Origin: Bacteroidota bacterium
GTDB taxonomy: Bacteria > Bacteroidota > Bacteroidia > AKYH767-A > OLB10
DNA: 64,000 nt
Assembly (NCBI GenBank): GCA_019136655.1
Contig: JAGVTU010000001.1
Span: 62,001-126,000 of the forward strand
Direction of reading: 5' to 3'
Shown here: positions 1 to 64,000 of the stretch, piece after piece
Numbering within the stretch: position 1 is the first letter of the stretch
Layout of the letters: each line of letters starts with the position of its first letter
Translations under genes and position numbers: made by a program
Notes under the pieces: generated by a model
What the model was told of the DNA's origin: nothing
What the model saw: the letters and a program-made list of their open reading frames with translations, nothing else
Database searches by the model: none

Positions 1-12
1 CACAACACACTT

Positions 13-96
13 ACCCGGATGGCGGAATTGGTAGACGCGCTGGTCTCAAACACCAGTGAGCTAAACCTCATGCCGGTTCGATCCCGGCTCCGGGTA
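13..96 (+). tRNA. tRNA-Leu, anticodon CAA
   Basis: A class II tRNA cloverleaf can be folded by eye. The 7-bp acceptor stem is acccgga (13-19) with tccgggt (89-95), followed by discriminator A96. The anticodon arm is ctggt/accag around a 7-base loop ctcaaac, giving anticodon CAA, which reads the leucine codon UUG. The D-arm contains the usual ggtaga. The T-arm is ccggttcgatcccgg. The long variable arm between the anticodon and T arms is as expected for tRNA-Leu. CCA is not encoded in full (acta follows). Confidence 0.95.
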
Positions 97-105
97 CTAA
101 TCTTA

Positions 106-145
106 AGCCTCCTTCCTAAACCTTCGGGCAGGAGGCTTTGTTTTT
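106..145 (+). terminator. Rho-independent terminator after tRNA-Leu
   Basis: The stem agcctcct (106-113) pairs perfectly with aggaggct (130-137), and the T-rich run tttgttttt (137-145) follows. It begins 10 bases after the tRNA end and so most likely ends the tRNA transcript. The next gene starts only 5 bases after the T-run, which leaves no room for a separate promoter downstream of it. Confidence 0.85.
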
Positions 146-149
146 AATC

Positions 150-647
150 ATGAGCGCTACACGTATGAACGTTCCCGGTTTTGACGATATTTATATGGAT
201 TTGGCACAAACGCTTGCCCGCAAATCGCACTGTGTAAAAATGCAGGTAGGTGCTGTGCTCACCAAGGATACAAGAATTATTTCTTTAGGCTACAACGGTC
301 CGCCCGCAGGCACTCATAATTGCGATCAGGAATGGCCTGATACCGGTTGCCCTCGCGACAGCAAAGGTGGATGTTCTCTTGCAATTCATGCAGAACAGAA
401 TGCAATTTTATATGCTGCCAAAAACAATGTGTCGGTTGAAGGTGCTACGCTTTACGTTACACTTTCGCCATGTCTGGCATGTGCCAAGGTTGTGTTTACA
501 TCAGGTATTAAGAAAGTTATTTTTCTGAACTCTTATGCACAGTACAAGGGAATTGCTTCTGACGAAGGTGTGGATTTTCTCAGGCAGTTTCATGTAGAAG
601 TTGTGCAGTATCAACCCACAACCGATTTTCATACAATTACTAAATAA
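150..647 (+). CDS. dCMP deaminase (cytidine/deoxycytidylate deaminase family)
   Basis: Deaminates dCMP to dUMP, the precursor of dTMP, in the cytoplasm. From the ATG at 150 the protein has 165 residues. The zinc-binding active site of the family is visible: HAE at residues 80-82 (His ligand and catalytic Glu) and PCxxC with Cys108 and Cys111. The segment YNGPPAGTHNC around residues 48-58 is typical of ComEB-type dCMP deaminases. A second ATG at 165 gives MNVPGFDDIY, which matches the usual start of homologues about as well, so the true start is 150 or 165. The stop overlaps the start of the next gene by one base (TAATG). The start lies directly behind the tRNA terminator, so expression may depend on read-through. 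Confidence 0.9.
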   Translation: MSATRMNVPGFDDIYMDLAQTLARKSHCVKMQVGAVLTKDTRIISLGYNGPPAGTHNCDQEWPDTGCPRDSKGGCSLAIHAEQNAILYAAKNNVSVEGATLYVTLSPCLACAKVVFTSGIKKVIFLNSYAQYKGIASDEGVDFLRQFHVEVVQYQPTTDFHTITK

Positions 648-2302
648 TGGATTCTGAACAACGCAAAAATTTTAGACCATTATGGTATGCATTATTCATT
701 ACTGCAGGTATTGTTATTGGTGTATCGCTGAATGGTTCTTTCAATGGAAGCCGCAATATTTTATTCAGCCGAAGCACACCTTCAGGATTCAACAAAATAA
801 ATGATGTAATCAATTACATCCGTCAGGAGTATGTAGATACTATCAATCAAAACCAGATAGTAGATAATACCATTACCCAGATACTTCAAAACCTCGACCC
901 TCATTCATCCTATATTCCTGCTGACGAGCTTAAATCTGTCAACGAACCTTTGGAAGGAAATTTTGAAGGAATAGGTATTGAGTTTCACATTCAAAATGAC
1001 ACCATCATGGTGGTGTCAACCATTGCAGGCGGACCATCAGAAACAATTGGCCTTAGGCCCGGTGACCGCATTGTCGAAGTAGATGGAAAAAATGTGGCAG
1101 GGATAGGAATTAAAAACGAAGATGTTTTTAAATACCTGAGAGGACAGGAGGGAACCAAGGTGGCCATAAAAGTGAAAAGAAGCGGATTAAGTAAGTTACT
1201 CGATTTTACCATTGTCAGAGGTAAGATTCCAATCAGAAGTATTGAAACAGCATTCATGGCATCGCCTAATACTGGCTATGTCAAAATTTCGCGGTTTGCA
1301 GCCAATACCTATGAGGAGTTTATGGATGCATTGAATAAACTGAAGGAACAGTCAGCAAAAAATCTGATTATTGATTTACGAGGTAATCCGGGAGGTTATC
1401 TGGATGCAGCAACTGCACTTGCCAATGAATTTCTTAAAGGGAAAAAGCTGATTGTTTATACTCAGGGTAAAGCTCGTCCACGCAAAGAATACTATTCCAA
1501 CGGTGAAGGCACTTTCGAAAACGGAAAGTTATTTGTCCTGATTGATGAAGGTTCGGCATCAGCTTCTGAAATCTTAAGTGGCGCACTTCAGGATTGGGAC
1601 AGAGCTGAAATTATTGGAAGACGTTCATTTGGTAAAGGCCTTGTACAGGAGCAAACTTTATTTCCGGATGGCTCAGCAATGCGGCTTACGGTAGCACGAT
1701 ACTATACTCCAACAGGCAGAAGTATTCAAAAACCATATACCGATGGTACACTTGCTTATGATGACGAGGTGATAGAACGTTACAAGCATGGTGAGATGAT
1801 TAATGCAGACAGTACTCATTTTAACGATTCTCTGAAATATAAAACTCCGGGAGGAAAAATCGTATATGGCGGTGGAGGAATCATGCCTGATATTTTTGTT
1901 CCTATTGATACCACTTCAGACAACGAATTTTCGCGCGCAGTTTTTGCATTCGGAATTGTTTCAAAGTTTTGTTATGATTATGTTGATCACAATCGTAATT
2001 TGTTAGGAGTTTATAAAACTCTTGAGCAGTATGAGAAAAATTTTAAAACAGAACCCAAATTGTTCAGCGATTTTATTGCCTATGCCGTCAGCAATAAAAT
2101 TCGTCCGGATGAAAAGAATATTGCAAGTTCAAAATCATTAATCAGCAATCAGCTCAAAGCAAATATTGCCCGGTTGCTTTTTGGTAACGATGGCTACTAT
2201 CGTATTACGCTTCAGGAAGACAAAGTTTACAAAATTGCAGTGGAACTTTCGGAGCAAACCAATGCTGATAAAACAGTATCAACACGTGTAGAGAAGAAAT
2301 AG
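647..2302 (+). CDS. C-terminal processing peptidase (S41 family) with PDZ domain
   Basis: A periplasmic carboxy-terminal processing serine protease of the CtpA/Prc type, 551 residues. A membrane anchor or uncleaved signal lies at about residues 12-30. A PDZ domain spans roughly 100-190 and contains GDRIVEVDGKNV. The S41 catalytic core follows, with the GSASASE motif (catalytic Ser about 305) and the Lys of SFGKG (about 330) forming the Ser/Lys dyad spaced as in the family. The C-terminal about 200 residues are less conserved. It overlaps the preceding dCMP deaminase stop by one base, so the two are probably cotranscribed, although no functional link is obvious. The substrate is unknown; cleavage of periplasmic or outer-membrane proteins is the inferred role. 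Confidence 0.92.
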   Translation: MDSEQRKNFRPLWYALFITAGIVIGVSLNGSFNGSRNILFSRSTPSGFNKINDVINYIRQEYVDTINQNQIVDNTITQILQNLDPHSSYIPADELKSVNEPLEGNFEGIGIEFHIQNDTIMVVSTIAGGPSETIGLRPGDRIVEVDGKNVAGIGIKNEDVFKYLRGQEGTKVAIKVKRSGLSKLLDFTIVRGKIPIRSIETAFMASPNTGYVKISRFAANTYEEFMDALNKLKEQSAKNLIIDLRGNPGGYLDAATALANEFLKGKKLIVYTQGKARPRKEYYSNGEGTFENGKLFVLIDEGSASASEILSGALQDWDRAEIIGRRSFGKGLVQEQTLFPDGSAMRLTVARYYTPTGRSIQKPYTDGTLAYDDEVIERYKHGEMINADSTHFNDSLKYKTPGGKIVYGGGGIMPDIFVPIDTTSDNEFSRAVFAFGIVSKFCYDYVDHNRNLLGVYKTLEQYEKNFKTEPKLFSDFIAYAVSNKIRPDEKNIASSKSLISNQLKANIARLLFGNDGYYRITLQEDKVYKIAVELSEQTNADKTVSTRVEKK

Positions 2303-2355
2303 CAAAGTGCAATTATCAGTGATGACTGTATCTCTGCAATAAAAACTAATTAATT

Positions 2356-2940
2356 TCAGCCATTCAGAATTTTTTCGTGTACGGCTAATACCTGAGGCAG
2401 CAAAGCAGCTTTACCGTCATTCAATATCACAAAGGCACATTTTTTATTTCGCAACTCATCGTCCATTTGAGACTGAACTATAGTGTTTACTTTGGCAACA
2501 TCAATTTTGTCTCTTTCTACAGTACGTTTAATCCTTAGTTCTTTCGGTGCTGTCACACAAATTACCGTATCAAGTCCTTTGTCGGCACCAGCTTCAAAAA
2601 GTATTGCAGATTCTTTCAGTACAAAAGGTGCTTTCTGTTCAGTAATCCATTTTTCAAAATCAAGTTGCACCTGAGGATGAACCAGTGCATTCACTTTTAA
2701 CCTCAGTGTTGAATCATTAAAAATAAGCTCTGACATTTTTTTACGATTCAGATTTCCGTCAGATGAATAGATGTCTTTACCCAGCAGTTGTTGCAACTCA
2801 TTTTTCAAAATTGGGTTGTTATGCATCAGCATTTTCGCAGCCGAATCAGCATCATAAACGGGAATGCCCAACTCGTGAAACAACTTTGCAACAAATGTTT
2901 TCCCTGAACCTATTCCACCGGTAATGCCAACAGCTTTCAT
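2356..2940 (-). CDS. coaE: Dephospho-CoA kinase
   Basis: Catalyses the last step of coenzyme A synthesis, ATP-dependent phosphorylation of dephospho-CoA at the 3'-hydroxyl. The 194-residue length is normal for the family. The P-loop GGIGSGKT is at residues 8-15. The region with VYDADSAAK at about 28-36 fits the family, as does the LID region with RDKID. It is the last gene of a minus-strand run (DUF1573, yajC, YbbR, coaE), and its start codon shares a base with the YbbR stop. The same four-gene order is common in Bacteroidota. Confidence 0.93.
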   Translation of the reverse strand: MKAVGITGGIGSGKTFVAKLFHELGIPVYDADSAAKMLMHNNPILKNELQQLLGKDIYSSDGNLNRKKMSELIFNDSTLRLKVNALVHPQVQLDFEKWITEQKAPFVLKESAILFEAGADKGLDTVICVTAPKELRIKRTVERDKIDVAKVNTIVQSQMDDELRNKKCAFVILNDGKAALLPQVLAVHEKILNG

Positions 2941-3893
2941 TATTTTTCGATATAGTAATCTACTGTAGCAGGCATAATGGCGCTCACAGTAGTATGTGCA
3001 GGTGAAGATTTTATATCCACTGCCAATCGCCCTTTTTCCAAAAAGCCCTTTGCATTTAACTGAACACTGAAAGCATCTTCGCTTATCGTGTCAATATATT
3101 TCAGCGGTACTTTATAAGTTATGGTTACTCTATCCGGCATGAGCAGAATTTTCCGTGCGCCCAGTTGCTTATAACTTAATGGGACGACTACCGATTTCTC
3201 AATAAACTCATCTACAGGAATTATCAGTGCAACCGATTTTTCTGAAAGCCTTATATCTTTTGATGGTGATAAAAGAGTAAGGCGTGTTTTCAGGTCTTTG
3301 TCAAGAGCTTTGAATTCTACATGTTCTGTTTTTACTTCCGTAATAGTGTCAACAATAGATTTTTCGCCTGAAATAAAAATGCTGTCAGGAGTGGTTATTG
3401 GTTTTCCATATAGCCCAAAGTTTTTACGGACATCATAAATGACATCTGTTCGAACCGGAACTTTTTTAAAGTATTTTGCAGAGAAAAATAATACGAGTGA
3501 ATCGGGTGCTACAGAAACAATTTCAAATGCATTAGACTTGTTTTTGAAATTACTTTGAAAAGCCTGCAACAGTCCTACATAAATAATATCGTCAGAAGCA
3601 TGATAAGCATTTACATCAATGACCATTTCTTTTCGTTGTCGGTTTAATAAAAACCACAGCAGTTCAAAACCTCTTGCTTTAACAGTTATTGCTGCTTTGT
3701 CGGGAATATCATTAATAACCCGCTTGCTGTAAGGCACATTGGTTACAGCAAGTGAATAGTTTACCTGATAAGTAAAAGTTTTGTTTAAAGAATAGAGAAT
3801 CCAGAATACTACTGATATAAAAACACAAATAAGAAATATAGGCAATGAATTGTTGCCCTTCCATTTGAATTTATTCAGTGTATCACCAGGCAA
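2940..3893 (-). CDS. YbbR-like domain protein
   Basis: A single-pass membrane protein of 317 residues with one N-terminal transmembrane helix at about 18-37 (LPIFLICVFISVVFWILY). A large extracytoplasmic region composed of YbbR-type beta repeats follows. In Firmicutes the YbbR protein CdaR regulates a c-di-AMP cyclase, but no cyclase is visible here, so that role should not be transferred. The gene lies 5 bases after yajC and overlaps coaE by one base, an arrangement typical of Bacteroidota. Its function in this phylum is not established. Confidence 0.75.
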   Translation of the reverse strand: MPGDTLNKFKWKGNNSLPIFLICVFISVVFWILYSLNKTFTYQVNYSLAVTNVPYSKRVINDIPDKAAITVKARGFELLWFLLNRQRKEMVIDVNAYHASDDIIYVGLLQAFQSNFKNKSNAFEIVSVAPDSLVLFFSAKYFKKVPVRTDVIYDVRKNFGLYGKPITTPDSIFISGEKSIVDTITEVKTEHVEFKALDKDLKTRLTLLSPSKDIRLSEKSVALIIPVDEFIEKSVVVPLSYKQLGARKILLMPDRVTITYKVPLKYIDTISEDAFSVQLNAKGFLEKGRLAVDIKSSPAHTTVSAIMPATVDYYIEK

Positions 3894-3898
3894 TATCT

Positions 3899-4222
3899 TT
3901 ATTTTTTATCAGCAGGCTTCTGAAATTGTTTGGATGCTTCAGCAGACACTGCACTTTTTTCAATTCTTATTTTCACATTGTTGTCTATTTCAATGAGAAA
4001 AGTGGTTTCTGCAATTTCAATTATTTTACCATGAATGCCGCCAATGGTAACAATTTTGTCGCCTTTGTTGATACTTTCTTTAAATTGTTTTTCAATTTTC
4101 ACTTTGCGCATCTGAGGGCGCAACATGAAAAAATACATGATTAAAACAATCAGTCCCAGCATCAGCAGTTGTTGCATAGCCATGCCTCCTCCTGATGACT
4201 GTAATAGAATAGTCGCTGTCAT
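3899..4222 (-). CDS. yajC: Preprotein translocase accessory subunit YajC
   Basis: A small inner-membrane partner of the SecDF complex. The 107-residue protein has one hydrophobic helix (MLGLIVLIMYFFMLRPQ, about 21-37), then the conserved cytoplasmic part with GDKIVTIGGIHGKIIEI. A basic, charged tail follows. The start shares a base with the DUF1573 stop, giving tight coupling within the operon. The spurious plus-strand frame over this gene is a shadow. Confidence 0.93.
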   Translation of the reverse strand: MTATILLQSSGGGMAMQQLLMLGLIVLIMYFFMLRPQMRKVKIEKQFKESINKGDKIVTIGGIHGKIIEIAETTFLIEIDNNVKIRIEKSAVSAEASKQFQKPADKK

Positions 4223-4683
4223 TAGTTGTCTTTTTTAGTTATATCTGCACTTATTGTTAATACCTTGGTGTTAGGGGTTGTATTGGCCAGCAGGGTAACG
4301 GTTTTTGAAGTCATTCCGTGCTTGCCTTCGCTGTTAAAGGTTACTTTGATAAATCCATTTTCCCCTGGAGCAACAGGATCTTTGGAGTATTCAGGAACAG
4401 TGCAACCGCAGCTGGCACTTGCCTGAGTGATGATGAGCGGAGCTTTGCCAACGTTTTTAAATTTGAAATCAAAACTTACAACATCGCCTTCCTTAATGGA
4501 TCCAAACTCATGGTTTTCTGTCTCAAATTCAAAAACAGGAATTTTTGCTGTGTCAGCTGTTGCAGTAGCCGATACAGGATTGTTTATCAATTCAGGATCC
4601 ACCTTTTTATTACCTCCGTCAGGTTTGCAACCTATACCGAGGGCAACAAATAAGAATATGGTGATAAAGGCTCTTGTATTCAT
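4222..4683 (-). CDS. DUF1573 lipoprotein
   Basis: An exported 153-residue protein with a lipobox ending GIGC (Cys19), so a lipoprotein is likely. The mature part contains a DUF1573 beta-sandwich domain: FEFETENHEFGSIKEGD, then FKFKNVGKAPLII and the ASCGCTVPEY motif with its Cys pair. This Ig-like/MSP-like fold is widespread in Bacteroidota periplasmic proteins, but its role is unknown. It is the first gene of the DUF1573-yajC-YbbR-coaE run. The minus-strand leader about 30 bases upstream holds TATTTTCG, one mismatch from the TAnnTTTG promoter motif. Confidence 0.82.
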   Translation of the reverse strand: MNTRAFITIFLFVALGIGCKPDGGNKKVDPELINNPVSATATADTAKIPVFEFETENHEFGSIKEGDVVSFDFKFKNVGKAPLIITQASASCGCTVPEYSKDPVAPGENGFIKVTFNSEGKHGMTSKTVTLLANTTPNTKVLTISADITKKDN

Positions 4684-4758
4684 CCTTTTTATAAATGTGC
4701 CGCGAAAATACAGTTATGCTCTCTCAACAGCAAACATTACAAAGGGTTTGTTCATAAA

Positions 4759-5505
4759 TCAGATTTTTTTCAGACTGCTGAGAAAATCATCTTTTTTGCG
4801 TTGCGACACTGTGATAGTGCTGCCATCACTCATCACCACATATCCTCCACGGCCACTTTGGTATTTCTTGATGAAATCAAGGTTTACCAGATGAGAATGA
4901 TGTATTCTGAAAAAATTATATTCAGTTAGGAGTTCTTCAAATTCTTTGAGGTTCTTACTTACCAGCAATTTTTTACCATCTGTCAGAAACACAGAAGTGT
5001 ATTTACCATCAGCTTCACAACGCAAAATGTTTTTTATCTCAATAAATTCCAGACCTTCTCCTGAGGTTAAGCCTATTTTCTGATGAGGAACAGGTTTTTG
5101 CGTGTTGCTGATCAGGTTCCCGACACGTTCTTTGTTGTTTTTACGGTTATAGTTTTCCTCAGCTCTTTTAATTGCTTTTACCAGTTCTTCCTCATCAACA
5201 GGTTTCAAAATGTAATCCATTGCCGAAAACTTGATGGCTTTGATTGCATATTTGTCAAAAGCTGTGATAAAAATTACATCAAAATTTACCTCATCAAATT
5301 TGGAAAGCAAATCGAATCCTGTGCCTCCCGGCATTTCAATGTCGAGTAATACTAAATCGGGCTCGTGTTGCAGGATTAACTGGTGTGCTTCTTTGATATT
5401 AGATGCTTCTCCTATTAACTTTATATCAGGACAATTGGTCGTAAGAATCATTTTTAATAATTCACGTCCACGTTTTTCGTCATCAACTATGAGTGTCTGT
5501 AACAT
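4759..5505 (-). CDS. LytTR-family response regulator
   Basis: A two-component response regulator of 248 residues. The receiver domain (1-120) has the acidic pair D8/D9, phospho-acceptor Asp55 in LVLLDIEMPGG and the conserved Lys in ILKPVDEEE. The C-terminal LytTR DNA-binding domain (about 140-248) contains FFRIHHSHLVN and GRGGYVVMSDGSTITVS. It starts 6 bases after the stop of the adjacent sensor kinase and is almost certainly its partner. LytTR proteins bind paired direct repeats near target promoters. The target is not visible here. Confidence 0.92.
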   Translation of the reverse strand: MLQTLIVDDEKRGRELLKMILTTNCPDIKLIGEASNIKEAHQLILQHEPDLVLLDIEMPGGTGFDLLSKFDEVNFDVIFITAFDKYAIKAIKFSAMDYILKPVDEEELVKAIKRAEENYNRKNNKERVGNLISNTQKPVPHQKIGLTSGEGLEFIEIKNILRCEADGKYTSVFLTDGKKLLVSKNLKEFEELLTEYNFFRIHHSHLVNLDFIKKYQSGRGGYVVMSDGSTITVSQRKKDDFLSSLKKI

Positions 5506-5511
5506 AATTTG

Positions 5512-8481
5512 TTATTTTATTACCGGTATGGTGACTATTACGCGTGTACCTGCCGGATTGTTATGTTCATCTGTTTTATCTATTATTTCAATTTCAATTG
5601 ATTGCGGACGAATATAGTTTAAAGTTTTTATCCGTTCATCAATCAGTTGAGTACCTCGGGAAATATGAGTAACAGCCTTCTTCTGTTTAAGTTTTGCGGA
5701 GTTACTTCTTCCTATTCCGTCATCATCAACAATCCCTTTAATTACTTCATTTTCCTGCTCAAAGATAAGGGTTAAATTGCCTTTCCGGTTTAAATTTAAC
5801 AGTCCGTGATTGATGGCATTCTCCACAAATGGTTGAAAAAGGGTTGACGGAATTTCGGTGTTTTTATAATCTATGGAATCATCCACCTGCAGATGAAAAT
5901 TAAAGCCCTCGTCAAAGCGCATTTGCTCCAGCTCAATATAAAGTCGCAGCAGATTTATTTCTTCTTCCAGGGTAACGGTGTTTGTAGTGGAATGATCCAA
6001 AAACATTCGTAATAATTTGGAGAACTTGGTGAGGTATTTATTGGCAGCAGAAGGATTGTTGGTGGTAATAAAATATTTAATGGTGTTGAGGCAATTAAAT
6101 AGAAAATGAGGGTTCATTTGTGCCTGAAGTGCTTTTAATTCAAACTCTGCCAGTTTTTTATTGATTTCTGTTTTATTTTTTTCCTGTTTGCGAATGTACT
6201 TTATACGTAAGTATGTAATTAATCCTAATAAGGCGATAGCAGCAACGTAAATAAATGCCAGAAACCAATTGCTTCTGTAAGCAGGAATTGGCACAGCAAT
6301 TTTGATGGATTTATCAGAGCCAAAGATGCCGTAAATTCTAACTTTAAATGAGTAATTTCCGGGTTTAATATTGAAATATTTAACAGACCGTTCAGTTGTT
6401 GGAGCACTCCATTCTATATCGTGCCCTTCGAGCTTATACAGAAAATAAATTTTTTGTGGATTGGTAAAACTGGGAGCGGTGTAATTTATTTCAAGAGAAT
6501 GAACTGTTTCCGACAATTGTAAGGAGTCTATAGCTGTAAATTCTTTATCATCGGCTTTTACTTTCTCGATAATAACACGTGGTAAATAATCATTAGTAAT
6601 AATCCTGCGCGTGTTAAGAAGAGTTATACCTTTTATGGTTGGAAACATAAAATGAGTATCGTCTTCTTTCAGAAAGTTTGGCTGAAATCCTGAGTTGAAT
6701 TCATTGGTTTTCAATCCGTCTTTTCGGTCGAAAAATCGGAAAGTAACAGTTGCAGTTTTAAGGTCAGCATAATTATTAAGATCATATTTTTTTATACTGT
6801 AAATACCTTTGTTGGTTGTAAACCAAAAATCCTGCAGATTATCTTCAGCTATACAAAACACATCGGAGTTAGAAAGTTCAGGGATATTTTTCAAGGCTGT
6901 GAATTTCCCATCTTTATATCTGCAGAAACCGCCTCCAATTGTTCCTATCCAAAGAGTGTTGTTGTCATCAAAATACAAAGAGCGAAGCGTGTTGCTCGGA
7001 AGGCCGTTGTAGGTTGTGTATATGTTTACATTATTTCCGGAAATTTTTATAAGTCCGTTGTTGCTCGCAACCCAGATGTTTTTGTTAGAGTCTTCAACAA
7101 AGTAGCAGATCTTGGACTTGATTATATCACTTTTGAATGAAGCAATTGAATCGTTTTTGATGGTGAAAATTCCTTTATCAGTTCCAACCCAAATTGTACC
7201 ACGACTATCCTGAAATAATGATAATACCACATTGTCCAAAGCACTATTTCTTTTATCATACTGCTCTATTTGAACATCATTTCGAAATTTAAACAAGCCA
7301 TCTCCAAATGTGCCAATCCATAAATTACCTTCTTTATCTTCGAGTAGAGACCAAACACAGTCGTTGGCTTTGGGGATGATGAGTTTGATGATTTTTCCTT
7401 CAATAATTTTATTGACACCTCCGCAGTTATTCCCTGCATAAATAATTCCCGAAGAGGTTTTGATGATAGGTGCTACTCCATCAGCTATCAATCCGTCCTC
7501 AACCGAAATGGTCTTAAAAACCTTGTATGATAATTTGTTTACACCGGCATTGTTAGTTCCTACCCAAATATTGTTTTCTCTGTCCTGATATATAAAATTG
7601 ATGGAATTAGAAGATAAACCGGATTCTTCAGTGAGTTGTGTAAACTCTTCGTTATCGGAAAGGTAAATTCCTTCCGACCCTTTGTATATCCATTTACGGT
7701 TTTGGCGATCTACAAACACTTTTAGGTAATGATCACTTTCATCAGGTAATTGTATTTGTACAGCTTTGGTATCACTGACTCTATACACCCCTGCAGCTGA
7801 TGCAATCCATAAAAAGTTATCAGCATCGTAGCTCATCCCTGTAATCATGCTATGAGGCACAAGTTCATTTCTCGACAATTTGTTGTTTTTTAATTCATAT
7901 AAACCATCGGTAGAAGCTACCAGCACACTATTGTTTTTGCCGGCTTTTATAAAGCTGACACTGGCCTGATTGATGCGGGTAATAAAATCAAGGACATTTG
8001 CATTTACATAATAAATTTCATTGTTTGTAGTGGATACATATAAATTTCCGTCATCAGCAAAACAAAAGGAAGTGATAGTTATATTTTCAAATGATTTTTC
8101 AAACCCGGAGAATGTCTTACCGTCATATTTTACAAGATGACCAATATCATCAAGAAACCACAACTGATTGTTTTTATCTTCCTGAATGGATACAACACTA
8201 TTAGATAATAATCCTTTGATTTCGTTCTGGCCGAATATTCTAAAACTTATCCCGTCAAAGCGCACGATACCGCTGAAGGTGGAAAACCATAAATACCCGT
8301 CTGAAGATTGATGGATAGCTATAACAGAATTTTGTGGAAGTCCGCTTTCGGTATTGTACACTTCAACAGAATAATCATTTTCAATGCCCAGACTTTCCTC
8401 AGAAAGAAAAGACTGAGGCTGCGTAAATGCCGTCAGCGTTAAAAGCAAACCGGTTATTGTCAGTGAAAAGTACTTTACCAT
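5512..8481 (-). CDS. Sensor histidine kinase, beta-propeller + Y_Y_Y + LytS-type kinase
   Basis: A 989-residue membrane sensor. A signal peptide (about 1-20) is followed by a two-component-regulator propeller of many repeats of the pattern D..G.LW.GT (for example NLWIGTFGDGLFKF and TIWVGTDKGIF), to about residue 600. A Y_Y_Y Ig-like domain spans about 645-725. One transmembrane helix lies at about 738-756 and a short coiled coil follows. The His_kinase domain has LQAQMNPHFLFNCLN (phospho-acceptor His792). The C-terminal ATPase has PFVENAINHG and DDGIGRSN. This architecture resembles the hybrid two-component systems of Bacteroidota, but here the regulator is a separate adjacent gene. The ligand is unknown. 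Confidence 0.92.
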   Translation of the reverse strand: MVKYFSLTITGLLLTLTAFTQPQSFLSEESLGIENDYSVEVYNTESGLPQNSVIAIHQSSDGYLWFSTFSGIVRFDGISFRIFGQNEIKGLLSNSVVSIQEDKNNQLWFLDDIGHLVKYDGKTFSGFEKSFENITITSFCFADDGNLYVSTTNNEIYYVNANVLDFITRINQASVSFIKAGKNNSVLVASTDGLYELKNNKLSRNELVPHSMITGMSYDADNFLWIASAAGVYRVSDTKAVQIQLPDESDHYLKVFVDRQNRKWIYKGSEGIYLSDNEEFTQLTEESGLSSNSINFIYQDRENNIWVGTNNAGVNKLSYKVFKTISVEDGLIADGVAPIIKTSSGIIYAGNNCGGVNKIIEGKIIKLIIPKANDCVWSLLEDKEGNLWIGTFGDGLFKFRNDVQIEQYDKRNSALDNVVLSLFQDSRGTIWVGTDKGIFTIKNDSIASFKSDIIKSKICYFVEDSNKNIWVASNNGLIKISGNNVNIYTTYNGLPSNTLRSLYFDDNNTLWIGTIGGGFCRYKDGKFTALKNIPELSNSDVFCIAEDNLQDFWFTTNKGIYSIKKYDLNNYADLKTATVTFRFFDRKDGLKTNEFNSGFQPNFLKEDDTHFMFPTIKGITLLNTRRIITNDYLPRVIIEKVKADDKEFTAIDSLQLSETVHSLEINYTAPSFTNPQKIYFLYKLEGHDIEWSAPTTERSVKYFNIKPGNYSFKVRIYGIFGSDKSIKIAVPIPAYRSNWFLAFIYVAAIALLGLITYLRIKYIRKQEKNKTEINKKLAEFELKALQAQMNPHFLFNCLNTIKYFITTNNPSAANKYLTKFSKLLRMFLDHSTTNTVTLEEEINLLRLYIELEQMRFDEGFNFHLQVDDSIDYKNTEIPSTLFQPFVENAINHGLLNLNRKGNLTLIFEQENEVIKGIVDDDGIGRSNSAKLKQKKAVTHISRGTQLIDERIKTLNYIRPQSIEIEIIDKTDEHNNPAGTRVIVTIPVIK

Positions 8482-8687
8482 ACGTTATCACTTGCAAAGT
8501 AACAGATTTGTTTTATTCTTGCTGCATCAAATCAGTAATATGCAATTATTCAAAGAAGGTAATATTTGAGGGCTGATAAAACTATTTATAAAACAACCCG
8601 CTTTTTGGCTGTTTTTTGCTCAATTATTACTTTCTGTGTTGTAATTATAGTTGAGTACTATTATTTCGTATCCGATTTGAACAACGT

Positions 8688-8882
8688 ATGACCAATTTGA
8701 AGAAAGGCGATAAAGTGATGTTCGATTTGCCAAATGCAGGTGGAAGGCAGGTGGCTGAGGTTACTGATGTTCTTGAAAAATGTGTACAGGTAAAATATTA
8801 CAGTGATTCATATAATAATTTGATGACACTGGATAAAGATAAAATTCTGGAGAAACTTCCGGAAACTTTGGAAACAAAGTAA
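8688..8882 (+). CDS. Small hypothetical protein
   Basis: A 64-residue cytoplasmic protein with no signal peptide or membrane segment. The N-terminal LKKGDKVMFDLPNAGGRQVAEVTDVLE reads like a small SH3-like or KOW-like beta barrel (a KGDKV turn followed by alternating strands), but I do not recognise a family. It stands alone: the sensor kinase is divergent upstream, and a strong terminator follows 30 bases after the stop. The clear terminator and well-formed protein-like sequence support a real gene. Confidence 0.7.
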   Translation: MTNLKKGDKVMFDLPNAGGRQVAEVTDVLEKCVQVKYYSDSYNNLMTLDKDKILEKLPETLETK

Positions 8883-8911
8883 AGATGCGGTTTATTTTCT
8901 GTTTTTAGGTT

Positions 8912-8940
8912 AAGGGCTGGGAGAAATCCCGGCCTTTTGC
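8912..8940 (+). terminator. Rho-independent terminator
   Basis: An 11-bp stem, aagggctggga (8912-8922) with tcccggccttt (8927-8937, two G-T pairs), is closed by a GAAA tetraloop and followed by tttt within a TTTTGC run. It ends the transcript of the 64-residue gene just upstream. Confidence 0.8.
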
Positions 8941-8971
8941 ATTTGATAGGATTTTGTAAAGTTTATTAGAA

Positions 8972-8997
8972 TTGAAACGGTCAAAGAGTTATCTTTG
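8972..8997 (+). promoter_or_regulatory. Candidate Bacteroidota promoter for the 9012 gene
   Basis: TATCTTTG at 8990-8997 matches the Bacteroidota -7 motif TAnnTTTG exactly, and a TTG lies at 8972-8974. The 15-base spacing is a little short for the usual -33/-7 distance. The start codon follows 14 bases after the -7 box. Confidence 0.55.
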
Positions 8998-9011
8998 CAA
9001 AAATTAAATTT

Positions 9012-9770
9012 ATGAATAAACTATTACTTTTCTTTACAGCCATTTTAATCAGTTCAGTTACTCAGGCTCAGATATTCCGACTTACCTATAATGCTACTGT
9101 TTGTCCGAGTCCTTTAAATGCGTCAACGGGGGTATATCTTTATGCCGGAGCCAATACAACCAACCCGGGTGCTGCACCAAGTTATTTTGCCGATGCAAAT
9201 CAGTTGAACTTATATCCGCTTTATCAGACTTCTACAGGAATCTGGGAAATATGCTTCAATCCGTATCAGATATTTAAGGACTTTAACGGCACTCTTATGC
9301 CCGGCAATGCTACTATTTATAGCTTTACTATCAATTTCCGCAATTCATCAAGTACTATTTTTACTGGAACTTGTAATCACGGAAGTATAACGATTGATAA
9401 CCCTCTATCAAACCCATTTTCATCAGCACCAAATATTGGCTATGGTTTGGTTGTTTCGACTTGCAATGTGGGTTTGAATAATCTCCAAAACAATATTAGT
9501 TCTATTACACACAGCAATAATCCATTACGAACAAATACAACGTTTTCAATAAATATCAATGGTCGCTCAAAGGTATCAGTAGAATTCTATAATATTTTGG
9601 GAAAAAAGGTTTTCACCTTATTGAACAACAAGGAACTTAATGGATATAATGAATTTACCTGGGACGGAACCGATAATGCCGGTAATCTGTTAGCCAATGG
9701 TTGTTATTTTTACCGTTTTACTGTAAACGACAAGATTGTTTCAACCAATAAAATTATAATTTCACATTAA
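9012..9770 (+). CDS. Secreted protein with T9SS type A sorting domain
   Basis: A 252-residue exported protein of unknown function. A signal peptide at 1-19 ends TQA. The middle part (20-155) is rich in Asn, Ser, Thr and aromatic residues and has no recognised domain. It carries paired cysteines (VCPS, ICFN, GTCNHG, STCNV). The last about 80 residues have the FlgD-like/T9SS type A signature: VEFYNILGKKVFTL, then EFTWDGTDNAGNLLANGCYFYRF, then a short basic end. The protein is predicted to cross the outer membrane by T9SS. It is monocistronic, with a promoter motif upstream. Confidence 0.78.
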   Translation: MNKLLLFFTAILISSVTQAQIFRLTYNATVCPSPLNASTGVYLYAGANTTNPGAAPSYFADANQLNLYPLYQTSTGIWEICFNPYQIFKDFNGTLMPGNATIYSFTINFRNSSSTIFTGTCNHGSITIDNPLSNPFSSAPNIGYGLVVSTCNVGLNNLQNNISSITHSNNPLRTNTTFSININGRSKVSVEFYNILGKKVFTLLNNKELNGYNEFTWDGTDNAGNLLANGCYFYRFTVNDKIVSTNKIIISH

Positions 9771-9925
9771 GATTTTAAGGGACAGTCCTCTGATATTTAT
9801 CAGCATTAAAAGGGTAGGGTGCAAGAAAAGAACATCTTTTTTAAGATTGTTTTTGATATAAACGAAATTCTTTTTTTCTTTGCGCTGATAAGCAGTATTG
9901 TTTATTATTCACCATAAAAATTATT

Positions 9926-11920
9926 ATGAAGAAGTTATCTTTAATACTATTAAGCCTTGCCTGCATCTTTTCTGCAACAACCATGGATGCCGCCAAAGCC
10001 AAGAAAAGCAAAACAGCAAAAGCAGACAAAGCTTTCAACTCAGGAAAATATGCTCCTGCAGCTGACTTATACAAGAAAGCTTATGCTAAAATTAAGGACA
10101 AAACGGTAAAAGCTGAGGCTGCCTATAAAGCTGCTGAATGCTACAGCAAAATGAGTAATGCTGCCGAAGCCTTGAATTGGTACGAAAAATCAGTTAAAGC
10201 CAATGGAAAAAATCCTGATGCAGTTTTAAAATATGCTCAGGCGCTGAAAAATAACGGACGCTATGATGAAGCGGTAGCTCAGTTTAATGCTTTTAAAGTA
10301 TTGGAGCCGGGTGACGAACGGGGCACAAATGGAGCCACTTCATCCGAAACAGCACAGCAGTGGGTTGATAAACCAACTAAATATAAAGTAGAAAATGTAG
10401 CAGCATTAAATACGAAGTATTTCGATTTTGCAGTAGCAGTTTCTAATCTTGATAAAAACACCCTGTATTTTACTTCTTCACGTGCTGAAGCTTCAGGAAA
10501 TAAGAATGATGCCTGGTATGGTGAAAAGTTTTTCGACATTTTCAAATCAACACTCGATAATAATGGCAAATGGAGTATTCCAACTCCGATAAGTGATGTC
10601 ATTAACACTGACGCTTCAGAAGGTGCAATGACTTTTGATGCAAAAGGAAATGTAATGTATTTCACACGCTGTAAGAAGAGTGATGTTAAAGGACAGGAAG
10701 GACAGTGTAAAATTTACAAATCAACTTACGACAGTTCAAAATGGAGTGAAGGAGAATTGCTTCCATTCAACAGCGACAGCTACACTTGCGGACAACCTAC
10801 CCTTTCTGAAGACGGAACGACAATGTATTTTGCTTCTGATATGCCGGGAGGACTTGGCGGAAAAGACATTTGGATGATTAAGAATGAGAATGGCACTTGG
10901 GGAACACCTGTGAATGTTTCATCTGTTAATACTGCAGGTGATGAAATGTTCCCTTACCTTGCTCCTAACGGAAAAATGTATTTCTCATCAAACGGACATC
11001 CGGGAATGGGTGGACTGGACATTTTTACAGCAATTACAGAAAATGGCACCTGGGGTCAGGTTACCAATCTTAAATATCCTATCAACTCATCTTATGATGA
11101 CTTTGGACTGATGTTTAATACTTCAACTACCGGTTATTTAACTTCAAGCCGCTCAGGAGGACAAGGTGCTGATGATATTTATTCTTTCGTAGTTCCTCCT
11201 GCTAATTTTGCAGTTTATGGCCGTGTTTATGATACCGACACACAGGAGCCAATTGCCGGAGCAACAGTTGAATTGTTTGGAAGTGATGGTACTCAACTTT
11301 CTGTTAAAACTCAGGATGCAGGTACATATCGTTATGAATTAAAACCCGAAGTTGATTACAAAATTTCAGCATCATTTACCGGTTATCTGACACAGTTTAA
11401 AGAAGTTTCTACAAAAGGACTTGACGAGTCTAAAGATTTTGAAAAGAATTTCGACTTCCCATTAAAGTCAACTGCGAAACCAATTGCATTACCTGAGATT
11501 TTCTATGACCTTGATAAATATAGTCTGCGTCCAGAATCTAAAACAGCATTGGATGGTTTAATCAAAGTATTGGATGATAATCCTACTATTACAATTAAAC
11601 TTACTGCACATACCGACTTCAGAGCGGATGATAATTATAACCTCAGACTTTCCAATAACCGTGCTCTTGCAGCTTACAACTATTTAGTGAGCAAAGGTGT
11701 TGACAAAGCAAGACTAAGTTGGGAAGGTCGTGGTGAAAAAGATTCAAAAGAAGTTGAAAATGATCAGAACTATCCTCCATTTAAACGCGGTGATGTATTA
11801 TCTGAGCAGTTTATCAATAACCTGCCTACTGACGAGTTGAAGGAGAAAGCACATCAGTATAACCGTAGAACTGAGTTCAGAGTGTTAAGTACTGATTATG
11901 TTCCCAAAACCAAGAAGTAA
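9926..11920 (+). CDS. PorE-like outer-membrane OmpA protein (TPR, PD40 propeller, CTLD, OmpA)
   Basis: A 664-residue envelope protein. An N-terminal signal has Cys14 in LLSLAC, a possible but non-canonical lipobox. TPR-type helices span about 30-125. A PD40/WD40-like beta-propeller spans about 165-430 (repeats such as TLYFTSSR, MTFDAKGNVMYFTR and KMYFSSNGHPGMGG). A carboxypeptidase-regulatory-like domain follows at about 432-500 (YGRVYDTDTQEPIAGATVE). The C-terminal OmpA peptidoglycan-binding domain contains ITIKLTAHTDFRADDNYN and the NRRTEFRV end. This domain order is that described for PorE of Porphyromonas, a T9SS component, so a T9SS or cell-wall anchoring role is inferred. Bacteroidota have several such paralogues. 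Confidence 0.85.
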   Translation: MKKLSLILLSLACIFSATTMDAAKAKKSKTAKADKAFNSGKYAPAADLYKKAYAKIKDKTVKAEAAYKAAECYSKMSNAAEALNWYEKSVKANGKNPDAVLKYAQALKNNGRYDEAVAQFNAFKVLEPGDERGTNGATSSETAQQWVDKPTKYKVENVAALNTKYFDFAVAVSNLDKNTLYFTSSRAEASGNKNDAWYGEKFFDIFKSTLDNNGKWSIPTPISDVINTDASEGAMTFDAKGNVMYFTRCKKSDVKGQEGQCKIYKSTYDSSKWSEGELLPFNSDSYTCGQPTLSEDGTTMYFASDMPGGLGGKDIWMIKNENGTWGTPVNVSSVNTAGDEMFPYLAPNGKMYFSSNGHPGMGGLDIFTAITENGTWGQVTNLKYPINSSYDDFGLMFNTSTTGYLTSSRSGGQGADDIYSFVVPPANFAVYGRVYDTDTQEPIAGATVELFGSDGTQLSVKTQDAGTYRYELKPEVDYKISASFTGYLTQFKEVSTKGLDESKDFEKNFDFPLKSTAKPIALPEIFYDLDKYSLRPESKTALDGLIKVLDDNPTITIKLTAHTDFRADDNYNLRLSNNRALAAYNYLVSKGVDKARLSWEGRGEKDSKEVENDQNYPPFKRGDVLSEQFINNLPTDELKEKAHQYNRRTEFRVLSTDYVPKTKK

Positions 11921-11941
11921 GAATTATTAATATTAAAACTG

Positions 11942-11972
11942 AAAAAGCAATCCTCAAATGGGTTGCTTTTTT
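11942..11972 (+). terminator. Rho-independent terminator after the PorE-like gene
   Basis: aagcaatcc (11945-11953) pairs with gggttgctt (11960-11968, one T-G pair), extended by A and T runs on both sides, and the strand ends in tttttt. It lies 24 bases after the stop of the OmpA-type gene. Confidence 0.75.
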
Positions 11973-11979
11973 AGTTTTG
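11972..11979 (+). promoter_or_regulatory. Candidate -7 box for purM
   Basis: TAGTTTTG matches TAnnTTTG and lies 20 bases before the purM start, inside the tail of the preceding terminator. No convincing TTG -33 element is present at the usual distance. Confidence 0.4.
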
Positions 11980-11998
11980 TAAAGAGGTCTTTCGTACA

Positions 11999-13186
11999 AT
12001 GAATAAAAACGAAAAATATAATCAGCGTGGTGTGTCAGCCGACAAAGAAGATGTGCATGCTGCAATAAAATCAATTGACAAAGGCATTTTTCCCAAGGCA
12101 TTTTGCAAAATAGTTCCTGACTATCTGTGCAACGATAAGGATTATTGTATTGCTATGCATGCCGATGGTGCAGGTACCAAATCATCACTGGCCTATGCTT
12201 ATTGGAGAGAAACAGGCGACATAAGTGTGTGGAAAGGAATAGCTCAGGATGCACTGGTAATGAATATAGACGATTTGTTATGCATTGGTGCAACTGATAA
12301 TATTTTGCTGAGTTCAACAATTGGAAGAAATAAAAATCTCATACCGGGCGAAGTCATTGCTGCCATTATCAACGGAACAGAAGAACTGACAGAAGAACTG
12401 CGCAAACATGGTGTGAACATTCATACAACAGGAGGCGAAACAGCTGACGTAGGTGACTTGGTGAGAACAATTATTGTGGACAGCACTGTTACCTGCCGAA
12501 TGAAACGCAGTAATGTTGTGGACAACTCAAAGATTCAGGAGGGCGATGTTATTGTTGGTTTTGCATCGTATGGTCAGGCAACGTATGAGCATTTTTACAA
12601 TGCAGGCATGGGAAGTAACGGACTTACGTCTGCCCGCCACGATATCTTTAATAAAACAGTTGCAGAAAAATATCCGGAAACATTTGACGCTTCAATTCCT
12701 GAAAGTGTTTGTTATTCCGGAACCTTCGGTTTACTTGATACCATTGAAATAACTGTTGGGAGTATGAAAATGACAATGCCTGTTGCAAAGGCAGTACTTT
12801 CACCCACAAGAACCTATGCTCCTTTGATAAAGAAAATCCTTGAACAACATCGTAACCAAATACATGGTATGGTGCATTGCAGCGGAGGTGGCCAGACCAA
12901 GATTCTGCATTTTGTAGATCAACTGCATATTATCAAAGACAATTTGTTTCCGACTCCATCCTTGTTTCAGATTATTCAAAAAACTTCGAAAACGCCATGG
13001 CATGAGATGTATAAAGTATTCAATATGGGCCACCGTATGGAAATATACTGTCCTGAAAAAATTTCAGAAAGTCTGATGCATATAGCTGCAGGTTTTGGAA
13101 TTGATTCTCGAATTATTGGTCGTGTAGAAAAATCTGAAATGAAAAAACTGACAATAAAATCTACAGAGGGAGAATTTAATTATTAA
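11999..13186 (+). CDS. purM: Phosphoribosylformylglycinamidine cyclo-ligase (AIR synthase)
   Basis: Closes the imidazole ring of FGAM to give AIR in purine synthesis, cytoplasmic. The 395-residue protein has the PurM N-terminal signature YNQRGVSADKEDVH and the substrate/ATP segment HADGAGTKSSLAYAY. DALVMNIDDLLCIGA and TTGGETADVGDLVRT follow, then the C-terminal domain with MVHCSGGGQTKIL and NMGHRMEIYC. It is longer than the about 345 residues of the E. coli enzyme, as is usual in Bacteroidota. Its stop overlaps the stop of the convergent DUF4296 gene by 4 bases, so there is no intergenic terminator. Confidence 0.9.
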   Translation: MNKNEKYNQRGVSADKEDVHAAIKSIDKGIFPKAFCKIVPDYLCNDKDYCIAMHADGAGTKSSLAYAYWRETGDISVWKGIAQDALVMNIDDLLCIGATDNILLSSTIGRNKNLIPGEVIAAIINGTEELTEELRKHGVNIHTTGGETADVGDLVRTIIVDSTVTCRMKRSNVVDNSKIQEGDVIVGFASYGQATYEHFYNAGMGSNGLTSARHDIFNKTVAEKYPETFDASIPESVCYSGTFGLLDTIEITVGSMKMTMPVAKAVLSPTRTYAPLIKKILEQHRNQIHGMVHCSGGGQTKILHFVDQLHIIKDNLFPTPSLFQIIQKTSKTPWHEMYKVFNMGHRMEIYCPEKISESLMHIAAGFGIDSRIIGRVEKSEMKKLTIKSTEGEFNY

Positions 13187-13545
13187 TCGTTGTTTTTATA
13201 ATCAGCCTGTTGCTTGCTTAAGTTTTCAAGTACCTTGGTGTAAACTTCATGCATGATTTCGGGGTGACTCTCGTAATAGCGAAAATTTTTTCCGAATACA
13301 GCAGTATCAATTTTATGTTTATTGAAAACAAATCTGTAGTAAGCCGGCAGATTAACTGTGCCTGCCGTATCGCTGTAAGGATAAACTGCTGCTTCAGCTT
13401 CTGCAAGATGGATATCTGCCATGATAGCAGCCATAGTATCAATCGGAACAATATCATCAGGAACCTTTATTGCATTTTCTTTCTTCGCAGAACATGCAAA
13501 CAGAAAACTACTGATCAGAAGGAATATAATATTACGTTGATACAT
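13183..13545 (-). CDS. DUF4296 lipoprotein
   Basis: A 120-residue predicted lipoprotein with hydrophobic signal IIFLLISSFLFAC and the lipobox Cys at residue 18. The mature part contains DTMAAIMADIHLAEAEAAV and then YYRFVFNKHKIDTAVFGKNFRYYESHPE, the DUF4296 pattern. The role is unknown. It starts 6 bases after the pyrC stop and so forms an operon with it. Its end overlaps purM by 4 bases. Confidence 0.8.
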   Translation of the reverse strand: MYQRNIIFLLISSFLFACSAKKENAIKVPDDIVPIDTMAAIMADIHLAEAEAAVYPYSDTAGTVNLPAYYRFVFNKHKIDTAVFGKNFRYYESHPEIMHEVYTKVLENLSKQQADYKNND

Positions 13546-13551
13546 CTTACG

Positions 13552-14889
13552 TTAATGAGTATGAAAATATAATCGTTGCCCTTTGCCCTGATGTTGTAGT
13601 TTGCCTTTGTAATATACGTGAATGCCATTGATAAAAGTGTGCAAAATCTGAGAGCTGAAAGTAGTTCCTTCAAATGGCGACCATCCGCATTTATATAATA
13701 AATTACTTTTTTCAACTTTCCAGGGTGAATGCAAATTGAACAACACAACATCAGCTGCATACCCTTCGCGAATATAACCTCTGTTTTTTATTCTGAAACA
13801 TACTGCAGGAGCGTGACACATTTTTTCTGCAATCTGTTCGAGTGAAATTTTTCCCTGATGATATAATTCAAGCATTGCCGGCAAAGCATGTTGCACCAGT
13901 GGCCCTCCCGATGGGGCTTCGATATATGGTTTTTGTTTTTCTTCGAGTGTGTGCGGTGCGTGGTCGGTAGCTATTACATCTATTTTATTATTCAATAATG
14001 CATTCAGAACTGTATCTCTGTCATTCTTGGTTTTAACGGCAGGATTCCACTTGATAAAATTTCCTTTTGCAGAATAATCTTCGTCAGTAAACCACAGGTG
14101 ATGAATGCAGGCTTCAGCAGTTATTCGCTTCTCAGCTAAAGGTTTTGAGTTATCAAACAGTTCGGTTTCCTTAGCAGTTGAAATATGTAAAATGTGTAAG
14201 CGTGTATTGTATTTTTTTGCCAGACTTACTGCATGCGAGCTGGAGAGATAGCATGCTTCTTCGCTGCGAATAAGCGGATGATGTTTTGCCTGAAGGTGGT
14301 CGCCAAATTCAGCTTTATATTTTTCAAGATTATGTCTGATGGTTTGCTCATCCTCACAATGGGTAGCAATCAGCATTGGTATTTTTGAAAAAATCTGTTC
14401 GAGAGTAACGGGATTATCTACAAGCATATTTCCTGTTGAAGAGCCCATAAATACTTTTACTCCACAAACATTTTCAGGATTCGTTTTCAGCAACTCCTCC
14501 ATATTGTCGTTGCCGGCACCCATAAAAAACGAATAATTTGCCCAGGATTGTTTTTCAGCCAACTGATATTTCTCTTCCAGCAATTTTTGTGTAAGGGTGT
14601 TGGGAACGGTGTTTGGCATTTCCATAAAGGAAGTAATTCCTCCTGCTACTGCAGCTGCAGATTCAGTTGCTATGGTGGCTTTATGCGTAAGTCCTGGTTC
14701 TCTGAAATGTACCTGATCGTCAATCACACCGGGCATTAAATGTAATCCGTCACCTGCAATTTCATCTACTTTATGTTTCACAGATATGGATGGATCTATA
14801 CGTTCAATAATTCCATCTCGCAAAAAAATATCAGAAACAAACTTCCTGCCTTCGTTTATTATGGTTGCGTTGTGAATGATGGTTTGCAT
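13552..14889 (-). CDS. pyrC: Dihydroorotase
   Basis: Catalyses reversible cyclisation of carbamoyl aspartate to dihydroorotate in pyrimidine synthesis. The ATG at 14889 gives 445 residues; an in-frame TTG three bases upstream is less likely. Amidohydrolase landmarks are GVIDDQVHFREPGLTHK at about 54-70, the MEMPNTVPNT segment, the ATHCEDEQTIR histidine, the LHILHIS histidines and the ATDHAPHT aspartate. The first His of the canonical metal-binding HxH is Gln59 here, with His61 kept. A TAATTTTG box lies 17 bases upstream. Confidence 0.92.
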   Translation of the reverse strand: MQTIIHNATIINEGRKFVSDIFLRDGIIERIDPSISVKHKVDEIAGDGLHLMPGVIDDQVHFREPGLTHKATIATESAAAVAGGITSFMEMPNTVPNTLTQKLLEEKYQLAEKQSWANYSFFMGAGNDNMEELLKTNPENVCGVKVFMGSSTGNMLVDNPVTLEQIFSKIPMLIATHCEDEQTIRHNLEKYKAEFGDHLQAKHHPLIRSEEACYLSSSHAVSLAKKYNTRLHILHISTAKETELFDNSKPLAEKRITAEACIHHLWFTDEDYSAKGNFIKWNPAVKTKNDRDTVLNALLNNKIDVIATDHAPHTLEEKQKPYIEAPSGGPLVQHALPAMLELYHQGKISLEQIAEKMCHAPAVCFRIKNRGYIREGYAADVVLFNLHSPWKVEKSNLLYKCGWSPFEGTTFSSQILHTFINGIHVYYKGKLQHQGKGQRLYFHTH

Positions 14890-14905
14890 CAAAAGATATT
14901 TGTTG

Positions 14906-14913
14906 CAAAATTA
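14906..14913 (-). promoter_or_regulatory. Candidate -7 box for pyrC
   Basis: On the minus strand TAATTTTG (plus-strand caaaatta) matches the TAnnTTTG motif and lies 16 bases before the ATG. A -33 TTG is not evident. The 291-base stretch 14890-15180 otherwise holds only the divergent ileS promoter and no gene that I can support. Confidence 0.5.
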
Positions 14914-15152
14914 CGAATAAGACAGGCAGGTCAGTGGCTGTTAAAAGTTGAGGTTAGTGAGAATCAACACCTAAAAAGACCAATTTCAGAGTGATTATGC
15001 CTGGTTCAGTAATTACACAAAATCAGTTTAAGTAGTGATTTTATGACAAATAAGACTATGGTTAATGATTCAGGAGTGAATTTCCCTCCAAAAACAGGCT
15101 GTTTCTGTCTTAAAATCCACCTTTTCCCTCAGGAAGATATGCCTTAACTTCT

Positions 15153-15160
15153 TACCTTTG
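15153..15160 (+). promoter_or_regulatory. Candidate -7 box for ileS
   Basis: TACCTTTG is an exact match to TAnnTTTG, 20 bases before the ileS ATG. No clear TTG is seen at the -33 distance. No T-box-like leader is visible; the leader would be only about 13 bases. Confidence 0.5.
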
Positions 15161-15180
15161 CACACTTTATAAAAAAGGGC

Positions 15181-18100
15181 ATGAGCACGAAAAACTATGC
15201 AGAATTCAAGCAGTTAGACCTGCCGGGTATTGCACGTGATGTTCTGGCTAAATGGGATAAGGAAAATACTTTTGATAAAAGTATCGCTTCCCGCCAGGGC
15301 AATGAGGCCTTTACTTTTTATGAAGGTCCGCCCAGTGCCAATGGTTTACCCGGTATTCATCATGTGATGGCTCGTGCCATTAAAGATATATTTTGTCGTT
15401 TCAAAACGCTTCAGGGGTATCAGGTTAAGCGCAAAGGAGGATGGGATACTCACGGCTTGCCTATAGAACTGAGTGTAGAAAAAACGCTTGGCATAACGAA
15501 AGAAGAAATCGGAAAAAAAATTTCTGTTGAAGAGTACAACAAAGCCTGCCGCAAGGAGGTGATGAAGTATAAAGAAGTATGGGATGACCTTACCCGTAAA
15601 ATGGGTTATTGGGTTGACCTCGACAATCCGTACATTACTTTTAAGAATGAATATATCGAAACCTGCTGGTTTCTGCTGAAAGAACTTTATAAGAAAGATT
15701 TACTTTATAAAGGATTTACAATTCAGCCTTACTCACCCGCTGCAGGTACAGGGCTCAGTTCGCACGAACTAAATCAGCCCGGCACTTATCGTATGGTGAA
15801 AGATACAACGATAGTTGCACAGTTTGCAATGCTGAAAGACAGCATGAGTGATGAATTGAAACAAAAACTCAGCACATATTCTGAACCATTTTATTTTCTG
15901 GCATGGACAACTACTCCCTGGACACTGCCATCCAACAGTGCTTTGGCTGTGGGAGAAAAAATAAAATATGTGTGGGTGCGTACCTATAATGCATACACCG
16001 GTTTGCCCATTGTCGTAGTAATGGCAAAAGATCTGGTGTCAAAATATTTCAGTGAAAAAAATGCAGCACTGAGTTTGGATGATTACAAAGCAGGAGATAA
16101 AAATATTCCATTTCAGATTGTTTATGAAACTTCAGGCTCTGCTTTAAAAGGAATTAAGTATGAGCAGCTGTTGCCTTATGTGAAACCTTCAGGTAAAGCG
16201 TTTGAGGTTATCACAGGTGATTTTGTGAGTACTGAAGACGGTACAGGTATAGTTCATATTGCTCCTACATTTGGTGCTGACGACTTCCGTACTGCTAAGC
16301 AGAATAATGTGGAAGCTATTTTGGTAAAGGACGAAACAGGAAATCCTGCACCTTTGGTAGATAAGCGTGGCAGGTTTGTGAATGAAGTTGCTGATTTTGC
16401 AGGTGAGTATGTAAAAGAAGAATACCTGACAGAAACTGAAAAAGAAGAAGAGAAGAAAAAGCAGGGCCGCGATAAATATCTTTCAGTTGATGAACGTGTT
16501 GCCATTAAACTGAAACAGGAAAATAAAGCATTCCGTGTTGAAAAATACGAACACAACTACCCACATTGCTGGCGTACCGACAAACCGGTGTTGTATTATC
16601 CACTCGACAGTTGGTTTATTCGTACCACTGCATGCAAAGAGCGCATGATTGCACTCAATGAAACAATTAACTGGAAACCGGCAGCAACAGGAACAGGAAG
16701 ATTTGGCAACTGGCTTGAGAATATTGTTGACTGGAATCTTTCGCGCTCACGCTACTGGGGCATACCTCTGCCTATTTGGAGAACAGAAGATGAAAAAGAA
16801 GAAAAATGTATTGGTTCAGTTGAAGAATTGAAATCTGAAATTTCAAAAGCCATTGCTGCAGGATTTATGGATGCAGCGCATCTGAATCATATAGATGCTG
16901 CGAAACCTGACTTTGACCTTCATCGTCCATATATTGATGATATCGTTCTGGTTTCTGACAGTGGAAAGAAAATGTATCGTGAAGCTGATTTGATTGATGT
17001 GTGGTTTGACAGCGGTTCCATGCCTTATGCTCAGTGGGGACTTGATAAAGCTAAACTGAAAGAGAATAATTCAAAACCGTTCAATGCAGGATTTGAAAAT
17101 GCTTATCCTGCTGATTTTATTGCAGAAGGTGTTGATCAGACACGCGGATGGTTCTTTACATTGCATGCCATTGCAGTGATGTTATACGATTCAGTGGCAT
17201 TTCGTAATGTGGTGAGCAACGGATTGGTGCTCGACAAGAATGGTAATAAAATGAGCAAACGCCTTGGTAATGCTGTGGATCCTTTTCAGACCATTGAAAA
17301 GTACGGACCTGATGCTACACGCTGGTACATGATCAGTAATGCTCAACCATGGGATAACCTGAAATTTAACGTTGATGGCATTGGCGAAGTTCAGCGAAAA
17401 TTATTTGGCACTCTTTATAACACCTATTCTTTCTTTGCATTATATGCCAATATTGATGGCTTTCATTTCAGCAGAGATAAGCAGATTGAAATTGCAAAAC
17501 GCCCTGAATTGGACAGATGGATATTATCCAAACTAAACAGTCTTATTAAGCAGGTTACGGAGAGTTATGAAGATTATGAACCTACACGTGCAGCACGCGC
17601 CATCGAAACATTTGTTGATGAACATCTGAGCAATTGGTATGTACGTTTGTCGCGCAGACGTTTCTGGCGCAGTGAAATGTCGGCAGACAAGCAAGCTGCT
17701 TACGATACTTTATTCGAATGTCTGGTGGTAACATCGCAGTTGATGAGCCCGATAGCACCGTTCTTTTCCGATTGGCTTTATAATAATTTAACTGATGGTG
17801 CTGAAGGCTCAGCTTCTGATGATAAACAACTTTACAGCAGCGAATCGGTTCACCTGACTTTTATGGCTAAACCGGATGATGCTGTTATAGACAGTGCTCT
17901 GGAAGAGCGAATGGATTTTGCTCAGCGTATTTCAAGTATGGTGCTTGCTTTACGCAAAAAAGTAAATATCAGAGTTCGTCAGCCATTGCAGAAAATTCTT
18001 GTTCCCATAAACAACGAACATGAAAGGGAAGTGTTGGAGCAGGTAAAAGCACTTATTCTCGCAGAGGTAAATGTGAAAGATATACAGTTCATCAACGACA

Positions 18101-18657
18101 CCTCCGGATTGCTGGTGAAAAAAGTAAAAGCAAACTTTAAAGTTTTAGGTAAAAAGCTGGGTGCTTTGATGAAAGATGCAGCAGCAGCCATCAGTGCCAT
18201 GGGTCAGGATGACATCAGGCAACTGGAACAAAATGGAAGTTTTGTTGTTACACTGAAAGACAAACAGGTTGAAATTACTGCTGAAGATGTGGAAATAAGC
18301 TCGGAAGATATTCCGGGATGGCAGGTAAATTCGCAGGAAGGCCTTACAGTGGCTCTTGATACTTCGCTCTCACCGGAACTCAAGGCAGAAGGAATTGCCC
18401 GCGAACTGATAAACAGGGTGCAGAATCTGAGAAAGGACAAAGGATTTGAAGTGACTGATAAAATTCAGGTCAAACTGAAAAAACACCCTTCAATTACATC
18501 GGCAATAGAAAACAATTTAGTATATATTTGCGCGGAAATTTTAGCTTCCTCATTCGAGCTGACCGATGAACTTAATACATCACATGCTGTTGAAATAGAA
18601 GTGGAAGATGATGTTAATACTTTAATTCAAATAGAAAGGATTACAAATGGCAAGTAA
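15181..18657 (+). CDS. ileS: Isoleucyl-tRNA synthetase
   Basis: Charges tRNA-Ile. The 1158-residue protein is a class Ia synthetase. The HIGH-type signature is GLPGIHH at residues 55-61, the variant seen in the long, eukaryote-like (type 2) enzymes. KMSKR is at 690-694. The editing (CP1) domain has TTTPWTLPSN and GTGIVHIAPTFGADDF. The anticodon-binding domain has RWILSKLNSLI and NWYVRLSRRRFW. The long C-terminal extension, with ALRKKVNIRVRQPL, also fits type 2, a class generally tolerant of mupirocin. It overlaps the next gene by 11 bases, so the two are translationally coupled. Confidence 0.96.
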   Translation: MSTKNYAEFKQLDLPGIARDVLAKWDKENTFDKSIASRQGNEAFTFYEGPPSANGLPGIHHVMARAIKDIFCRFKTLQGYQVKRKGGWDTHGLPIELSVEKTLGITKEEIGKKISVEEYNKACRKEVMKYKEVWDDLTRKMGYWVDLDNPYITFKNEYIETCWFLLKELYKKDLLYKGFTIQPYSPAAGTGLSSHELNQPGTYRMVKDTTIVAQFAMLKDSMSDELKQKLSTYSEPFYFLAWTTTPWTLPSNSALAVGEKIKYVWVRTYNAYTGLPIVVVMAKDLVSKYFSEKNAALSLDDYKAGDKNIPFQIVYETSGSALKGIKYEQLLPYVKPSGKAFEVITGDFVSTEDGTGIVHIAPTFGADDFRTAKQNNVEAILVKDETGNPAPLVDKRGRFVNEVADFAGEYVKEEYLTETEKEEEKKKQGRDKYLSVDERVAIKLKQENKAFRVEKYEHNYPHCWRTDKPVLYYPLDSWFIRTTACKERMIALNETINWKPAATGTGRFGNWLENIVDWNLSRSRYWGIPLPIWRTEDEKEEKCIGSVEELKSEISKAIAAGFMDAAHLNHIDAAKPDFDLHRPYIDDIVLVSDSGKKMYREADLIDVWFDSGSMPYAQWGLDKAKLKENNSKPFNAGFENAYPADFIAEGVDQTRGWFFTLHAIAVMLYDSVAFRNVVSNGLVLDKNGNKMSKRLGNAVDPFQTIEKYGPDATRWYMISNAQPWDNLKFNVDGIGEVQRKLFGTLYNTYSFFALYANIDGFHFSRDKQIEIAKRPELDRWILSKLNSLIKQVTESYEDYEPTRAARAIETFVDEHLSNWYVRLSRRRFWRSEMSADKQAAYDTLFECLVVTSQLMSPIAPFFSDWLYNNLTDGAEGSASDDKQLYSSESVHLTFMAKPDDAVIDSALEERMDFAQRISSMVLALRKKVNIRVRQPLQKILVPINNEHEREVLEQVKALILAEVNVKDIQFINDTSGLLVKKVKANFKVLGKKLGALMKDAAAAISAMGQDDIRQLEQNGSFVVTLKDKQVEITAEDVEISSEDIPGWQVNSQEGLTVALDTSLSPELKAEGIARELINRVQNLRKDKGFEVTDKIQVKLKKHPSITSAIENNLVYICAEILASSFELTDELNTSHAVEIEVEDDVNTLIQIERITNGK

Positions 18658-19633
18658 AACGAAAAAGAAACCGGCAACCAAGAAGAAAGTTGCTCCCAAA
18701 AAAGCAGTAAAGGCGAAACCTCAAAAGGTGAAGAAAGTTGCTGCAAAAGCAAAAACTTCTGCTAAGAAAGCAGTGAAGCCTGCTAAAGCTAAGGTTGCGG
18801 TAAAAGCCAAAGCCAAATCAGGTGCCAAGGCTAAAAGTGCTATTAAAGTAAAATCAAAAGCAGCTGCTAAACCTAAGGCAAAAGCAGCAGGTAAGAAAGC
18901 AGTAAGCAAAAAGGCGGTAACTAAAGTAAAAGCAACCGCTAAACCAAAGGTTACAGTTAAACCAAAAGTTACAGCTAAGCATAAAGAAGTTACTGTTAAA
19001 GTAAAACCTTCAGAAAAGGTTTTGAAAAACAAGAAGGATGTGAAACCTTCTACTTCAGCAATCAAGCATGTGGAGAAAGCTTCCGAGCGCCCATCACGCA
19101 GAAGATCAGTCATGCCTTTTGTGAAGCCTCCTATGCCGGCACGTACTACACCACTGCGTGAAGATCCTGTTTTACCTGATACTCCGGTAGCATCTATCTT
19201 GAAAAAGCCAATAGCAATTCTTGAGAATCGTCCCGTAAAAATGGAAAACAGTCCTGACAAAACACGTTATAGTGATGAAGAGTTGCAGGAGTTCAGAGAT
19301 TTAATTATCCAAAAAATCACAAGTGCCAAAACAGAGTTAAATAATCTGCAGGCATTTCTTAACAGCAGTAATGAACATGGTACTGATGATACTGCATCAT
19401 CCTTCAAAATGCTTGAAGATGGCAGTGATACATTAGCCAAAGAAGAAGCAGGTCAGTTGGCTGTAAGACAACGTAAGTTTATTGAACAGCTTGAAAATGC
19501 TCTTGTGCGTATTGAGAATAAAACTTATGGTATATGTCGTGTTACTGGAAAACTGATTCCGAAAGAACGACTGAGAGCAGTACCTCATACTACTCAAAGT
19601 ATAGAAGCTAAGGTGAAACAGTACAGAGATTAA
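18647..19633 (+). CDS. Lysine-rich histone-H1-like tail fused to a DksA/TraR-like domain
   Basis: A 328-residue protein in two halves. Residues 1 to about 135 are almost entirely Lys, Ala, Val, Pro and Thr (runs such as KKAVKAKPQKVKKVAAKAK), resembling the tails of histone H1 and bacterial Hc1-type proteins. After a Pro/Arg-rich linker, residues about 208-328 form a DksA/TraR-like region: a coiled coil (LIIQKITSAKTELNNLQAFL) and then IENKTYGICRVTGKLIPKERL. DksA normally has a four-Cys zinc finger; here only one Cys remains (YGIC), with Thr at the next usual ligand position. It lies between ileS and lspA, the usual place of the DksA-like gene in Bacteroidota. RNA-polymerase or nucleoid binding is inferred. 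Confidence 0.85.
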   Translation: MASKTKKKPATKKKVAPKKAVKAKPQKVKKVAAKAKTSAKKAVKPAKAKVAVKAKAKSGAKAKSAIKVKSKAAAKPKAKAAGKKAVSKKAVTKVKATAKPKVTVKPKVTAKHKEVTVKVKPSEKVLKNKKDVKPSTSAIKHVEKASERPSRRRSVMPFVKPPMPARTTPLREDPVLPDTPVASILKKPIAILENRPVKMENSPDKTRYSDEELQEFRDLIIQKITSAKTELNNLQAFLNSSNEHGTDDTASSFKMLEDGSDTLAKEEAGQLAVRQRKFIEQLENALVRIENKTYGICRVTGKLIPKERLRAVPHTTQSIEAKVKQYRD

Positions 19634-19662
19634 TTTTTTTAGTTTGAGTAATAAATTTAACG

Positions 19663-19700
19663 AAGGATTGTCAGTAATCAATGGCAGTCCTTTGTTTTTA
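19663..19700 (+). terminator. Terminator between the DksA-like gene and lspA
   Basis: aaggattg (19663-19670) pairs with cagtcctt (19685-19692, one T-G pair) and the strand continues tgttttta. It may attenuate rather than fully separate lspA from the upstream genes, since lspA begins 18 bases later. Confidence 0.6.
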
Positions 19701-19718
19701 TAAATCAGTGAAAGTACT

Positions 19719-20369
19719 TTGAAGAAATACGCCATCCTTATTTTTATAGTTCTTTTGATTGATCAGAGTCTGAAATTCTGGATAAAAACACATATGTATC
19801 TGGGACAGGAATATCATATTGCCGGAAACTGGTTTATCATTCATTTCACCGAAAACAACGGAATGGCTTTCGGTATGGAGTTGTTCGGAAAAAAATTCCT
19901 TTCATTGTTTCGTATTGTGGTGATGTTAGCTCTTGGTTGGTATGTGATGAAATTAATAAAAGACAAGGCCAATCCCATTTATATCACTGCCATGTCACTG
20001 ATTTTTGCAGGAGCTACAGGAAATATCATAGACAGTATTTTCTATGGCAAAATATTTTCGTCAAGCGAATATCAGGTTGCTGCATTATTTCCTCCCGAAG
20101 GAGGTTATGCCGGATGGCTACATGGAAAAGTAGTGGATATGTTTTATTTCCCTTTGATTGAATCTCATTTTCCGGATTGGTTTCCTGTTTGGGGAGGCGA
20201 GGAGTTTGTGTTTTTCAGACCGGTCTTTAATATTGCTGATTCGGCAATTACTGCAGGAGTATGTTTAATCATTCTGTTCAATCGAACAATTTTTAGTGAG
20301 GCCGGACAAAAAGAAGAAGCTACTGAAGCGTTAACTTCAGAAAATTCTGTTCCGCAGGAAAATCAATAG
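19719..20369 (+). CDS. lspA: Lipoprotein signal peptidase (signal peptidase II)
   Basis: An inner-membrane aspartic protease that cleaves prolipoprotein signal peptides. The 216-residue protein has four hydrophobic segments. Conserved motifs are DQSLKFWI near the N-terminus, FTENNGMAFG, GNIIDSIFYG (first catalytic Asp) and FNIADSAITAG (second catalytic Asp). The only start in frame before the first helix is TTG at 19719, because a stop precedes it at 19701-19703; the first ATG would remove the helix. The protein is longer than E. coli LspA through an insertion before GKVVDMFYFP and a Glu-rich tail, as in other Bacteroidota. Confidence 0.93.
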   Translation: MKKYAILIFIVLLIDQSLKFWIKTHMYLGQEYHIAGNWFIIHFTENNGMAFGMELFGKKFLSLFRIVVMLALGWYVMKLIKDKANPIYITAMSLIFAGATGNIIDSIFYGKIFSSSEYQVAALFPPEGGYAGWLHGKVVDMFYFPLIESHFPDWFPVWGGEEFVFFRPVFNIADSAITAGVCLIILFNRTIFSEAGQKEEATEALTSENSVPQENQ

Positions 20370-20420
20370 TTATTTTTCGTAGAGTGAAATTCCTTTAACT
20401 CAACTCAGTGGGAAGGAAAT

Positions 20421-20876
20421 TTATTTGTTATCACTCAAATGCCATTCAGCAAATGACGAAGGCGTCTCTTCAAGCTTTACATATACCAGTTTAGGATTGG
20501 ATGAAAACTCAGGGAGCAAAAGATTTTTAAAGTGGATTAGTAAGTTTTCACAGGTAGGTTGCTCATCGAAATAAATAATTTTTTCGAAATGACTGGTGAG
20601 TAACTTGTCTAATTCACGGTGTGGTGAATCACCGTTAAGCACCAATGCATGATCAAATAAGTTGATGATTTTGTTGTGTACAATCGTTTTTAGATTGGAA
20701 AAGTCAATTACCATCCCGTTTTTTACATCTGATTTATTATTCGCGGGAATTCCGGCAAGAGTAATGGTTAATTTGTACGTGTGCCCGTGAATATTTTTAC
20801 AGGGACCATCATAACCAAACAATGCATGGCCCATATCGAAGGTGAAAACCTTACTCACTCGAATAATATCAGACAT
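20421..20876 (-). CDS. queD: 6-carboxy-5,6,7,8-tetrahydropterin synthase (QueD/PTPS family)
   Basis: A 151-residue enzyme of the 6-pyruvoyl-tetrahydropterin synthase superfamily. QueD converts dihydroneopterin triphosphate to 6-carboxytetrahydropterin in queuosine synthesis. The zinc-binding His of MGHALFG and the CxxxHGH motif (CKNIHGH, about 27-33) are visible; CxxxHGH is the form associated with QueD. MVIDFSNLKTIV and the C-terminal VKLEETPSSFAEW catalytic Glu region also match. It starts 6 bases after paaD and is the last gene of the paa run, an odd position for a queuosine gene. Confidence 0.88.
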   Translation of the reverse strand: MSDIIRVSKVFTFDMGHALFGYDGPCKNIHGHTYKLTITLAGIPANNKSDVKNGMVIDFSNLKTIVHNKIINLFDHALVLNGDSPHRELDKLLTSHFEKIIYFDEQPTCENLLIHFKNLLLPEFSSNPKLVYVKLEETPSSFAEWHLSDNK

Positions 20877-20882
20877 ATTTTT

Positions 20883-21413
20883 TTAATGACATTTAAAGTA
20901 TTCAAAAGGTTGGTTGCAGGTGTTGCAATACCACAACGCTTTGCAGGGTGTAGAGCCAAACTGGCTTACAAGCCGTGAATCAGCATTACCACATCTGGGG
21001 CAGGTAACATGTTTTTGTTTTGCGAAAATAAATTCACCGTCAGGGTCGTTTTCAGGAGGAGCAATTCCATGCTGACGCATTTTTTCACGGGCTTCTTCTT
21101 TAATCCAGTCAGTAGTCCATGCAGGAGATAAAACAGTTTTAATTTCTATATCCTTAAATCCATTGGCTGCAAGTACATGCCTGATGTCATCTGTAAATAC
21201 ATTCATGGCAGGACAACCGGAATAACTTGGAGTGATGGTTACTATTACTTTTTGGCTGACAATATCAACCTTTCTCACTATGCCCAATTCAACTATGCTG
21301 ATAACAGGAATATCAGGATCAGGAATGGTGTTGAGCAATTCCCAAACCTTGTCCACCATTGTTGAATCAGATACCAATTCTTTATGGCTCACAGTGCTTT
21401 TGTCTTTTACCAT
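20883..21413 (-). CDS. paaD: Phenylacetyl-CoA epoxidase subunit PaaD
   Basis: A 176-residue protein with an N-terminal DUF59/MIP18 domain (LLNTIPDPDIPVISIVELGI) and the GCPAMN motif. A C-terminal zinc ribbon has CPRC and CNTC pairs, as in PaaD/PaaJ. The protein is required for maturation of the iron centres of the PaaABC(E) monooxygenase. The start overlaps the paaC stop by 7 bases. It belongs to the paaABCD-queD run. Confidence 0.92.
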   Translation of the reverse strand: MVKDKSTVSHKELVSDSTMVDKVWELLNTIPDPDIPVISIVELGIVRKVDIVSQKVIVTITPSYSGCPAMNVFTDDIRHVLAANGFKDIEIKTVLSPAWTTDWIKEEAREKMRQHGIAPPENDPDGEFIFAKQKHVTCPRCGNADSRLVSQFGSTPCKALWYCNTCNQPFEYFKCH

Positions 21414-22165
21414 TTTGCATCAGGATAGGCACGCTGCAGATATTGCATTTCACACAGCAGGTGACCTAAGTGTTCGCTATGTATTCCTGAATAACCTCCT
21501 GTAATTACATTGAATTTTTCAGGTATGGTTAAATGTGATGCCTGCATGATTTCTTTTACAGTAAGATTCCACTTTGCTGCAATAGAATCGCTGCTTACTG
21601 TAATTCCGGTAGAAATCAGCTCTTCGTCAGTTGCATTCATACAGAATAAATCATCAGTAAACCGCCAGAGTTCATCCAGAGCAAACTGCGCACGTTTCAA
21701 ACTTTCATCCGTTCCGTTGCCGAATCGTATTATCCATTCGCTGCTGTGACGGAAATGATATTTTACTTCTTTAAGTGATCTTTCAGCAAAACCTTTCAGT
21801 GTTTCATCATTACTTGCAGATAAAGCTTCGTAAAGAAATTTTGCATAGGTTGAAAACAAAAATTGTTTCATCATGGTAAAAGCAAAATCGCCATTCGGCT
21901 GTTCTGCCAACAGGCAGTTGAAGTACTCACGTTCACTTCTTCTGAAAGCTAAATCATCAGCTGACTTATTATTGTTGATGAGTTGCGAAGCATATTCATA
22001 CATTGTTTCAGCCTGACCAAAAAAATCCAGAGCCATATTTGACAGTGCAATATCTTCCTCCAGATACGGACCACAACTGTTCCATTCAGCCAAACGTTGT
22101 CCTGATATCATACTGTTGTCTGCAAGGCGAAGACAATAGTTAATCAATGCATCTTTAGTGTTCAT
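21407..22165 (-). CDS. paaC: Phenylacetyl-CoA epoxidase structural subunit PaaC
   Basis: A 252-residue ferritin-like helical protein that pairs with PaaA in the multicomponent epoxidase. The family features LADNSMISGQRLAEWNSCGP, EEDIALSNMALDFFGQA and LKEVKYHFRHSSEWIIRFGNG are visible. PaaC is the structural homologue of PaaA without a working diiron site in the characterised enzymes. It lies 25 bases after paaB and overlaps paaD. Confidence 0.93.
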   Translation of the reverse strand: MNTKDALINYCLRLADNSMISGQRLAEWNSCGPYLEEDIALSNMALDFFGQAETMYEYASQLINNNKSADDLAFRRSEREYFNCLLAEQPNGDFAFTMMKQFLFSTYAKFLYEALSASNDETLKGFAERSLKEVKYHFRHSSEWIIRFGNGTDESLKRAQFALDELWRFTDDLFCMNATDEELISTGITVSSDSIAAKWNLTVKEIMQASHLTIPEKFNVITGGYSGIHSEHLGHLLCEMQYLQRAYPDAKW

Positions 22166-22190
22166 CTTATTTTCTTTAAATCGTTATGGA

Positions 22191-22481
22191 TTAGAGATTC
22201 TTTGTGCCCTGTGGCATTTTGTAAAAATTGGGTGTGCGGTAGATTTTATCATTGGCAGGATCAAAAAATTCTTCTTCCATTTCTTTGGTACTTGCCACAA
22301 TACATTCAGTCGGTACTACCCAAATACTTCTGCCTTCCTTTCTCCGGCTATATAAATCCCGCGCATTTTGCAAAGCCATGTTTTTATCAGCAGCATGCAA
22401 ACATCCCTGATGTTCAAACGGACCGCCATTTTTAGTCTGCATAAACACTTCCCATTGCGATAGTTGATTGTCTTTACTCAT
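22191..22481 (-). CDS. paaB: Phenylacetyl-CoA epoxidase subunit PaaB
   Basis: A 96-residue protein of the PaaB family. QWEVFMQTKNGGPFEHQGCLHAADKNMALQNARDLYSRR is the conserved N-terminal half, followed by SIWVVPTECI. PaaB bridges the PaaAC heterodimers in the known complex. It starts 11 bases after the paaA stop. Confidence 0.93.
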   Translation of the reverse strand: MSKDNQLSQWEVFMQTKNGGPFEHQGCLHAADKNMALQNARDLYSRRKEGRSIWVVPTECIVASTKEMEEEFFDPANDKIYRTPNFYKMPQGTKNL

Positions 22482-22492
22482 TTTGTGATTGA

Positions 22493-23443
22493 TTAATTTG
22501 ATTTTACTGCATTAGATTCTTTCATTTGATTTACTTCGAATGCACGCGCACAGTCGCGTACCCATTGACCTTCCTGATGATATTTTTTATGATGACTCAG
22601 GCGCTGATGATTGCATGGGCCATTTCCTTTCACCACATTCCAAAACTCGTCCCAGTTGATAGGACTTATTTCCCAATGCATGGTTTCTTTGTTGTACTTA
22701 AGATTTTTATCAGGAATGGTCAGCCCGATGTGATGTGCCTGCTCCACTGTGCGGTCAATGAAACGCTGACGCAAAGTATCATTGCTCTCCACTTTAATTT
22801 TCCATTTCATGGAGTTTTGTGTATGCGGAGAATCTGCATCATGAGGTCCAAACATCATCAGCGATGGTTCCCACCAGCGATTGAGTGAATCCTGAGCCAT
22901 CTCTTTTTGTGCCGGAGTTCCGCTTGCCATCTTGGCAATTATTTCATATCCCTGACGCTGATGAAATCCTTCTTCTTTGCAGATGCGAACCATAGCACGT
23001 GAGTAAGGTCCGTAACTGCATTTTGCAAGCATGGTCTGATTGACGATTGCAGCACCATCTACCAGCCATCCTATTGCCCCCATATCAGCCCATGTAAGAG
23101 CAGGATAGTTGAAAATGCTTGAATATTTTGCCTGCCCTGAGTGAAGCATGTCAATCATTTCAGCACGGTCAATACCAAAAGTTTCTGCTGCAGAATAAAG
23201 GTACAACCCATGCCCGGCTTCATCCTGAATCTTTGCCATTAATATTTTTTTGGCTCGTAATGAAGGTGCCCTTAACAGCCAGTTACCTTCCGGTTGCATT
23301 CCTATAATTTCAGAATGTGCATGCTGCGATATCTGACGGAATAAAGTTTGCTTATAACCATCAGGCATCCAGTCAAGCGGTTCTATTTTTTCACCGGCAT
23401 CTATACGCTGCTGAAACTGTGCTGTTTTTTCTTCTTCAGTCAT
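22493..23443 (-). CDS. paaA: Phenylacetyl-CoA epoxidase catalytic subunit PaaA
   Basis: The diiron oxygenase subunit that epoxidises the ring of phenylacetyl-CoA. The 316-residue protein shows the two E-x2-H iron-ligand motifs: [14 protein letters not shown] (about 96-109) and [11 protein letters not shown] (about 155-165). The flanking [16 protein letters not shown] and [15 protein letters not shown] also fit the family. It is the first gene of the paaABCD-queD run. The upstream 90 bases contain a 27-bp palindrome that could be an operator. The reductase gene paaE, the ligase paaK and the later paa genes are not in the window. Confidence 0.95.
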
Positions 23444-23484
23444 AGTTGTTTCCTTTATTATGAAAATTTTGTTTTGTTAACGCC

Positions 23485-23511
23485 AATGAAACGGAAAAAA
23501 TCCGTTTCATT
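23485..23511. promoter_or_regulatory. 27-bp perfect palindrome upstream of paaA
   Basis: The arms aatgaaacgga (23485-23495) and tccgtttcatt (23501-23511) are perfectly complementary around an aaaaa spacer. It lies between the peroxiredoxin stop (23534) and the paaA start (23443), 41 bases before the paaA ATG. It has no T-run on either side, so an operator for a dimeric repressor is more likely than a terminator. Ending of the peroxiredoxin transcript cannot be excluded. Confidence 0.6.
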
Positions 23512-23533
23512 ATCAGCGTGTAAATTTACATTT

Positions 23534-24163
23534 TTAATTGTTAGAAAAATACTCAACCAACCCTTCAGCTGTGGCTTTCAACCCCGACTTACCTGCTTGC
23601 CAGTCAGCGGGGCATACTTCTCCGTTTTCTTCGTAAAAACGAAGTGCATCAACCATGCGCAATGCTTCAGCCACACTTCTTCCCAAAGGAAGGTCATTGA
23701 TTACCTGATGACGGACAACACCTTCTTTGTCTATTAAAAATAATCCGCGATAGGCTACAGGATTGCCTTCGAACTGAAGTTTACCTTCGGTGAAGTTGTA
23801 TTCACCTGCCAGAACACCAAATTGTGAAGCAATTGTTTTAGAACGATCGGCAACAATAGGATAAGTAACTCCTTTAATTCCTCCTTTGTTTTGCTCGGTA
23901 TTTAGCCATGCCCAGTGCGAATATTTTGAATCGGTAGAGCAGGCTACCACTGCAGTATCGCGGATTTCAAATTCAGCTAAATGTTGCTGAAATGCGATTA
24001 ACTCTGTTGGACATACAAATGTGAAATCCATTGGATAAAAGAAGAACACTACATACTTCTTTCCCAGATATTGTTGCAACGAAAAATTCTCTGTAAATTC
24101 TTTTCCGTTTACTACAGCATCTTCACTGAATGAAGGTGCTTTCTTTCCTACTAATACATTCAT
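23534..24163 (-). CDS. Typical 2-Cys peroxiredoxin (AhpC/TSA family)
   Basis: Reduces hydrogen peroxide and organic peroxides in the cytoplasm. The 209-residue protein has the peroxidatic Cys51 in DFTFVCPTE and the resolving Cys184 in GEVCPADW. The conserved Thr of PTEL and the Arg/Trp region SHWAWLN are also present. It sits between homogentisate dioxygenase (43 bases upstream) and paaA. Two oxygen-using aromatic pathways around it suggest peroxide protection, but this is inference from position only. Confidence 0.92.
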   Translation of the reverse strand: MNVLVGKKAPSFSEDAVVNGKEFTENFSLQQYLGKKYVVFFFYPMDFTFVCPTELIAFQQHLAEFEIRDTAVVACSTDSKYSHWAWLNTEQNKGGIKGVTYPIVADRSKTIASQFGVLAGEYNFTEGKLQFEGNPVAYRGLFLIDKEGVVRHQVINDLPLGRSVAEALRMVDALRFYEENGEVCPADWQAGKSGLKATAEGLVEYFSNN

Positions 24164-24205
24164 GATATTATTTAATTTAATTATTTAATATTTTATTTTT
24201 ATAGT

Positions 24206-25387
24206 TTAAACTGTTTGTACATTTTTATCCGACATCTGCCACGACATATAATATTCCGGTAACTCTACCTTCATGGCTTCAGCAGTAATTTTTACAGGAT
24301 TAAAAGGATCTATCATCACAGCCATTTCATTGGTTTCTTTTTTACCAATGCTGCGTTCAATTGCTCCCGGATGTGGGCCGTGTACCAGTCCTGCAGGATG
24401 AAGTGTAATCTGCCCTTTCTGAATATTATTTCTGCTCATAAAATCACCATCTACATAGTATAACAATTCATCGCTGTCAATGTTACTGTGATGATAGGGG
24501 GCAGGTATTGCCTGAGGATGATAATCATACATACGCGGAACAAAAGAACATACAACAAAGTTGTTTGCCTGAAATTGCTGATGTATGGGAGGAGGCATGT
24601 GTATGCGACCTGTAATGGGTTCAAAATTGAAGATGCTGATTGAATAGGGATAACAACATCCGTCATAGCCTACTACATCAAATGGATGTCTTTCATAAAT
24701 ATACGGATAAATCAGACCACGCTTTTTGATGTTGATGAGAAATTCTCCTTTTTCATCATGCGTTTCGAGAGAGTGTGGCAGTTTAATATCTCTTTCGCAG
24801 AAGGGAGAATTTTCCATAAACTGACCATATTGATTACGATAACGTGACGGTGTTTCAATTGGTGAATGTGATTCAATAAAAAGAATTTTATTGTCGTTTG
24901 TGTCAAATTCAATCTGATAAACCGTACCGCGTGGAATGATTATATAATCTCCATATTTAAAATCAATTGTTCCATACATTGTTTTTACTGTACCGTTTCC
25001 GCGATGGATAAACAACATTTCATCTGCATCAGCATTTTTGAAAAAATAACCGTTTGTACCTTTTAATGGTGAAGCAATTCCTATTTGTATATCGTTGTTT
25101 ACAAACATTACCTTCCGACTTTTGATGTAATCATCTTCAGGTGTTACTTCGAAACCTAGATAACTTCGTGCCTGTAAATTATCTTCAATTACAATTTGTG
25201 GTCTTACACTATAAGGTTTTCCGAATTCTTTAACAATTGTTGGCGGATGAAGATGATAAACCAACGATGAAATACCTGAGAATCCTTCTGTTCCAACCAA
25301 CTCTTCGTGATAAAGTTGTCCGTTAGGCTGACGAAATACGATATGTCGTTTATGTGGAATTAATCCTTGTTTCTGATAAATTGGCAT
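24206..25387 (-). CDS. hmgA: Homogentisate 1,2-dioxygenase family protein
   Basis: Opens the homogentisate ring to maleylacetoacetate in tyrosine/phenylalanine breakdown, using Fe(II). The 393-residue protein is a bicupin, shorter than the about 440 residues of animal enzymes. The first cupin includes NADADEMLFIHRGNGTVKT. The C-terminal cupin holds the metal-ligand region HHSNIDSDELLYYVDG and HPAGLVHGPHPGA, with His, Glu and His in the expected order. It starts divergently from the 25505 gene. Other tyrosine-pathway genes (hpd, fah, maiA) are not in the window. Confidence 0.88.
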   Translation of the reverse strand: MPIYQKQGLIPHKRHIVFRQPNGQLYHEELVGTEGFSGISSLVYHLHPPTIVKEFGKPYSVRPQIVIEDNLQARSYLGFEVTPEDDYIKSRKVMFVNNDIQIGIASPLKGTNGYFFKNADADEMLFIHRGNGTVKTMYGTIDFKYGDYIIIPRGTVYQIEFDTNDNKILFIESHSPIETPSRYRNQYGQFMENSPFCERDIKLPHSLETHDEKGEFLINIKKRGLIYPYIYERHPFDVVGYDGCCYPYSISIFNFEPITGRIHMPPPIHQQFQANNFVVCSFVPRMYDYHPQAIPAPYHHSNIDSDELLYYVDGDFMSRNNIQKGQITLHPAGLVHGPHPGAIERSIGKKETNEMAVMIDPFNPVKITAEAMKVELPEYYMSWQMSDKNVQTV

Positions 25388-25411
25388 AGTAAAATATTTT
25401 TTGCAAAGAGA

Positions 25412-25433
25412 TTGAATTTTGAACTTAATTCAA
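25412..25433. repeat. Small inverted repeat in the hmgA/25505 divergent region
   Basis: ttgaatt (25412-25418) and aattcaa (25427-25433) form a 7-bp inverted repeat with an 8-base spacer, 25-46 bases upstream of the homogentisate dioxygenase start. It could be an operator. AT-rich composition makes chance occurrence quite possible. Confidence 0.3.
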
Positions 25434-25504
25434 ATGATATTTGTCAAGTAAACGTGATTTTTACATTGTTGTTTAATTTTTATTCTTGCAGAAAAATTTC
25501 TTTT

Positions 25505-27070
25505 ATGACAGAAGTAAGTTATACCTTAACAGAATTACCTGACAATGTCAAAAAGTTTTTGGTTTCGGGGCAATTGACAATGAAGGATAAGAAAAATGTC
25601 AAGGCAATTATTGAAGCATTGTTATTCGCATTAGCATATCCGCAGTCAGCTGAAACGGACCGAATTGCCGAAAAACGACTCGAGAGCGTGACCCGTTTTC
25701 TGAAATCAGCATCCAAAAGACAAAAAATAATTTGGGAGAATACAGGTATGCCATTCACCAATATGAAGGTGCAGTTTACACATGATTTTTTGCAGTGGTT
25801 ACAAAATCATGATGGTTGTAAGGTTATTTTAGAAACATTAGCCTCAGATATGCCTGAGTTGAATAGTTTGCTTTACACCACTTTGACATCAGCAGAGCGT
25901 ACTGAAACTTCGGCAGGATTGGATAATGATGCTTTATTTCAGACATTAGGAGTGAAGCAGGATAAACAGTTGATTTTTTTGTTGAATGAATTTAACAGAC
26001 TGAATCATGTACCTCTGGTTAAAGATTTTTTGTTCGACAGTCTTGCTTTACAGTGTACTCTGAAACCTGATGACAAGAAATTTTCTTTGGCGTATAATCG
26101 TTTTCAGTATTCTCCTGTTTTTTATCACAGAGATTTGTTAAAGAAATTTGATTATGAGAAATTAATCAGTGCGAAAATGCCGTTACCGTTAAAATTGGAT
26201 GCTATGGCAAAAAGCAAACTGATTGATACCATAAAAAAATCAATGGCACTGACAAATCGTGAAACGGATACCGTGACATATATGGATGGGAACTCACTCA
26301 GATATGTTGAGCTGGAAAGAGGAATTGCAGTAGCTGTATATGGAATGACACCGGAAAGGCAATTGCCCTTTGAGTCATATATGGGATATACTTTGTTCAA
26401 AAATGGTTACCCCTGTGCTTATGGCGGAAGTTGGGTATTTGGCAGGAGAGCATTGTTTGGTATCAACATTTTTGACTGGTTCAGAGGTGGTGAATCAGGT
26501 TATGTATTTTGTCAGTTGCTGAGAGTTTACAGGCAATGGTTTGGCATAGATTATTTTGAAGTGGAGCCATATCAATACGGGCAGGATAATCCTGATGGAA
26601 TAAAATCAGGTGCATTTTGGTTTTATTACCGATATGGTTTCAGACCTATTGATTCAACACTAAGAATGTTGGCAGCAAAAGAAGCAGAAAAAATCAGGCT
26701 AAATAAAAATTACCGTACACCGGAGAAAATACTTGAGAAATTTACAGAGAGCAATATTGCGTGGGCAATCAAACCTGTCAGTCAAATCAGATTAGAAAAT
26801 CTTACCAAAAAAATCAGTCTCTATATTCAAAGGAAATTTCATGGAAACAGACTGAAAGCAGAGGAGGAGAGTGTAACAGTTTTCGCTAAACTGATAAATA
26901 AGAAAATTAAAAATGTCACTCCTTCATTAGTTGAATCAGCATTATGGTGTGGTGTTTATGAAATTACCAAACCAGAAGGAGTAAACTTGTTATATCAGAT
27001 GAGTAAAGCTAAACCTGTTGACCCTTATCGTTATCAGCAATTGTTGTTAAGATTTTTAAATGCTGAATGA
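25505..27070 (+). CDS. Hypothetical protein with a GNAT-like C-terminal segment
   Basis: The ATG at 25505 gives 521 residues. A longer frame upstream to 25367 would overlap the divergent gene and encodes implausible sequence, so I reject it. The N-terminal half is helical and charged (VKKFLVSGQLTMKDKKNVKAI) and unrecognised. The middle part (about 290-400) reads YVELERGIAVAVYG, YPCAYGGSWVFG, FRGGESGYVFCQLLRVYRQ and SGAFWFYYRYGFRPID. The last resembles the end of a GNAT acetyltransferase (YYRxGFRP), but this is a weak analogy. There is no signal peptide. A T-rich bidirectional hairpin follows the stop. Confidence 0.8.
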   Translation: MTEVSYTLTELPDNVKKFLVSGQLTMKDKKNVKAIIEALLFALAYPQSAETDRIAEKRLESVTRFLKSASKRQKIIWENTGMPFTNMKVQFTHDFLQWLQNHDGCKVILETLASDMPELNSLLYTTLTSAERTETSAGLDNDALFQTLGVKQDKQLIFLLNEFNRLNHVPLVKDFLFDSLALQCTLKPDDKKFSLAYNRFQYSPVFYHRDLLKKFDYEKLISAKMPLPLKLDAMAKSKLIDTIKKSMALTNRETDTVTYMDGNSLRYVELERGIAVAVYGMTPERQLPFESYMGYTLFKNGYPCAYGGSWVFGRRALFGINIFDWFRGGESGYVFCQLLRVYRQWFGIDYFEVEPYQYGQDNPDGIKSGAFWFYYRYGFRPIDSTLRMLAAKEAEKIRLNKNYRTPEKILEKFTESNIAWAIKPVSQIRLENLTKKISLYIQRKFHGNRLKAEEESVTVFAKLINKKIKNVTPSLVESALWCGVYEITKPEGVNLLYQMSKAKPVDPYRYQQLLLRFLNAE

Positions 27071-27101
27071 TCAGATTTAACCATGATGACAGAAAACAAA
27101 A

Positions 27102-27124
27102 AAGCCATCTTTTGAAGATGGCTT
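27102..27124 (-). terminator. Bidirectional terminator hairpin
   Basis: aagccatct (27102-27110) and agatggctt (27116-27124) form a perfect 9-bp stem with loop tttga. On the minus strand it is followed by a T-run (complement of acaaaaaa), ending the 27146 gene. On the plus strand it lies 31 bases after the stop of the 25505 gene, which it probably also terminates. Confidence 0.8.
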
Positions 27125-27145
27125 AAAAAGTATTTTATTTAATCA

Positions 27146-27916
27146 TTATCGTTTGATGACGATACGTTTATTCAGTAACTGTCCGTTCATGTTAATTTTC
27201 ATAACGTAAACACCATCAGGCAGGTCAGTCAGATTCAATACCGTTTTGCCATTATTTTGAATGAAGTTAAGATGTTTTACTTCTTTGCCAATCATATTGA
27301 TGATTGCAACTTCAATCACTTTTCTTTCAGAACTGCTTTCAATATTCAACACTCCGCTTGAAATGGTAGGATAAACCGATACAGGATTATTATTGCTTAA
27401 CTGGTTTATTCCAACCGGTCCGTTAGAAATAACGATATCATCCAGTGCTACGTTATAACCAATAGTATCTTTTATATATTCAAATTTAACCTGAATATCA
27501 TTTGAATTAAGATTTAATGTGTAGGTAGATGCAGCAGAAGGCACCGGGTTGTAAGTTTGTAATATGTTCCAGGTATTACCATCTGTTGTAGTATATATAT
27601 TAAACGGATTATAATGCAAGGTGCCATTTCCTTTCATAAAAAACTGCAGTTGAGTGGCATTAGTAAATGTAGGAGTTATGATAGTTGCACCTGTCTGATT
27701 AAATTTATAAGACGGACATGAAGCTCCACACGAAGCGGTAGTTGTGTAGAAAGTTTGAGCAGAACCGGAAGTACTGTCATTAACAGTAATTGTCCAACCG
27801 GCAGGAATACTTTGCACCAAACCATTGTAACCTGTAAAATCATAGGATACTAATATCTGTGAGAATCCTGAAATGGTAAGTGCAGAAAAAATTAGTGTGA
27901 GTAAACGTTTCATCAT
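27146..27916 (-). CDS. Secreted protein with T9SS type A sorting domain
   Basis: A 256-residue exported protein. The signal peptide (1-19) ends SGFSQ. Residues about 20-170 look like a jelly-roll or cleaved-adhesin type domain (LVSYDFTGYNGLVQSIPAGW, then QLQFFMKGNGTLHYNPFNIY and NVALDDIVIS). The C-terminal T9SS type A domain includes SVYPTISSGVLNIES, IEVAIINMIGKEV and LTDLPDGVYVMKI and ends IVIKR. The binding partner is unknown. It is monocistronic; start at 27916 or at the second ATG three bases later. A TAATTTTG box lies 18 bases upstream. Confidence 0.82.
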   Translation of the reverse strand: MMKRLLTLIFSALTISGFSQILVSYDFTGYNGLVQSIPAGWTITVNDSTSGSAQTFYTTTASCGASCPSYKFNQTGATIITPTFTNATQLQFFMKGNGTLHYNPFNIYTTTDGNTWNILQTYNPVPSAASTYTLNLNSNDIQVKFEYIKDTIGYNVALDDIVISNGPVGINQLSNNNPVSVYPTISSGVLNIESSSERKVIEVAIINMIGKEVKHLNFIQNNGKTVLNLTDLPDGVYVMKINMNGQLLNKRIVIKR

Positions 27917-27933
27917 TTTCAGTTTATTTTGTA

Positions 27934-27941
27934 CAAAATTA
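27934..27941 (-). promoter_or_regulatory. Candidate -7 box for the 27146-27916 gene
   Basis: Minus-strand TAATTTTG (plus-strand caaaatta), matching TAnnTTTG, is 17 bases before the start codon. A -33 TTG is not evident. Confidence 0.45.
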
Positions 27942-28072
27942 AATAGTTCGGATGAATTAAATGTTATTTCTTTATTAAGAAATGCATTTTTTCGGGTAAA
28001 ACAACCCTAATGAGCGGTGAATTTAACCTAAATGACCTGAGTATAAAGATTGATACAGCAGTTTAGATATGA

Positions 28073-28996
28073 TTACCTGTAAATAGCTGTAAATGGCTTT
28101 TCATGGTTTATTTGATAGCCTCTGTACATCCCTTCTGAGTTAAATACAAGTTGAGGAATTCCTTTTTTGTCAACCGCAATAAGCCCTCCTTCTCCTCCTG
28201 TTTTTACCAGTTTGTCCATCACAACAGTTCGGCAGGCTTCCTCAAGAGAGAGACCTTTATATTCCATGAGGCAACTCACATCATAAGCCACAACAGAACG
28301 TATGAAGTATTCGCCATGACCGGTGCAACTAACTGCACATGTATGATTGGCAGCATAAGTGCCTGCACCTATGATTGGTGAATCTCCAATGCGTGAAAAC
28401 CGTTTATTTGTCATACCGCCTGTTGAAGTAGCTGCTGCTACATTGCCATGCACATCCAGAGCTACAGCACCTACTGTTCCAAACTTTTTGTTATTGCTGT
28501 GATCTAATTGTGTTATTTCAGTATCACGAATACTTTGCCATTGTTCATAGCGGAATGCATCATAAAAATATTCAGGGGACTCAAATGGAAGTTGATGTAA
28601 TCGTGCAAGTTCTTCTGCACCATTGCCATGAAGCATAACGTGTTCAGTTTTTTCCATTACAAGACGTGCTAATATGATGGGATTTCTTACGCCCTGCACA
28701 CCGGCAACGGATCCGGCATTACCGCTGTTGCCATCCATTATTGCTGCATCCATTTCATGCAATCCCTCATGTGTAAATACACTTCCACGTCCTGCATTGA
28801 ACAGTGGATTGTCTTCCAGTTGTACAACCGCTGCCATTACTGCATCCATAGCAGATCCGTTTTCTTTTAAAACAGTATGTCCTGCTGATAAAGCCTGCTC
28901 CAATCCTTTGAGATAGAGTTGTTCTTTTTCAGCTGTCATGCTGTCGGGACTGATGGTGCCGGCACCTCCGTGAATAGCTATGGTAAATGGTTTCAT
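28073..28996 (-). CDS. Isoaspartyl peptidase / L-asparaginase (Ntn hydrolase, type 2 asparaginase)
   Basis: Hydrolyses beta-aspartyl peptides and L-asparagine after autocleavage into two subunits. The ATG at 28996 gives 307 residues starting MKPFTIAIHGGAG, the family's conserved N-terminus; the longer frame to 29179 runs over murI and is rejected. The autocatalytic nucleophile is Thr174 in KFGTVGAVALD, followed by the oxyanion/substrate segment ATSTGGMTNKRFSRIGDSPI and GTYA. GHGEYFIRSVVAYD also matches. There is no signal peptide from this start, so it is cytoplasmic. It lies 19 bases after murI. Confidence 0.93.
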   Translation of the reverse strand: MKPFTIAIHGGAGTISPDSMTAEKEQLYLKGLEQALSAGHTVLKENGSAMDAVMAAVVQLEDNPLFNAGRGSVFTHEGLHEMDAAIMDGNSGNAGSVAGVQGVRNPIILARLVMEKTEHVMLHGNGAEELARLHQLPFESPEYFYDAFRYEQWQSIRDTEITQLDHSNNKKFGTVGAVALDVHGNVAAATSTGGMTNKRFSRIGDSPIIGAGTYAANHTCAVSCTGHGEYFIRSVVAYDVSCLMEYKGLSLEEACRTVVMDKLVKTGGEGGLIAVDKKGIPQLVFNSEGMYRGYQINHEKPFTAIYR

Positions 28997-29015
28997 GTTG
29001 TTTTTATTAAAATTA

Positions 29016-29834
29016 TCAGGTGAGAGAAATGTGTTGCAACTGCACCTGATGTCCAAAAAATATGCGTGTACTTTGTTCGAATGATGCAGTAAAATCCGAA
29101 ACAAAAAAATGATTGTTGCCGGTACTTTCTGTTGCAAGAAGATTTTCTTTTTGCAGAATCCATTGCAGGCGTGACGCAACTACCTGTGCCGAATCGAATA
29201 ATTTTACTTTCCCCTTGAAGAAAGAATTTATTTCGTTTTTGATGAGAGGATAGTGGGTACATGCAAGCACAAGTCCGTCTATGTTTTGAAAGGGAGAATA
29301 CGAAAGATATTCTTCTAATACAGCAGTGGAAATATTGTTGTTGTAAAATCCTTCTTCAATCATTCCTGCCAAAAGGGGTGTTGCTAAAGCATGATATGTC
29401 AGGGATGGTTTTCTCCGTGAGAATTTCTCCTGATAAATGCCTGATGCAATAGTAGTTTTTGTGGCAATGATACCCACAGACTTAATGTTGTCATCGGCAA
29501 TAACGGCTTCAATCATGGGATCTATCACATTAATTACAGGAACAGCACCTTTATACCTGTCGCGCAACAAAGAATAAGCAGCAGCCGAAGCGGTATTACA
29601 GGCAATAACGATGGCTTTACATTTTTTTTCGTTGAGCAAAAAGTTGGTAATGCGTTCGGCATAAGATCGTATCAGTTCTTCCGATTTATCGCCATAAGGC
29701 ACATGAGCGGTATCACCAAAATAAATAAGTTGTTCTTCAGGCAACAGTTTATGGATGGCTGCAGCCACTGTAAGTCCACCAATGCCGGAGTCGAAAATAC
29801 CAATAGGTGAGGTTGCAGGTAACATATCAGACAA
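29016..29834 (-). CDS. murI: Glutamate racemase
   Basis: Makes D-glutamate for peptidoglycan. The 272-residue protein has the family start IGIFDSGIGGLTV, the segment YFGDTAHVPYG and the two catalytic cysteines in ACNTASA (Cys79) and LACTHYPL. The start overlaps the dusB stop by 8 bases, so the two are cotranscribed. Confidence 0.95.
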   Translation of the reverse strand: MSDMLPATSPIGIFDSGIGGLTVAAAIHKLLPEEQLIYFGDTAHVPYGDKSEELIRSYAERITNFLLNEKKCKAIVIACNTASAAAYSLLRDRYKGAVPVINVIDPMIEAVIADDNIKSVGIIATKTTIASGIYQEKFSRRKPSLTYHALATPLLAGMIEEGFYNNNISTAVLEEYLSYSPFQNIDGLVLACTHYPLIKNEINSFFKGKVKLFDSAQVVASRLQWILQKENLLATESTGNNHFFVSDFTASFEQSTRIFFGHQVQLQHISLT

Positions 29835-30813
29835 CTACTGAATATTTTTCTTTGATGAGTTCAAGCGTTTCCAGAAGTTCATCAAGATGATTAGAAGTAA
29901 CCAGTTTTACTCTGTAATCACGAAAATGATCCATTCCTTTGAAATAGTTGGTGTAATGTCTTCGCATTTCGAGAATGCCCAATACGTTGCCTTTCCACTC
30001 AACTGATTTAAGTAAATGGGTGCGGCAAACATCCACTCTTTCTTCAATACCCGGAACGGAATAATTTATATTCCCGGAGAAATATTGTTTTATCTGGTTA
30101 AAAATCCACGGATATCCAATACTTGCTCTGCCAATCATTATGCCATCCACTCCGAAACGGTTTTTCATTTCAAGAGCTTTTTGTGGTGAGTCCACATCTC
30201 CGTTTCCAAAAATTGGAATAGTAAGCCTTGGATTATTTTTCAGTTCACCAAGCAATGTCCAGTCTGCAGAGCCTTTATACATCTGTGAACGTGTACGTGC
30301 ATGAATGGTGAGTGCTTTTATTCCTATATCCTGTAATCGTTCAGCAACTTCAAGAATATTTTTTGTCTTATCATCCCAACCAAGTCGTGTTTTTACAGTT
30401 ACAGGAAGTTTTACTGTATCCACAATTTTCTTAGTCATGCTTACCATTTTAGGTATATCCTGCAACAATGCTGCACCTGCACCTTTGCATGCAACCTGTT
30501 TCACCGGGCAGCCGTAATTAATATCAATTAAATCAGGTCCTGCCTGTTCTGCAATGAGTGCAGCTTCATACATGGAGTTGATGTCTGAACCGAACAACTG
30601 AATTCCAATGGGCCGTTCATATTCAAAGACATCAAGTTTGTGAGTGCTTTTGGCGGCATTGCGTATCAATCCCTCTGAACTGATAAATTCAGTGTACATC
30701 ATATCAGCACCGTGTTGTTTGCACACATAACGGAATGGAGGGTCGCTGACATCTTCCATTGGTGCAAGCAACAATGGATATGTACCTAATTCAATAGTTC
30801 CGATTTTTACCAT
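29827..30813 (-). CDS. dusB: tRNA-dihydrouridine synthase B
   Basis: An FMN- and NADPH-dependent enzyme that reduces uridine in tRNA D-loops. The 328-residue protein has LAPMEDVSDPPFRYVCKQHG at the start and NYGCPVKQVACKGAGAALL with the catalytic Cys. KTRLGWDD, IHARTRSQMYKG, IFGNGDVDSP and GVDGIMIGRASIGYPW mark the FMN phosphate site. It begins a dusB-murI-asparaginase run. Its start is 50 bases from the divergent CPBP gene. Confidence 0.95.
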   Translation of the reverse strand: MVKIGTIELGTYPLLLAPMEDVSDPPFRYVCKQHGADMMYTEFISSEGLIRNAAKSTHKLDVFEYERPIGIQLFGSDINSMYEAALIAEQAGPDLIDINYGCPVKQVACKGAGAALLQDIPKMVSMTKKIVDTVKLPVTVKTRLGWDDKTKNILEVAERLQDIGIKALTIHARTRSQMYKGSADWTLLGELKNNPRLTIPIFGNGDVDSPQKALEMKNRFGVDGIMIGRASIGYPWIFNQIKQYFSGNINYSVPGIEERVDVCRTHLLKSVEWKGNVLGILEMRRHYTNYFKGMDHFRDYRVKLVTSNHLDELLETLELIKEKYSVVV

Positions 30814-30839
30814 TTAACAGTTCTTCCGAAAGGAAAATT

Positions 30840-30857
30840 TACCTTCGCGCAAAATTA
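30840..30857. promoter_or_regulatory. Overlapping divergent -7 candidates for dusB and the CPBP gene
   Basis: On the minus strand TAATTTTG (30857 to 30850) matches TAnnTTTG, 36 bases before dusB. On the plus strand TACCTTCG (30840-30847) has one mismatch and lies 16 bases before the CPBP gene. The two boxes are separated by 2 bases, so polymerases would compete. Confidence 0.4.
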
Positions 30858-30863
30858 CAAAAG

Positions 30864-31775
30864 ATGTTGAAAGGATATCTGAAGCAGACGGATCCCGTCT
30901 TAAAATTAATCATTTTCACCGGTCTGATACTGGTATTTTTCGGACTTTTTTCAATCATCAGCATACCACTTACAGCATGGGTTTTTGGTAAAGATTTGAC
31001 TGAGTTGATGACTGCCATGCAAGGAGCAAATGCCACTGTTGAGGAGTTAAAGTTTATGCAGGTGATGGCTCAGTTAGGTATGATGATTGTTCCTGCAGCA
31101 ATTGCTGCCTATTTATTCTCCATCAATTTTTTTGAATATCTTTCTTTCAAACGTGTAAAGTTTAGCAGCTTAATCATTATTCTGATTTTAACTCTTGCTG
31201 CAACTCCATTGATAAATTTTCTGTTGGAATGGAATAGTCAGTTGCATTTGCCGGCTTCATTGCAATCCATTGAAGATGCAATTCGTAATATGGAAGAACA
31301 GGCTGCTAAGCTCACGGAAGAATTTTTGAAAATGAATTCAATGTCTGACCTGATCATAAATTTACTGATGATAGGTATGCTGCCTGCAATTGGTGAAGAG
31401 CTAATTTTCAGAGGAGTATTTCAAAAACTTTTTCAGCAGGCAACAGGACGTTTGCATCTGTCAGTAATAATTACTGCAATTATTTTCAGTGCCATTCACA
31501 TGCAGTTCTTAGGATTTGTTCCGCGTTTTGCTTTAGGTGTTTTTCTGGGATATTTACTGGTGTGGACAGGAAGTATCTGGGCACCAATAACAGCTCATTT
31601 CGTGAACAATGCATCTGCAGTAATTTTCAGTTGGATGGAACAGCATGGACAACTTTCATTTAATCAGGATACCTTTGGCACCGAACAGGGACAGGAGTGG
31701 TGGCTCGCAGTATCAGTTATAATTCTGTTTTCAGGATGTTTTTTTATAAAAAAAACCGGGAATAGCCTCAGTTAA
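30864..31775 (+). CDS. CPBP-family intramembrane glutamic endopeptidase
   Basis: A polytopic membrane protein of 303 residues with about seven hydrophobic segments. The CPBP/Abi signature is clear: EELIFRGVFQKLF (EExxxR motif), FSAIHMQFLGF with a conserved His, and the final HFVNNASAV. The family includes CAAX prenyl endopeptidase-like enzymes and bacteriocin self-immunity proteins; no bacteriocin gene is nearby. The substrate is unknown. Confidence 0.9.
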   Translation: MLKGYLKQTDPVLKLIIFTGLILVFFGLFSIISIPLTAWVFGKDLTELMTAMQGANATVEELKFMQVMAQLGMMIVPAAIAAYLFSINFFEYLSFKRVKFSSLIIILILTLAATPLINFLLEWNSQLHLPASLQSIEDAIRNMEEQAAKLTEEFLKMNSMSDLIINLLMIGMLPAIGEELIFRGVFQKLFQQATGRLHLSVIITAIIFSAIHMQFLGFVPRFALGVFLGYLLVWTGSIWAPITAHFVNNASAVIFSWMEQHGQLSFNQDTFGTEQGQEWWLAVSVIILFSGCFFIKKTGNSLS

Positions 31776-31868
31776 TAGTCCTTATTATCAATTTGTTAGA
31801 TAATTGTTGTGGATAGAATATCAACATACTTTCCATACGGTGATTTTATCAACATTATTTTGTTAATT

Positions 31869-31890
31869 TTAAACCCAAATTGGGGTTTAA
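31869..31890 (+). repeat. 22-bp inverted repeat around the TTG start of the giant gene
   Basis: ttaaaccc (31869-31876) and gggtttaa (31883-31890) form a perfect 8-bp stem with loop aaattg. The TTG at 31880-31882, the most upstream start candidate of the 2917-residue protein, is the last three loop bases. It could be an operator at DNA level or an RNA hairpin that presents or hides the start. Confidence 0.55.
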
Positions 31891-34800
31891 GATCAGAGTT
31901 TTGTTTACAAGAATAACTATATGGTTATTGCTTAGTTGTTTTTCATTTTCAGCTGTTGCACAAGATATCATCATGTCTGATGGCGTGGTTAGTCAGTGCA
32001 GTGGAAATTTTTTTGACAGTGGTGGCGATTTGTCAAATTATTCCAATAACGAAAGTTTTGTTTATACATTCTGCAGCGATCAGCCCGGAAAGTGCGTGCA
32101 ACTTACATTTCAGTCGTTTATTCTGGAAAAGGATTTCGACTTTCTGTATATCTATAATGGTTCGACCACAGGTGCATCACTCATAGGAACCTACACAGGC
32201 ACAAATTCACCCGGAGTAGTAACAGCAACATCCGGATGTCTTACCATAAAATTTACATCAGATTATACTGTAAACAAACCGGGGTGGAAAGCAGTAATCG
32301 GATGTGTTAATTGTCCGATAAACAATTGTCCAACTTGTAATGGTGGGTCTCCTCCAGCCAATGATGCATGCAGCGGTGCTGAAAATTTAGGCCAGTTGCC
32401 ATTGCCACAGGCATGCCCGGTGGGCATTGGCGCAGTAGCTGTTTTTAATACTTCCAACTTGTGCGCAACTGCTGAGGTACCATATAACGCCATGCAAGGG
32501 TGCAAACCGGTTGGAAATATGACAAATCCTGCTGCTGATGTATGGTATAAGTTTACTCTTACCGCACCGATACTTAACATTACAATCAATGGAATGAATA
32601 CTCCACAGGTGGGATTGTATTCAGGAACGAGTTGTAATAATCTTATTCCCCGTGGCTGTGCAATAGGAGGAGGAGGAACATTGAATACCACTTTTGGTGG
32701 ACTTGCAGCAGGCACTTATTATCTGCAGGTGAGTGGTGGCACCATCAGTGATCAATGTAATTTCACACTTTCATTACAAAATAATTTTGATTGCAGTGGA
32801 TGTGTCACACAAAGTACATTGAGTGTAAATCCACCACCTGTTAACGGAATATATCTGGCCGGGCAGCAGGTTACTTTTTGTCTTAACATTACTGATTTTA
32901 ATCCAACATCGTCCAACTGGCTGCATGGTGTTGTCCCCTCGTTTGGACCAGGATGGGATTTGTCAACACTTGTTGCAATGCTTCCAACTTCCTGTTCAGG
33001 AAACGGAACATGGTCATGGTATGATAACCCAATAACTTCAACAGCAAATAATCAGACATTTGGCCCCGGCTTTTTCTTTGAGTCGGCCAGTGGCAACATC
33101 AACAATGTTGTGGATACAAATCCCGGAAATAATTTCGGTGATAACATTGGCCAGAATTGCAACATTAATTTCTGCTGGAGAATTAATACCCTCTCATCTG
33201 CTAATTGCATTTTTGGTACTAACCTGAATGTACTCATCAATACATATACTGATGGTGAAAGTGGTTCATGGACATCAGCAGCGTGTGCCAATGATCCAAT
33301 GCATGATTTGTATGCAACATTAGCATGTTGTATTCCTCCTGCAATTTCCATCACACAGCCATTATGCTATGGCAATCAGGGTTCGGCCACAGGAACAGGA
33401 AATGGTAGTGGTCCTTGGAAGTATTTCTGGAAAAACGCCTCGAACGTAATCATTCAGCAAAATGGTCCTACGGGTGGAAGCAGTAGCATTAACAACTTAC
33501 CACCGGGGATTTATTATTTAACTACTGAGGATATAAACGGATGTCAGAGCACAACATCATTTGCAATTGTGGCGCCTCAACAACTGTCAGCTACACTAAC
33601 TACTGTCTCAACGAAATGTGCTTTAAATAATGGTTCCATTGCTATTACTGCACAGGGTGGAACTTCTCCTTATACTTATAGTAGTAATGGTGGTGTTAGT
33701 TTTCAGGCAAGCAATGAGTTTAAAAATCTTGCAGCAGGAAATTATACTATTGTTGTTAAGGATAATAATAATTGTTCGGTTTCATTACCTGCTACAATAG
33801 ATCCCAGTACAGTTCCAGCAATTACATCAATCGTACATCAGGACGTGAATTGTTACAATGGAAGTGATGGTTCAATAACCCTTGGAGCAACAGGGGGTAC
33901 CGCACCCTACACCTTTCAGGTGAATAACGGATCAGGGTTGGTTTCGCAGAGCCAGAATATATTTAATAATTTACCATTTGGAATATATCAGGTTACTGTA
34001 ATTGATGTCTTTGGTTGTAAAGATGATTCAACAGTTACTTTAAATCAGCCTCCTGCAATAGTCCTAACATCTGCACCAACACCTTCCGGATGTAACCTCA
34101 ACAATGGGACTATACAACTAACAGTTACAGGTAGTTTCAGTGGCACACTTCTTTATAGCATTGACAAGGGTAATTCGTTTCAGCCATCAAATCAGTTTGT
34201 AAACCTTTCTCCGGGAATTTACTATGTACAAATCGAAGATGGAAATGGTTGTCTGGTAAATGATACAGTAATTGTAAATACTATCAATGCTCCTAATATA
34301 GACAGTATTCGTTCTCAAAATTTAACCTGTTATCGTTCTGCTGACGGTGAAATTACAATCTATGGTTCCGGAGGAGTTGGAACTTTGCTGTACAGCATTA
34401 ATAATGGAGTTTCTTATGGCGCCACAAATCAGTTTACCTCTCTGACAGCTAATAATTATTCAATCGTAATTAAGGACAATAATAATTGTCGTATATATAA
34501 ACCAATAATTGTAAAAGAGCCTCCACCTTTAATAATCAGGGCAGATTTAGTAGGTACTACATGTGGATTGAATAATGGCTCAGCTAATGTACATCCGGAT
34601 AATGGTGTTGCTCCGCTTCAATATTCTATAGATGGTGGCGCAACCTGGACATTCAATAATATATTTACCGGATTAGCTGCAGGACCTGTCACATTTCATG
34701 TAACAGATGCTAACGGATGTACTGCTACACCAAGAACTCTAATAATAGATTCATCATCAGCACCTGTTTTTTCAGATATACAGATTCAGAATATCCTATG

Positions 34801-37800
34801 TAAGAGTACAAACACCGGAACTATAACAATAATTACATCTGATGGTACCCCACCAATACTTTATAGTATTGATGGCGGAATAACAAGCCAAAGTATCAAT
34901 ACATTTACCAACCTTGTTGCCGGAAGTTATACATTACATTTAAAAGATAATATAGGTTGTGTGGAGGATTCAGTAATTACCTTGACAGAACCTCAGGCAC
35001 TTGCATTGTCTTCCACTGCTGTCAATACTACTTGCAGTTATGCAAACGGAAGCATTGACATGACAGGAAGCGGAGGTGTTGCCCCATATTTATACAGTAT
35101 TGATGGTGGGATAACGTTTTCTTCTGCTTCAACTGCCACAGGGTTGGTTTCAGGTACTTATAAAATTGTAATTCGCGATGCTAATAACTGCGAAAAGTCC
35201 TCAACCGTTACTATTGATGATGCTCCGGGACCACGTATTACAGGGAGTAGCTTTACTCCTCAGGTATGTGACGGTATAAATAATGCCTCTGTAAGTATTA
35301 CAGCCGTAAGCGGTACAGGTGCTTTAATGTACAGTGCTGACAGCGGAATGACGTATGTCGCTACAATGAATATACAAAATCTCCCAGGTGGAGACCATAC
35401 CCTGATTGTAATAGATCAGAATCAGTGTGCAGATACTGTACAGGTTTCAATTCCTGTTTATCACTCACCGATTATTAATGCGGTTAATACTGCAAACCCA
35501 TTATGTTTTGGTGATAGCAATGGAAATATTGTGATTCAGGCTTCAGGTGGAAACGGTCCTTTACAGTACAGTATTGATAATGGTTTATCATTTTTTAGCT
35601 CACCTGTGTTCAGTCAGTATCCGGCAGCAAGTAATATTGCTATAGTAAGAGACACCAATCAATGTACTGCTGTGGACACTGTCATATTAAGTCAACCGGA
35701 TCCTCTTGCTGTGCAAACTGCCATTACAAATGAAACATGCCTGAACAGCAACGGAGCAATTGCGTTGAGCACAACAGGAGGAACGCCTCTTTATCTGTTC
35801 AGTCTGAATGGAGCATCTGCTGTAACAGATTCAGTATTCAATCAACTCACTGCAGGTAGTTATACAGTTCAGGTAACGGATTTACATAACTGTACTGCCT
35901 CGCTAAACGTCAATATTCAATCATTGGTGGCACCTCTTATAAATGCAGTTCAGATACAACCTCTGAGCTGTTATCAGTCTGCTGACGGCAGCATAACTGT
36001 TACAGGTACAGGGAATGGAAATTTGCAATATAGCCTTGACGGAATTATATATCAGGCATCTCCTGTTTTTTCAGGATTGACAGCAGCAACATATCACATT
36101 TATGTTAAGGATACCAATAATTGTGTGACCGATACTATCTTAACCGTTAATGAGCCGGATGCAATTACGGCAAGCATACAAACTCAATCTTCTAATTGTA
36201 CTTTGGCTAATGGTGGCGTAACTGTGGTCGCATCAGGAGGAGCCGGAAGTTTATTGTATAGTTTGAATAACGGACCATTTACAAGTGCAACAACATTCTC
36301 AAATCTTATTTCGGGAAATTACCAGATTACTATTAAGGATGCAAGCGGATGTATGCAGAATTTTAATGCATCGGTAAGCAGTATTAATGGTGCGGTGATT
36401 AATAATATTCTTACCACTGATGTATTGTGTAATGGAAATCTTTCCGGAGCAATCACTATTCAGGCAACAGGAGGCACAGGGCCGTTTTCATATAGCATTG
36501 ATAATGGAACGACAACCTATGCTTCCGGTAGTTTCAATAATCTTCCTGCCGGAAATTATAGCATTGTTGTAGCTGATACAGTTGGATGTGTAACCTCTGC
36601 ATCAGCAGTTATTCTTCAACCCGATGTATTGACAATAAATCAAAGCATAACACCTTCGACATGTGGTCAGAACAATGGAGTGTTGCAATTTGTGATAAGT
36701 GGCGGAACAGGGAACTATCTTTATTCTCTGGATAGTATAAACTATCAAAGTTCTTCTGTATTCAGTAATTTATCAGCAGGTACTTATCAGATTTATGTAA
36801 AAGATGGTAATAACTGTTCAGCTAACGGAATACTTTCTCTGCCGAATCTTTCTGCACCTGTAATACAGACTGCAGTTAGTGGTAATATAACCTGTAATGG
36901 CGGAACTGATGGTTTTATCAATCTTACTGCTAATGGCGGAACAGGGTTGCTGCAATACAGTATTGATCAGGGCGTGAACTATCAGTCTTCATCATCTTTC
37001 AGTTCTCTGTCAGCAGGAAGTTATCAGATTAGAATAAAAGACGACAATAATTGTACGACCGATACTCTGATTACACTTACACAGCCTTTACCTATCGGAA
37101 CCGGTTTTAATATTACCGGTGCTAATTGTCAGCAAAGCAATGGAGAGATAGGCATCACGGCAACAGGTGGTACAGGAGCACTTTTATTCAGTTTAAACAA
37201 CGGGGCATTTTCATCTCAGAATGTATTAACTAATCTTGCTGCAGGAAGTTATTCGATCGTAGTAAAAGATGCCAATGCCTGTGAAAAAAGTTATACTGTT
37301 ATTGTGCCTTCCGTAAGTGGTCCTGTACTGGATACCATTATCAAAAATGACTTAATATGCAATGGAATTGCAAATGGTAGTTTGCTGGCAATTGCTTCAG
37401 GTGGATCAGGTAATCTTTTATATAGTATCAATAACGGAATTTTTGGTTCTGATTCAATATTCAATTCTCTTGCAGCAGGAAACTACACTGTTACAGTGAA
37501 AGATTCTGCAGGATGTATTAATGCAAGACAAATAACAATCAGCACACCACCTCCAATTAATGTATCATTTTCTGTTACAAATCCTGCCTGCGGTCAGGCA
37601 AATGGAGACATTACCATTCAGGCAAGTGGCGGTTCAGGTGTGTTGCTTACTTCTATTAACAATGGTGCATTTGTCAATCAATTTAATTACGCGGGACTTC
37701 TGGCAGGAACTTATCAGATAACAGTAAGAGACACTAACGGATGTGTAAACCAAAAATCTGTTTCACTGAGTAATCTGTTAGCACCTTCCATAGTAAATAT

Positions 37801-40633
37801 TCAAACAAAGAATATTAAATGCTTTAACGGTAATGATGGTGAAATAAAAATCACAGCAACAGGAGGAACAGGAGCATTAAATTACAGTATTGACAATGGA
37901 AATAATTTTATTACAGGAACAAACTTTACTCAATTAACTTCGGGTACGTATCAGCTTGCAGTTGTTGATCAGAATAATTGCCGCAGTGATTCAGTGATAT
38001 TTTTATCTCAACCTGATTCTTTACATCTTTCAATTGGTATAACTCCTGAAACATGCTCTAAAAACAACGGAGCAATAACTTTACAGGCTACTGGAGGAAC
38101 AGTTCCGTATTTGTTTAGTATTGACAGTACTCATGTTTACACACCCGCAAACAATTTTTCAAACCGATCAGAAGGTTGGTACTATATTGCAGTTAAGGAC
38201 AATCATCAGTGTACGAAGCTGACACCGGTTTATTTGCCTGATTTAGCCGGTCCTGATATTCTCTCATTAAACAAAACCAATATTTCATGTTTTGGAGCAG
38301 CAAATGGATCTGTAAGCATTACTACTTCCGGAGGGAATGGAAATTTGTTGTATTCATTGAACAACTTTAGCACGTCTCAAACAGGTCAGCAGTTTAACGG
38401 GTTGAACAAAGGTTCATATACCATTTATGTAAAAGACACCAACAACTGTATTGCCAAAACAAATTTCATTATTTCAGAACCAACAATACTTATCGGCTCT
38501 GATAATATTACAGCCCCATTATGCAATGGATCTTCAGATGGTTCTGTAACAGTAACTCCTTCAGGAGGAACCTCTCCTTATTCTATTGAATGGAATAATG
38601 GATCAACCAACTTTAATCTGGCTTCAGTGGCATCAGGCAGTTATAGTTATGTAATAACTGATGCTAATAATTGTCACTTTGCTGACAGTTTATTTGTAAA
38701 TCAACCTATAGCACTTGCAGTTACAGATAGTGTCAGAAACAGTTCCTGTTCAGGTGGTGCTAATGGTCTTGCGATATTAACCGTTAGCGGAGGAACTGCT
38801 CCTTATCAGTATCAGTGGTCTCCTAATTCAGGCAATACATATTACGCAACATCGCTTGCTGCAGGAAATTATCAGATTACAATTTCCGATGCACATGGAT
38901 GTGTTTTAAACCATAACTTACAGATTAATGCGCCCATTCCTTTGGCCAATACATTTACAACAACAGATGTCAGTTGTTATGGAGGGTCGGATGGAATGCT
39001 TGCATCAAATGTGAGTGGAGGTACTTCCCCTTATTCTTATATTTGGAGTAACGGACAATCCGGCTCATCTCAAATTACAGGATTAATAGTAGGAGTATAT
39101 ACTGCTACAGTTACAGATGCAAATGGATGTACATCTCAGTTTTCAGGTCAGATAACTTCTCCTTCGCAGCTTAAACCTGATGGAGTTATTGATAACACCA
39201 CATGTTATGGATATGATAATGGAATGGTAACATTGAATGTGACAGGTGGAGTTTCGCCATATACTTATCTATGGAGTAATTCTTCCTCTGTAAACCCATT
39301 AGATTCCGTAACAGCAGGTGTTTATGTGGTTACCGTAACGGATGCACATGGTTGTACAAAAATGAGAGCCTTCACAGTGAATCAGCCATCGGAAGTGGTT
39401 GTTCAGGTTTCGCCTGATGATACATTGTGCATCGGTCAACAGACAATGCTTTCATGTACTGCATCAGGTGGAACAGGAGGATATATTTATTACTGGAACA
39501 ACAATCAATTTGCATCAGGCATTTCAGTGTCACCTGCAAATTCACAGATATATTATGTTTATGCAGAAGATGCTAATCAATGCCGTTCTGCTACCGACAG
39601 TATTTCAGTTTTTGTTTACCCGCCACTGAATGTTACTTTAACGGGTGGTGATACTATCTGTTCAGGACAAAGTGTTACGTTAACAGCCAATCCTTCAGGT
39701 GGAAATGGCGGGCCTTATTATTATTTATGGTCTGATGGAAGTCAGCAGGCAACAGCAACTGTTTATCCTTCACAAACAGGAAATGTTTCTGTGATGGTAA
39801 CAGATCAGTGTACGGTGATTCCTGCAACAGATTCCGTTCCGGTTCATGTTTATCCTACTCCGCAAATTGATATTACGCCACTAACCATGGAAGGATGTAT
39901 GCCATTGAGTGTTGAGTTCAGCAATCAGTCTGTTTTACCTCCGGGAACTATTCTTAACTGGAACTTTGGCGATGGCAATACTTCCGATTTGTTACTGCCT
40001 GTGAATATTTATCAGCAAGCAGGAGTTTATTCCATAACCTTAACTGCGACAACGCCACAACAGTGTGTTGATTCTGTAAACCTCACAGATATTATTCAGG
40101 TATATCCGCTGCCTGTTGCTTCCTTCTCTGTTCAGCCTGAAAAAGTGAATATTCTGCATCCTGAAATTAGCATCGTTGACAGCAGCAAACTGGCAGTGTC
40201 ATGGTTTTATAGTTTTGGTGACGGAGAACAATCCATTAACCAAATGCCTTCTCACACTTATGCAGATACAGGTAAGTATGAGATTACACAGATTGTCACT
40301 TCTGAACATGGATGTACAGACACTACCATGCGCGAAATTGTAGTTGAAGGAGTGTTTACACTATATATCCCCAATGCATTCACGCCTAATAAGGATGGGC
40401 ATAACGATGAGTTCTTTGCTACCGGTTACGGCATTACCGCAGTAAATATGATGATATTTAACAGGTGGGGAAATAAAGTTTTTGAAACAAACTCGCTCAA
40501 CGGAAAATGGAACGGACAGAATCTTTACAACGGATCACTCTGTGCTCAGGGAGTGTATGTCTATACAATGAAGGTAACAGATCAGTTTGGTGTTCCACAC
40601 ACCTATCAGGGACAGGTTACTTTAATCAGATAG
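31880..40633 (+). CDS. Giant SprB-repeat adhesin-like protein with T9SS type B C-terminus
   Basis: A cell-surface or secreted protein of up to 2917 residues. The signal peptide ends SAVAQ (about residue 28). Next come a CUB-like domain (about 38-148, FDFLYIYNG and GWKAVIGC) and a pre-peptidase-type segment (about 158-310, ADVWYKFTL and GTYYLQVSGG). A Cys-rich region reaches about 490, followed by 26 SprB-type repeats of about 78 residues to residue 2506. Two Ig-like and two PKD repeats (FGDGNTSD, FGDGEQS) come next. A gliding-motility-associated type B domain (2825-2917) begins IPNAFTPNKDGHNDEF. SprB is the Flavobacterium gliding adhesin. Start: TTG 31880, or TTG 31901 giving MFTRITIWLLL; no ATG precedes the signal peptide. 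The stop overlaps pdhC's end by 8 bases. Confidence 0.9.
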   Translation: MGFKIRVLFTRITIWLLLSCFSFSAVAQDIIMSDGVVSQCSGNFFDSGGDLSNYSNNESFVYTFCSDQPGKCVQLTFQSFILEKDFDFLYIYNGSTTGASLIGTYTGTNSPGVVTATSGCLTIKFTSDYTVNKPGWKAVIGCVNCPINNCPTCNGGSPPANDACSGAENLGQLPLPQACPVGIGAVAVFNTSNLCATAEVPYNAMQGCKPVGNMTNPAADVWYKFTLTAPILNITINGMNTPQVGLYSGTSCNNLIPRGCAIGGGGTLNTTFGGLAAGTYYLQVSGGTISDQCNFTLSLQNNFDCSGCVTQSTLSVNPPPVNGIYLAGQQVTFCLNITDFNPTSSNWLHGVVPSFGPGWDLSTLVAMLPTSCSGNGTWSWYDNPITSTANNQTFGPGFFFESASGNINNVVDTNPGNNFGDNIGQNCNINFCWRINTLSSANCIFGTNLNVLINTYTDGESGSWTSAACANDPMHDLYATLACCIPPAISITQPLCYGNQGSATGTGNGSGPWKYFWKNASNVIIQQNGPTGGSSSINNLPPGIYYLTTEDINGCQSTTSFAIVAPQQLSATLTTVSTKCALNNGSIAITAQGGTSPYTYSSNGGVSFQASNEFKNLAAGNYTIVVKDNNNCSVSLPATIDPSTVPAITSIVHQDVNCYNGSDGSITLGATGGTAPYTFQVNNGSGLVSQSQNIFNNLPFGIYQVTVIDVFGCKDDSTVTLNQPPAIVLTSAPTPSGCNLNNGTIQLTVTGSFSGTLLYSIDKGNSFQPSNQFVNLSPGIYYVQIEDGNGCLVNDTVIVNTINAPNIDSIRSQNLTCYRSADGEITIYGSGGVGTLLYSINNGVSYGATNQFTSLTANNYSIVIKDNNNCRIYKPIIVKEPPPLIIRADLVGTTCGLNNGSANVHPDNGVAPLQYSIDGGATWTFNNIFTGLAAGPVTFHVTDANGCTATPRTLIIDSSSAPVFSDIQIQNILCKSTNTGTITIITSDGTPPILYSIDGGITSQSINTFTNLVAGSYTLHLKDNIGCVEDSVITLTEPQALALSSTAVNTTCSYANGSIDMTGSGGVAPYLYSIDGGITFSSASTATGLVSGTYKIVIRDANNCEKSSTVTIDDAPGPRITGSSFTPQVCDGINNASVSITAVSGTGALMYSADSGMTYVATMNIQNLPGGDHTLIVIDQNQCADTVQVSIPVYHSPIINAVNTANPLCFGDSNGNIVIQASGGNGPLQYSIDNGLSFFSSPVFSQYPAASNIAIVRDTNQCTAVDTVILSQPDPLAVQTAITNETCLNSNGAIALSTTGGTPLYLFSLNGASAVTDSVFNQLTAGSYTVQVTDLHNCTASLNVNIQSLVAPLINAVQIQPLSCYQSADGSITVTGTGNGNLQYSLDGIIYQASPVFSGLTAATYHIYVKDTNNCVTDTILTVNEPDAITASIQTQSSNCTLANGGVTVVASGGAGSLLYSLNNGPFTSATTFSNLISGNYQITIKDASGCMQNFNASVSSINGAVINNILTTDVLCNGNLSGAITIQATGGTGPFSYSIDNGTTTYASGSFNNLPAGNYSIVVADTVGCVTSASAVILQPDVLTINQSITPSTCGQNNGVLQFVISGGTGNYLYSLDSINYQSSSVFSNLSAGTYQIYVKDGNNCSANGILSLPNLSAPVIQTAVSGNITCNGGTDGFINLTANGGTGLLQYSIDQGVNYQSSSSFSSLSAGSYQIRIKDDNNCTTDTLITLTQPLPIGTGFNITGANCQQSNGEIGITATGGTGALLFSLNNGAFSSQNVLTNLAAGSYSIVVKDANACEKSYTVIVPSVSGPVLDTIIKNDLICNGIANGSLLAIASGGSGNLLYSINNGIFGSDSIFNSLAAGNYTVTVKDSAGCINARQITISTPPPINVSFSVTNPACGQANGDITIQASGGSGVLLTSINNGAFVNQFNYAGLLAGTYQITVRDTNGCVNQKSVSLSNLLAPSIVNIQTKNIKCFNGNDGEIKITATGGTGALNYSIDNGNNFITGTNFTQLTSGTYQLAVVDQNNCRSDSVIFLSQPDSLHLSIGITPETCSKNNGAITLQATGGTVPYLFSIDSTHVYTPANNFSNRSEGWYYIAVKDNHQCTKLTPVYLPDLAGPDILSLNKTNISCFGAANGSVSITTSGGNGNLLYSLNNFSTSQTGQQFNGLNKGSYTIYVKDTNNCIAKTNFIISEPTILIGSDNITAPLCNGSSDGSVTVTPSGGTSPYSIEWNNGSTNFNLASVASGSYSYVITDANNCHFADSLFVNQPIALAVTDSVRNSSCSGGANGLAILTVSGGTAPYQYQWSPNSGNTYYATSLAAGNYQITISDAHGCVLNHNLQINAPIPLANTFTTTDVSCYGGSDGMLASNVSGGTSPYSYIWSNGQSGSSQITGLIVGVYTATVTDANGCTSQFSGQITSPSQLKPDGVIDNTTCYGYDNGMVTLNVTGGVSPYTYLWSNSSSVNPLDSVTAGVYVVTVTDAHGCTKMRAFTVNQPSEVVVQVSPDDTLCIGQQTMLSCTASGGTGGYIYYWNNNQFASGISVSPANSQIYYVYAEDANQCRSATDSISVFVYPPLNVTLTGGDTICSGQSVTLTANPSGGNGGPYYYLWSDGSQQATATVYPSQTGNVSVMVTDQCTVIPATDSVPVHVYPTPQIDITPLTMEGCMPLSVEFSNQSVLPPGTILNWNFGDGNTSDLLLPVNIYQQAGVYSITLTATTPQQCVDSVNLTDIIQVYPLPVASFSVQPEKVNILHPEISIVDSSKLAVSWFYSFGDGEQSINQMPSHTYADTGKYEITQIVTSEHGCTDTTMREIVVEGVFTLYIPNAFTPNKDGHNDEFFATGYGITAVNMMIFNRWGNKVFETNSLNGKWNGQNLYNGSLCAQGVYVYTMKVTDQFGVPHTYQGQVTLIR
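33587..38491 (+). repeat. 21 SprB-type repeats in an alternating A/B pattern
   Basis: Residues 570-2204 hold 21 units averaging 78 residues. Type A units have C-x4-G near the start (CALNNG, CGLNNG, CGQANG) and end in a Pro such as LVAP. Type B units have C-x5-G (CYNGSDG, CNGGTDG, CFNGNDG) and end in QP or EP followed by x-L/I. They alternate A-B-A-B, giving a roughly 157-residue superunit. One unit (35234-35470) has a B-type start and an A-type end and shifts the phase. Confidence 0.85.
38492..39397 (+). repeat. Four Trp-type SprB repeats
   Basis: Residues 2205-2506 contain four units with the canonical SprB core GGTxPYxYxWSN (PYQYQWSP, PYSYIWSN, PYTYLWSN; the first has PYSIEWNN). They differ from the 21 preceding units, which carry YSIDNG in place of the Trp segment. 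Confidence 0.82.
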
Positions 40634-41903
40634 ATGACTGACCCAATAACAAAACAGGGTTTTCCAAATATCCTTTCACTGTATTCAGGAACTTAGCACC
40701 TGTTACTCCATCCACCACACGATGATCACAGCTTAGTGTTACACGCATTACATTGCCTGCTATTACCTGACCGTTTTTTACCACAGGAACAGATTTAATT
40801 GCGCCTACAGCAAGAATACAAGCATCAGGAGGATTGATAATGGCAGTAAATTCTTCGATATCAAACATACCCAGATTGGAGATTGTGAAAGTATTTCCTT
40901 CCCAGTCAGCGGGCTGAAGTTTTTTATCCTTTGCTTTAACAGCAAACTCTTTTACTTCTGCATTAATTTGTGTAAGAGTTTTCGAATCGGCATAGCGCAC
41001 AACGGGAACCAATAGTCCTTCTTCTACAGCCACAGCCACACCAATGTTGATGTGATGATTGGTACGAATAGTATCTCCCATCCATGATGAATTAACCTTA
41101 GGATGTTGCTGCAGTGCAGTTGCACATGCTTTAATTACAAAATCGTTAAACGACACCTTACTTCCTGTGGCAGCATTGATGGTTTCTCTTGCATCAATGC
41201 AGCGGTTCATTTCTATGTCGAGTGTCAGATAAAAATGTGGTGCCGTAAATTTGCTTTCGCTGAGTCTGCGGGCAATCGTTTTTCGCATTTGCGAAACAGG
41301 TTGCTCTTCAAAGGATTCGTGAGTGAGTGCAGAAGTCATCATGCCTCCGGCAACATAACTTCCGGGTTTAAACCAGTCAATATCTCTCTTGATGATGCGA
41401 CCATTGTCGCCACTGCCTTTTATTTTTGAAAGGTCTATGCCTTTTTGTTCAGCTAATGAGCGGGCCAGAGGCGATACTTTTAATCGTGAATCACCCTGAC
41501 TTTGGGTTGGTGCAACAACAGTTTTAACCTCAGGTTTAGGCTCTGCTTTGGGTGTAGGTTTTGTTTCAGTTTTAGGAGCGGGCTTTTCTTCTTTTTTTGC
41601 TGCTTCAGACTGTTCGGCTGCTTTGTTTTTTTCTTCAGCTTCAAGCAAAGCCTTATAATCTTCACCGGGAGCACCTATTATTGCCAACACTGAATTGATT
41701 GCTCCTGCTTTTCCTTCAGGCACACCGATGTAAAGCAATGTTCCACTCTGATAACTTTCAAATTCCATTGTTGCTTTGTCGGTTTCTATCTCAGCAACCA
41801 GATCGCCTGACTTAATGGTGTCGCCCACCTTCTTATGCCACTTAGCTACTACGCCTTCAGTCATAGTATCACTCATTTTAGGCATTCTTACTATCTCAGC
41901 CAT
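40626..41903 (-). CDS. Pyruvate dehydrogenase E2, dihydrolipoamide acetyltransferase
   Basis: Transfers the acetyl group from lipoamide to CoA in the pyruvate dehydrogenase complex. The 425-residue protein has one N-terminal lipoyl domain (about 1-76) with lipoylated Lys in EIETDKATMEFES. A Lys/Glu/Pro-rich linker with KTETKPTPKAEPKPE lies at about 95-130. The E3-binding domain (about 138-175) has VSPLARSLAEQKGIDL. The catalytic domain has the active-site DHRVVDG near the end. It lies 16 bases after pdhA on the minus strand. A branched-chain E2 is unlikely given the neighbour. Confidence 0.92.
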   Translation of the reverse strand: MAEIVRMPKMSDTMTEGVVAKWHKKVGDTIKSGDLVAEIETDKATMEFESYQSGTLLYIGVPEGKAGAINSVLAIIGAPGEDYKALLEAEEKNKAAEQSEAAKKEEKPAPKTETKPTPKAEPKPEVKTVVAPTQSQGDSRLKVSPLARSLAEQKGIDLSKIKGSGDNGRIIKRDIDWFKPGSYVAGGMMTSALTHESFEEQPVSQMRKTIARRLSESKFTAPHFYLTLDIEMNRCIDARETINAATGSKVSFNDFVIKACATALQQHPKVNSSWMGDTIRTNHHINIGVAVAVEEGLLVPVVRYADSKTLTQINAEVKEFAVKAKDKKLQPADWEGNTFTISNLGMFDIEEFTAIINPPDACILAVGAIKSVPVVKNGQVIAGNVMRVTLSCDHRVVDGVTGAKFLNTVKGYLENPVLLLGQSSI

Positions 41904-41919
41904 GAATTTCTTTTGTTAT

Positions 41920-42918
41920 TTAATCTTCTTTAATATAAGGATAATTGTGTTGGTCGTAAACATCCATAAACAACTCTTCAGCATCAGGGTAAGGTGATTC
42001 ATCAGCAAATTTTACACTGTCTTCAACAATATCCTGCACACGTTTTTCAATTGCTTCCAGTTCTTCCTTAGCTGCAAATTTCTTATCAAGTATGGTTTGA
42101 TGTACTTTATCAATCGGATCCTGATGCTTGTAACTTTCCACTTCTTCTTTGCTACGGTACTTGGCCGGATCGCTCATAGAGTGTCCCTTGTAACGATAAG
42201 TATGCATTTCCAAAAGATAAGGTCCGTTTCCTTTGCGACAATGATCAACAGCTTTCTGCATGGCGTCATGCACAGTTTCCACTGTCATCCCATCAACAGG
42301 TTCGCTCGGCATATTGAATGCTTCGCCTAACTTATACAACTCAGTAACATTGCTTGTGCGTTGCACTGACGTGCCCATTGCATAATGGTTGTTTTCTATT
42401 ATAAATACCACAGGCAGTTTCCAGGTCATGGCCATGTTCAATGCTTCATGAAAAGCACCTTGCCTGATGGCTCCATCGCCCATATAACACAATGTTACGT
42501 TTTTGGTTCCTTTATATTTTTCAGCAAAAGCAATGCCCGCACCTAATGGAATTTGTCCTCCGACAATTCCATGTCCTCCGAAAAACCGTTTAGATGCATC
42601 AAACAGGTGCATACTTCCACCTTTGCCTTTGCTGCATCCTGTTGCCTTGGCAAACAGTTCAGCCATTACTGCCCGTGCCGAAGTACCTTTGCCTAAAGCA
42701 TGTGCATGATCGCGATAGGCTGTAATCATATTGTCATCAGATGTAATTACTGAAAGCGCACCCGCCACCACTGCTTCCTGACCTATATATAAATGACAGA
42801 AACCTTTAATCTTTTGCATACCGTAAAGCTGACCTGCACGCTCTTCAAATCTGCGCATGAGCAGCATTTCTTCGTACCACTTCAGATAAGTTTCTTTCGA
42901 AAATTTTTGTTTAGCCAT
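41920..42918 (-). CDS. pdhA: Pyruvate dehydrogenase E1 component alpha subunit
   Basis: The thiamine-diphosphate-binding alpha subunit of heterotetrameric E1, 332 residues. MRRFEERAGQLYG and YRDHAHALGKG are family landmarks. The ThDP/Mg motif runs from YMGDGAIRQGAFHEALN to IIENNHYAMGT. The phosphorylation-loop region YRYKGHSMSDPAKYRSK also matches. It forms an operon with the E2 gene. The E1 beta gene is not adjacent and must lie elsewhere. TATTTTTG is found 15 bases upstream. Confidence 0.94.
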   Translation of the reverse strand: MAKQKFSKETYLKWYEEMLLMRRFEERAGQLYGMQKIKGFCHLYIGQEAVVAGALSVITSDDNMITAYRDHAHALGKGTSARAVMAELFAKATGCSKGKGGSMHLFDASKRFFGGHGIVGGQIPLGAGIAFAEKYKGTKNVTLCYMGDGAIRQGAFHEALNMAMTWKLPVVFIIENNHYAMGTSVQRTSNVTELYKLGEAFNMPSEPVDGMTVETVHDAMQKAVDHCRKGNGPYLLEMHTYRYKGHSMSDPAKYRSKEEVESYKHQDPIDKVHQTILDKKFAAKEELEAIEKRVQDIVEDSVKFADESPYPDAEELFMDVYDQHNYPYIKED

Positions 42919-42932
42919 AATTTTGTTTGATG

Positions 42933-42940
42933 CAAAAATA
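42933..42940 (-). promoter_or_regulatory. Candidate -7 box for pdhA-E2
   Basis: Minus-strand TATTTTTG (plus-strand caaaaata) matches TAnnTTTG, 14 bases before the pdhA ATG. The rest of 42941-43111 shows no gene or repeat that I can support. Confidence 0.5.
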
Positions 42941-43111
42941 AGATAATATTATTGAGTTAAGAAAAAGGGTAGTTGGACTTAAGCAAAAATGAAATACACA
43001 GTTTTATATCTTCTTTGATAAGCATTGGTTAAGTGAACAATTGATGGTTTGATGACGAATGGTTAAAGTTGTAAACGAATGCTGAATTATTTTAATTGAA
43101 TGTTACCGGTG

Positions 43112-43609
43112 TTATTTATTCGAATCGCCTAATTGCTCTGCAGTAAATGTAAATGGGAGGAGAGATTTTACATTTTTCAGCACAATAATTTTCTCGCCTT
43201 CACCTTGCATAATAAATCTGATGTCGTTACCGAACAGATGTTCATACTCAGTCATTACCTGACGGCAGCTTCCACAAGGGCTCACCGCAACAGGTGATGT
43301 ATTTTTTCCGGCAAATGCAGCAACTGCAATAGCTTTAAATTTTACACCCGGATGATGAGCACTTGCAGCAAACACAGCTACTCTCTCAGCACAAAGCCCT
43401 GAAGGGTAAGCAGCATTTTCCTGATTAGAACCTGTAACAGTTGTCCCGTTTTCGAGAAGTACAGCAGCACCTACATGAAAATCGGAATATGGAACATAGG
43501 CAGTTTGAGTTGCTTTTCGAGCATCCAGCATAAGATTGCGCCATTCTACAGGCAATTCATTCATAGAGTCATAAAGTTCGTAACTGTTTATGGAATCAAC
43601 ATTCTGCAT
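43112..43609 (-). CDS. cdd: Cytidine deaminase
   Basis: Deaminates cytidine and deoxycytidine in pyrimidine salvage. The ATG at 43609 gives 165 residues (an in-frame TTG lies just before). The zinc site is CAE at 73-75 (Cys ligand, catalytic Glu) plus PCGSC with Cys112 and Cys115. YVPYSDFHVGAAV and SNQENAAYPSGLCAERVA are typical of the homotetrameric class. The N-terminal 25 residues are longer than in the shortest family members. It is monocistronic. Confidence 0.93.
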   Translation of the reverse strand: MQNVDSINSYELYDSMNELPVEWRNLMLDARKATQTAYVPYSDFHVGAAVLLENGTTVTGSNQENAAYPSGLCAERVAVFAASAHHPGVKFKAIAVAAFAGKNTSPVAVSPCGSCRQVMTEYEHLFGNDIRFIMQGEGEKIIVLKNVKSLLPFTFTAEQLGDSNK

Positions 43610-43673
43610 CAAAAATTTATTTTAAAAGGGATGCTAAGATAAGATTGTTTTCAATAGAGTAGAAACACGGCAT

Positions 43674-43704
43674 TTGCAAAACTGTTTTGTTCAGAATACC
43701 TTTG
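43674..43704 (+). promoter_or_regulatory. Well-formed Bacteroidota promoter for the THX gene
   Basis: TTG (43674-43676), a 20-base spacer and TACCTTTG (43697-43704) match the -33/-7 consensus of the Bacteroidota primary sigma factor in both sequence and spacing. The ATG follows 18 bases after the -7 box. Confidence 0.7.
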
Positions 43705-43722
43705 CTGTAGAATTTTAATATT

Positions 43723-43833
43723 ATGGGAAAAGGAGATAAAAAATCACGTAAAGGCAAACTGGCTATTGGCACATATGGCAAAAAAAGAAAAGCCCGTAAG
43801 CCAAAAACAGCAGCTAAAGCTGCAAAAAAGTAA
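43723..43833 (+). CDS. 30S ribosomal protein THX family, 36 residues
   Basis: A very short basic protein starting MGKGDKKSRKGKLAIGTYG and ending in a Lys/Ala-rich tail (TAAKAAKK). It matches the THX/S31e-type small-subunit protein found in Thermus and in Bacteroidota, where an N-terminal MGKGDKK(S/T)xKGK is characteristic. Fourteen of its 36 residues are Lys or Arg in the visible sequence. A good promoter precedes it and a hairpin terminator follows 7 bases after the stop, so it is a complete single-gene transcript. Confidence 0.88.
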   Translation: MGKGDKKSRKGKLAIGTYGKKRKARKPKTAAKAAKK

Positions 43834-43840
43834 TTACCTG

Positions 43841-43869
43841 AAAATCCTCTGTTCACACGGGGGATTTTT
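43841..43869 (+). terminator. Terminator after the THX gene
   Basis: aaaatcctc (43841-43849) pairs with ggggatttt (43860-43868, one T-G pair) around a 10-base loop, and the strand ends in ttttt. Confidence 0.7.
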
Positions 43870-43889
43870 ACTTTAAAACAACAAATTAT

Positions 43890-44834
43890 ATGGCCGGTTC
43901 CATACTTTTACTAGACACTTTTCATGAATCATTTATTCCCATGCTCAGGGAAATGAAATTTAATTGTACTGAAGCTTATAACTGGAGTCGTGAAAAGGTA
44001 GAAAATCAAGTAAAAGATTTTGATGGCATAGCCATACGCAGCAGAATGCCCATTGATAAACCACTGCTTCAAAAAGCGACCAAACTGAAATTTATTGCAC
44101 GTGGTGGTGCGGGCATGGAAAATATTGATGTGGCATTTGCAGAACAGCAGGGCATAGCATGCCTGAATGCACCTGAAGCCAACCGTGATGCAGTTGGCGA
44201 ACATGCACTGATGATGTTGCTTGCTTTGATGAATCAGCTATTGAAAGCAGATGCAGAAGTAAGAAGAGGAATTTGGCTGAGAGAAGAAAACAGAGGCAAC
44301 GAACTGCAAGGAAAGACAGTGGGAATTATTGGCTTTGGAAATATGGGCAGTGCTTTTGCAGAAAAAATTTCAGCAATGGGAGTAAAACTGCTGGCCTATG
44401 ATAAATTCATTACCATTGATAACAGGAAATTTCCTTATGTCAGGCAGGTTTCGCTCGAAGAGTTGAAGAAGCAGGCAGATGTTATCAGTTTGCATGTGCC
44501 TTTGACTGAGGAAACCCGTTATTTCATAGATGATCAGTTTATATCATCATGCCAAAAAAACATTTATATAATTAATACGGCCCGCGGCAAATGTCTGAAT
44601 ACAGCACATTTGGTTAAGCATTTGAAATCCGGTAAAGTTTCAGGAGCATGTCTGGACGTGCATGAGTATGAAACTTCCTCTTTCGAAAAATTAGATTCTA
44701 TACCTGAACCATTTGAGTATCTTATTCACTCTGCGAAAGTTATACTTACTCCGCACATAGCAGGTTGGACACATGAATCAAACCGTAAAATAGCTGAGGT
44801 GCTGGCAAAAAAAATAGCAGCATTAACGACATAA
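43890..44834 (+). CDS. D-2-hydroxyacid dehydrogenase, 3-phosphoglycerate dehydrogenase-like
   Basis: An NAD-dependent D-2-hydroxyacid dehydrogenase of 314 residues without a C-terminal ACT domain. The substrate-binding segment has ARGGAGMENID. The Rossmann motif is VGIIGFGNMGSAFAEKI with Asp of AYDKF following. ISLHVPLTEETRYFI, NTARGKCLNT and the catalytic His in LTPHIAGWTHES complete the pattern. The RGGAG/NID combination is like SerA, but substrate identity (3-phosphoglycerate or another hydroxyacid) cannot be fixed from sequence alone. Confidence 0.87.
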   Translation: MAGSILLLDTFHESFIPMLREMKFNCTEAYNWSREKVENQVKDFDGIAIRSRMPIDKPLLQKATKLKFIARGGAGMENIDVAFAEQQGIACLNAPEANRDAVGEHALMMLLALMNQLLKADAEVRRGIWLREENRGNELQGKTVGIIGFGNMGSAFAEKISAMGVKLLAYDKFITIDNRKFPYVRQVSLEELKKQADVISLHVPLTEETRYFIDDQFISSCQKNIYIINTARGKCLNTAHLVKHLKSGKVSGACLDVHEYETSSFEKLDSIPEPFEYLIHSAKVILTPHIAGWTHESNRKIAEVLAKKIAALTT

Positions 44835-44892
44835 ATCTTCATGGCCGACCCAAACCAATTTGATATATTTGCACTGATAAAAATCATAAATT

Positions 44893-46299
44893 GTGACGTT
44901 AATTAAATCAATTTCAGGGATCAGAGGAACGATAGGAGGTAAGGTTGGTGACTCGCTCACACCCTATGATGTAGTAAAATTTACAGCTGCCTATGCCACC
45001 TGGTTACAAGGGCAGCATCCTCCCAAAACTAAATGTAAAATAGTATTAGGCCGTGATGCACGTATCAGCGGCCCTATGATTCATCAGCTTGTTTGCGGAA
45101 CACTTACTGCAAAAGGGATGGATGTAATTGATGTAGGTCTGTCAACTACTCCAACTGTAGAAATGGCAGTGACATTTCATAATGCGCATGGTGGAATCAT
45201 CCTTACAGCAAGCCATAATCCCAAACAGTGGAATGCACTGAAATTACTCAATGACAAAGGCGAGTTTATTTCTGCTGCTGACGGAGAGCAATTGCTCAAG
45301 ATAGCAGAGAATGATAATATGGAGTTTGCGCAGATAAACCAAATTGGAACTGTAACTACAGATGATACTGCAATTCAAAAACATATTGAAGCTATTCTTG
45401 CTTTGCCTTTGGTAAACAAAAAAGCGATAGCTGAGAAAAAATTTAAAGTTGTTATTGATTGTGTCAACTCTTCAGGAGGAATTGCACTGCCTCCATTATT
45501 AAAAGCATTGGGAGTAGAGGAAGTAACAGAATTATATTGTACACCTGACGGAAATTTTCCGCATAACCCCGAACCACTTCCTGAACATCTTACCGACCTG
45601 AGTAAAACAGTTGTAAAGAAGAAGGCGCATCTTGGTATAAGTGTTGACCCTGATGTGGACAGGCTGGCACTGGTTTGCGAAGATGGCGAAATGTTTGGTG
45701 AGGAATATACACTCGTTGCAGTTGCAGATTATGTTCTGAAGAATATCAAAGGAAACACAGTGAGCAATCTTTCGTCAACACGTGCCTTACGTGATGTTAC
45801 AGAAAAGGCGGGAGGCACTTATTACGCTTCAGCAGTTGGCGAAGTTAATGTGGTGGAGATGATGAAAGCAAAACAGGCTGTTATCGGTGGTGAGGGCAAT
45901 GGTGGAGTTATCTATCCTGAATTGCACTATGGTCGTGATGCATTGGCAGGAATAGCGTTATTCCTGAGTCATCTGGCATTGTATGGAAAATCTGTTTCTA
46001 TGCTGAGAGCTTCTTATCCCGACTATTTTATTTCGAAGAATAAAATTGAACTCACACCTGAAATCAGTGTTGACGGAGTGCTCGAGTCAATGAAAGAAAA
46101 ATATAAGAAGCATAAAATTAATTCGATTGATGGAGTAAAAATCGAGTTTGAAAAAGAATGGGTTCATCTGCGTAAATCGAACACCGAACCTATTATCCGT
46201 ATTTATGCCGAAAGTGAGAGTCTGACAACAGCAGAAAATCTCGCTGAAAAAATTATTTTAGATATCAAAGAAGTTATTAATCATCCGGCACAGGCCTGA
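44893..46299 (+). CDS. glmM: Phosphoglucosamine mutase / phosphomannomutase family
   Basis: An alpha-D-phosphohexomutase of 468 residues. GTG at 44893 is the start (MTLIKSISGIRGTIGG). The phosphoserine is Ser107 in ILTASHNPKQWNALKLL. The Mg-binding loop is DPDVDRLAL. The sugar-binding loop is GGEGNGGVIYPELHYGRDAL. The phosphate-binding loop is RKSNTEPIIRIYAES. RGTIGG and SHNPKQWNALK favour GlmM-type activity (glucosamine-6-P to glucosamine-1-P for UDP-GlcNAc), but a mannose or glucose role is possible, since GDP-mannose synthesis is also encoded in this window. Confidence 0.88.
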   Translation: MTLIKSISGIRGTIGGKVGDSLTPYDVVKFTAAYATWLQGQHPPKTKCKIVLGRDARISGPMIHQLVCGTLTAKGMDVIDVGLSTTPTVEMAVTFHNAHGGIILTASHNPKQWNALKLLNDKGEFISAADGEQLLKIAENDNMEFAQINQIGTVTTDDTAIQKHIEAILALPLVNKKAIAEKKFKVVIDCVNSSGGIALPPLLKALGVEEVTELYCTPDGNFPHNPEPLPEHLTDLSKTVVKKKAHLGISVDPDVDRLALVCEDGEMFGEEYTLVAVADYVLKNIKGNTVSNLSSTRALRDVTEKAGGTYYASAVGEVNVVEMMKAKQAVIGGEGNGGVIYPELHYGRDALAGIALFLSHLALYGKSVSMLRASYPDYFISKNKIELTPEISVDGVLESMKEKYKKHKINSIDGVKIEFEKEWVHLRKSNTEPIIRIYAESESLTTAENLAEKIILDIKEVINHPAQA

Positions 46300-46329
46300 T
46301 GTCTCTTTATCCTAACGAATCAAATTACA

Positions 46330-47475
46330 ATGAAAGTTTACTTTGACAATGCTGCCACCACACCTCTCAGGCAGGAAGTAATTGATGCTATGCTGCAGGT
46401 GATGCAAAACCAGTATGGCAATCCATCATCTATTCATTCTTTTGGCAGAGAAATGAGGTCGGCAATTGAAGGTGCACGCAAAACAGTGGCAAAGCTGCTG
46501 AAGGTTTCTCCTGCAGAAATTTTCTTTACATCAGGAGGTACAGAATCCAACAACATGGCCATCAGATGTTCAGTGAATGACCATAAAATTACGCATGCAA
46601 TTTCTTCTCGCATCGAGCACCATGCAGTTACGCACACACTGGAAGATTTGGAACATAAAGGTGTGCTGAAAGTAAGTTGGGTTAAACTCAGTCCTCAGGG
46701 CGAAGTAGATTATAGTCATCTGGAAGAATTGCTCAGGAACAATCCCCGTTCATTAGTTTCGCTCATGCATGCCAATAACGAATTGGGTACGCTTAATGAT
46801 ATTGACCGTATTGGTGAGTTATGCAAGCAATATAACGCCATTTTTCATTGTGATACCGTTCAGGCAATTGGTCATTTCCCTCACGACCTTAGCAAAACAC
46901 ATGTAGATTTTATTTCATGTGCTGCACATAAATTTCATGGACCCAAAGGAGTTGGATTTATTTATATCAGCAACCGTTTAAAGATTTCTCCATTGATTAC
47001 CGGAGGTTCACAGGAAAGAAATATGCGTGGCGGCACAGAGAATGCTTATGGCATCATTGGTCTTGCAAAGGCTCTTGAACTTGCATACCATGAAATGGAG
47101 GAAGACAAAAAACATATTTCGGGACTTAAAAAATACATGATCAAAAAAATCACAGAGGAAATTCCCGGTGTAAAATTTAATGGCAACATAGGTGATAACA
47201 GCCTTTATACTGTTTTGAATGTGTCATTACCTCCACATCAGGGAAAAGAAATGCTTCTTTTCAATCTTGATATTGCCGGCATTGCAGCTTCAGGCGGCAG
47301 TGCATGTTCATCAGGAAGCGAAATAGGTTCACATGTGTTGTCAGGTATTCAAGCCGATCCCGAAAGACCTGCAGTTCGTTTTTCTTTTTCGCGATATAAT
47401 ACCAAAGAGGAGGTTGATTATTGTGTGGAGAAACTAAAAGAACTTTTTGCAGTAAGTGCTGAAGTGAAACATTGA
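46330..47475 (+). CDS. Cysteine desulfurase (IscS/NifS family)
   Basis: A PLP enzyme that removes sulfur from cysteine for Fe-S clusters and thiolation. The 381-residue protein starts VYFDNAATTPLR. The PLP Lys is Lys201 in CAAHKFHGPKG, the acidic PLP contact is in HCDTVQAIG, and the persulfide Cys326 is in SGGSACSSGSEIG. The long catalytic loop around the Cys suggests the group I (NifS/IscS) class. It lies 30 bases after the mutase and 9 bases before the cysteine-cluster gene. Confidence 0.93.
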   Translation: MKVYFDNAATTPLRQEVIDAMLQVMQNQYGNPSSIHSFGREMRSAIEGARKTVAKLLKVSPAEIFFTSGGTESNNMAIRCSVNDHKITHAISSRIEHHAVTHTLEDLEHKGVLKVSWVKLSPQGEVDYSHLEELLRNNPRSLVSLMHANNELGTLNDIDRIGELCKQYNAIFHCDTVQAIGHFPHDLSKTHVDFISCAAHKFHGPKGVGFIYISNRLKISPLITGGSQERNMRGGTENAYGIIGLAKALELAYHEMEEDKKHISGLKKYMIKKITEEIPGVKFNGNIGDNSLYTVLNVSLPPHQGKEMLLFNLDIAGIAASGGSACSSGSEIGSHVLSGIQADPERPAVRFSFSRYNTKEEVDYCVEKLKELFAVSAEVKH

Positions 47476-47484
47476 TTTTTCTAA

Positions 47485-48009
47485 ATGGAGGATGTTCCAT
47501 TGATTCATGATCCACAGTTAGTGGAGAAAGAAGCACGGATGAAAGAAAATGAAACACGTGACTTTCTGCTGAATCTTAAAAAGGAATACCGCTCGCATCA
47601 GATAGACTCAGTTGTGCATCAGCTGAACTCCGAGGTTTCTGCTGCTATTGACTGCTTAGCATGTGCCAATTGCTGCAATAAACTGAATCCTGCATTTACT
47701 GATAAGGAAATAGAAAATATTGCATTGGATAAGAAAATATCTGCAAGGCAATTTATAGAAAATTATCTGGACTATAATGAAACTGAAAACTATGGTGTGA
47801 TGAAATTTCGCCCCTGTAAGTTCTTAGCGGATAAGAAATGCACTATATATTCCATCAGACCAGAATCTTGCAGAGAATACCCTCATCTGTCGCGTCCGAA
47901 TTTTATTTACCGTAACAGAAGTACAATGCACAATTACAAAATGTGTCCCATTGTGTTTAATGTGGTGGAAAAGTTAAAAAGAAAACTCCCACTGAAAGTA
48001 ATGGAATAG
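47485..48009 (+). CDS. YkgJ-family cysteine cluster protein
   Basis: A 174-residue cytoplasmic protein. CLACANCCN (about 53-61), then FRPCKFLADKKCTIYSIRPESCREYPH, gives the eight-Cys-like pattern of the YkgJ/UPF0153 family, which probably binds zinc or an Fe-S cluster. The start 9 bases after the cysteine desulfurase suggests cotranscription and possibly a metal-cluster link, which is inference. The function is unknown. Confidence 0.85.
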   Translation: MEDVPLIHDPQLVEKEARMKENETRDFLLNLKKEYRSHQIDSVVHQLNSEVSAAIDCLACANCCNKLNPAFTDKEIENIALDKKISARQFIENYLDYNETENYGVMKFRPCKFLADKKCTIYSIRPESCREYPHLSRPNFIYRNRSTMHNYKMCPIVFNVVEKLKRKLPLKVME

Positions 48010-48045
48010 TTACCGGTTCAGCTTATACTTTTTCTCATTCAGGAA

Positions 48046-48234
48046 TTATTCAAACGTCCAGCCTTCTGGAAAAATGGTGCGTGTGAAGTTTTGAGTTTTT
48101 GCAAGTGAGCGGAGAATGTTTTCTTTACTTGTAATGCCTTGTTTTAATTTGATGGCTTTAATGTTTTTCAGAAGATTGATTTGTTCTTCTGTTTTAGGAA
48201 CAAAACTGTTCATGTAGAAAAAATTGTTTACCAT
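48046..48234 (-). CDS. Possible small hypothetical protein
   Basis: A 62-residue frame, or 55 residues from the ATG at 48213. The sequence KTEEQINLLKNIKAIKLKQGITSKENILRSLAKTQ is helix-prone with ordinary composition and reads like a real small protein. No family is recognised and no promoter box is clear. If it is not a gene, 48010-48331 is empty. Confidence 0.45.
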   Translation of the reverse strand: MVNNFFYMNSFVPKTEEQINLLKNIKAIKLKQGITSKENILRSLAKTQNFTRTIFPEGWTFE

Positions 48235-48331
48235 GATTTCTTTGGTGTAAAAATGGTTATAAAAAAATGTTGAATAATAACAGTGTCTTACGAAAAGCTG
48301 TTCAACATTGTTACAAGAAAAGGCGGGCTGG

Positions 48332-49564
48332 TTAAAATTTTACGTAACCTGCATCAGCCAGTTTATACATGTTTTCGCTGATGGAAATTTTTGAATCACG
48401 GAAATAAAAAACTCCGCCCCAACTGTAAACCACTTTGCTGAATAATGCTGACTTGTCACCTTGTGTAACGAGAACATTATAAACAGTGCGTTTGTCTTCA
48501 CTGATAGTCTCTCGGGTGATGGAAACATTTTCAGGAGGCTGAGAAGTTACAACAGATGGTATTGCTTTTTTATTCTCAACTGTTTTTTCAGTTTTAATAA
48601 TTACAGCAGGATCATTCTTTTTTACTTCAGTAACAGGAGGTGCATCTTCTCCACCTTTCTTACCAATCTTTCCTTTTATTGCATCCTGTCCTTGTTCAGG
48701 TTCAATGGGTACTTTTTCGTCTTGCCCCTTGTTGGCATTAAGAGTTGTTTCAGGTTCATCCATGCCGTTTGCACCTGTTGCTTTGTTGGACACATCTTCT
48801 CCACCTGCTGCCTGTGCCTGCTTTTGGGAAGTTTCTTTTTTATCTTCAGTTACAGGCGCTGCCGGTGCACTCTTATCAGTTGTTTTGTTTTCTGCAGGTT
48901 TATCAGCAACAGTTTTAGTATTTACATTCTCCTGAGGTTTGACAGTTTGTTTAGGTTTAGAATTTTCGACCGGTTGTTTGGCTTTGTTTTTTGCAAGTGT
49001 ACTGTCAACGGCAGGTTTAGGAGGATTTTTCTTAAATTCTTTTTCAGCACGTTTTAACTCTTCTTCTGCTTTTTGAATTGCCGACTGAATGGATTTGGTA
49101 TAATCCGTGTCGTAATCAAACTCGTCATACTTTTTGGAATAAGTAATCTTGGCAACAGGTTGATTAAAGACTACAATATTTACTCCTTCGTATTGTTTAA
49201 TCAGAACCACTGTGAACGGATACGATTCAAAACCCTGTTCCACTCTTTCTTCATCATCTACCCGTGTATTGATATTAATTTTCTTGTTGATATATCCGGG
49301 TTTGTTAAATGAAAGAATATAATCTGCTCCAATTTCAAGACTCAGTGTGTAGGAAGACTGACCCGGAAGCGTTTCAATATCCTGGCCATCGCGCTGCAAA
49401 ACCATATAGGCATCAGAAAGGCTCCCTCCTCCGTCAATTTTAAATTTTGCATTAATGGTAATTGTTTTTTTAGTCTGAGCCTCGCTGATAATCGAACTAA
49501 AAGTGAAAAACAGAAGAAGCAAAATCAGTATTTGCTGAAAACCAAACTTTATTTTGGTAAACAT
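48332..49564 (-). CDS. Exported hypothetical protein with low-complexity linker
   Basis: The ATG at 49564 gives 410 residues with a signal peptide (LILLLLFFTFSSIISEAQ). The longer frame to 49741 is rejected because it overlaps the divergent gene and adds improbable sequence before the signal. Residues about 30-130 form a carboxypeptidase-regulatory-like beta domain (TITINAKFKIDGGGSLSDAY, YILSFNKPGYINKKI). A charged coiled coil at about 160-180 and a long K/P/E/T/Q-rich disordered part (about 180-345) follow. The folded C-terminal end includes YNVLVTQGDKSALFSKVVYSW. No family is assigned; a periplasmic spacer or surface protein is plausible. Confidence 0.78.
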   Translation of the reverse strand: MFTKIKFGFQQILILLLLFFTFSSIISEAQTKKTITINAKFKIDGGGSLSDAYMVLQRDGQDIETLPGQSSYTLSLEIGADYILSFNKPGYINKKININTRVDDEERVEQGFESYPFTVVLIKQYEGVNIVVFNQPVAKITYSKKYDEFDYDTDYTKSIQSAIQKAEEELKRAEKEFKKNPPKPAVDSTLAKNKAKQPVENSKPKQTVKPQENVNTKTVADKPAENKTTDKSAPAAPVTEDKKETSQKQAQAAGGEDVSNKATGANGMDEPETTLNANKGQDEKVPIEPEQGQDAIKGKIGKKGGEDAPPVTEVKKNDPAVIIKTEKTVENKKAIPSVVTSQPPENVSITRETISEDKRTVYNVLVTQGDKSALFSKVVYSWGGVFYFRDSKISISENMYKLADAGYVKF

Positions 49565-49602
49565 TTGTAATTTTATTCCGTTAAAAACGCTCAAACCGAC
49601 TA

Positions 49603-49610
49603 CAAAATTA
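49603..49610 (-). promoter_or_regulatory. Candidate -7 box for the 48332-49564 gene
   Basis: Minus-strand TAATTTTG (plus-strand caaaatta) matches TAnnTTTG, 38 bases before the chosen ATG. This supports the shorter start: the box lies inside the rejected longer frame. Confidence 0.45.
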
Positions 49611-49649
49611 GTTATTTGACAAAAGCTATTAAGAAGGTATTTCGAAAGA

Positions 49650-50141
49650 ATGAACACTTTATACGAATTATTTAAAAAAGGGTTCTGCCTGAAAAGCAGG
49701 GCTATATTATTTTTCCTGTTTTTGTTTTCCACTGTATCCAATTTCTCATTGGCTCAGGAAAATATTACCATGCAGCAGACGTTGGATTATATGAATGAGA
49801 AGTTCGGTGGTAAGTATGTTATTTCAATTAACTATGGAGTTGTGATAGCCTCTTATTTTGACGGAAGTGAGAAATATCGCGAAGACCAGGCAAGTATAAA
49901 AGATTTGGATACTACCAGAGTTTATTACAATTCAAAAACGAAAATGCTTATAGTAGGATGTGCCAACCCGCAGAAAAAATGCGTTACACGTGAATTTTTA
50001 GGTAAACGGTTATTTTATGGCCGAATCAGTTTTCCCGTTTCTTATTCTCAAAAAACTACTGATGGTTTGGTCAAAGCATTTAAACACATGATTCGGTTAG
50101 TAAATGAAAAAAACTATCAAAGCAATGAACCTTTTGAGTAA
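49650..50141 (+). CDS. Exported hypothetical protein
   Basis: A 163-residue protein with a long signal peptide (AILFFLFLFSTVSNFSLAQ, cleavage after about residue 36). The mature part has NITMQQTLDYMNEKFGGKY and VYYNSKTKMLIVGCANPQKKC with two cysteines that could form a disulfide. The C-terminus KAFKHMIRLVNEK is helical. No family is recognised. Its end overlaps the next gene by 38 bases (17 if the later ATG is used). This is the first of three coupled exported proteins. Confidence 0.75.
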   Translation: MNTLYELFKKGFCLKSRAILFFLFLFSTVSNFSLAQENITMQQTLDYMNEKFGGKYVISINYGVVIASYFDGSEKYREDQASIKDLDTTRVYYNSKTKMLIVGCANPQKKCVTREFLGKRLFYGRISFPVSYSQKTTDGLVKAFKHMIRLVNEKNYQSNEPFE

Positions 50142-50670
50142 ACAAATAATAGGGCTGTTGGCAATAACAATGGCTACCTCTTTTGCAGTAAATGGTCAGA
50201 CTGAATCTGAGCAGCTCAAAGGTGTAACAGATTCACTATTTAATCAGGGGAGAATAAAATTCAACAACGGAAAATTTGAAGAAGCATTGAATGATTTCAG
50301 AGCCGTTGTGAAACTGGATGCATCTCATGTAAATGCATTACTGCAATGCGGATTTTGCAATGCTATTCTCAAGAACTATAATGAAGCAGTTACTGATTTC
50401 AGTGGAGTAATTACTTTGCAGCCTGAGCATGAATGGGCTTATGTTTCGCGAGGCAGTGCATATAATAAACTGGAACAGTACGAAAAAGCGATGGATGATT
50501 TTAATGTAGCTTTAAAACTGAAACCTGACGATGCAGAAGCTTATAACAACAGAGGATTTTCCAAGAAAATGTTAGGAGATAAAACCGGTGCATGCGAAGA
50601 CTGGAACAAATCGAAAAAGTTGGGAAATGAAGAAGCTAAAATTATTCTGAAAAATAATTATTGCAAATGA
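50104..50670 (+). CDS. Exported TPR-repeat protein
   Basis: A 188-residue protein with a signal peptide ending FAVNGQ. Three to four tetratricopeptide repeats follow: DSLFNQGRIKFNNGKFEEALNDF, NALLQCGFCNAILKNYNEAVTDF, EWAYVSRGSAYNKLEQYEKAMDDF and AEAYNNRGFSKKMLGDKTGACEDW. The last repeat ends in the CEDWNKSKKLGNEEA pattern common in Bacteroidota Sel1/TPR proteins. An alternative ATG at 50125 leaves a cleaner signal peptide. A periplasmic scaffold role is inferred. The stop shares ATGA with the next start. Confidence 0.82.
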   Translation: MKKTIKAMNLLSKQIIGLLAITMATSFAVNGQTESEQLKGVTDSLFNQGRIKFNNGKFEEALNDFRAVVKLDASHVNALLQCGFCNAILKNYNEAVTDFSGVITLQPEHEWAYVSRGSAYNKLEQYEKAMDDFNVALKLKPDDAEAYNNRGFSKKMLGDKTGACEDWNKSKKLGNEEAKIILKNNYCK

Positions 50671-51062
50671 AAAAGCTATTGACATCTTTCATCATTCTTG
50701 GAGCAGGAATGTTATTGCTCACAGGATTTAATCTGCCCCAGGATGCCAAAGATTATACTACCTGTCTCAGAAAAGTCAATAAAAAATTCGGTGCTGAAAC
50801 AAAATTATGTCCTGCATCATCCAAGCCTTATAAAGTTTGGTTTGTGAATGATTGTAATGATACCCTTGCTGTAAAACTTGCCGTTCAGGAAACTTCAAAA
50901 AGATGGAGAACTTTCGTTCGTTTGCAGCTTTTGCCGGGTGATACCATTTCGGGTTATGCATGCAACAGCACCGGAAAATACCTCTATTACGCCAAGCAGT
51001 ATGCCGATAATTCGGTAGAATTGCCTTCAGATGAGGAAATCAACAGCAGCAATATTCACTGA
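50667..51062 (+). CDS. Exported hypothetical protein, four cysteines
   Basis: A 131-residue protein whose ATG overlaps the preceding stop (ATGA). The signal peptide (1-23) is FIILGAGMLLLTGFNLP. The mature part has four Cys (TTCLRK, KLCPAS, NDCNDT, YACNST), suggesting two disulfides, and beta-rich sequence with KVWFVNDCNDTLAVKLAVQE. The motif of a small beta domain acting on a partner is only a guess; no family is recognised. It is last in the overlapping trio. Confidence 0.72.
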   Translation: MKKLLTSFIILGAGMLLLTGFNLPQDAKDYTTCLRKVNKKFGAETKLCPASSKPYKVWFVNDCNDTLAVKLAVQETSKRWRTFVRLQLLPGDTISGYACNSTGKYLYYAKQYADNSVELPSDEEINSSNIH

Positions 51063-51117
51063 GAATTTTTCTCTTCATTGTACAAATTGTAAAAACTAAA
51101 TTCAAGAATGGGTTTAA

Positions 51118-52014
51118 TCAGTTACCCATAATTTTGGCATACTTGGTTGCGTTTGCCGGATCTATTTCATTCAGCAGATTGGTGATTCTTACTTTCTGAT
51201 CGGGATAGGCTCCTGTAAAAATATTTACAACCTCATCCGCTTTGGCATAAAACAAAGTTTGCAATAACAACGATCCCGGTTTTTCGCGATACACATCACT
51301 TAACAGCTCAAGACTTTCAGTAATGTTTGACAAGCCATCATCTTTTTTCTTCGACATCACATCCAAACCTTTGATATGGTACTGATAAAACATCTCATGA
51401 AATGGTTTGAATACAGGGTTGGTAAGATTTTCGGCTAACCAGTAACGGTTGCGTGTTCCTTCAAAAGCACGCCATCCTGCTTCACGTGCATTTTGCATAT
51501 TGTTTACCAGAGCTTGCGCTTTTGCAAAAAATGGTGCTCCGCCATTCAGGTGAAAGCTGTCATAGTCCATTCCCAAAATGATGTAGGCGTAAAATCCAAG
51601 CACTGCTGTTAGGTTTGGATTGCTGCTGTTTTCAGTAAACTCCAGTGGCTGATACTCGATATATTTAAACTGAAAATCATCATCATTAAAATTCAGAATT
51701 GGAGAGTAGTAAGAGGTATTAAATATCGGTCTGCGCGAAGTTACCTGAATACTTCCTTTAAATTCGTCATTGGAAACACGCTCGTTTACGGTAATGGTAA
51801 CAGAACATTCAATACGTTCCTGATTAAGAAATTTATCAGATGTCCATTTTGTGTTATTCATAAACTCAAATATGGCTTGCTGCAGTGTTTCAAATACTTT
51901 TTTGTCCACATTCTGTATTTGTGGTGCCATCACATTTATCTGACAGTTCAACTCCTGAGCATGGAGACGCACTGCCATGATGGTGAGAAATAAAAAGACA
52001 ATGGTTTTCTTCAT
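51118..52014 (-). CDS. DUF4835 protein (PorD-type, T9SS-associated)
   Basis: A 298-residue exported protein with signal peptide ending RLHAQ. The mature start is ELNCQINVMAPQIQNVDKKVFETLQQAI, followed by NERVSNDEFKGSIQVTSRRPIFNTSY and GFYAYIILGMDYDSF, characteristic of DUF4835. Some databases name this family PorD of the type IX secretion system. It is last in the bamD-rpoZ-coaBC run and overlaps the coaBC stop by 4 bases. The conserved position next to bamD supports an outer-membrane role. Confidence 0.85.
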   Translation of the reverse strand: MKKTIVFLFLTIMAVRLHAQELNCQINVMAPQIQNVDKKVFETLQQAIFEFMNNTKWTSDKFLNQERIECSVTITVNERVSNDEFKGSIQVTSRRPIFNTSYYSPILNFNDDDFQFKYIEYQPLEFTENSSNPNLTAVLGFYAYIILGMDYDSFHLNGGAPFFAKAQALVNNMQNAREAGWRAFEGTRNRYWLAENLTNPVFKPFHEMFYQYHIKGLDVMSKKKDDGLSNITESLELLSDVYREKPGSLLLQTLFYAKADEVVNIFTGAYPDQKVRITNLLNEIDPANATKYAKIMGN

Positions 52015-53210
52015 TGCACTAAAGTAATTATTTTATTTACAATATCAGCAGCAACTTCTTCCTTAGTTTTTTTATCGTAAGGAAAAACCTTTTCGTTGCT
52101 GTCAATAATGGTAATACGGTTAAACTCCGACCCGAATACTTTATTGTCATCATCAAGCATATTCAGAACAATAAAATCAAGGTTTTTGCTTTTTAATTTT
52201 TTCACTGCATTAGCTTCTCCGTTGGTGGTTTCAAGAGCAAAACCCACGAGAATTTGTCCTTTCTTTTTTTGTTTGCCAAGTGTGGCAGCAATATCTGTTG
52301 TTGGTGTCAGTGTGAGAGAAACAGGTTCATCACCTTTCTTTTTGATTTTTTGTTGAGCCTGTTCTGCAGGTTTAAAATCAGCTACGGCAGCAGCCAGAAC
52401 TACCATATCGGTTGCGCTGAATATTTTTTGACATTCATTAAGCATATCTTCTGCTGATGTAATCGAAACGGTTTTAATTCCGTTGTGTATTTCACGTGTG
52501 GCAACTCCGGGACCGATTATCAGCGTTACTTCAGCACCCTGCTTTTGAAGCATGTTGGCAATGGCAATTCCCATTTTTCCTGAAGAGTGGTTGCCAATAA
52601 AACGTACAGGGTCGATAGCTTCGGTGGTAGGGCCTGCAGTGACAATGGCTTTTTTATTTTTCAGAGGCAGTGAAGGGTTAAAAAATCGAATTATTTCTTC
52701 AACAATTTTTTCAGGTTCCGACATTCTTCCTTCACCGGTAAGGCCGCTTGCCAGCTCACCTTTTTCAGGGCCGGTTTGCAAAATGCCTTTTTCACGGAGA
52801 GTTTTTAAGTTTTGTTGTGTAGTGCTATGCTGAAACATGTCCACATCCATAGCGGGTGCTATCATTACCTGCGCACGGCATGAGAGGTAAACGGCAGTTA
52901 GCAAATTATCGCAGGAGCCATTGGCCATCTTAGCAATGGTGTTGGCTGATGCAGGAGCTATAACAAACAAGTCGCACCATAAACCCAATTCCACATGGTT
53001 GTTCCAGGAGGAATCATTAGCAAAGGAACTGTAAATATTGTTTTTGGAAACAGTAGATAAAACAAGTGGTGAAACAAAATCACTGGCAGAGGTGGTTAAA
53101 ACCACTTTTACCTGTGCGCCTTGTTTCACCAATTGGCGAACCAGTTCGGGAGTTTTGTAAGCAGCAATGCTGCCCGTTACTCCCAGCAGGATTTTTTTTC
53201 CCTGCAGCAT
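52011..53210 (-). CDS. coaBC: Bifunctional phosphopantothenoylcysteine decarboxylase/synthase
   Basis: Two steps of coenzyme A synthesis: ligation of cysteine to 4'-phosphopantothenate (CoaB) and decarboxylation (CoaC). The 399-residue protein has an N-terminal flavodoxin-like CoaC domain (ILLGVTGSIAAYKTPELVR, active His in ASSWNNHVELG, VIAPASANTIAKMANG, APAMDVDMF). A C-terminal CoaB domain follows (VTAGPTTEAIDPVRFIGNHSSGKMG, AAVADFKP, and NMLDDDNKVFGSEFNRI). It lies 5 bases after rpoZ. Confidence 0.95.
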   Translation of the reverse strand: MLQGKKILLGVTGSIAAYKTPELVRQLVKQGAQVKVVLTTSASDFVSPLVLSTVSKNNIYSSFANDSSWNNHVELGLWCDLFVIAPASANTIAKMANGSCDNLLTAVYLSCRAQVMIAPAMDVDMFQHSTTQQNLKTLREKGILQTGPEKGELASGLTGEGRMSEPEKIVEEIIRFFNPSLPLKNKKAIVTAGPTTEAIDPVRFIGNHSSGKMGIAIANMLQKQGAEVTLIIGPGVATREIHNGIKTVSITSAEDMLNECQKIFSATDMVVLAAAVADFKPAEQAQQKIKKKGDEPVSLTLTPTTDIAATLGKQKKKGQILVGFALETTNGEANAVKKLKSKNLDFIVLNMLDDDNKVFGSEFNRITIIDSNEKVFPYDKKTKEEVAADIVNKIITLVQ

Positions 53211-53215
53211 GGTTC

Positions 53216-53554
53216 TCAGAGTTCTTTCGATTCCTTGGTATCTTCGGTAGCAGGATTGCGGAAATAAATTTTTCCGTCAAGAAAATCCTGAATGGCTACA
53301 AGAGTAGGTTTCGGTAAACGCTCGTAATACTTCGAAATTTCTATTTGCTCACGGTTTTCAAATACTTCGTCAAGGGTATCAGTTGAAGAAGAAAATTCGC
53401 TGAGTTTGTCGTGTAACTCTTCGCGGGTTTCTGCAGCAATATGATTAGCTCTTTTTGCTATGATAGCAAGGCTTTCGTAAATGTTGCCTGTACCTTTTTC
53501 GAAGTCAACCACATCACGCGTAATTGTTGACTGAGCTACGTTTCTTGTATTCAT
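53216..53554 (-). CDS. rpoZ: DNA-directed RNA polymerase omega subunit (Bacteroidota type)
   Basis: A 112-residue protein. TITRDVVDFEKGTGNIYESLAIIAKRANHIA is the omega-like N-terminal helix set in the diverged Bacteroidota form; ELHDKLSEFSS and EQIEISKYYERLPKPTLVAIQDFLDGKI follow. It assists polymerase assembly. Identification rests on both the sequence pattern and the conserved bamD-rpoZ-coaBC order. It starts 11 bases after the bamD stop. Confidence 0.88.
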   Translation of the reverse strand: MNTRNVAQSTITRDVVDFEKGTGNIYESLAIIAKRANHIAAETREELHDKLSEFSSSTDTLDEVFENREQIEISKYYERLPKPTLVAIQDFLDGKIYFRNPATEDTKESKEL

Positions 53555-53565
53555 TATGCAAATTA

Positions 53566-54384
53566 TTAATTGTTACTTTTTATATCTTTTAATTTTTCAT
53601 TGACAGAAGCATACAATCTGTCGGCTTCTTTTTTGTAAGTTGTCTGAGGAAAGGTTTCTATAAGTCTGGAATAATATTCCAGTGCACTTTTATACCGTTC
53701 TTCTTTTTTAGATTCTATACTGTTTCCGGCATAAAGGTAAGCCGATTTAAACATCAAAAATAAACATTCTTCCTGATATTTAGTTGTTGGAAAGTCTGTT
53801 ATTACGTTACCCAATGCAACAATAGCTGATTTGTATTCTTCCATTTTGTAGTAAAGTAAGGCATTGTCCCATGCTTTCACTTCAAGTTTCTGACGTAATT
53901 CGTCAATCAGATTGTTGCATTCAGGTACTCTGGCACTGTTGGGATATTTATTGATAAAAAGCTGAAACTGGCGTATGGCATCTGTGCTGCTTTGCTGATC
54001 GAGGCTGGAGGGTGCAGAGTCCAGATAATAACAGTAGGCATTGTAATACAAAGCATCTTCAGCCTTACTGCTTGTGGGAAATGTCTGCGCAAAGTTGTTG
54101 AAGTGGTAGGCAGCGCTGGTGTAATCTCCGGTATAAAAATAACAGAGGCAGTAATAATAGTAAGCATCCTCTGCCTTATCTGTTCCTCTGAAAACCACTA
54201 TCAACTCTTCAAACAACTGCAATGCATTGTAGTATTTTTTGTCTTCATAATACTTCACCGCTGCATTGTATTTCATATTCATATCACCGCTTTTGCGAAT
54301 ACGGTTGAAGCGACTACATGAACTAAGCAGCAGTACAATAGCTATAAGACTGATAATGACCTTATTTGATCCGGAAACCTTCAT
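53566..54384 (-). CDS. bamD: Outer-membrane assembly lipoprotein BamD
   Basis: A component of the beta-barrel assembly machine. The 272-residue protein has lipobox LLLSSC (Cys23) and then tandem TPR-like helices: KYYEDKKYYNALQLFEELI, DAYYYYCLCYFYTGDYTSA, YHFNNFAQTFPTSSKAEDAL and RFQLFINKYPNS. The spacing and the ending YYSRLIETFPQTTYKKEAD match the family. It is the first gene of the run, with a TATCTTTG box 8 bases upstream of the ATG. Confidence 0.93.
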   Translation of the reverse strand: MKVSGSNKVIISLIAIVLLLSSCSRFNRIRKSGDMNMKYNAAVKYYEDKKYYNALQLFEELIVVFRGTDKAEDAYYYYCLCYFYTGDYTSAAYHFNNFAQTFPTSSKAEDALYYNAYCYYLDSAPSSLDQQSSTDAIRQFQLFINKYPNSARVPECNNLIDELRQKLEVKAWDNALLYYKMEEYKSAIVALGNVITDFPTTKYQEECLFLMFKSAYLYAGNSIESKKEERYKSALEYYSRLIETFPQTTYKKEADRLYASVNEKLKDIKSNN

Positions 54385-54392
54385 TGGGGGCG

Positions 54393-54400
54393 CAAAGATA
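54393..54400 (-). promoter_or_regulatory. Candidate -7 box for bamD, nearly leaderless
   Basis: Minus-strand TATCTTTG (plus-strand caaagata) matches TAnnTTTG exactly and ends 8 bases before the bamD ATG. The transcript would have at most a few untranslated bases. Confidence 0.55.
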
Positions 54401-54528
54401 ATTGAAAGTTTTAATCATAACGAGAAAGAGGGTTGACAGAGCATATTTTAACCATAAAAAAATATGAATATTTGATGTTTTATATGGCGTGTTATCTTAT
54501 TTTTAGACCCTTCAAAATTTAAAATCAA

Positions 54529-57500
54529 ATGATCAAGAAAATTTTACCTCTAATCACCTGTGGTTTTTTGAGTTTAACAGCATTAGCTCAGTCAGACTAC
54601 AGACTCATGTTGTCAGGAAAACCGGAGTTTCCTGCTGAAAACACAACAGAATTTATTCAGTCGGATATTCCGTCTCAGGAGGAAATATGTCAGGGATATT
54701 ATTACCGTTATATTCAGTTTTATTCCATTCCAACTGAGCAACAAAAGGAGTTACTGGAACAAACGGGTATTAAACTGCTCGACTATATACCGAGAAACAC
54801 TTTTTGGAGTGCTATCCCTGTAAATTACAACAAAACACAACTGCAGCAATTTGGAATTCGCTCGGTAACAAGCCGCAATTCAGAGCAAAAACTGGCAGTA
54901 AACATGCTTGGCGAATATCCGACTTATGCAATACCTACGCCCGGAAAGTTGACTGTAAGAGTTCAGTATCAGAAAAACTTATCGGCTGCTGATGTGATGG
55001 CTTGGGCTTCAAGTTTTGGTGAAATTTTGCAGGTAACTGAACTGAACCAAATTATTGAAATAAATATTCAGCAAAGTGATATAAAGAAATTAACGCAGCA
55101 GCCATGGGTGTTTTTTGTATCGCTAACAGCTCCTCCATCAGTTAAAGATGATACCATGGGTCGCAGCCTACATCGCAGCAATGGTATAAATAACGACCTG
55201 ATTATGGGAAGAAAATACAATGGTAACGGAGTGGCTGCAGCACTTGCTGATGATGGTTTTGTAGGACCACACATTGACTTTACAGGCAGAATAACCAATT
55301 ATTCAAATTCTGTTGGTCCTGACCATGGTGATATGACAAGTGGAATTCTTGCAGGTGCAGCCAATCTGAATCCTGTTTACAGAGGTATGGCAGATGGTGT
55401 TCAGCTTTATGTTTTTGACATCTCCGGATACACCCACATTTTGAATGCGGTTGCAAATTATGATACGATTAAAACAGTAGTTACTTCTACCAGCTATTCG
55501 CAGGGATGTAATGAATATACAACTGATACACAGTTTGGCGATCAGACCATTCATGACAACGGACAACTGGAATTTGTTTTTTCTGCAGGAAATAACAATG
55601 GAGCCAACTGTGGATATGGTGCAGGAGGCAGTTGGGGAAATATCACAGGCGGTTACAAACAAGGCAAGAATGTGATTGCAGTTGCCAATCTCGATGCATT
55701 AGAGGTAATAGATCCAAGCAGCAGTATAGGCCCCGCATCAGACGGACGTGTTAAACCTGATATCGCTGCAAATGGACGTGATCAGATGTCAACCGATGAA
55801 GGAAATACCTATCAGGTAGGTGGCGGAACTTCTGCTGCATGCCCCGGAATTGCAGGTATTACCACTCAGTTGATTCAGGCTTATAAAGAGTTATATACAG
55901 ATACCATTGCTCCAACTGCTTTGATAAAAGCATGTTTACTCAACAGTGCAGAAGATATTGGTAATCCCGGCCCTGATTTTAAATACGGATGGGGTAGAGT
56001 AAATGCATTGCGTGCAGTAAAAACTCTGGAAGATAATCACTTTATACATGGCTCTGTTTCACAGGGCGACAGTTTGACTTTTAGTGTGAATGTTCCAGTT
56101 GATGTAAAAGATTTCAGAGTGATGGTTTATTGGCATGATCAGGGTGGATCACCTGCTGCTTCTACTTATCTGGTGAATGATATTGATATGACAGTAACAG
56201 ATCCCTCAGCTACTGTATGGACTCCATGGGTATTGGATGCCACTCCTAATACTACAGCATTAAATACACCTGCAGTGAGAGGTATAGATCATCTCAACAA
56301 TATGGAACAGGTAACACTTGCTAACCCAAGTGCAGGCAGCTATACAATTTCTCTAAAAGGATTTGCTATACCACAGGGACCTCAGGAATTTTATATTGTG
56401 TATGAATACAGAATGGATGATATTACTGTAACTTACCCATTAGGAAGAGAAGGATTTGTACCCGGTGAAACAGAAGTAATACGCTGGGATGCACTTAAAG
56501 GATTAGGTGGATTTACACTGGAGTATTCTACTGACAATGGTGCTACATGGAACAACATTGGAAATGTGAGTCAGAATACTTTACAATATCAGTGGACTGT
56601 ACCAAGTACCATAACCAGTGAAGCCCGTGTAAGAGTGACACGCGGCACTGTAAGCGGAATGAATACAGAACCATTTTCAATTATTGGAGTACCACAGAAT
56701 CTGCATGTTGTTTATGGATGTATTGATTCTGTTAAAGTAGCCTGGAATGCAGTTACCGGAGCAGCATGGTATGAAGTAAGTTTACTCGGCAGTATGTATA
56801 TGGACTCTGTAGGAACCAGCAATACCACTGATTATATTTTCACCAATCTTGTTGTAGGGAATTCATATTGGTTTAGCGTTAGAGCAGTTTTTCCTGACGG
56901 AAATAAAGGAAGAAGAGCTATTGCTGTGAACAAAGTTCCCGGCATTTTAAATTGTCCGAATATCCCTCCATCAGTTGCATTTTCATCTAATTTCAGTTCA
57001 GGTTGTGTAGGCAAAACGTTTCAGTTTACAGATATGAGTTCCAGTGCACCCAGTTCCTGGAACTGGAGTTTCAATCCGAACACTGTAACATTTGTAAACG
57101 GAACTTCTGCATCATCACAAAATCCGCAAGTGCAGTTTAATGCTACCGGTATGTATGATGTGACACTCATTGCTGCTAATGGTATTGGTGCAGACACTAC
57201 TACCATTGCTTCCATGATTAATATTATTCCTGCACAACAGCCACCGGTTACTGAAGATTTTCAGGCAGCAGGTTTCCCTCCGCAATACTGGTCAATTGAT
57301 TCTTCCAACACCAGTTATACCTGGACTAAAAGTGGAAATATTACCGGTATTTATGGCACCAGTACAAACGCAGCTTTTATGAATAACTATAGTTATAATG
57401 GTAATGGCGCAGAGGATGGATTGATTACATACAGTGTATCACTAAGCAATGCAGCATCAGCAACTTTAACTTTTGATGTGGCTTATGCACCATATTCAAT

Positions 57501-58038
57501 TCCCGGTTACAGTGATACCCTTAGGGTAGATATTTCGACTGACTGTGGAAATACTTTTCAAACGACAGGATATTTTAAGGGCGGATTGGGTCTTTCCACA
57601 ACAGGAGGAACCATGTCCTCTTCATTCTATCCTTCATCTGCAACGGACTGGCGCAGAGATACTATTTTGCTGAATAATTATTTGGGTGATGATGTTGTAA
57701 TAAAATTTGTCAATATCAACGGATTTGGCAACAGGTTGTATATTGATAATGTGAACATTGATATTACAACAGGAGTAAATAACCTGCAGACAGAATCAGA
57801 CAATATAAGTATCATACCTAATCCATCCAATGGTGTTTTCAGAATTCAAACTCCGCAAGGACATGGTTCATATCAGGTTGAGGTATATGATTTGAGTGGC
57901 AAGTTGGTTATTAAAGATATTATTGCTGCAAATCAGAATGAAAAGTTGATTGATTTGCGCAATTTCACTGATGGTGTTTATACACTCAAGATGACAAGCG
58001 TTGCACAAACTAAAATGTTTCGTTTGATTAAGAATTAA
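54529..58038 (+). CDS. Secreted subtilisin-like (S8) protease with T9SS type A sorting domain
   Basis: A 1169-residue extracellular protease. The signal peptide ends ALAQ. The prodomain reaches about residue 200. The S8 domain has the catalytic Asp at 241 (LADDGF), His266 in DHGDMTSGI (canonical HGTH is altered to HGDM, with the His kept) and Ser435 in GGTSAACPG. A P/Ig-like domain (about 500-640), another Ig-like domain with YSTDNGATW, a fibronectin-III-like domain (about 725-820) and a PKD-like domain with SSWNWSF follow. A MAM/cleaved-adhesin-like domain (about 910-1085) precedes the T9SS type A end (IIPNPSNGVF, DLSGKLV, GVYTLKM). A digestive or processing role is inferred. It is monocistronic with a strong terminator. 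Confidence 0.9.
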   Translation: MIKKILPLITCGFLSLTALAQSDYRLMLSGKPEFPAENTTEFIQSDIPSQEEICQGYYYRYIQFYSIPTEQQKELLEQTGIKLLDYIPRNTFWSAIPVNYNKTQLQQFGIRSVTSRNSEQKLAVNMLGEYPTYAIPTPGKLTVRVQYQKNLSAADVMAWASSFGEILQVTELNQIIEINIQQSDIKKLTQQPWVFFVSLTAPPSVKDDTMGRSLHRSNGINNDLIMGRKYNGNGVAAALADDGFVGPHIDFTGRITNYSNSVGPDHGDMTSGILAGAANLNPVYRGMADGVQLYVFDISGYTHILNAVANYDTIKTVVTSTSYSQGCNEYTTDTQFGDQTIHDNGQLEFVFSAGNNNGANCGYGAGGSWGNITGGYKQGKNVIAVANLDALEVIDPSSSIGPASDGRVKPDIAANGRDQMSTDEGNTYQVGGGTSAACPGIAGITTQLIQAYKELYTDTIAPTALIKACLLNSAEDIGNPGPDFKYGWGRVNALRAVKTLEDNHFIHGSVSQGDSLTFSVNVPVDVKDFRVMVYWHDQGGSPAASTYLVNDIDMTVTDPSATVWTPWVLDATPNTTALNTPAVRGIDHLNNMEQVTLANPSAGSYTISLKGFAIPQGPQEFYIVYEYRMDDITVTYPLGREGFVPGETEVIRWDALKGLGGFTLEYSTDNGATWNNIGNVSQNTLQYQWTVPSTITSEARVRVTRGTVSGMNTEPFSIIGVPQNLHVVYGCIDSVKVAWNAVTGAAWYEVSLLGSMYMDSVGTSNTTDYIFTNLVVGNSYWFSVRAVFPDGNKGRRAIAVNKVPGILNCPNIPPSVAFSSNFSSGCVGKTFQFTDMSSSAPSSWNWSFNPNTVTFVNGTSASSQNPQVQFNATGMYDVTLIAANGIGADTTTIASMINIIPAQQPPVTEDFQAAGFPPQYWSIDSSNTSYTWTKSGNITGIYGTSTNAAFMNNYSYNGNGAEDGLITYSVSLSNAASATLTFDVAYAPYSIPGYSDTLRVDISTDCGNTFQTTGYFKGGLGLSTTGGTMSSSFYPSSATDWRRDTILLNNYLGDDVVIKFVNINGFGNRLYIDNVNIDITTGVNNLQTESDNISIIPNPSNGVFRIQTPQGHGSYQVEVYDLSGKLVIKDIIAANQNEKLIDLRNFTDGVYTLKMTSVAQTKMFRLIKN

Positions 58039-58060
58039 ATTTGTATTATGCACATTTCAT

Positions 58061-58087
58061 AAAGGCTGTCTGTTTCAGGCAGCCTTT
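58061..58087 (+). terminator. Terminator after the subtilase gene
   Basis: aaaggctg (58061-58068) and cagccttt (58080-58087) extend inward through T-G, C-G, T-A and G-C to a TTT loop, giving a 12-bp stem; atgatttt follows. It lies 22 bases after the stop. The remaining 58088-58256 holds no gene. Confidence 0.75.
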
Positions 58088-58256
58088 ATGATTTTAATCA
58101 CTTACATTTCTATCTGTTAATATCATAGCTTTACGTTTTCTAGACTGAAAAATTTAACAAACAGCGTTGATAACTAAAATGACTTTATTTACGTTTAAAG
58201 GATAAATTTTGATTTTTTTGCAATTAAACATTAAACCACCATTACCTTAATACATC

Positions 58257-59345
58257 ATGAATAAGAATAACTACTGCGTGATAATGGCGGGCGGCATTGG
58301 AAGCCGTTTCTGGCCTATGAGTCGCAATGCTTTTCCAAAACAGTTTCTTGACATACTCGATAGCGGCAAAACATTGTTGCAACAAACATATGACAGGTTT
58401 ACGCGTGTATGCCCAAAAGAAAATATTCTTATAGTCACCAATGAATCTTATGTAGATTTGGTAAAACAAAATCTTCCTGATTTACCGGTTGGGAATATTT
58501 TAGGCGAACCGCTCAGGCGCAATACCGCCCCTTGTGTGTCGTATGCGGCATTTAAGATTGCTTCAAAAAATCCTGAGGCAAATATCATTGTAGCACCGTC
58601 TGATCATGTCATTACCAAGGAAGATGCTTTTATTGAAACAGTAAAAGAAGGATTGAAATTTACACAGTCAAATGACTGCCTGCTTACAATCGGAATCACT
58701 CCAAGTCGCCCCGATACCGGCTATGGTTATATTCAGTTTGTTGATGATAAGAAAAATGGAGTTGGTTCCATTTTTAAAGTGAAAACCTTTACAGAAAAGC
58801 CAAATCTTGAAATGGCGCAGTTTTTTCTTAAAACAGGTGAGTTTGTATGGAATGCAGGCATTTTTATGTGGAATGTAAAATCTATACTCAACGCACTGAA
58901 GAATCATTTACCCGATATGTATCATCTTTTTGAAGAAGGGAACAACACTTATTATACAAATGCCGAAACAGAGTTTGTAAAAAGAGCCTATTCTCAATGT
59001 ACCAACATAAGTATTGACTTTGGAATTATGGAAAAGGCAAACAATGTTTATGTGATGAAAGCAGAGTTTGGATGGAGTGATTTGGGTACTTATGGTTCTT
59101 TGTATGAACATCTCCCTCACGATGCTTCGAAAAATGCTGTTGTTGGAAAAAATGTTATGCTCTATGATTCATCCAACTGTATTGTAAGTGTACCACATGA
59201 AAAGTTGGTAGTTCTTCAGGGATTGAATGATTATATTGTTGTGGAATCTGAAAATATTTTGCTGGTATGCCGCAAGCAGGACGAACAGCAGATACGTCAG
59301 TTTGTGAATGACGTAAAAACCAACAAAGGCGAAAAATTTGTCTAA
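58257..59345 (+). CDS. Mannose-1-phosphate guanylyltransferase
   Basis: Makes GDP-mannose from mannose-1-phosphate and GTP. The 362-residue protein has the nucleotide signature MAGGIGSRFWPMSR (about 10-23) and FPKQFLDI. NTAPCVSYAA, VAPSDHVI, TPSRPDTGYGYIQF, FTEKPNLEMA and FVWNAGIFMWN are all family motifs. It lacks the C-terminal isomerase domain of ManC-type bifunctional enzymes. Its stop overlaps the convergent glycosyltransferase stop by 4 bases. GDP-mannose would feed the polyprenol-phosphate mannose synthase that faces it. Confidence 0.94.
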   Translation: MNKNNYCVIMAGGIGSRFWPMSRNAFPKQFLDILDSGKTLLQQTYDRFTRVCPKENILIVTNESYVDLVKQNLPDLPVGNILGEPLRRNTAPCVSYAAFKIASKNPEANIIVAPSDHVITKEDAFIETVKEGLKFTQSNDCLLTIGITPSRPDTGYGYIQFVDDKKNGVGSIFKVKTFTEKPNLEMAQFFLKTGEFVWNAGIFMWNVKSILNALKNHLPDMYHLFEEGNNTYYTNAETEFVKRAYSQCTNISIDFGIMEKANNVYVMKAEFGWSDLGTYGSLYEHLPHDASKNAVVGKNVMLYDSSNCIVSVPHEKLVVLQGLNDYIVVESENILLVCRKQDEQQIRQFVNDVKTNKGEKFV

Positions 59346-60079
59346 TTAACTTTTTTGTAGCTGCCAAACCAGCTTTTTATTTTCATCTGAAGCACTCCGA
59401 AAAATGCTTCTTTGAAAATCCCTGAACTCATTTTGGATTTTCCTTCGGTGCGATCGGTAAAAACGATGGGAACTTCGACAATGCGGAAACCGCAACGCCA
59501 GGCAGCAAATTTCATTTCAATCTGAAAAGCATATCCCATAAATTTTATTTTGGAAAGGTCAATCACCTCCAATACATGTCGTCTGTAACACTTAAAACCG
59601 GCAGTGGCATCACGCACAGGCATTCGTGTAATCATGCGCACATAGGCACTGGCATAATAGGACATAATCACTCTGCCGATAGGCCAGTTTACTACGTTCA
59701 CACCGTTGATATAACGTGAACCAATGGCCAAATCAGCCTTGCCGTTTTTGCAGGCATCTAACAATCGCATTAAATCAGAAGGGTTGTGAGAAAAATCGGC
59801 ATCCATTTCAAAAATATACTGATAGTTGCGCTGCAATGCCCATTTGAATCCATGAATATATGCAGTTCCAAGTCCAAGTTTCCCAGGACGTTGTTCTAAA
59901 AAAAGAGAATCAGGAAACTGTACCATCAGTTGCTTGACCAAGTCAGCAGTTCCATCTTCGGAGTTGTCATCAATCACCAGCACATGAAATGAATTAATAA
60001 GATTGAAAACAGCCTTGATTATTTTCTGGATGTTTTCCTTCTCGTTGTAGGTGGGTATGATAACTAATGATTCGCTCAC
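59342..60079 (-). CDS. Polyprenol-phosphate mannose synthase (GT2 family)
   Basis: Transfers mannose from GDP-mannose to polyprenyl phosphate. The 245-residue GT2 enzyme has IIPTYNEKENI (about 7-17), the DDNSEDGTADLV donor site and EMDADFSHNP (DXD metal site). RDATAGFKCYRRHVLE and the GYAFQIEMKFAAWR / FTDRTEGKSKMS acceptor region also match Dpm1-type enzymes. No extra C-terminal membrane domain is present. It converges on the GDP-mannose gene. Confidence 0.9.
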   Translation of the reverse strand: MSESLVIIPTYNEKENIQKIIKAVFNLINSFHVLVIDDNSEDGTADLVKQLMVQFPDSLFLEQRPGKLGLGTAYIHGFKWALQRNYQYIFEMDADFSHNPSDLMRLLDACKNGKADLAIGSRYINGVNVVNWPIGRVIMSYYASAYVRMITRMPVRDATAGFKCYRRHVLEVIDLSKIKFMGYAFQIEMKFAAWRCGFRIVEVPIVFTDRTEGKSKMSSGIFKEAFFGVLQMKIKSWFGSYKKVN

Positions 60080-60155
60080 AATAATTTTTAACGTTTCAAA
60101 AATAACAATCTTACTTTTAAGACTATTTTAAGTTTTTGTGAAATTAAGTACTCTA

Positions 60156-60599
60156 CTATTTGCCTGTATGGCCAAAACCTCCCGCACCTCTTTCTGATTC
60201 AGATAATGTATCTGATTCAATCCAGTTGGCTCGTTCATGCGAAGCGATAACCATCTGTGCAATGCGCTCACCATTCTTAATAACAAATGATTCTGTTGAA
60301 AGGTTGATCAGTATTACTTTTATCTCTCCTCTGTAGTCGGCATCAATAGTTCCGGGAGTGTTAAGGACCGTTATTCCATGCTTGGCAGCGAGTCCGCTGC
60401 GTGGTCGTATCTGTGCTTCGTAGCCTACTGGCAATTCAATAAACAAGCCTGTCGGGATGATGGCTCGCTCCATAGGTTTAAGTGCTACATCCTGTATTAG
60501 GTTAGCTCTTAAATCCATACCTGCTGCATGAGCAGTTTCATAAGCAGGCAGGGCATGTGCAGATTGATTGATGATTTTGATTTGAAGTGTATCAGCCAT
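60156..60599 (-). CDS. dut: Deoxyuridine 5'-triphosphate nucleotidohydrolase (dUTPase)
   Basis: Hydrolyses dUTP to dUMP, preventing uracil incorporation. The 147-residue trimeric-type protein shows all five motifs: [44 protein letters not shown] and the C-terminal [11 protein letters not shown] loop. It lies 56 bases after the flippase stop on the minus strand. Confidence 0.96.
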
Positions 60600-60658
60600 A
60601 ACAGTAGTTTCAGGTGGTAAAAATATTTAATAAGTGTAAATAATCTGTTAACCCTTGG

Positions 60659-62188
60659 TTAATCTGACTTTTTATATGTATTAGCCGGAACTTCAGGTTG
60701 TTTTGCAGATCGAAGTTTGAAATCAGGTAAGTTAATTTTATAAATAGCAAAGAGATATACACCAAGAAACATTGTATTAATTATCCAAAGTAACACTCCC
60801 TGATAATGAAATAATGACTGAACATAATAGGCAATACCATAACACATCAGAGCCAGCACCACAGTGATAAAATCATCTTTTACTTTATAAGGTATGGGAT
60901 AATTTTTCTGGCCGGTTACATACGAAAGAATCATCATGCCAAAGTAGGTGATGAAAGTTGCCCATGCCGCACCCATGTAGCCGAACAATGGAATTAATAC
61001 AAACAATAATATGACTGTGAGAATTCCACCAAAAACAGAGAAGTATGCGCCATAGTGAGTTTGTTCAGTGAGTTTATACCACATACTTAAATTGTAAAAT
61101 ATACCAAGACACATATTTGCCATCAGTAATATAGGAACAACACCCAAACCGGAACGGAATTTTTCTCCGATAAACAGCTGAATAATGTCGAGATATAACA
61201 TTACTGCAAGAAAAATTACGGAGCATGTAATAACGAAGTAGGTCATCACAAGAGCATAAACACTGCGCTGATTATCCTGTTTATGTTGCGCAAAGAAGAA
61301 AGGCTCTGCTGCATATCGGAAAGTCTGAATAAACAAGGTCATGATAATGCTTAGTTTATAGCATGCACTGTAAATACCCAGCTCTCGAAGGGCTGTATCA
61401 GGATTGGGAGCAATAAATTTATAAATAGCACGGTCAAGCGTTTCGTTAATCATACCTGCAAATCCTGCAATCATCAGCGGCAGTGCATATACAATCATTC
61501 GTTTAAGCAAAGCCTTGTCAATATGAAATGTGAAATAACGGTATTGTCGAAATAATAGAAGTACTGTAAGTCCACTTGCCAGTACGTTTGATATAAACAC
61601 ATAACCAACTCCTACAGAAGGTGAATAAAATGTAACCGCTAATTGCGAAAGAATACCGTAATCACCTTTAATCCATACCGGGCAACCCACAAGGAAGAAA
61701 ATGTTAAACCCAATATTCAGCAAGATATTGATTAGTTTAATTACAGCGAATTTTACGGCCTTGTTTTGTTGCCTTAATCGTGCAAAGGGAATAGAGGTGA
61801 CTGCGTCAAAAGCGATAATCAGTGCAAGCCAGATAATATATTCTCCTTTGTCGGGATATTTAATTAAGTAGGCAAGGTGATTAGAGAAAACCATCATCAA
61901 TCCGGAGAGAATGACAGTGGTTATAACTACCGAGGACAAACTGGTGGAGTAAACATTTTTATTTTCTTTTTCCTTCTGCATAAAATTAAAAAATGCAGTC
62001 TCCATGCCATAGGTAAACAGAATTAATAAGAAAGCAGAGTAGGAGTAGAGTTCAGATACAATACCATATTCAACTGGCGAAAAAATTCGTGTATAGAAAG
62101 GCACCAACAGGTAATTGAGCATACGGCCTACTATACTGCTTAAGCCGTATATGGCTGTTTGTCCTGCAAGTTTGCGTATTCCACTCAT
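60659..62188 (-). CDS. Polysaccharide (Wzx-type) flippase
   Basis: A 509-residue polytopic membrane protein of the MOP superfamily with about 12-14 hydrophobic segments. The N-terminus IRKLAGQTAIYGLSSIVGRMLNYLLVPFYTRIF is typical of Wzx/RfbX-type lipid-linked oligosaccharide flippases. The segment PLMIAGFAGMINETLDRAIYKFI matches internal family sequence. It lies near GDP-mannose and polyprenol-mannose genes, which fits envelope glycan export. No other sugar-cluster genes adjoin it, so a specific product cannot be named. Confidence 0.88.
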   Translation of the reverse strand: MSGIRKLAGQTAIYGLSSIVGRMLNYLLVPFYTRIFSPVEYGIVSELYSYSAFLLILFTYGMETAFFNFMQKEKENKNVYSTSLSSVVITTVILSGLMMVFSNHLAYLIKYPDKGEYIIWLALIIAFDAVTSIPFARLRQQNKAVKFAVIKLINILLNIGFNIFFLVGCPVWIKGDYGILSQLAVTFYSPSVGVGYVFISNVLASGLTVLLLFRQYRYFTFHIDKALLKRMIVYALPLMIAGFAGMINETLDRAIYKFIAPNPDTALRELGIYSACYKLSIIMTLFIQTFRYAAEPFFFAQHKQDNQRSVYALVMTYFVITCSVIFLAVMLYLDIIQLFIGEKFRSGLGVVPILLMANMCLGIFYNLSMWYKLTEQTHYGAYFSVFGGILTVILLFVLIPLFGYMGAAWATFITYFGMMILSYVTGQKNYPIPYKVKDDFITVVLALMCYGIAYYVQSLFHYQGVLLWIINTMFLGVYLFAIYKINLPDFKLRSAKQPEVPANTYKKSD

Positions 62189-62234
62189 TCCAGACTAATG
62201 TTTTTGAGTTGCCTTAACTGATATGATTAATGTT

Positions 62235-62510
62235 TCAAAAGTATTGTATGCGAAACGATTGTTGGTGCTTAGTAGAGATTTCTTTTACAGTAACGTCCTT
62301 AACAACCGACAGAGGCGATCCGTCATGACACCATTGAATGAAAGGGTCAAGTACATTTTCTTCTCCCGTTGCTTCTATATAAACAGAGCCGTCATTTTGA
62401 TTTCTCACGAATCCATTCAACCCTAATTCAATCGCTTTTTCTTTTGTAAATTTCCTAAAAAAAACACCCTGCACTTTCCCGCTTACAGTGATAGCATAAC
62501 TTCTTATCAT
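62235..62510 (-). CDS. Acylphosphatase
   Basis: The ATG at 62510 gives 91 residues starting MIRSYAITVSGKVQGVFFRKFT, the family signature with the catalytic Arg (GVFFR, about 15-19). The catalytic Asn is in LNGFVRNQNDGSVYIEATGE. The longer frame to 62633 adds a hydrophobic stretch absent from the family and is rejected. It hydrolyses acyl phosphates; the physiological substrate is uncertain. It lies 46 bases upstream of the flippase on the same strand. Confidence 0.92.
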   Translation of the reverse strand: MIRSYAITVSGKVQGVFFRKFTKEKAIELGLNGFVRNQNDGSVYIEATGEENVLDPFIQWCHDGSPLSVVKDVTVKEISTKHQQSFRIQYF

Positions 62511-62619
62511 TTTGCTGTTTGTAAAGATTGCAATGTTACTAAATTTGAATGGCTTATGAAGCCTGTTAATCATCCATAAAAAAAGAATATTCACCAAAAA
62601 AAATAAGCCATTAGCCGAA

Positions 62620-62655
62620 TTGACCAAAATCATATATTAGCATCCGATACTTTTG
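62620..62655 (+). promoter_or_regulatory. Candidate promoter of the lemA-TPM run
   Basis: TTG (62620-62622) is followed after 25 bases by TACTTTTG (62648-62655), an exact TAnnTTTG -7 match. The lemA ATG is 34 bases after the box. The spacing is slightly longer than the usual 17-23. Confidence 0.5.
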
Positions 62656-62689
62656 GCACGTTAACTTACAAACCAATAAATCATTACGT

Positions 62690-63280
62690 ATGAAACGATC
62701 ATTTATTATCATAGGAGTTATTCTCCTCATAGCATTTATCATCTATCGTTTGTTTGCCGGCACCTACAACCAAATGGTAACAGAGGATGAAAATGTAAAA
62801 AACAAATGGGCGCAGGTTGAGAACCAATATCAACAGCGAATGGATCTGATCCCTAATTTGGTAAACACTGTTAAAGGTGCAGCCGAATTTGAGAAAGGAA
62901 CACTTACTGCTGTTGTGGAAGCACGTGCAAGTGCAACACAGGTAAAAGTTGATCCAAGCCAACTTACCCCTGAAAATATTCAGAAATTTCAGGCAGCTCA
63001 GGGACAGTTGAGCACTGCTCTTGGAAGACTGCTTATGGTTGTGGAGAATTATCCAAACCTCAAAGCCAACCAAAACTTTTTGGAACTGCAGGCTACTCTT
63101 GAAGGAACAGAAAGACGCATTGCTGTTGCACGCAAGGATTTTAATGATGCTGCTCAGGCCTTCAATACTTATATTCGAAAGTTTCCGCAAACCTTGTTGG
63201 CAGGAATGTTTGGTTTCAGTCAGAAAGGATATTTTGAAGCTGAGAAGGGTGCTGAAAAAGCTCCTGAAGTTAAATTCTGA
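62690..63280 (+). CDS. LemA family protein
   Basis: A 196-residue protein with an N-terminal membrane helix (FIIIGVILLIAFIIYRLF, about 4-21), then the LemA helical domain: NQMVTEDENVKNKWAQVENQYQQRMDLIPNLVNTVKGAA (about 28-66) and NFLELQATLEGTERRIAVARKDFNDA. The C-terminus matches FPQTLLAGMFGF. LemA proteins are usually exported to the outside of the inner membrane; the function is unclear. It is first in a lemA-TPM-TPM run common in Bacteroidota. Confidence 0.93.
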   Translation: MKRSFIIIGVILLIAFIIYRLFAGTYNQMVTEDENVKNKWAQVENQYQQRMDLIPNLVNTVKGAAEFEKGTLTAVVEARASATQVKVDPSQLTPENIQKFQAAQGQLSTALGRLLMVVENYPNLKANQNFLELQATLEGTERRIAVARKDFNDAAQAFNTYIRKFPQTLLAGMFGFSQKGYFEAEKGAEKAPEVKF

Positions 63281-63282
63281 TT

Positions 63283-63723
63283 ATGGCAGTTGCAGCTTCG
63301 TATTTTTCTGAAGAGCAACAAATGTTGCTGAAAAATGCAATAGCACGAAATGAGAAGCATACCACAGGAGAGATAAGAGTTTATATTGACAGCACCATAA
63401 AAGGTGATGTGCTTGACCGTGCAGCTGAAATTTTTGAGACACTGAAGATGCATGAAACACTTTTGCATAATGGTGTGCTTATTTATGTTGCTATTGAAAT
63501 GCGTCAGTTTGCAATAATTGGTGATAGTGGTATTCATCAGCATGTGAGTCAGAATTTTTGGGAGAAAGTAAAATCTGAGATGATTCCTTTCTTCAAAAGA
63601 CAAGATTATACCGGAGGCCTGCTGCATGCAATTGACGAAACAGGAAAGAAACTGAAGATGCATTTTCCTGTAACAAAAGATGATATAAACGAGTTGCCTA
63701 ACGATGTGATATTTGGAGAATAA
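63283..63723 (+). CDS. TPM-domain protein without signal peptide
   Basis: A 146-residue protein. YFSEEQQMLLKNAIARNEKHTTGEIRVYIDSTIKGD is the start of a TPM (YgcG-type) domain, and VAIEMRQFAIIGDSGIHQHVSQNFWEKV its core. No signal peptide or membrane helix is seen, unlike most TPM proteins, so it may be cytoplasmic. It starts 2 bases after lemA and 4 bases before the next TPM gene. Confidence 0.85.
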   Translation: MAVAASYFSEEQQMLLKNAIARNEKHTTGEIRVYIDSTIKGDVLDRAAEIFETLKMHETLLHNGVLIYVAIEMRQFAIIGDSGIHQHVSQNFWEKVKSEMIPFFKRQDYTGGLLHAIDETGKKLKMHFPVTKDDINELPNDVIFGE

Positions 63724-63727
63724 ACTC

Positions 63728-64000
63728 ATGCTGAAACAAAAACTTTCATGTATGGTAGCAGTGTTGTTCGCAATGCTGTTTGCCCATCTCGTTTCAGCGC
63801 AGGAACTGCCTCCATTACCCAATCCTCCTAAATTAGTTAATGATTATGCCGGGGTACTTACTGATGAGCAAAGACAGTTGCTTGAAGATAAGTTGGTGGC
63901 TTTTGATGACAGCACTTCCACACAGATTGCCATTGTTTTGATTCAAAGTACAGGTGTTTATCCTGTAGATGATTATGCTATTGCACTCTTTCGCGAATGG
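63728..64000 (+). CDS. TPM-domain protein (YgcG family), cut by the window end
   Basis: Ninety-one codons are present and the frame is open at the window edge. The signal peptide (AVLFAMLFAHLVSAQ, cleaved after about residue 22) is followed by ELPPLPNPPKLVNDYAGVLT, the usual start of a TPM domain. DEQRQLLEDKLVAFDDSTSTQIAIVLIQST and DDYAIALFREW follow. The full-length protein probably also has a membrane segment and a Gly/Ser-rich tail, which cannot be seen here. Confidence 0.88.
   Translation, partial: MLKQKLSCMVAVLFAMLFAHLVSAQELPPLPNPPKLVNDYAGVLTDEQRQLLEDKLVAFDDSTSTQIAIVLIQSTGVYPVDDYAIALFREW

Follow-up and report, generated by a model that had tools for sequence, protein, structure and literature searches.

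A conserved set of four genes for putatively exported proteins in Bacteroidia and its possible role as an envelope scaffold

Closest described systems and organization of the locus

The closest described counterparts of the locus reported here are PorE, a lipoprotein of type IX secretion, and the CHU_0125 family. PorE is described as carrying TPR, WD40 (beta-propeller), CRD and OmpA modules in one chain and has been suggested to bridge the outer membrane and the peptidoglycan (PMC7192894). In Cytophaga hutchinsonii the loss of CHU_0125 is reported to impair outer-membrane integrity (PMC5891637).

The DNA stretch analysed (the window, 64,000 nucleotides of a Bacteroidota bacterium, contig JAGVTU010000001.1) contains four genes, named here A, B, T and C and together referred to as the cassette. 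Their features in the window are as follows:

48332..49564, minus strand: gene A, ORF for an exported two-headed protein of 410 aa counted from ATG (family alignment A3)
49041..49474, minus strand: N-terminal head of A (aa 31-174), probably carboxypeptidase-regulatory-like
48533..49039, minus strand: linker of A, 169 aa, K/P/E/T-rich, variable in length
48335..48532, minus strand: C-terminal 'WGG' head of A, 66 aa
49565..49649, no strand: divergent intergenic region, 85 bases between the A and B starts
49650..50141, plus strand: gene B, ORF for a 163-aa exported protein with a predicted PH-like fold and invariant Cys104/Cys111
50104..50670, plus strand: gene T, ORF for a 188-aa exported TPR protein with a conserved C-terminal GACxDWxxSxxxGNxEA...NxCK
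50667..51062, plus strand: gene C, ORF for a 131-aa exported protein, a predicted beta-sandwich with two inferred disulfides

The cassette has in common with PorE a TPR module, a probable CRD module and a presumed envelope location. However, PorE is a single chain with a beta-propeller and OmpA, whereas the cassette consists of four separate proteins with almost no lipobox. Pfam and NCBIfam models revealed no beta-propeller in the four proteins and neither OmpA nor any further anchor (for T, among the matches listed). The T protein of family f31 (L146) matches PorE over its TPR part (E 1.7e-6), and the window T reaches 13.1 of 600 bits for PorE and 21.4 of 620 bits for CHU_0125, both far below the curated cut-off; this TPR similarity may be generic. 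The CRD-OmpA part of a C fusion protein from another genome (G069, see below) has the CHU_0125 family as its closest match, but its 108 bits fall well short of the 620 bits required for membership.

The ORF coordinates bear out the original prediction of a divergent A facing three genes that overlap by 38 bases (B/T, 50104-50141) and 4 bases (T/C, 50667-50670). With an alternative T start (ATG 50125) the B/T overlap is 17 bases. The A/B intergenic region presumably holds promoters of both directions, and its 21 A-proximal bases are identical in two congeners. A promoter and terminator scan of the window locus gave no specific promoter support, its consensus being unsuited to this phylum, the Bacteroidota.

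Conservation of the gene set

The main sample comprised 395 Bacteroidia genomes, obtained by even draws and not as a census, and the counts given here ignore kinship. By profile search, 62 of these genomes have C, 53 have B and 50 have both. In 47 of these 50 the two genes share a strand and C comes after B, at a distance of 506-746 bases that leaves room for one gene. T, searched under a strict threshold (E up to 1e-40), was present as a single copy in each of 56 of 325 genomes. Of these 56, 51 also have C, and in 49 of them T immediately precedes it. Among the matches listed, A is divergent from B in all 49 typed same-contig pairs, with a spacing of 28-469 bases measured between the edges of HMM hits. 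The typing was based on 58 A rows among those matches, excluding stand-alone paralogues and second tandem copies of A; the excluded tandem copies (G046, G092, G160 and G219) are likewise divergent from B.

Of 39 mapped loci, 31 retain the complete quartet, and by hand count the whole gene order is kept in 22 of 26 mapped genera. In the flank control (one locus per genus, 24 genera, genes of at least 100 aa), no family of neighbouring genes, counted up to four genes away, is shared by more than 5 of the 24 genera. The cassette is a real conserved system, a co-retained set whose order and orientation are fixed over many genera while its surroundings are mostly shuffled, as is typical of a system under selection. 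The notion that B, T and C act together gains strong support from the conserved order and co-occurrence, and A proves to be part of the same set. The alternative that the neighbourhood is unconserved and the products lie in different compartments does not agree with this recurrence or with the exported appearance of all four proteins under a crude rule. The exact overlaps, in turn, lose their value as a sign of coupling: across 35 mapped loci the B-to-T spacing spans -113 to +99, and across 36 the T-to-C spacing spans -79 to +54, both with mechanically assigned starts.

Comparison with G003 gave dN/dS values of 0.06-0.13 for the four genes and 0.035-0.042 for two flanking genes; against G002 the value was 0.23 for T, while those for A, B and C were unusable (dS infinite). 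Synonymous sites are near saturation, and with this limit the ratios suggest purifying selection on the four genes.

B is absent from three A-T-C loci (L064, L099 and L100) and family f31 retains only A and T, which indicates that B and C are not always needed. Three genomes, G026, G082 and G162, have the genes in a broken-up or altered arrangement. In a second sample of 296 mostly high-quality Bacteroidota genomes the source genome of the window was the sole solid match, and 32 of 33 named records are titled as metagenome-assembled. This may explain why no description of such a gene set was found in the open-licence literature, searched with limited word combinations.

Protein A

The two heads of A are uniform in size and its linker is not. 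In all 19 members of alignment A3 the N-terminal head spans 142-148 aa and the WGG head 51-66 aa, the latter with invariant W382 and F388. The linker measures 101-356 aa in the same members and 95-1437 aa in a wider set. The original description of a long disordered linker therefore stands as regards length, which is also variable, and the disorder is read from composition and length variation.

None of A, B and C reached the cut-off of any Pfam or NCBIfam model, in keeping with the original description of unrecognised proteins; for the N-terminal head of A this description has to be softened. Forty-five such heads were aligned, i.e. 31 of 49 cassette heads, 13 of 16 further heads and the window head. 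PF13620 matched 14 of these 45 A-type heads, paralogues included, with E up to 0.05 (best 3.2e-9). Cassette heads rechecked against this model matched in 3 of 9 cases, all below cut-off (best E 4.7e-5), and neither the window head nor any of the 19 cassette A proteins aligned at full length in A3 gave a match. These below-cut-off matches, together with homology to the paralogues, suggest that the head is probably a divergent carboxypeptidase-regulatory-like domain (CRD).

A-like dumbbell proteins of Bacteroidia, among them a 740-aa paralogue in the same genome (L065:4368-6590), have an N-terminal head, a charged linker and a WGG head, as in A. The 740-aa protein scores 73.5 bits against the cassette head profile but, unlike A, is encoded by a stand-alone gene; the surrounding 11-kb stretch has no gene labelled as T, B or C. 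Among the cassette proteins, the three f31 A proteins examined are without the WGG head, and the A of one genome has TPRs within its linker.

Proteins B, T and C

The identification of the middle protein as a TPR scaffold was borne out as far as its repeats are concerned: T matches PF00515 in three stretches with 71.8 bits (cut-off 27.8). It scores 267 bits in the search for its family, versus 60.6 for the next match in its own genome.

For B, the AlphaFold2 model (pLDDT 88.6, pTM 0.76) resembles PH domains (VIA Z 7.9, rmsd 3.5, 102 aligned; Foldseek best E 0.073), and C resembles an Ig/TTR-like sandwich (Z 6.1, rmsd 4.8, 81 aligned; Foldseek best E 0.01). We thus have a predicted PH-like fold for B and a predicted disulfide-bonded Ig/TTR-like sandwich for C. 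Since the matches are middling, each protein might merely share a common arrangement with these folds. Foldseek returned nothing with E <0.001 for either model. Alignment profiles of A, its head, B and C gave no useful match to PDB sequences; for B and C one search was empty and the other had a best E of 0.073, to a designed Ig protein.

Cys104 and Cys111 of B are invariant (18/18), as are Cys164 and Cys187 of T (19/19), and in C Cys33 and Cys63 are both present in 18 and both absent in 5 of 23 rows, the latter perhaps representing three independent losses. Such paired or invariant cysteines are as expected outside the cytoplasm. By eye, the B, T and C alignments contain no catalytic-looking set of invariant residues, and an enzymatic function was rejected.

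In one genome (G069) a C-like domain (E 1.1e-11) is fused to a CRD-like domain, matched below cut-off (E 4.5e-5), and to an OmpA domain (E 1.2e-18). It is the only such fusion among the 395 genomes.

Export and location

Among mapped homologues a hydrophobic, signal-like N-terminus was seen in all 39 A and all 38 B proteins and in 36 of 37 proteins each for T and C, in line with the predicted common export. A lipobox-like motif was seen in 0/39 A, 0/38 B, 1/37 T and 1/37 C proteins. Both calls come from a crude rule applied to mechanical starts and not from a signal-peptide predictor. Pfam and NCBIfam searches detected no T9SS sorting domain in A, B or C, and none appears among the best 25 matches of T. 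The suggestion of a surface complex, offered beside a periplasmic one, gains no support from this result; as lipobox-like motifs are also almost absent, no known surface route is evident. Models of T9SS components matched none of A, B and C above cut-off, and T, among its best 25 matches, only PorE, below cut-off.

Genomic neighbourhood

A porD-coaBC-rpoZ-bamD-like run adjoins the cassette in the window and in G003, with porD next to C in both. The run lies about 3 kb from the cassette in G064, a distant genome of another family, and porD about 6 kb away in G002. PorD is a component of type IX secretion. In the fetched flanks of 72 mapped loci, porD turned up four times (L046, L047, L080 and L116); these loci represent three genomes (L080 is the same record as L047) and 2 of 26 genera, and it was rejected as a fifth member. 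A loose, old association of the cassette with this run is possible.

At E up to 0.01 none of the four proteins matches a PADLOC model, and an anti-phage defence system was rejected. A phage origin was rejected as well: the sole PHROG match, to a family of unknown function, was that of T.

Putative function of the cassette

We tentatively propose, at somewhat less than an even chance, that A, T, B and C form a non-enzymatic periplasmic scaffold resembling PorE and CHU_0125, with the modules split over separate proteins. The four products would constitute one functional unit in a periplasmic position close to the outer membrane and peptidoglycan. A would be a dumbbell whose CRD-type head partners T to give the core pair, and its long, variable linker would carry the WGG head towards B (PH-like) and C (Ig/TTR-like), which would serve as small disulfide-stabilised adaptors. 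We infer physical assembly and a scaffold role from the co-occurrence and order of the genes, the C-CRD-OmpA fusion, the f31 A-T pair without the WGG head, the paired cysteines and the lack of a catalytic set. A more far-reaching version is doubtful: an undescribed envelope machine or structure in which a variable-length A rod would be held by its own TPR protein and by two novel adaptor families, the linker length setting a spacing within the periplasm or at the cell surface.

Extended peptides are frequent ligands of TPR groove proteins, and T might instead bind extended or unfolded clients and hand them on, with A, B and C as co-factors or clients in export or outer-membrane assembly, perhaps in type IX secretion. 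Its top NCBIfam match among the best 25 is the SycD/LcrH chaperone family (below cut-off), and the TPRs inside one A linker and the porD run beside some cassettes point the same way. We nevertheless consider such a periplasmic chaperone or assembly set unlikely, as no export-machine gene, porD included, recurs widely in the flanks. A head-linker-head design with extreme length variation resembles surface spacers, which, with the exported appearance of all four proteins, would fit an adhesin, filament or matrix built from A and assembled by T, B and C; without a sorting domain among the matches listed and with hardly any lipobox-like motif, this reading is more improbable still.

Co-expression from one divergent promoter region, without physical assembly, fits the divergent layout and the short A-B spacing. 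The gene order kept amid mostly scrambled flanks, the retained A-T pair and the one C-CRD fusion argue for a tighter link, and we give a mere conserved regulon only a slim chance. Slimmest is that of a thiol- or metal-handling envelope system with C active via CxxC. Counting by eye, 20 of the 23 C proteins aligned in A4 carry a CxxC ending at the Cys48 position, but it is missing from the window protein and its two congeners (A4) and from the four f9 rows (A5). Moreover, no oxidoreductase model matches C above cut-off; the hits of two members to Thioredoxin have a best E of 0.069.

Significance

Three of the four genes remain unnamed by curated models above cut-off, and all four are kept together across many genera. 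Their shared travel through uncultured Bacteroidia relatives suggests an undescribed multi-part envelope machine or scaffold. An A-T pair to which B and C are optional additions constitutes a natural series of partial systems for dissection. If the cassette is a split scaffold, it would offer a test of how envelope bridges like PorE and CHU_0125 are built and of how linker length sets spacing.

Conservation of the cassette

The cassette is a conserved four-gene unit of fixed layout, in which one protein combines constant heads with a variable linker and which also occurs as partial systems. In the window it comprises the following frames:

48332-49564, minus strand, ORF of gene A
49650-50141, plus strand, ORF of gene B
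50104-50670, plus strand, ORF of gene T
50667-51062, plus strand, ORF of gene C

The window ORFs agree with the predicted frames and their overlaps of 38 and 4 bases, and by a crude rule the cassette proteins have export-type N-termini. A Pfam/NCBIfam scan confirmed T as a TPR protein and assigned A, B and C to no curated family above cut-off. A reading frame of 62 codons lies in the adjoining gap (48046-48234, minus strand).

In a set of 61 kin genomes that takes in the source genome, 21 carry B, 29 carry C and 52 encode A-like proteins. The first gene maps showed all four genes, with A facing B-T-C, at 15 of 19 loci (a twentieth map, of the source genome's own paralogue, is outside this count). 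Profile mapping, with the window excluded, found the order A-/B+/T+/C+ intact in 31 of 39 loci from 26 genera, covering 22 of these by hand count. The remaining loci are cut by contig ends (L063, L114, L117), lack B (L064), are split (L050/G026 and L118/G082), duplicated and rearranged (L128/G162) or, in L126, had a T that frame mapping missed and a strict T search recovered. At L128:7035-11736, A-T-C stands beside A-B-T, and the first-copy T is strongly diverged (75.7 bits). In a synteny control (four genes per side, one locus per genus, 24 genera) the most widespread family among the flanks reached 5 genera.

Across 395 Bacteroidia genomes, the C profile matched 62 and the B profile 53, with both in 50 (Fisher p ~5e-48, kinship ignored). 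In 47 of these 50 (exceptions: G026, G082, G162) the two share a strand and C follows B after 506-746 bases, which leaves space for one gene. A is divergent beside B in all 49 typed same-contig pairs among the A matches listed, a set that omits second tandem A copies (G046, G092, G160, G219) and stand-alone paralogues. The three genomes with B and no C have weak B matches (E 2e-4 to 8e-4). Of 12 genomes with C and no B match, eight have a divergent A on the same contig, their B being too diverged or absent; in the other four the contig stops within or just past C or T.

A single copy of T turned up in each of 56 of 325 genomes when the search was strict (E up to 1e-40). T is directly upstream of C, on the same strand, in 49 of the 51 genomes with both (exceptions: G082, G162), within 134 bases in 48 and at 213 bases in G190, whose T is cut by a contig end. 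The cassette T of the source genome reaches 267 bits against 60.6 for the runner-up there, so T represents a separate subfamily. Of 296 genomes sampled across the phylum, the source genome alone gave a solid C match, with one further match at E 0.0055. Metagenome-assembled titles are carried by 32 of 33 named records matching in the database search; three so titled bear species labels, as deposited, of Chryseobacterium gleum (one) and Chitinophaga pinensis (two).

The original prediction, which derived joint action from tight overlap and common export, correctly grouped the genes, whose order is conserved in relatives; they do form a set, but the exact overlaps are less important than claimed, and A and the four-gene order count for more.

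Partial systems and genomic surroundings

In family f31, T (208-223 bits) is the divergent neighbour of A, and no B or C is labelled there (L146-L148); coordinates indicate the same arrangement in G142. In these three inspected loci A keeps the N-head, and its C-terminal WGG head was not detected. Loci L064, L099 and L100 carry A-T-C with no space for B (L102 is apparently the same record as L064). In family f25, G255 lacks a C match and its T is weaker (148.6 bits), and at three inspected loci two-headed A-like proteins adjoin an inositol-monophosphatase-like gene (named by eye). These partial loci make A-T the steadiest pair, with B and C apparently optional.

In f31, the gene immediately after T (L146:8393-9781, plus strand) is phosphoglucomutase/phosphoglucosamine-mutase-like (by eye). 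The window has a similar gene close to the cassette (44893-46299), as does G094, possibly an old shared location.

The next gene after C, convergent with it, encodes the type IX secretion component PorD (51118-52014, minus strand; NF052317, 380.5 bits, cut-off 170), followed by CoaBC-, RpoZ- and BamD-like genes (by-eye names). Nine window neighbours were searched directly in all 72 mapped loci. PorD occurred in four (three genomes, 2 of 26 genera). In G064 (L116), from another family, some 3 kb separate the cassette from a porD-coaBC-rpoZ-bamD-like run; glmM- and nifS-like genes are near the cassette in G094, a nifS-like gene in G050, and window neighbours also in congeners. This speaks against completely scrambled surroundings. 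Further along the window, a 1169-aa subtilisin-like protein (54529-58038, plus strand) has a C-terminus resembling, by eye, a T9SS sorting tail.

Protein modules

A is built of N-head, linker and C-head, which measure 142-148, 101-356 and 51-66 aa respectively in 19 members; in a wider set of rows with both heads the linker spans 95 to 1437 aa, and one member has TPRs inside it. The N-head is probably carboxypeptidase-regulatory-like (CRD). PF13620 matches 14 of 45 heads (best E 3.2e-9), a sample in which 13 heads belong to f31 loci or to further A-like proteins. Counting against this assignment, all 19 full-length cassette A proteins lack a match to it; of nine cassette heads rechecked (one from f31), three match, all below cut-off (E 4.7e-5, 0.0041, 0.046). 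A-like proteins occur in 193 of 395 genomes (E up to 1e-12), and the source genome also encodes a 740-aa paralogue. In another locus, a 3124-aa protein (L139:2021-11392, minus strand) gave its best A-profile match (177 bits) at profile positions 166-360, mostly linker.

The B model (pLDDT 88.6, pTM 0.76) has eight strands and a terminal helix; it is PH-like (Z 7.9, rmsd 3.5, 102 aligned), possibly a mere common arrangement, and Foldseek returned nothing better than E 0.073. The C model is a sandwich (pLDDT 86.9, pTM 0.73) similar to numerous Ig-like domains (Z 6.1 at best, rmsd 4.8, 81 aligned), again possibly a mere common arrangement; its top Foldseek match is a DUF1425 protein (E 0.01). Cys104/111 of B and Cys164/187 of T are invariant (18/18 and 19/19), and Cys33/Cys63 of C are both present in 18 rows, both missing in five (including two close pairs) and never single. 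These patterns support an oxidising compartment.

Proposed role

Location and role are hinted at chiefly by a single 380-aa fusion in G069 (L129:5503-6642), which joins a C-like domain (E 1.1e-11) to CRD (E 4.5e-5, below cut-off) and OmpA (E 1.2e-18) domains. For the CRD-OmpA portion of this fusion the closest family is CHU_0125, at 108 bits against a cut-off of 620. Two genes away (L129:875-3958, minus strand), a protein of 1028 aa carries a T9SS type B sorting domain (E 4.7e-15).

PorE unites the same kinds of module: a published account lists TPR, WD40, CRD and OmpA and suggests an outer membrane-peptidoglycan bridge (PMC7192894). Deletion of chu_0125 impaired outer-membrane integrity, according to a second report (PMC5891637). 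We considered the cassette as a member of the PorE/CHU_0125 family and rejected this, as tests for the single-chain architecture, a score reaching the cut-off and the lipobox were all negative.

We suggest that the cassette products may assemble into an envelope scaffold that would act in the manner of PorE/CHU_0125, the N-head of A pairing with T and the WGG head with either B or C. The residual synteny shifts the odds of the readings considered by less than their uncertainty. We endorse the choice of this patch in the original prediction as a genuinely interesting one.
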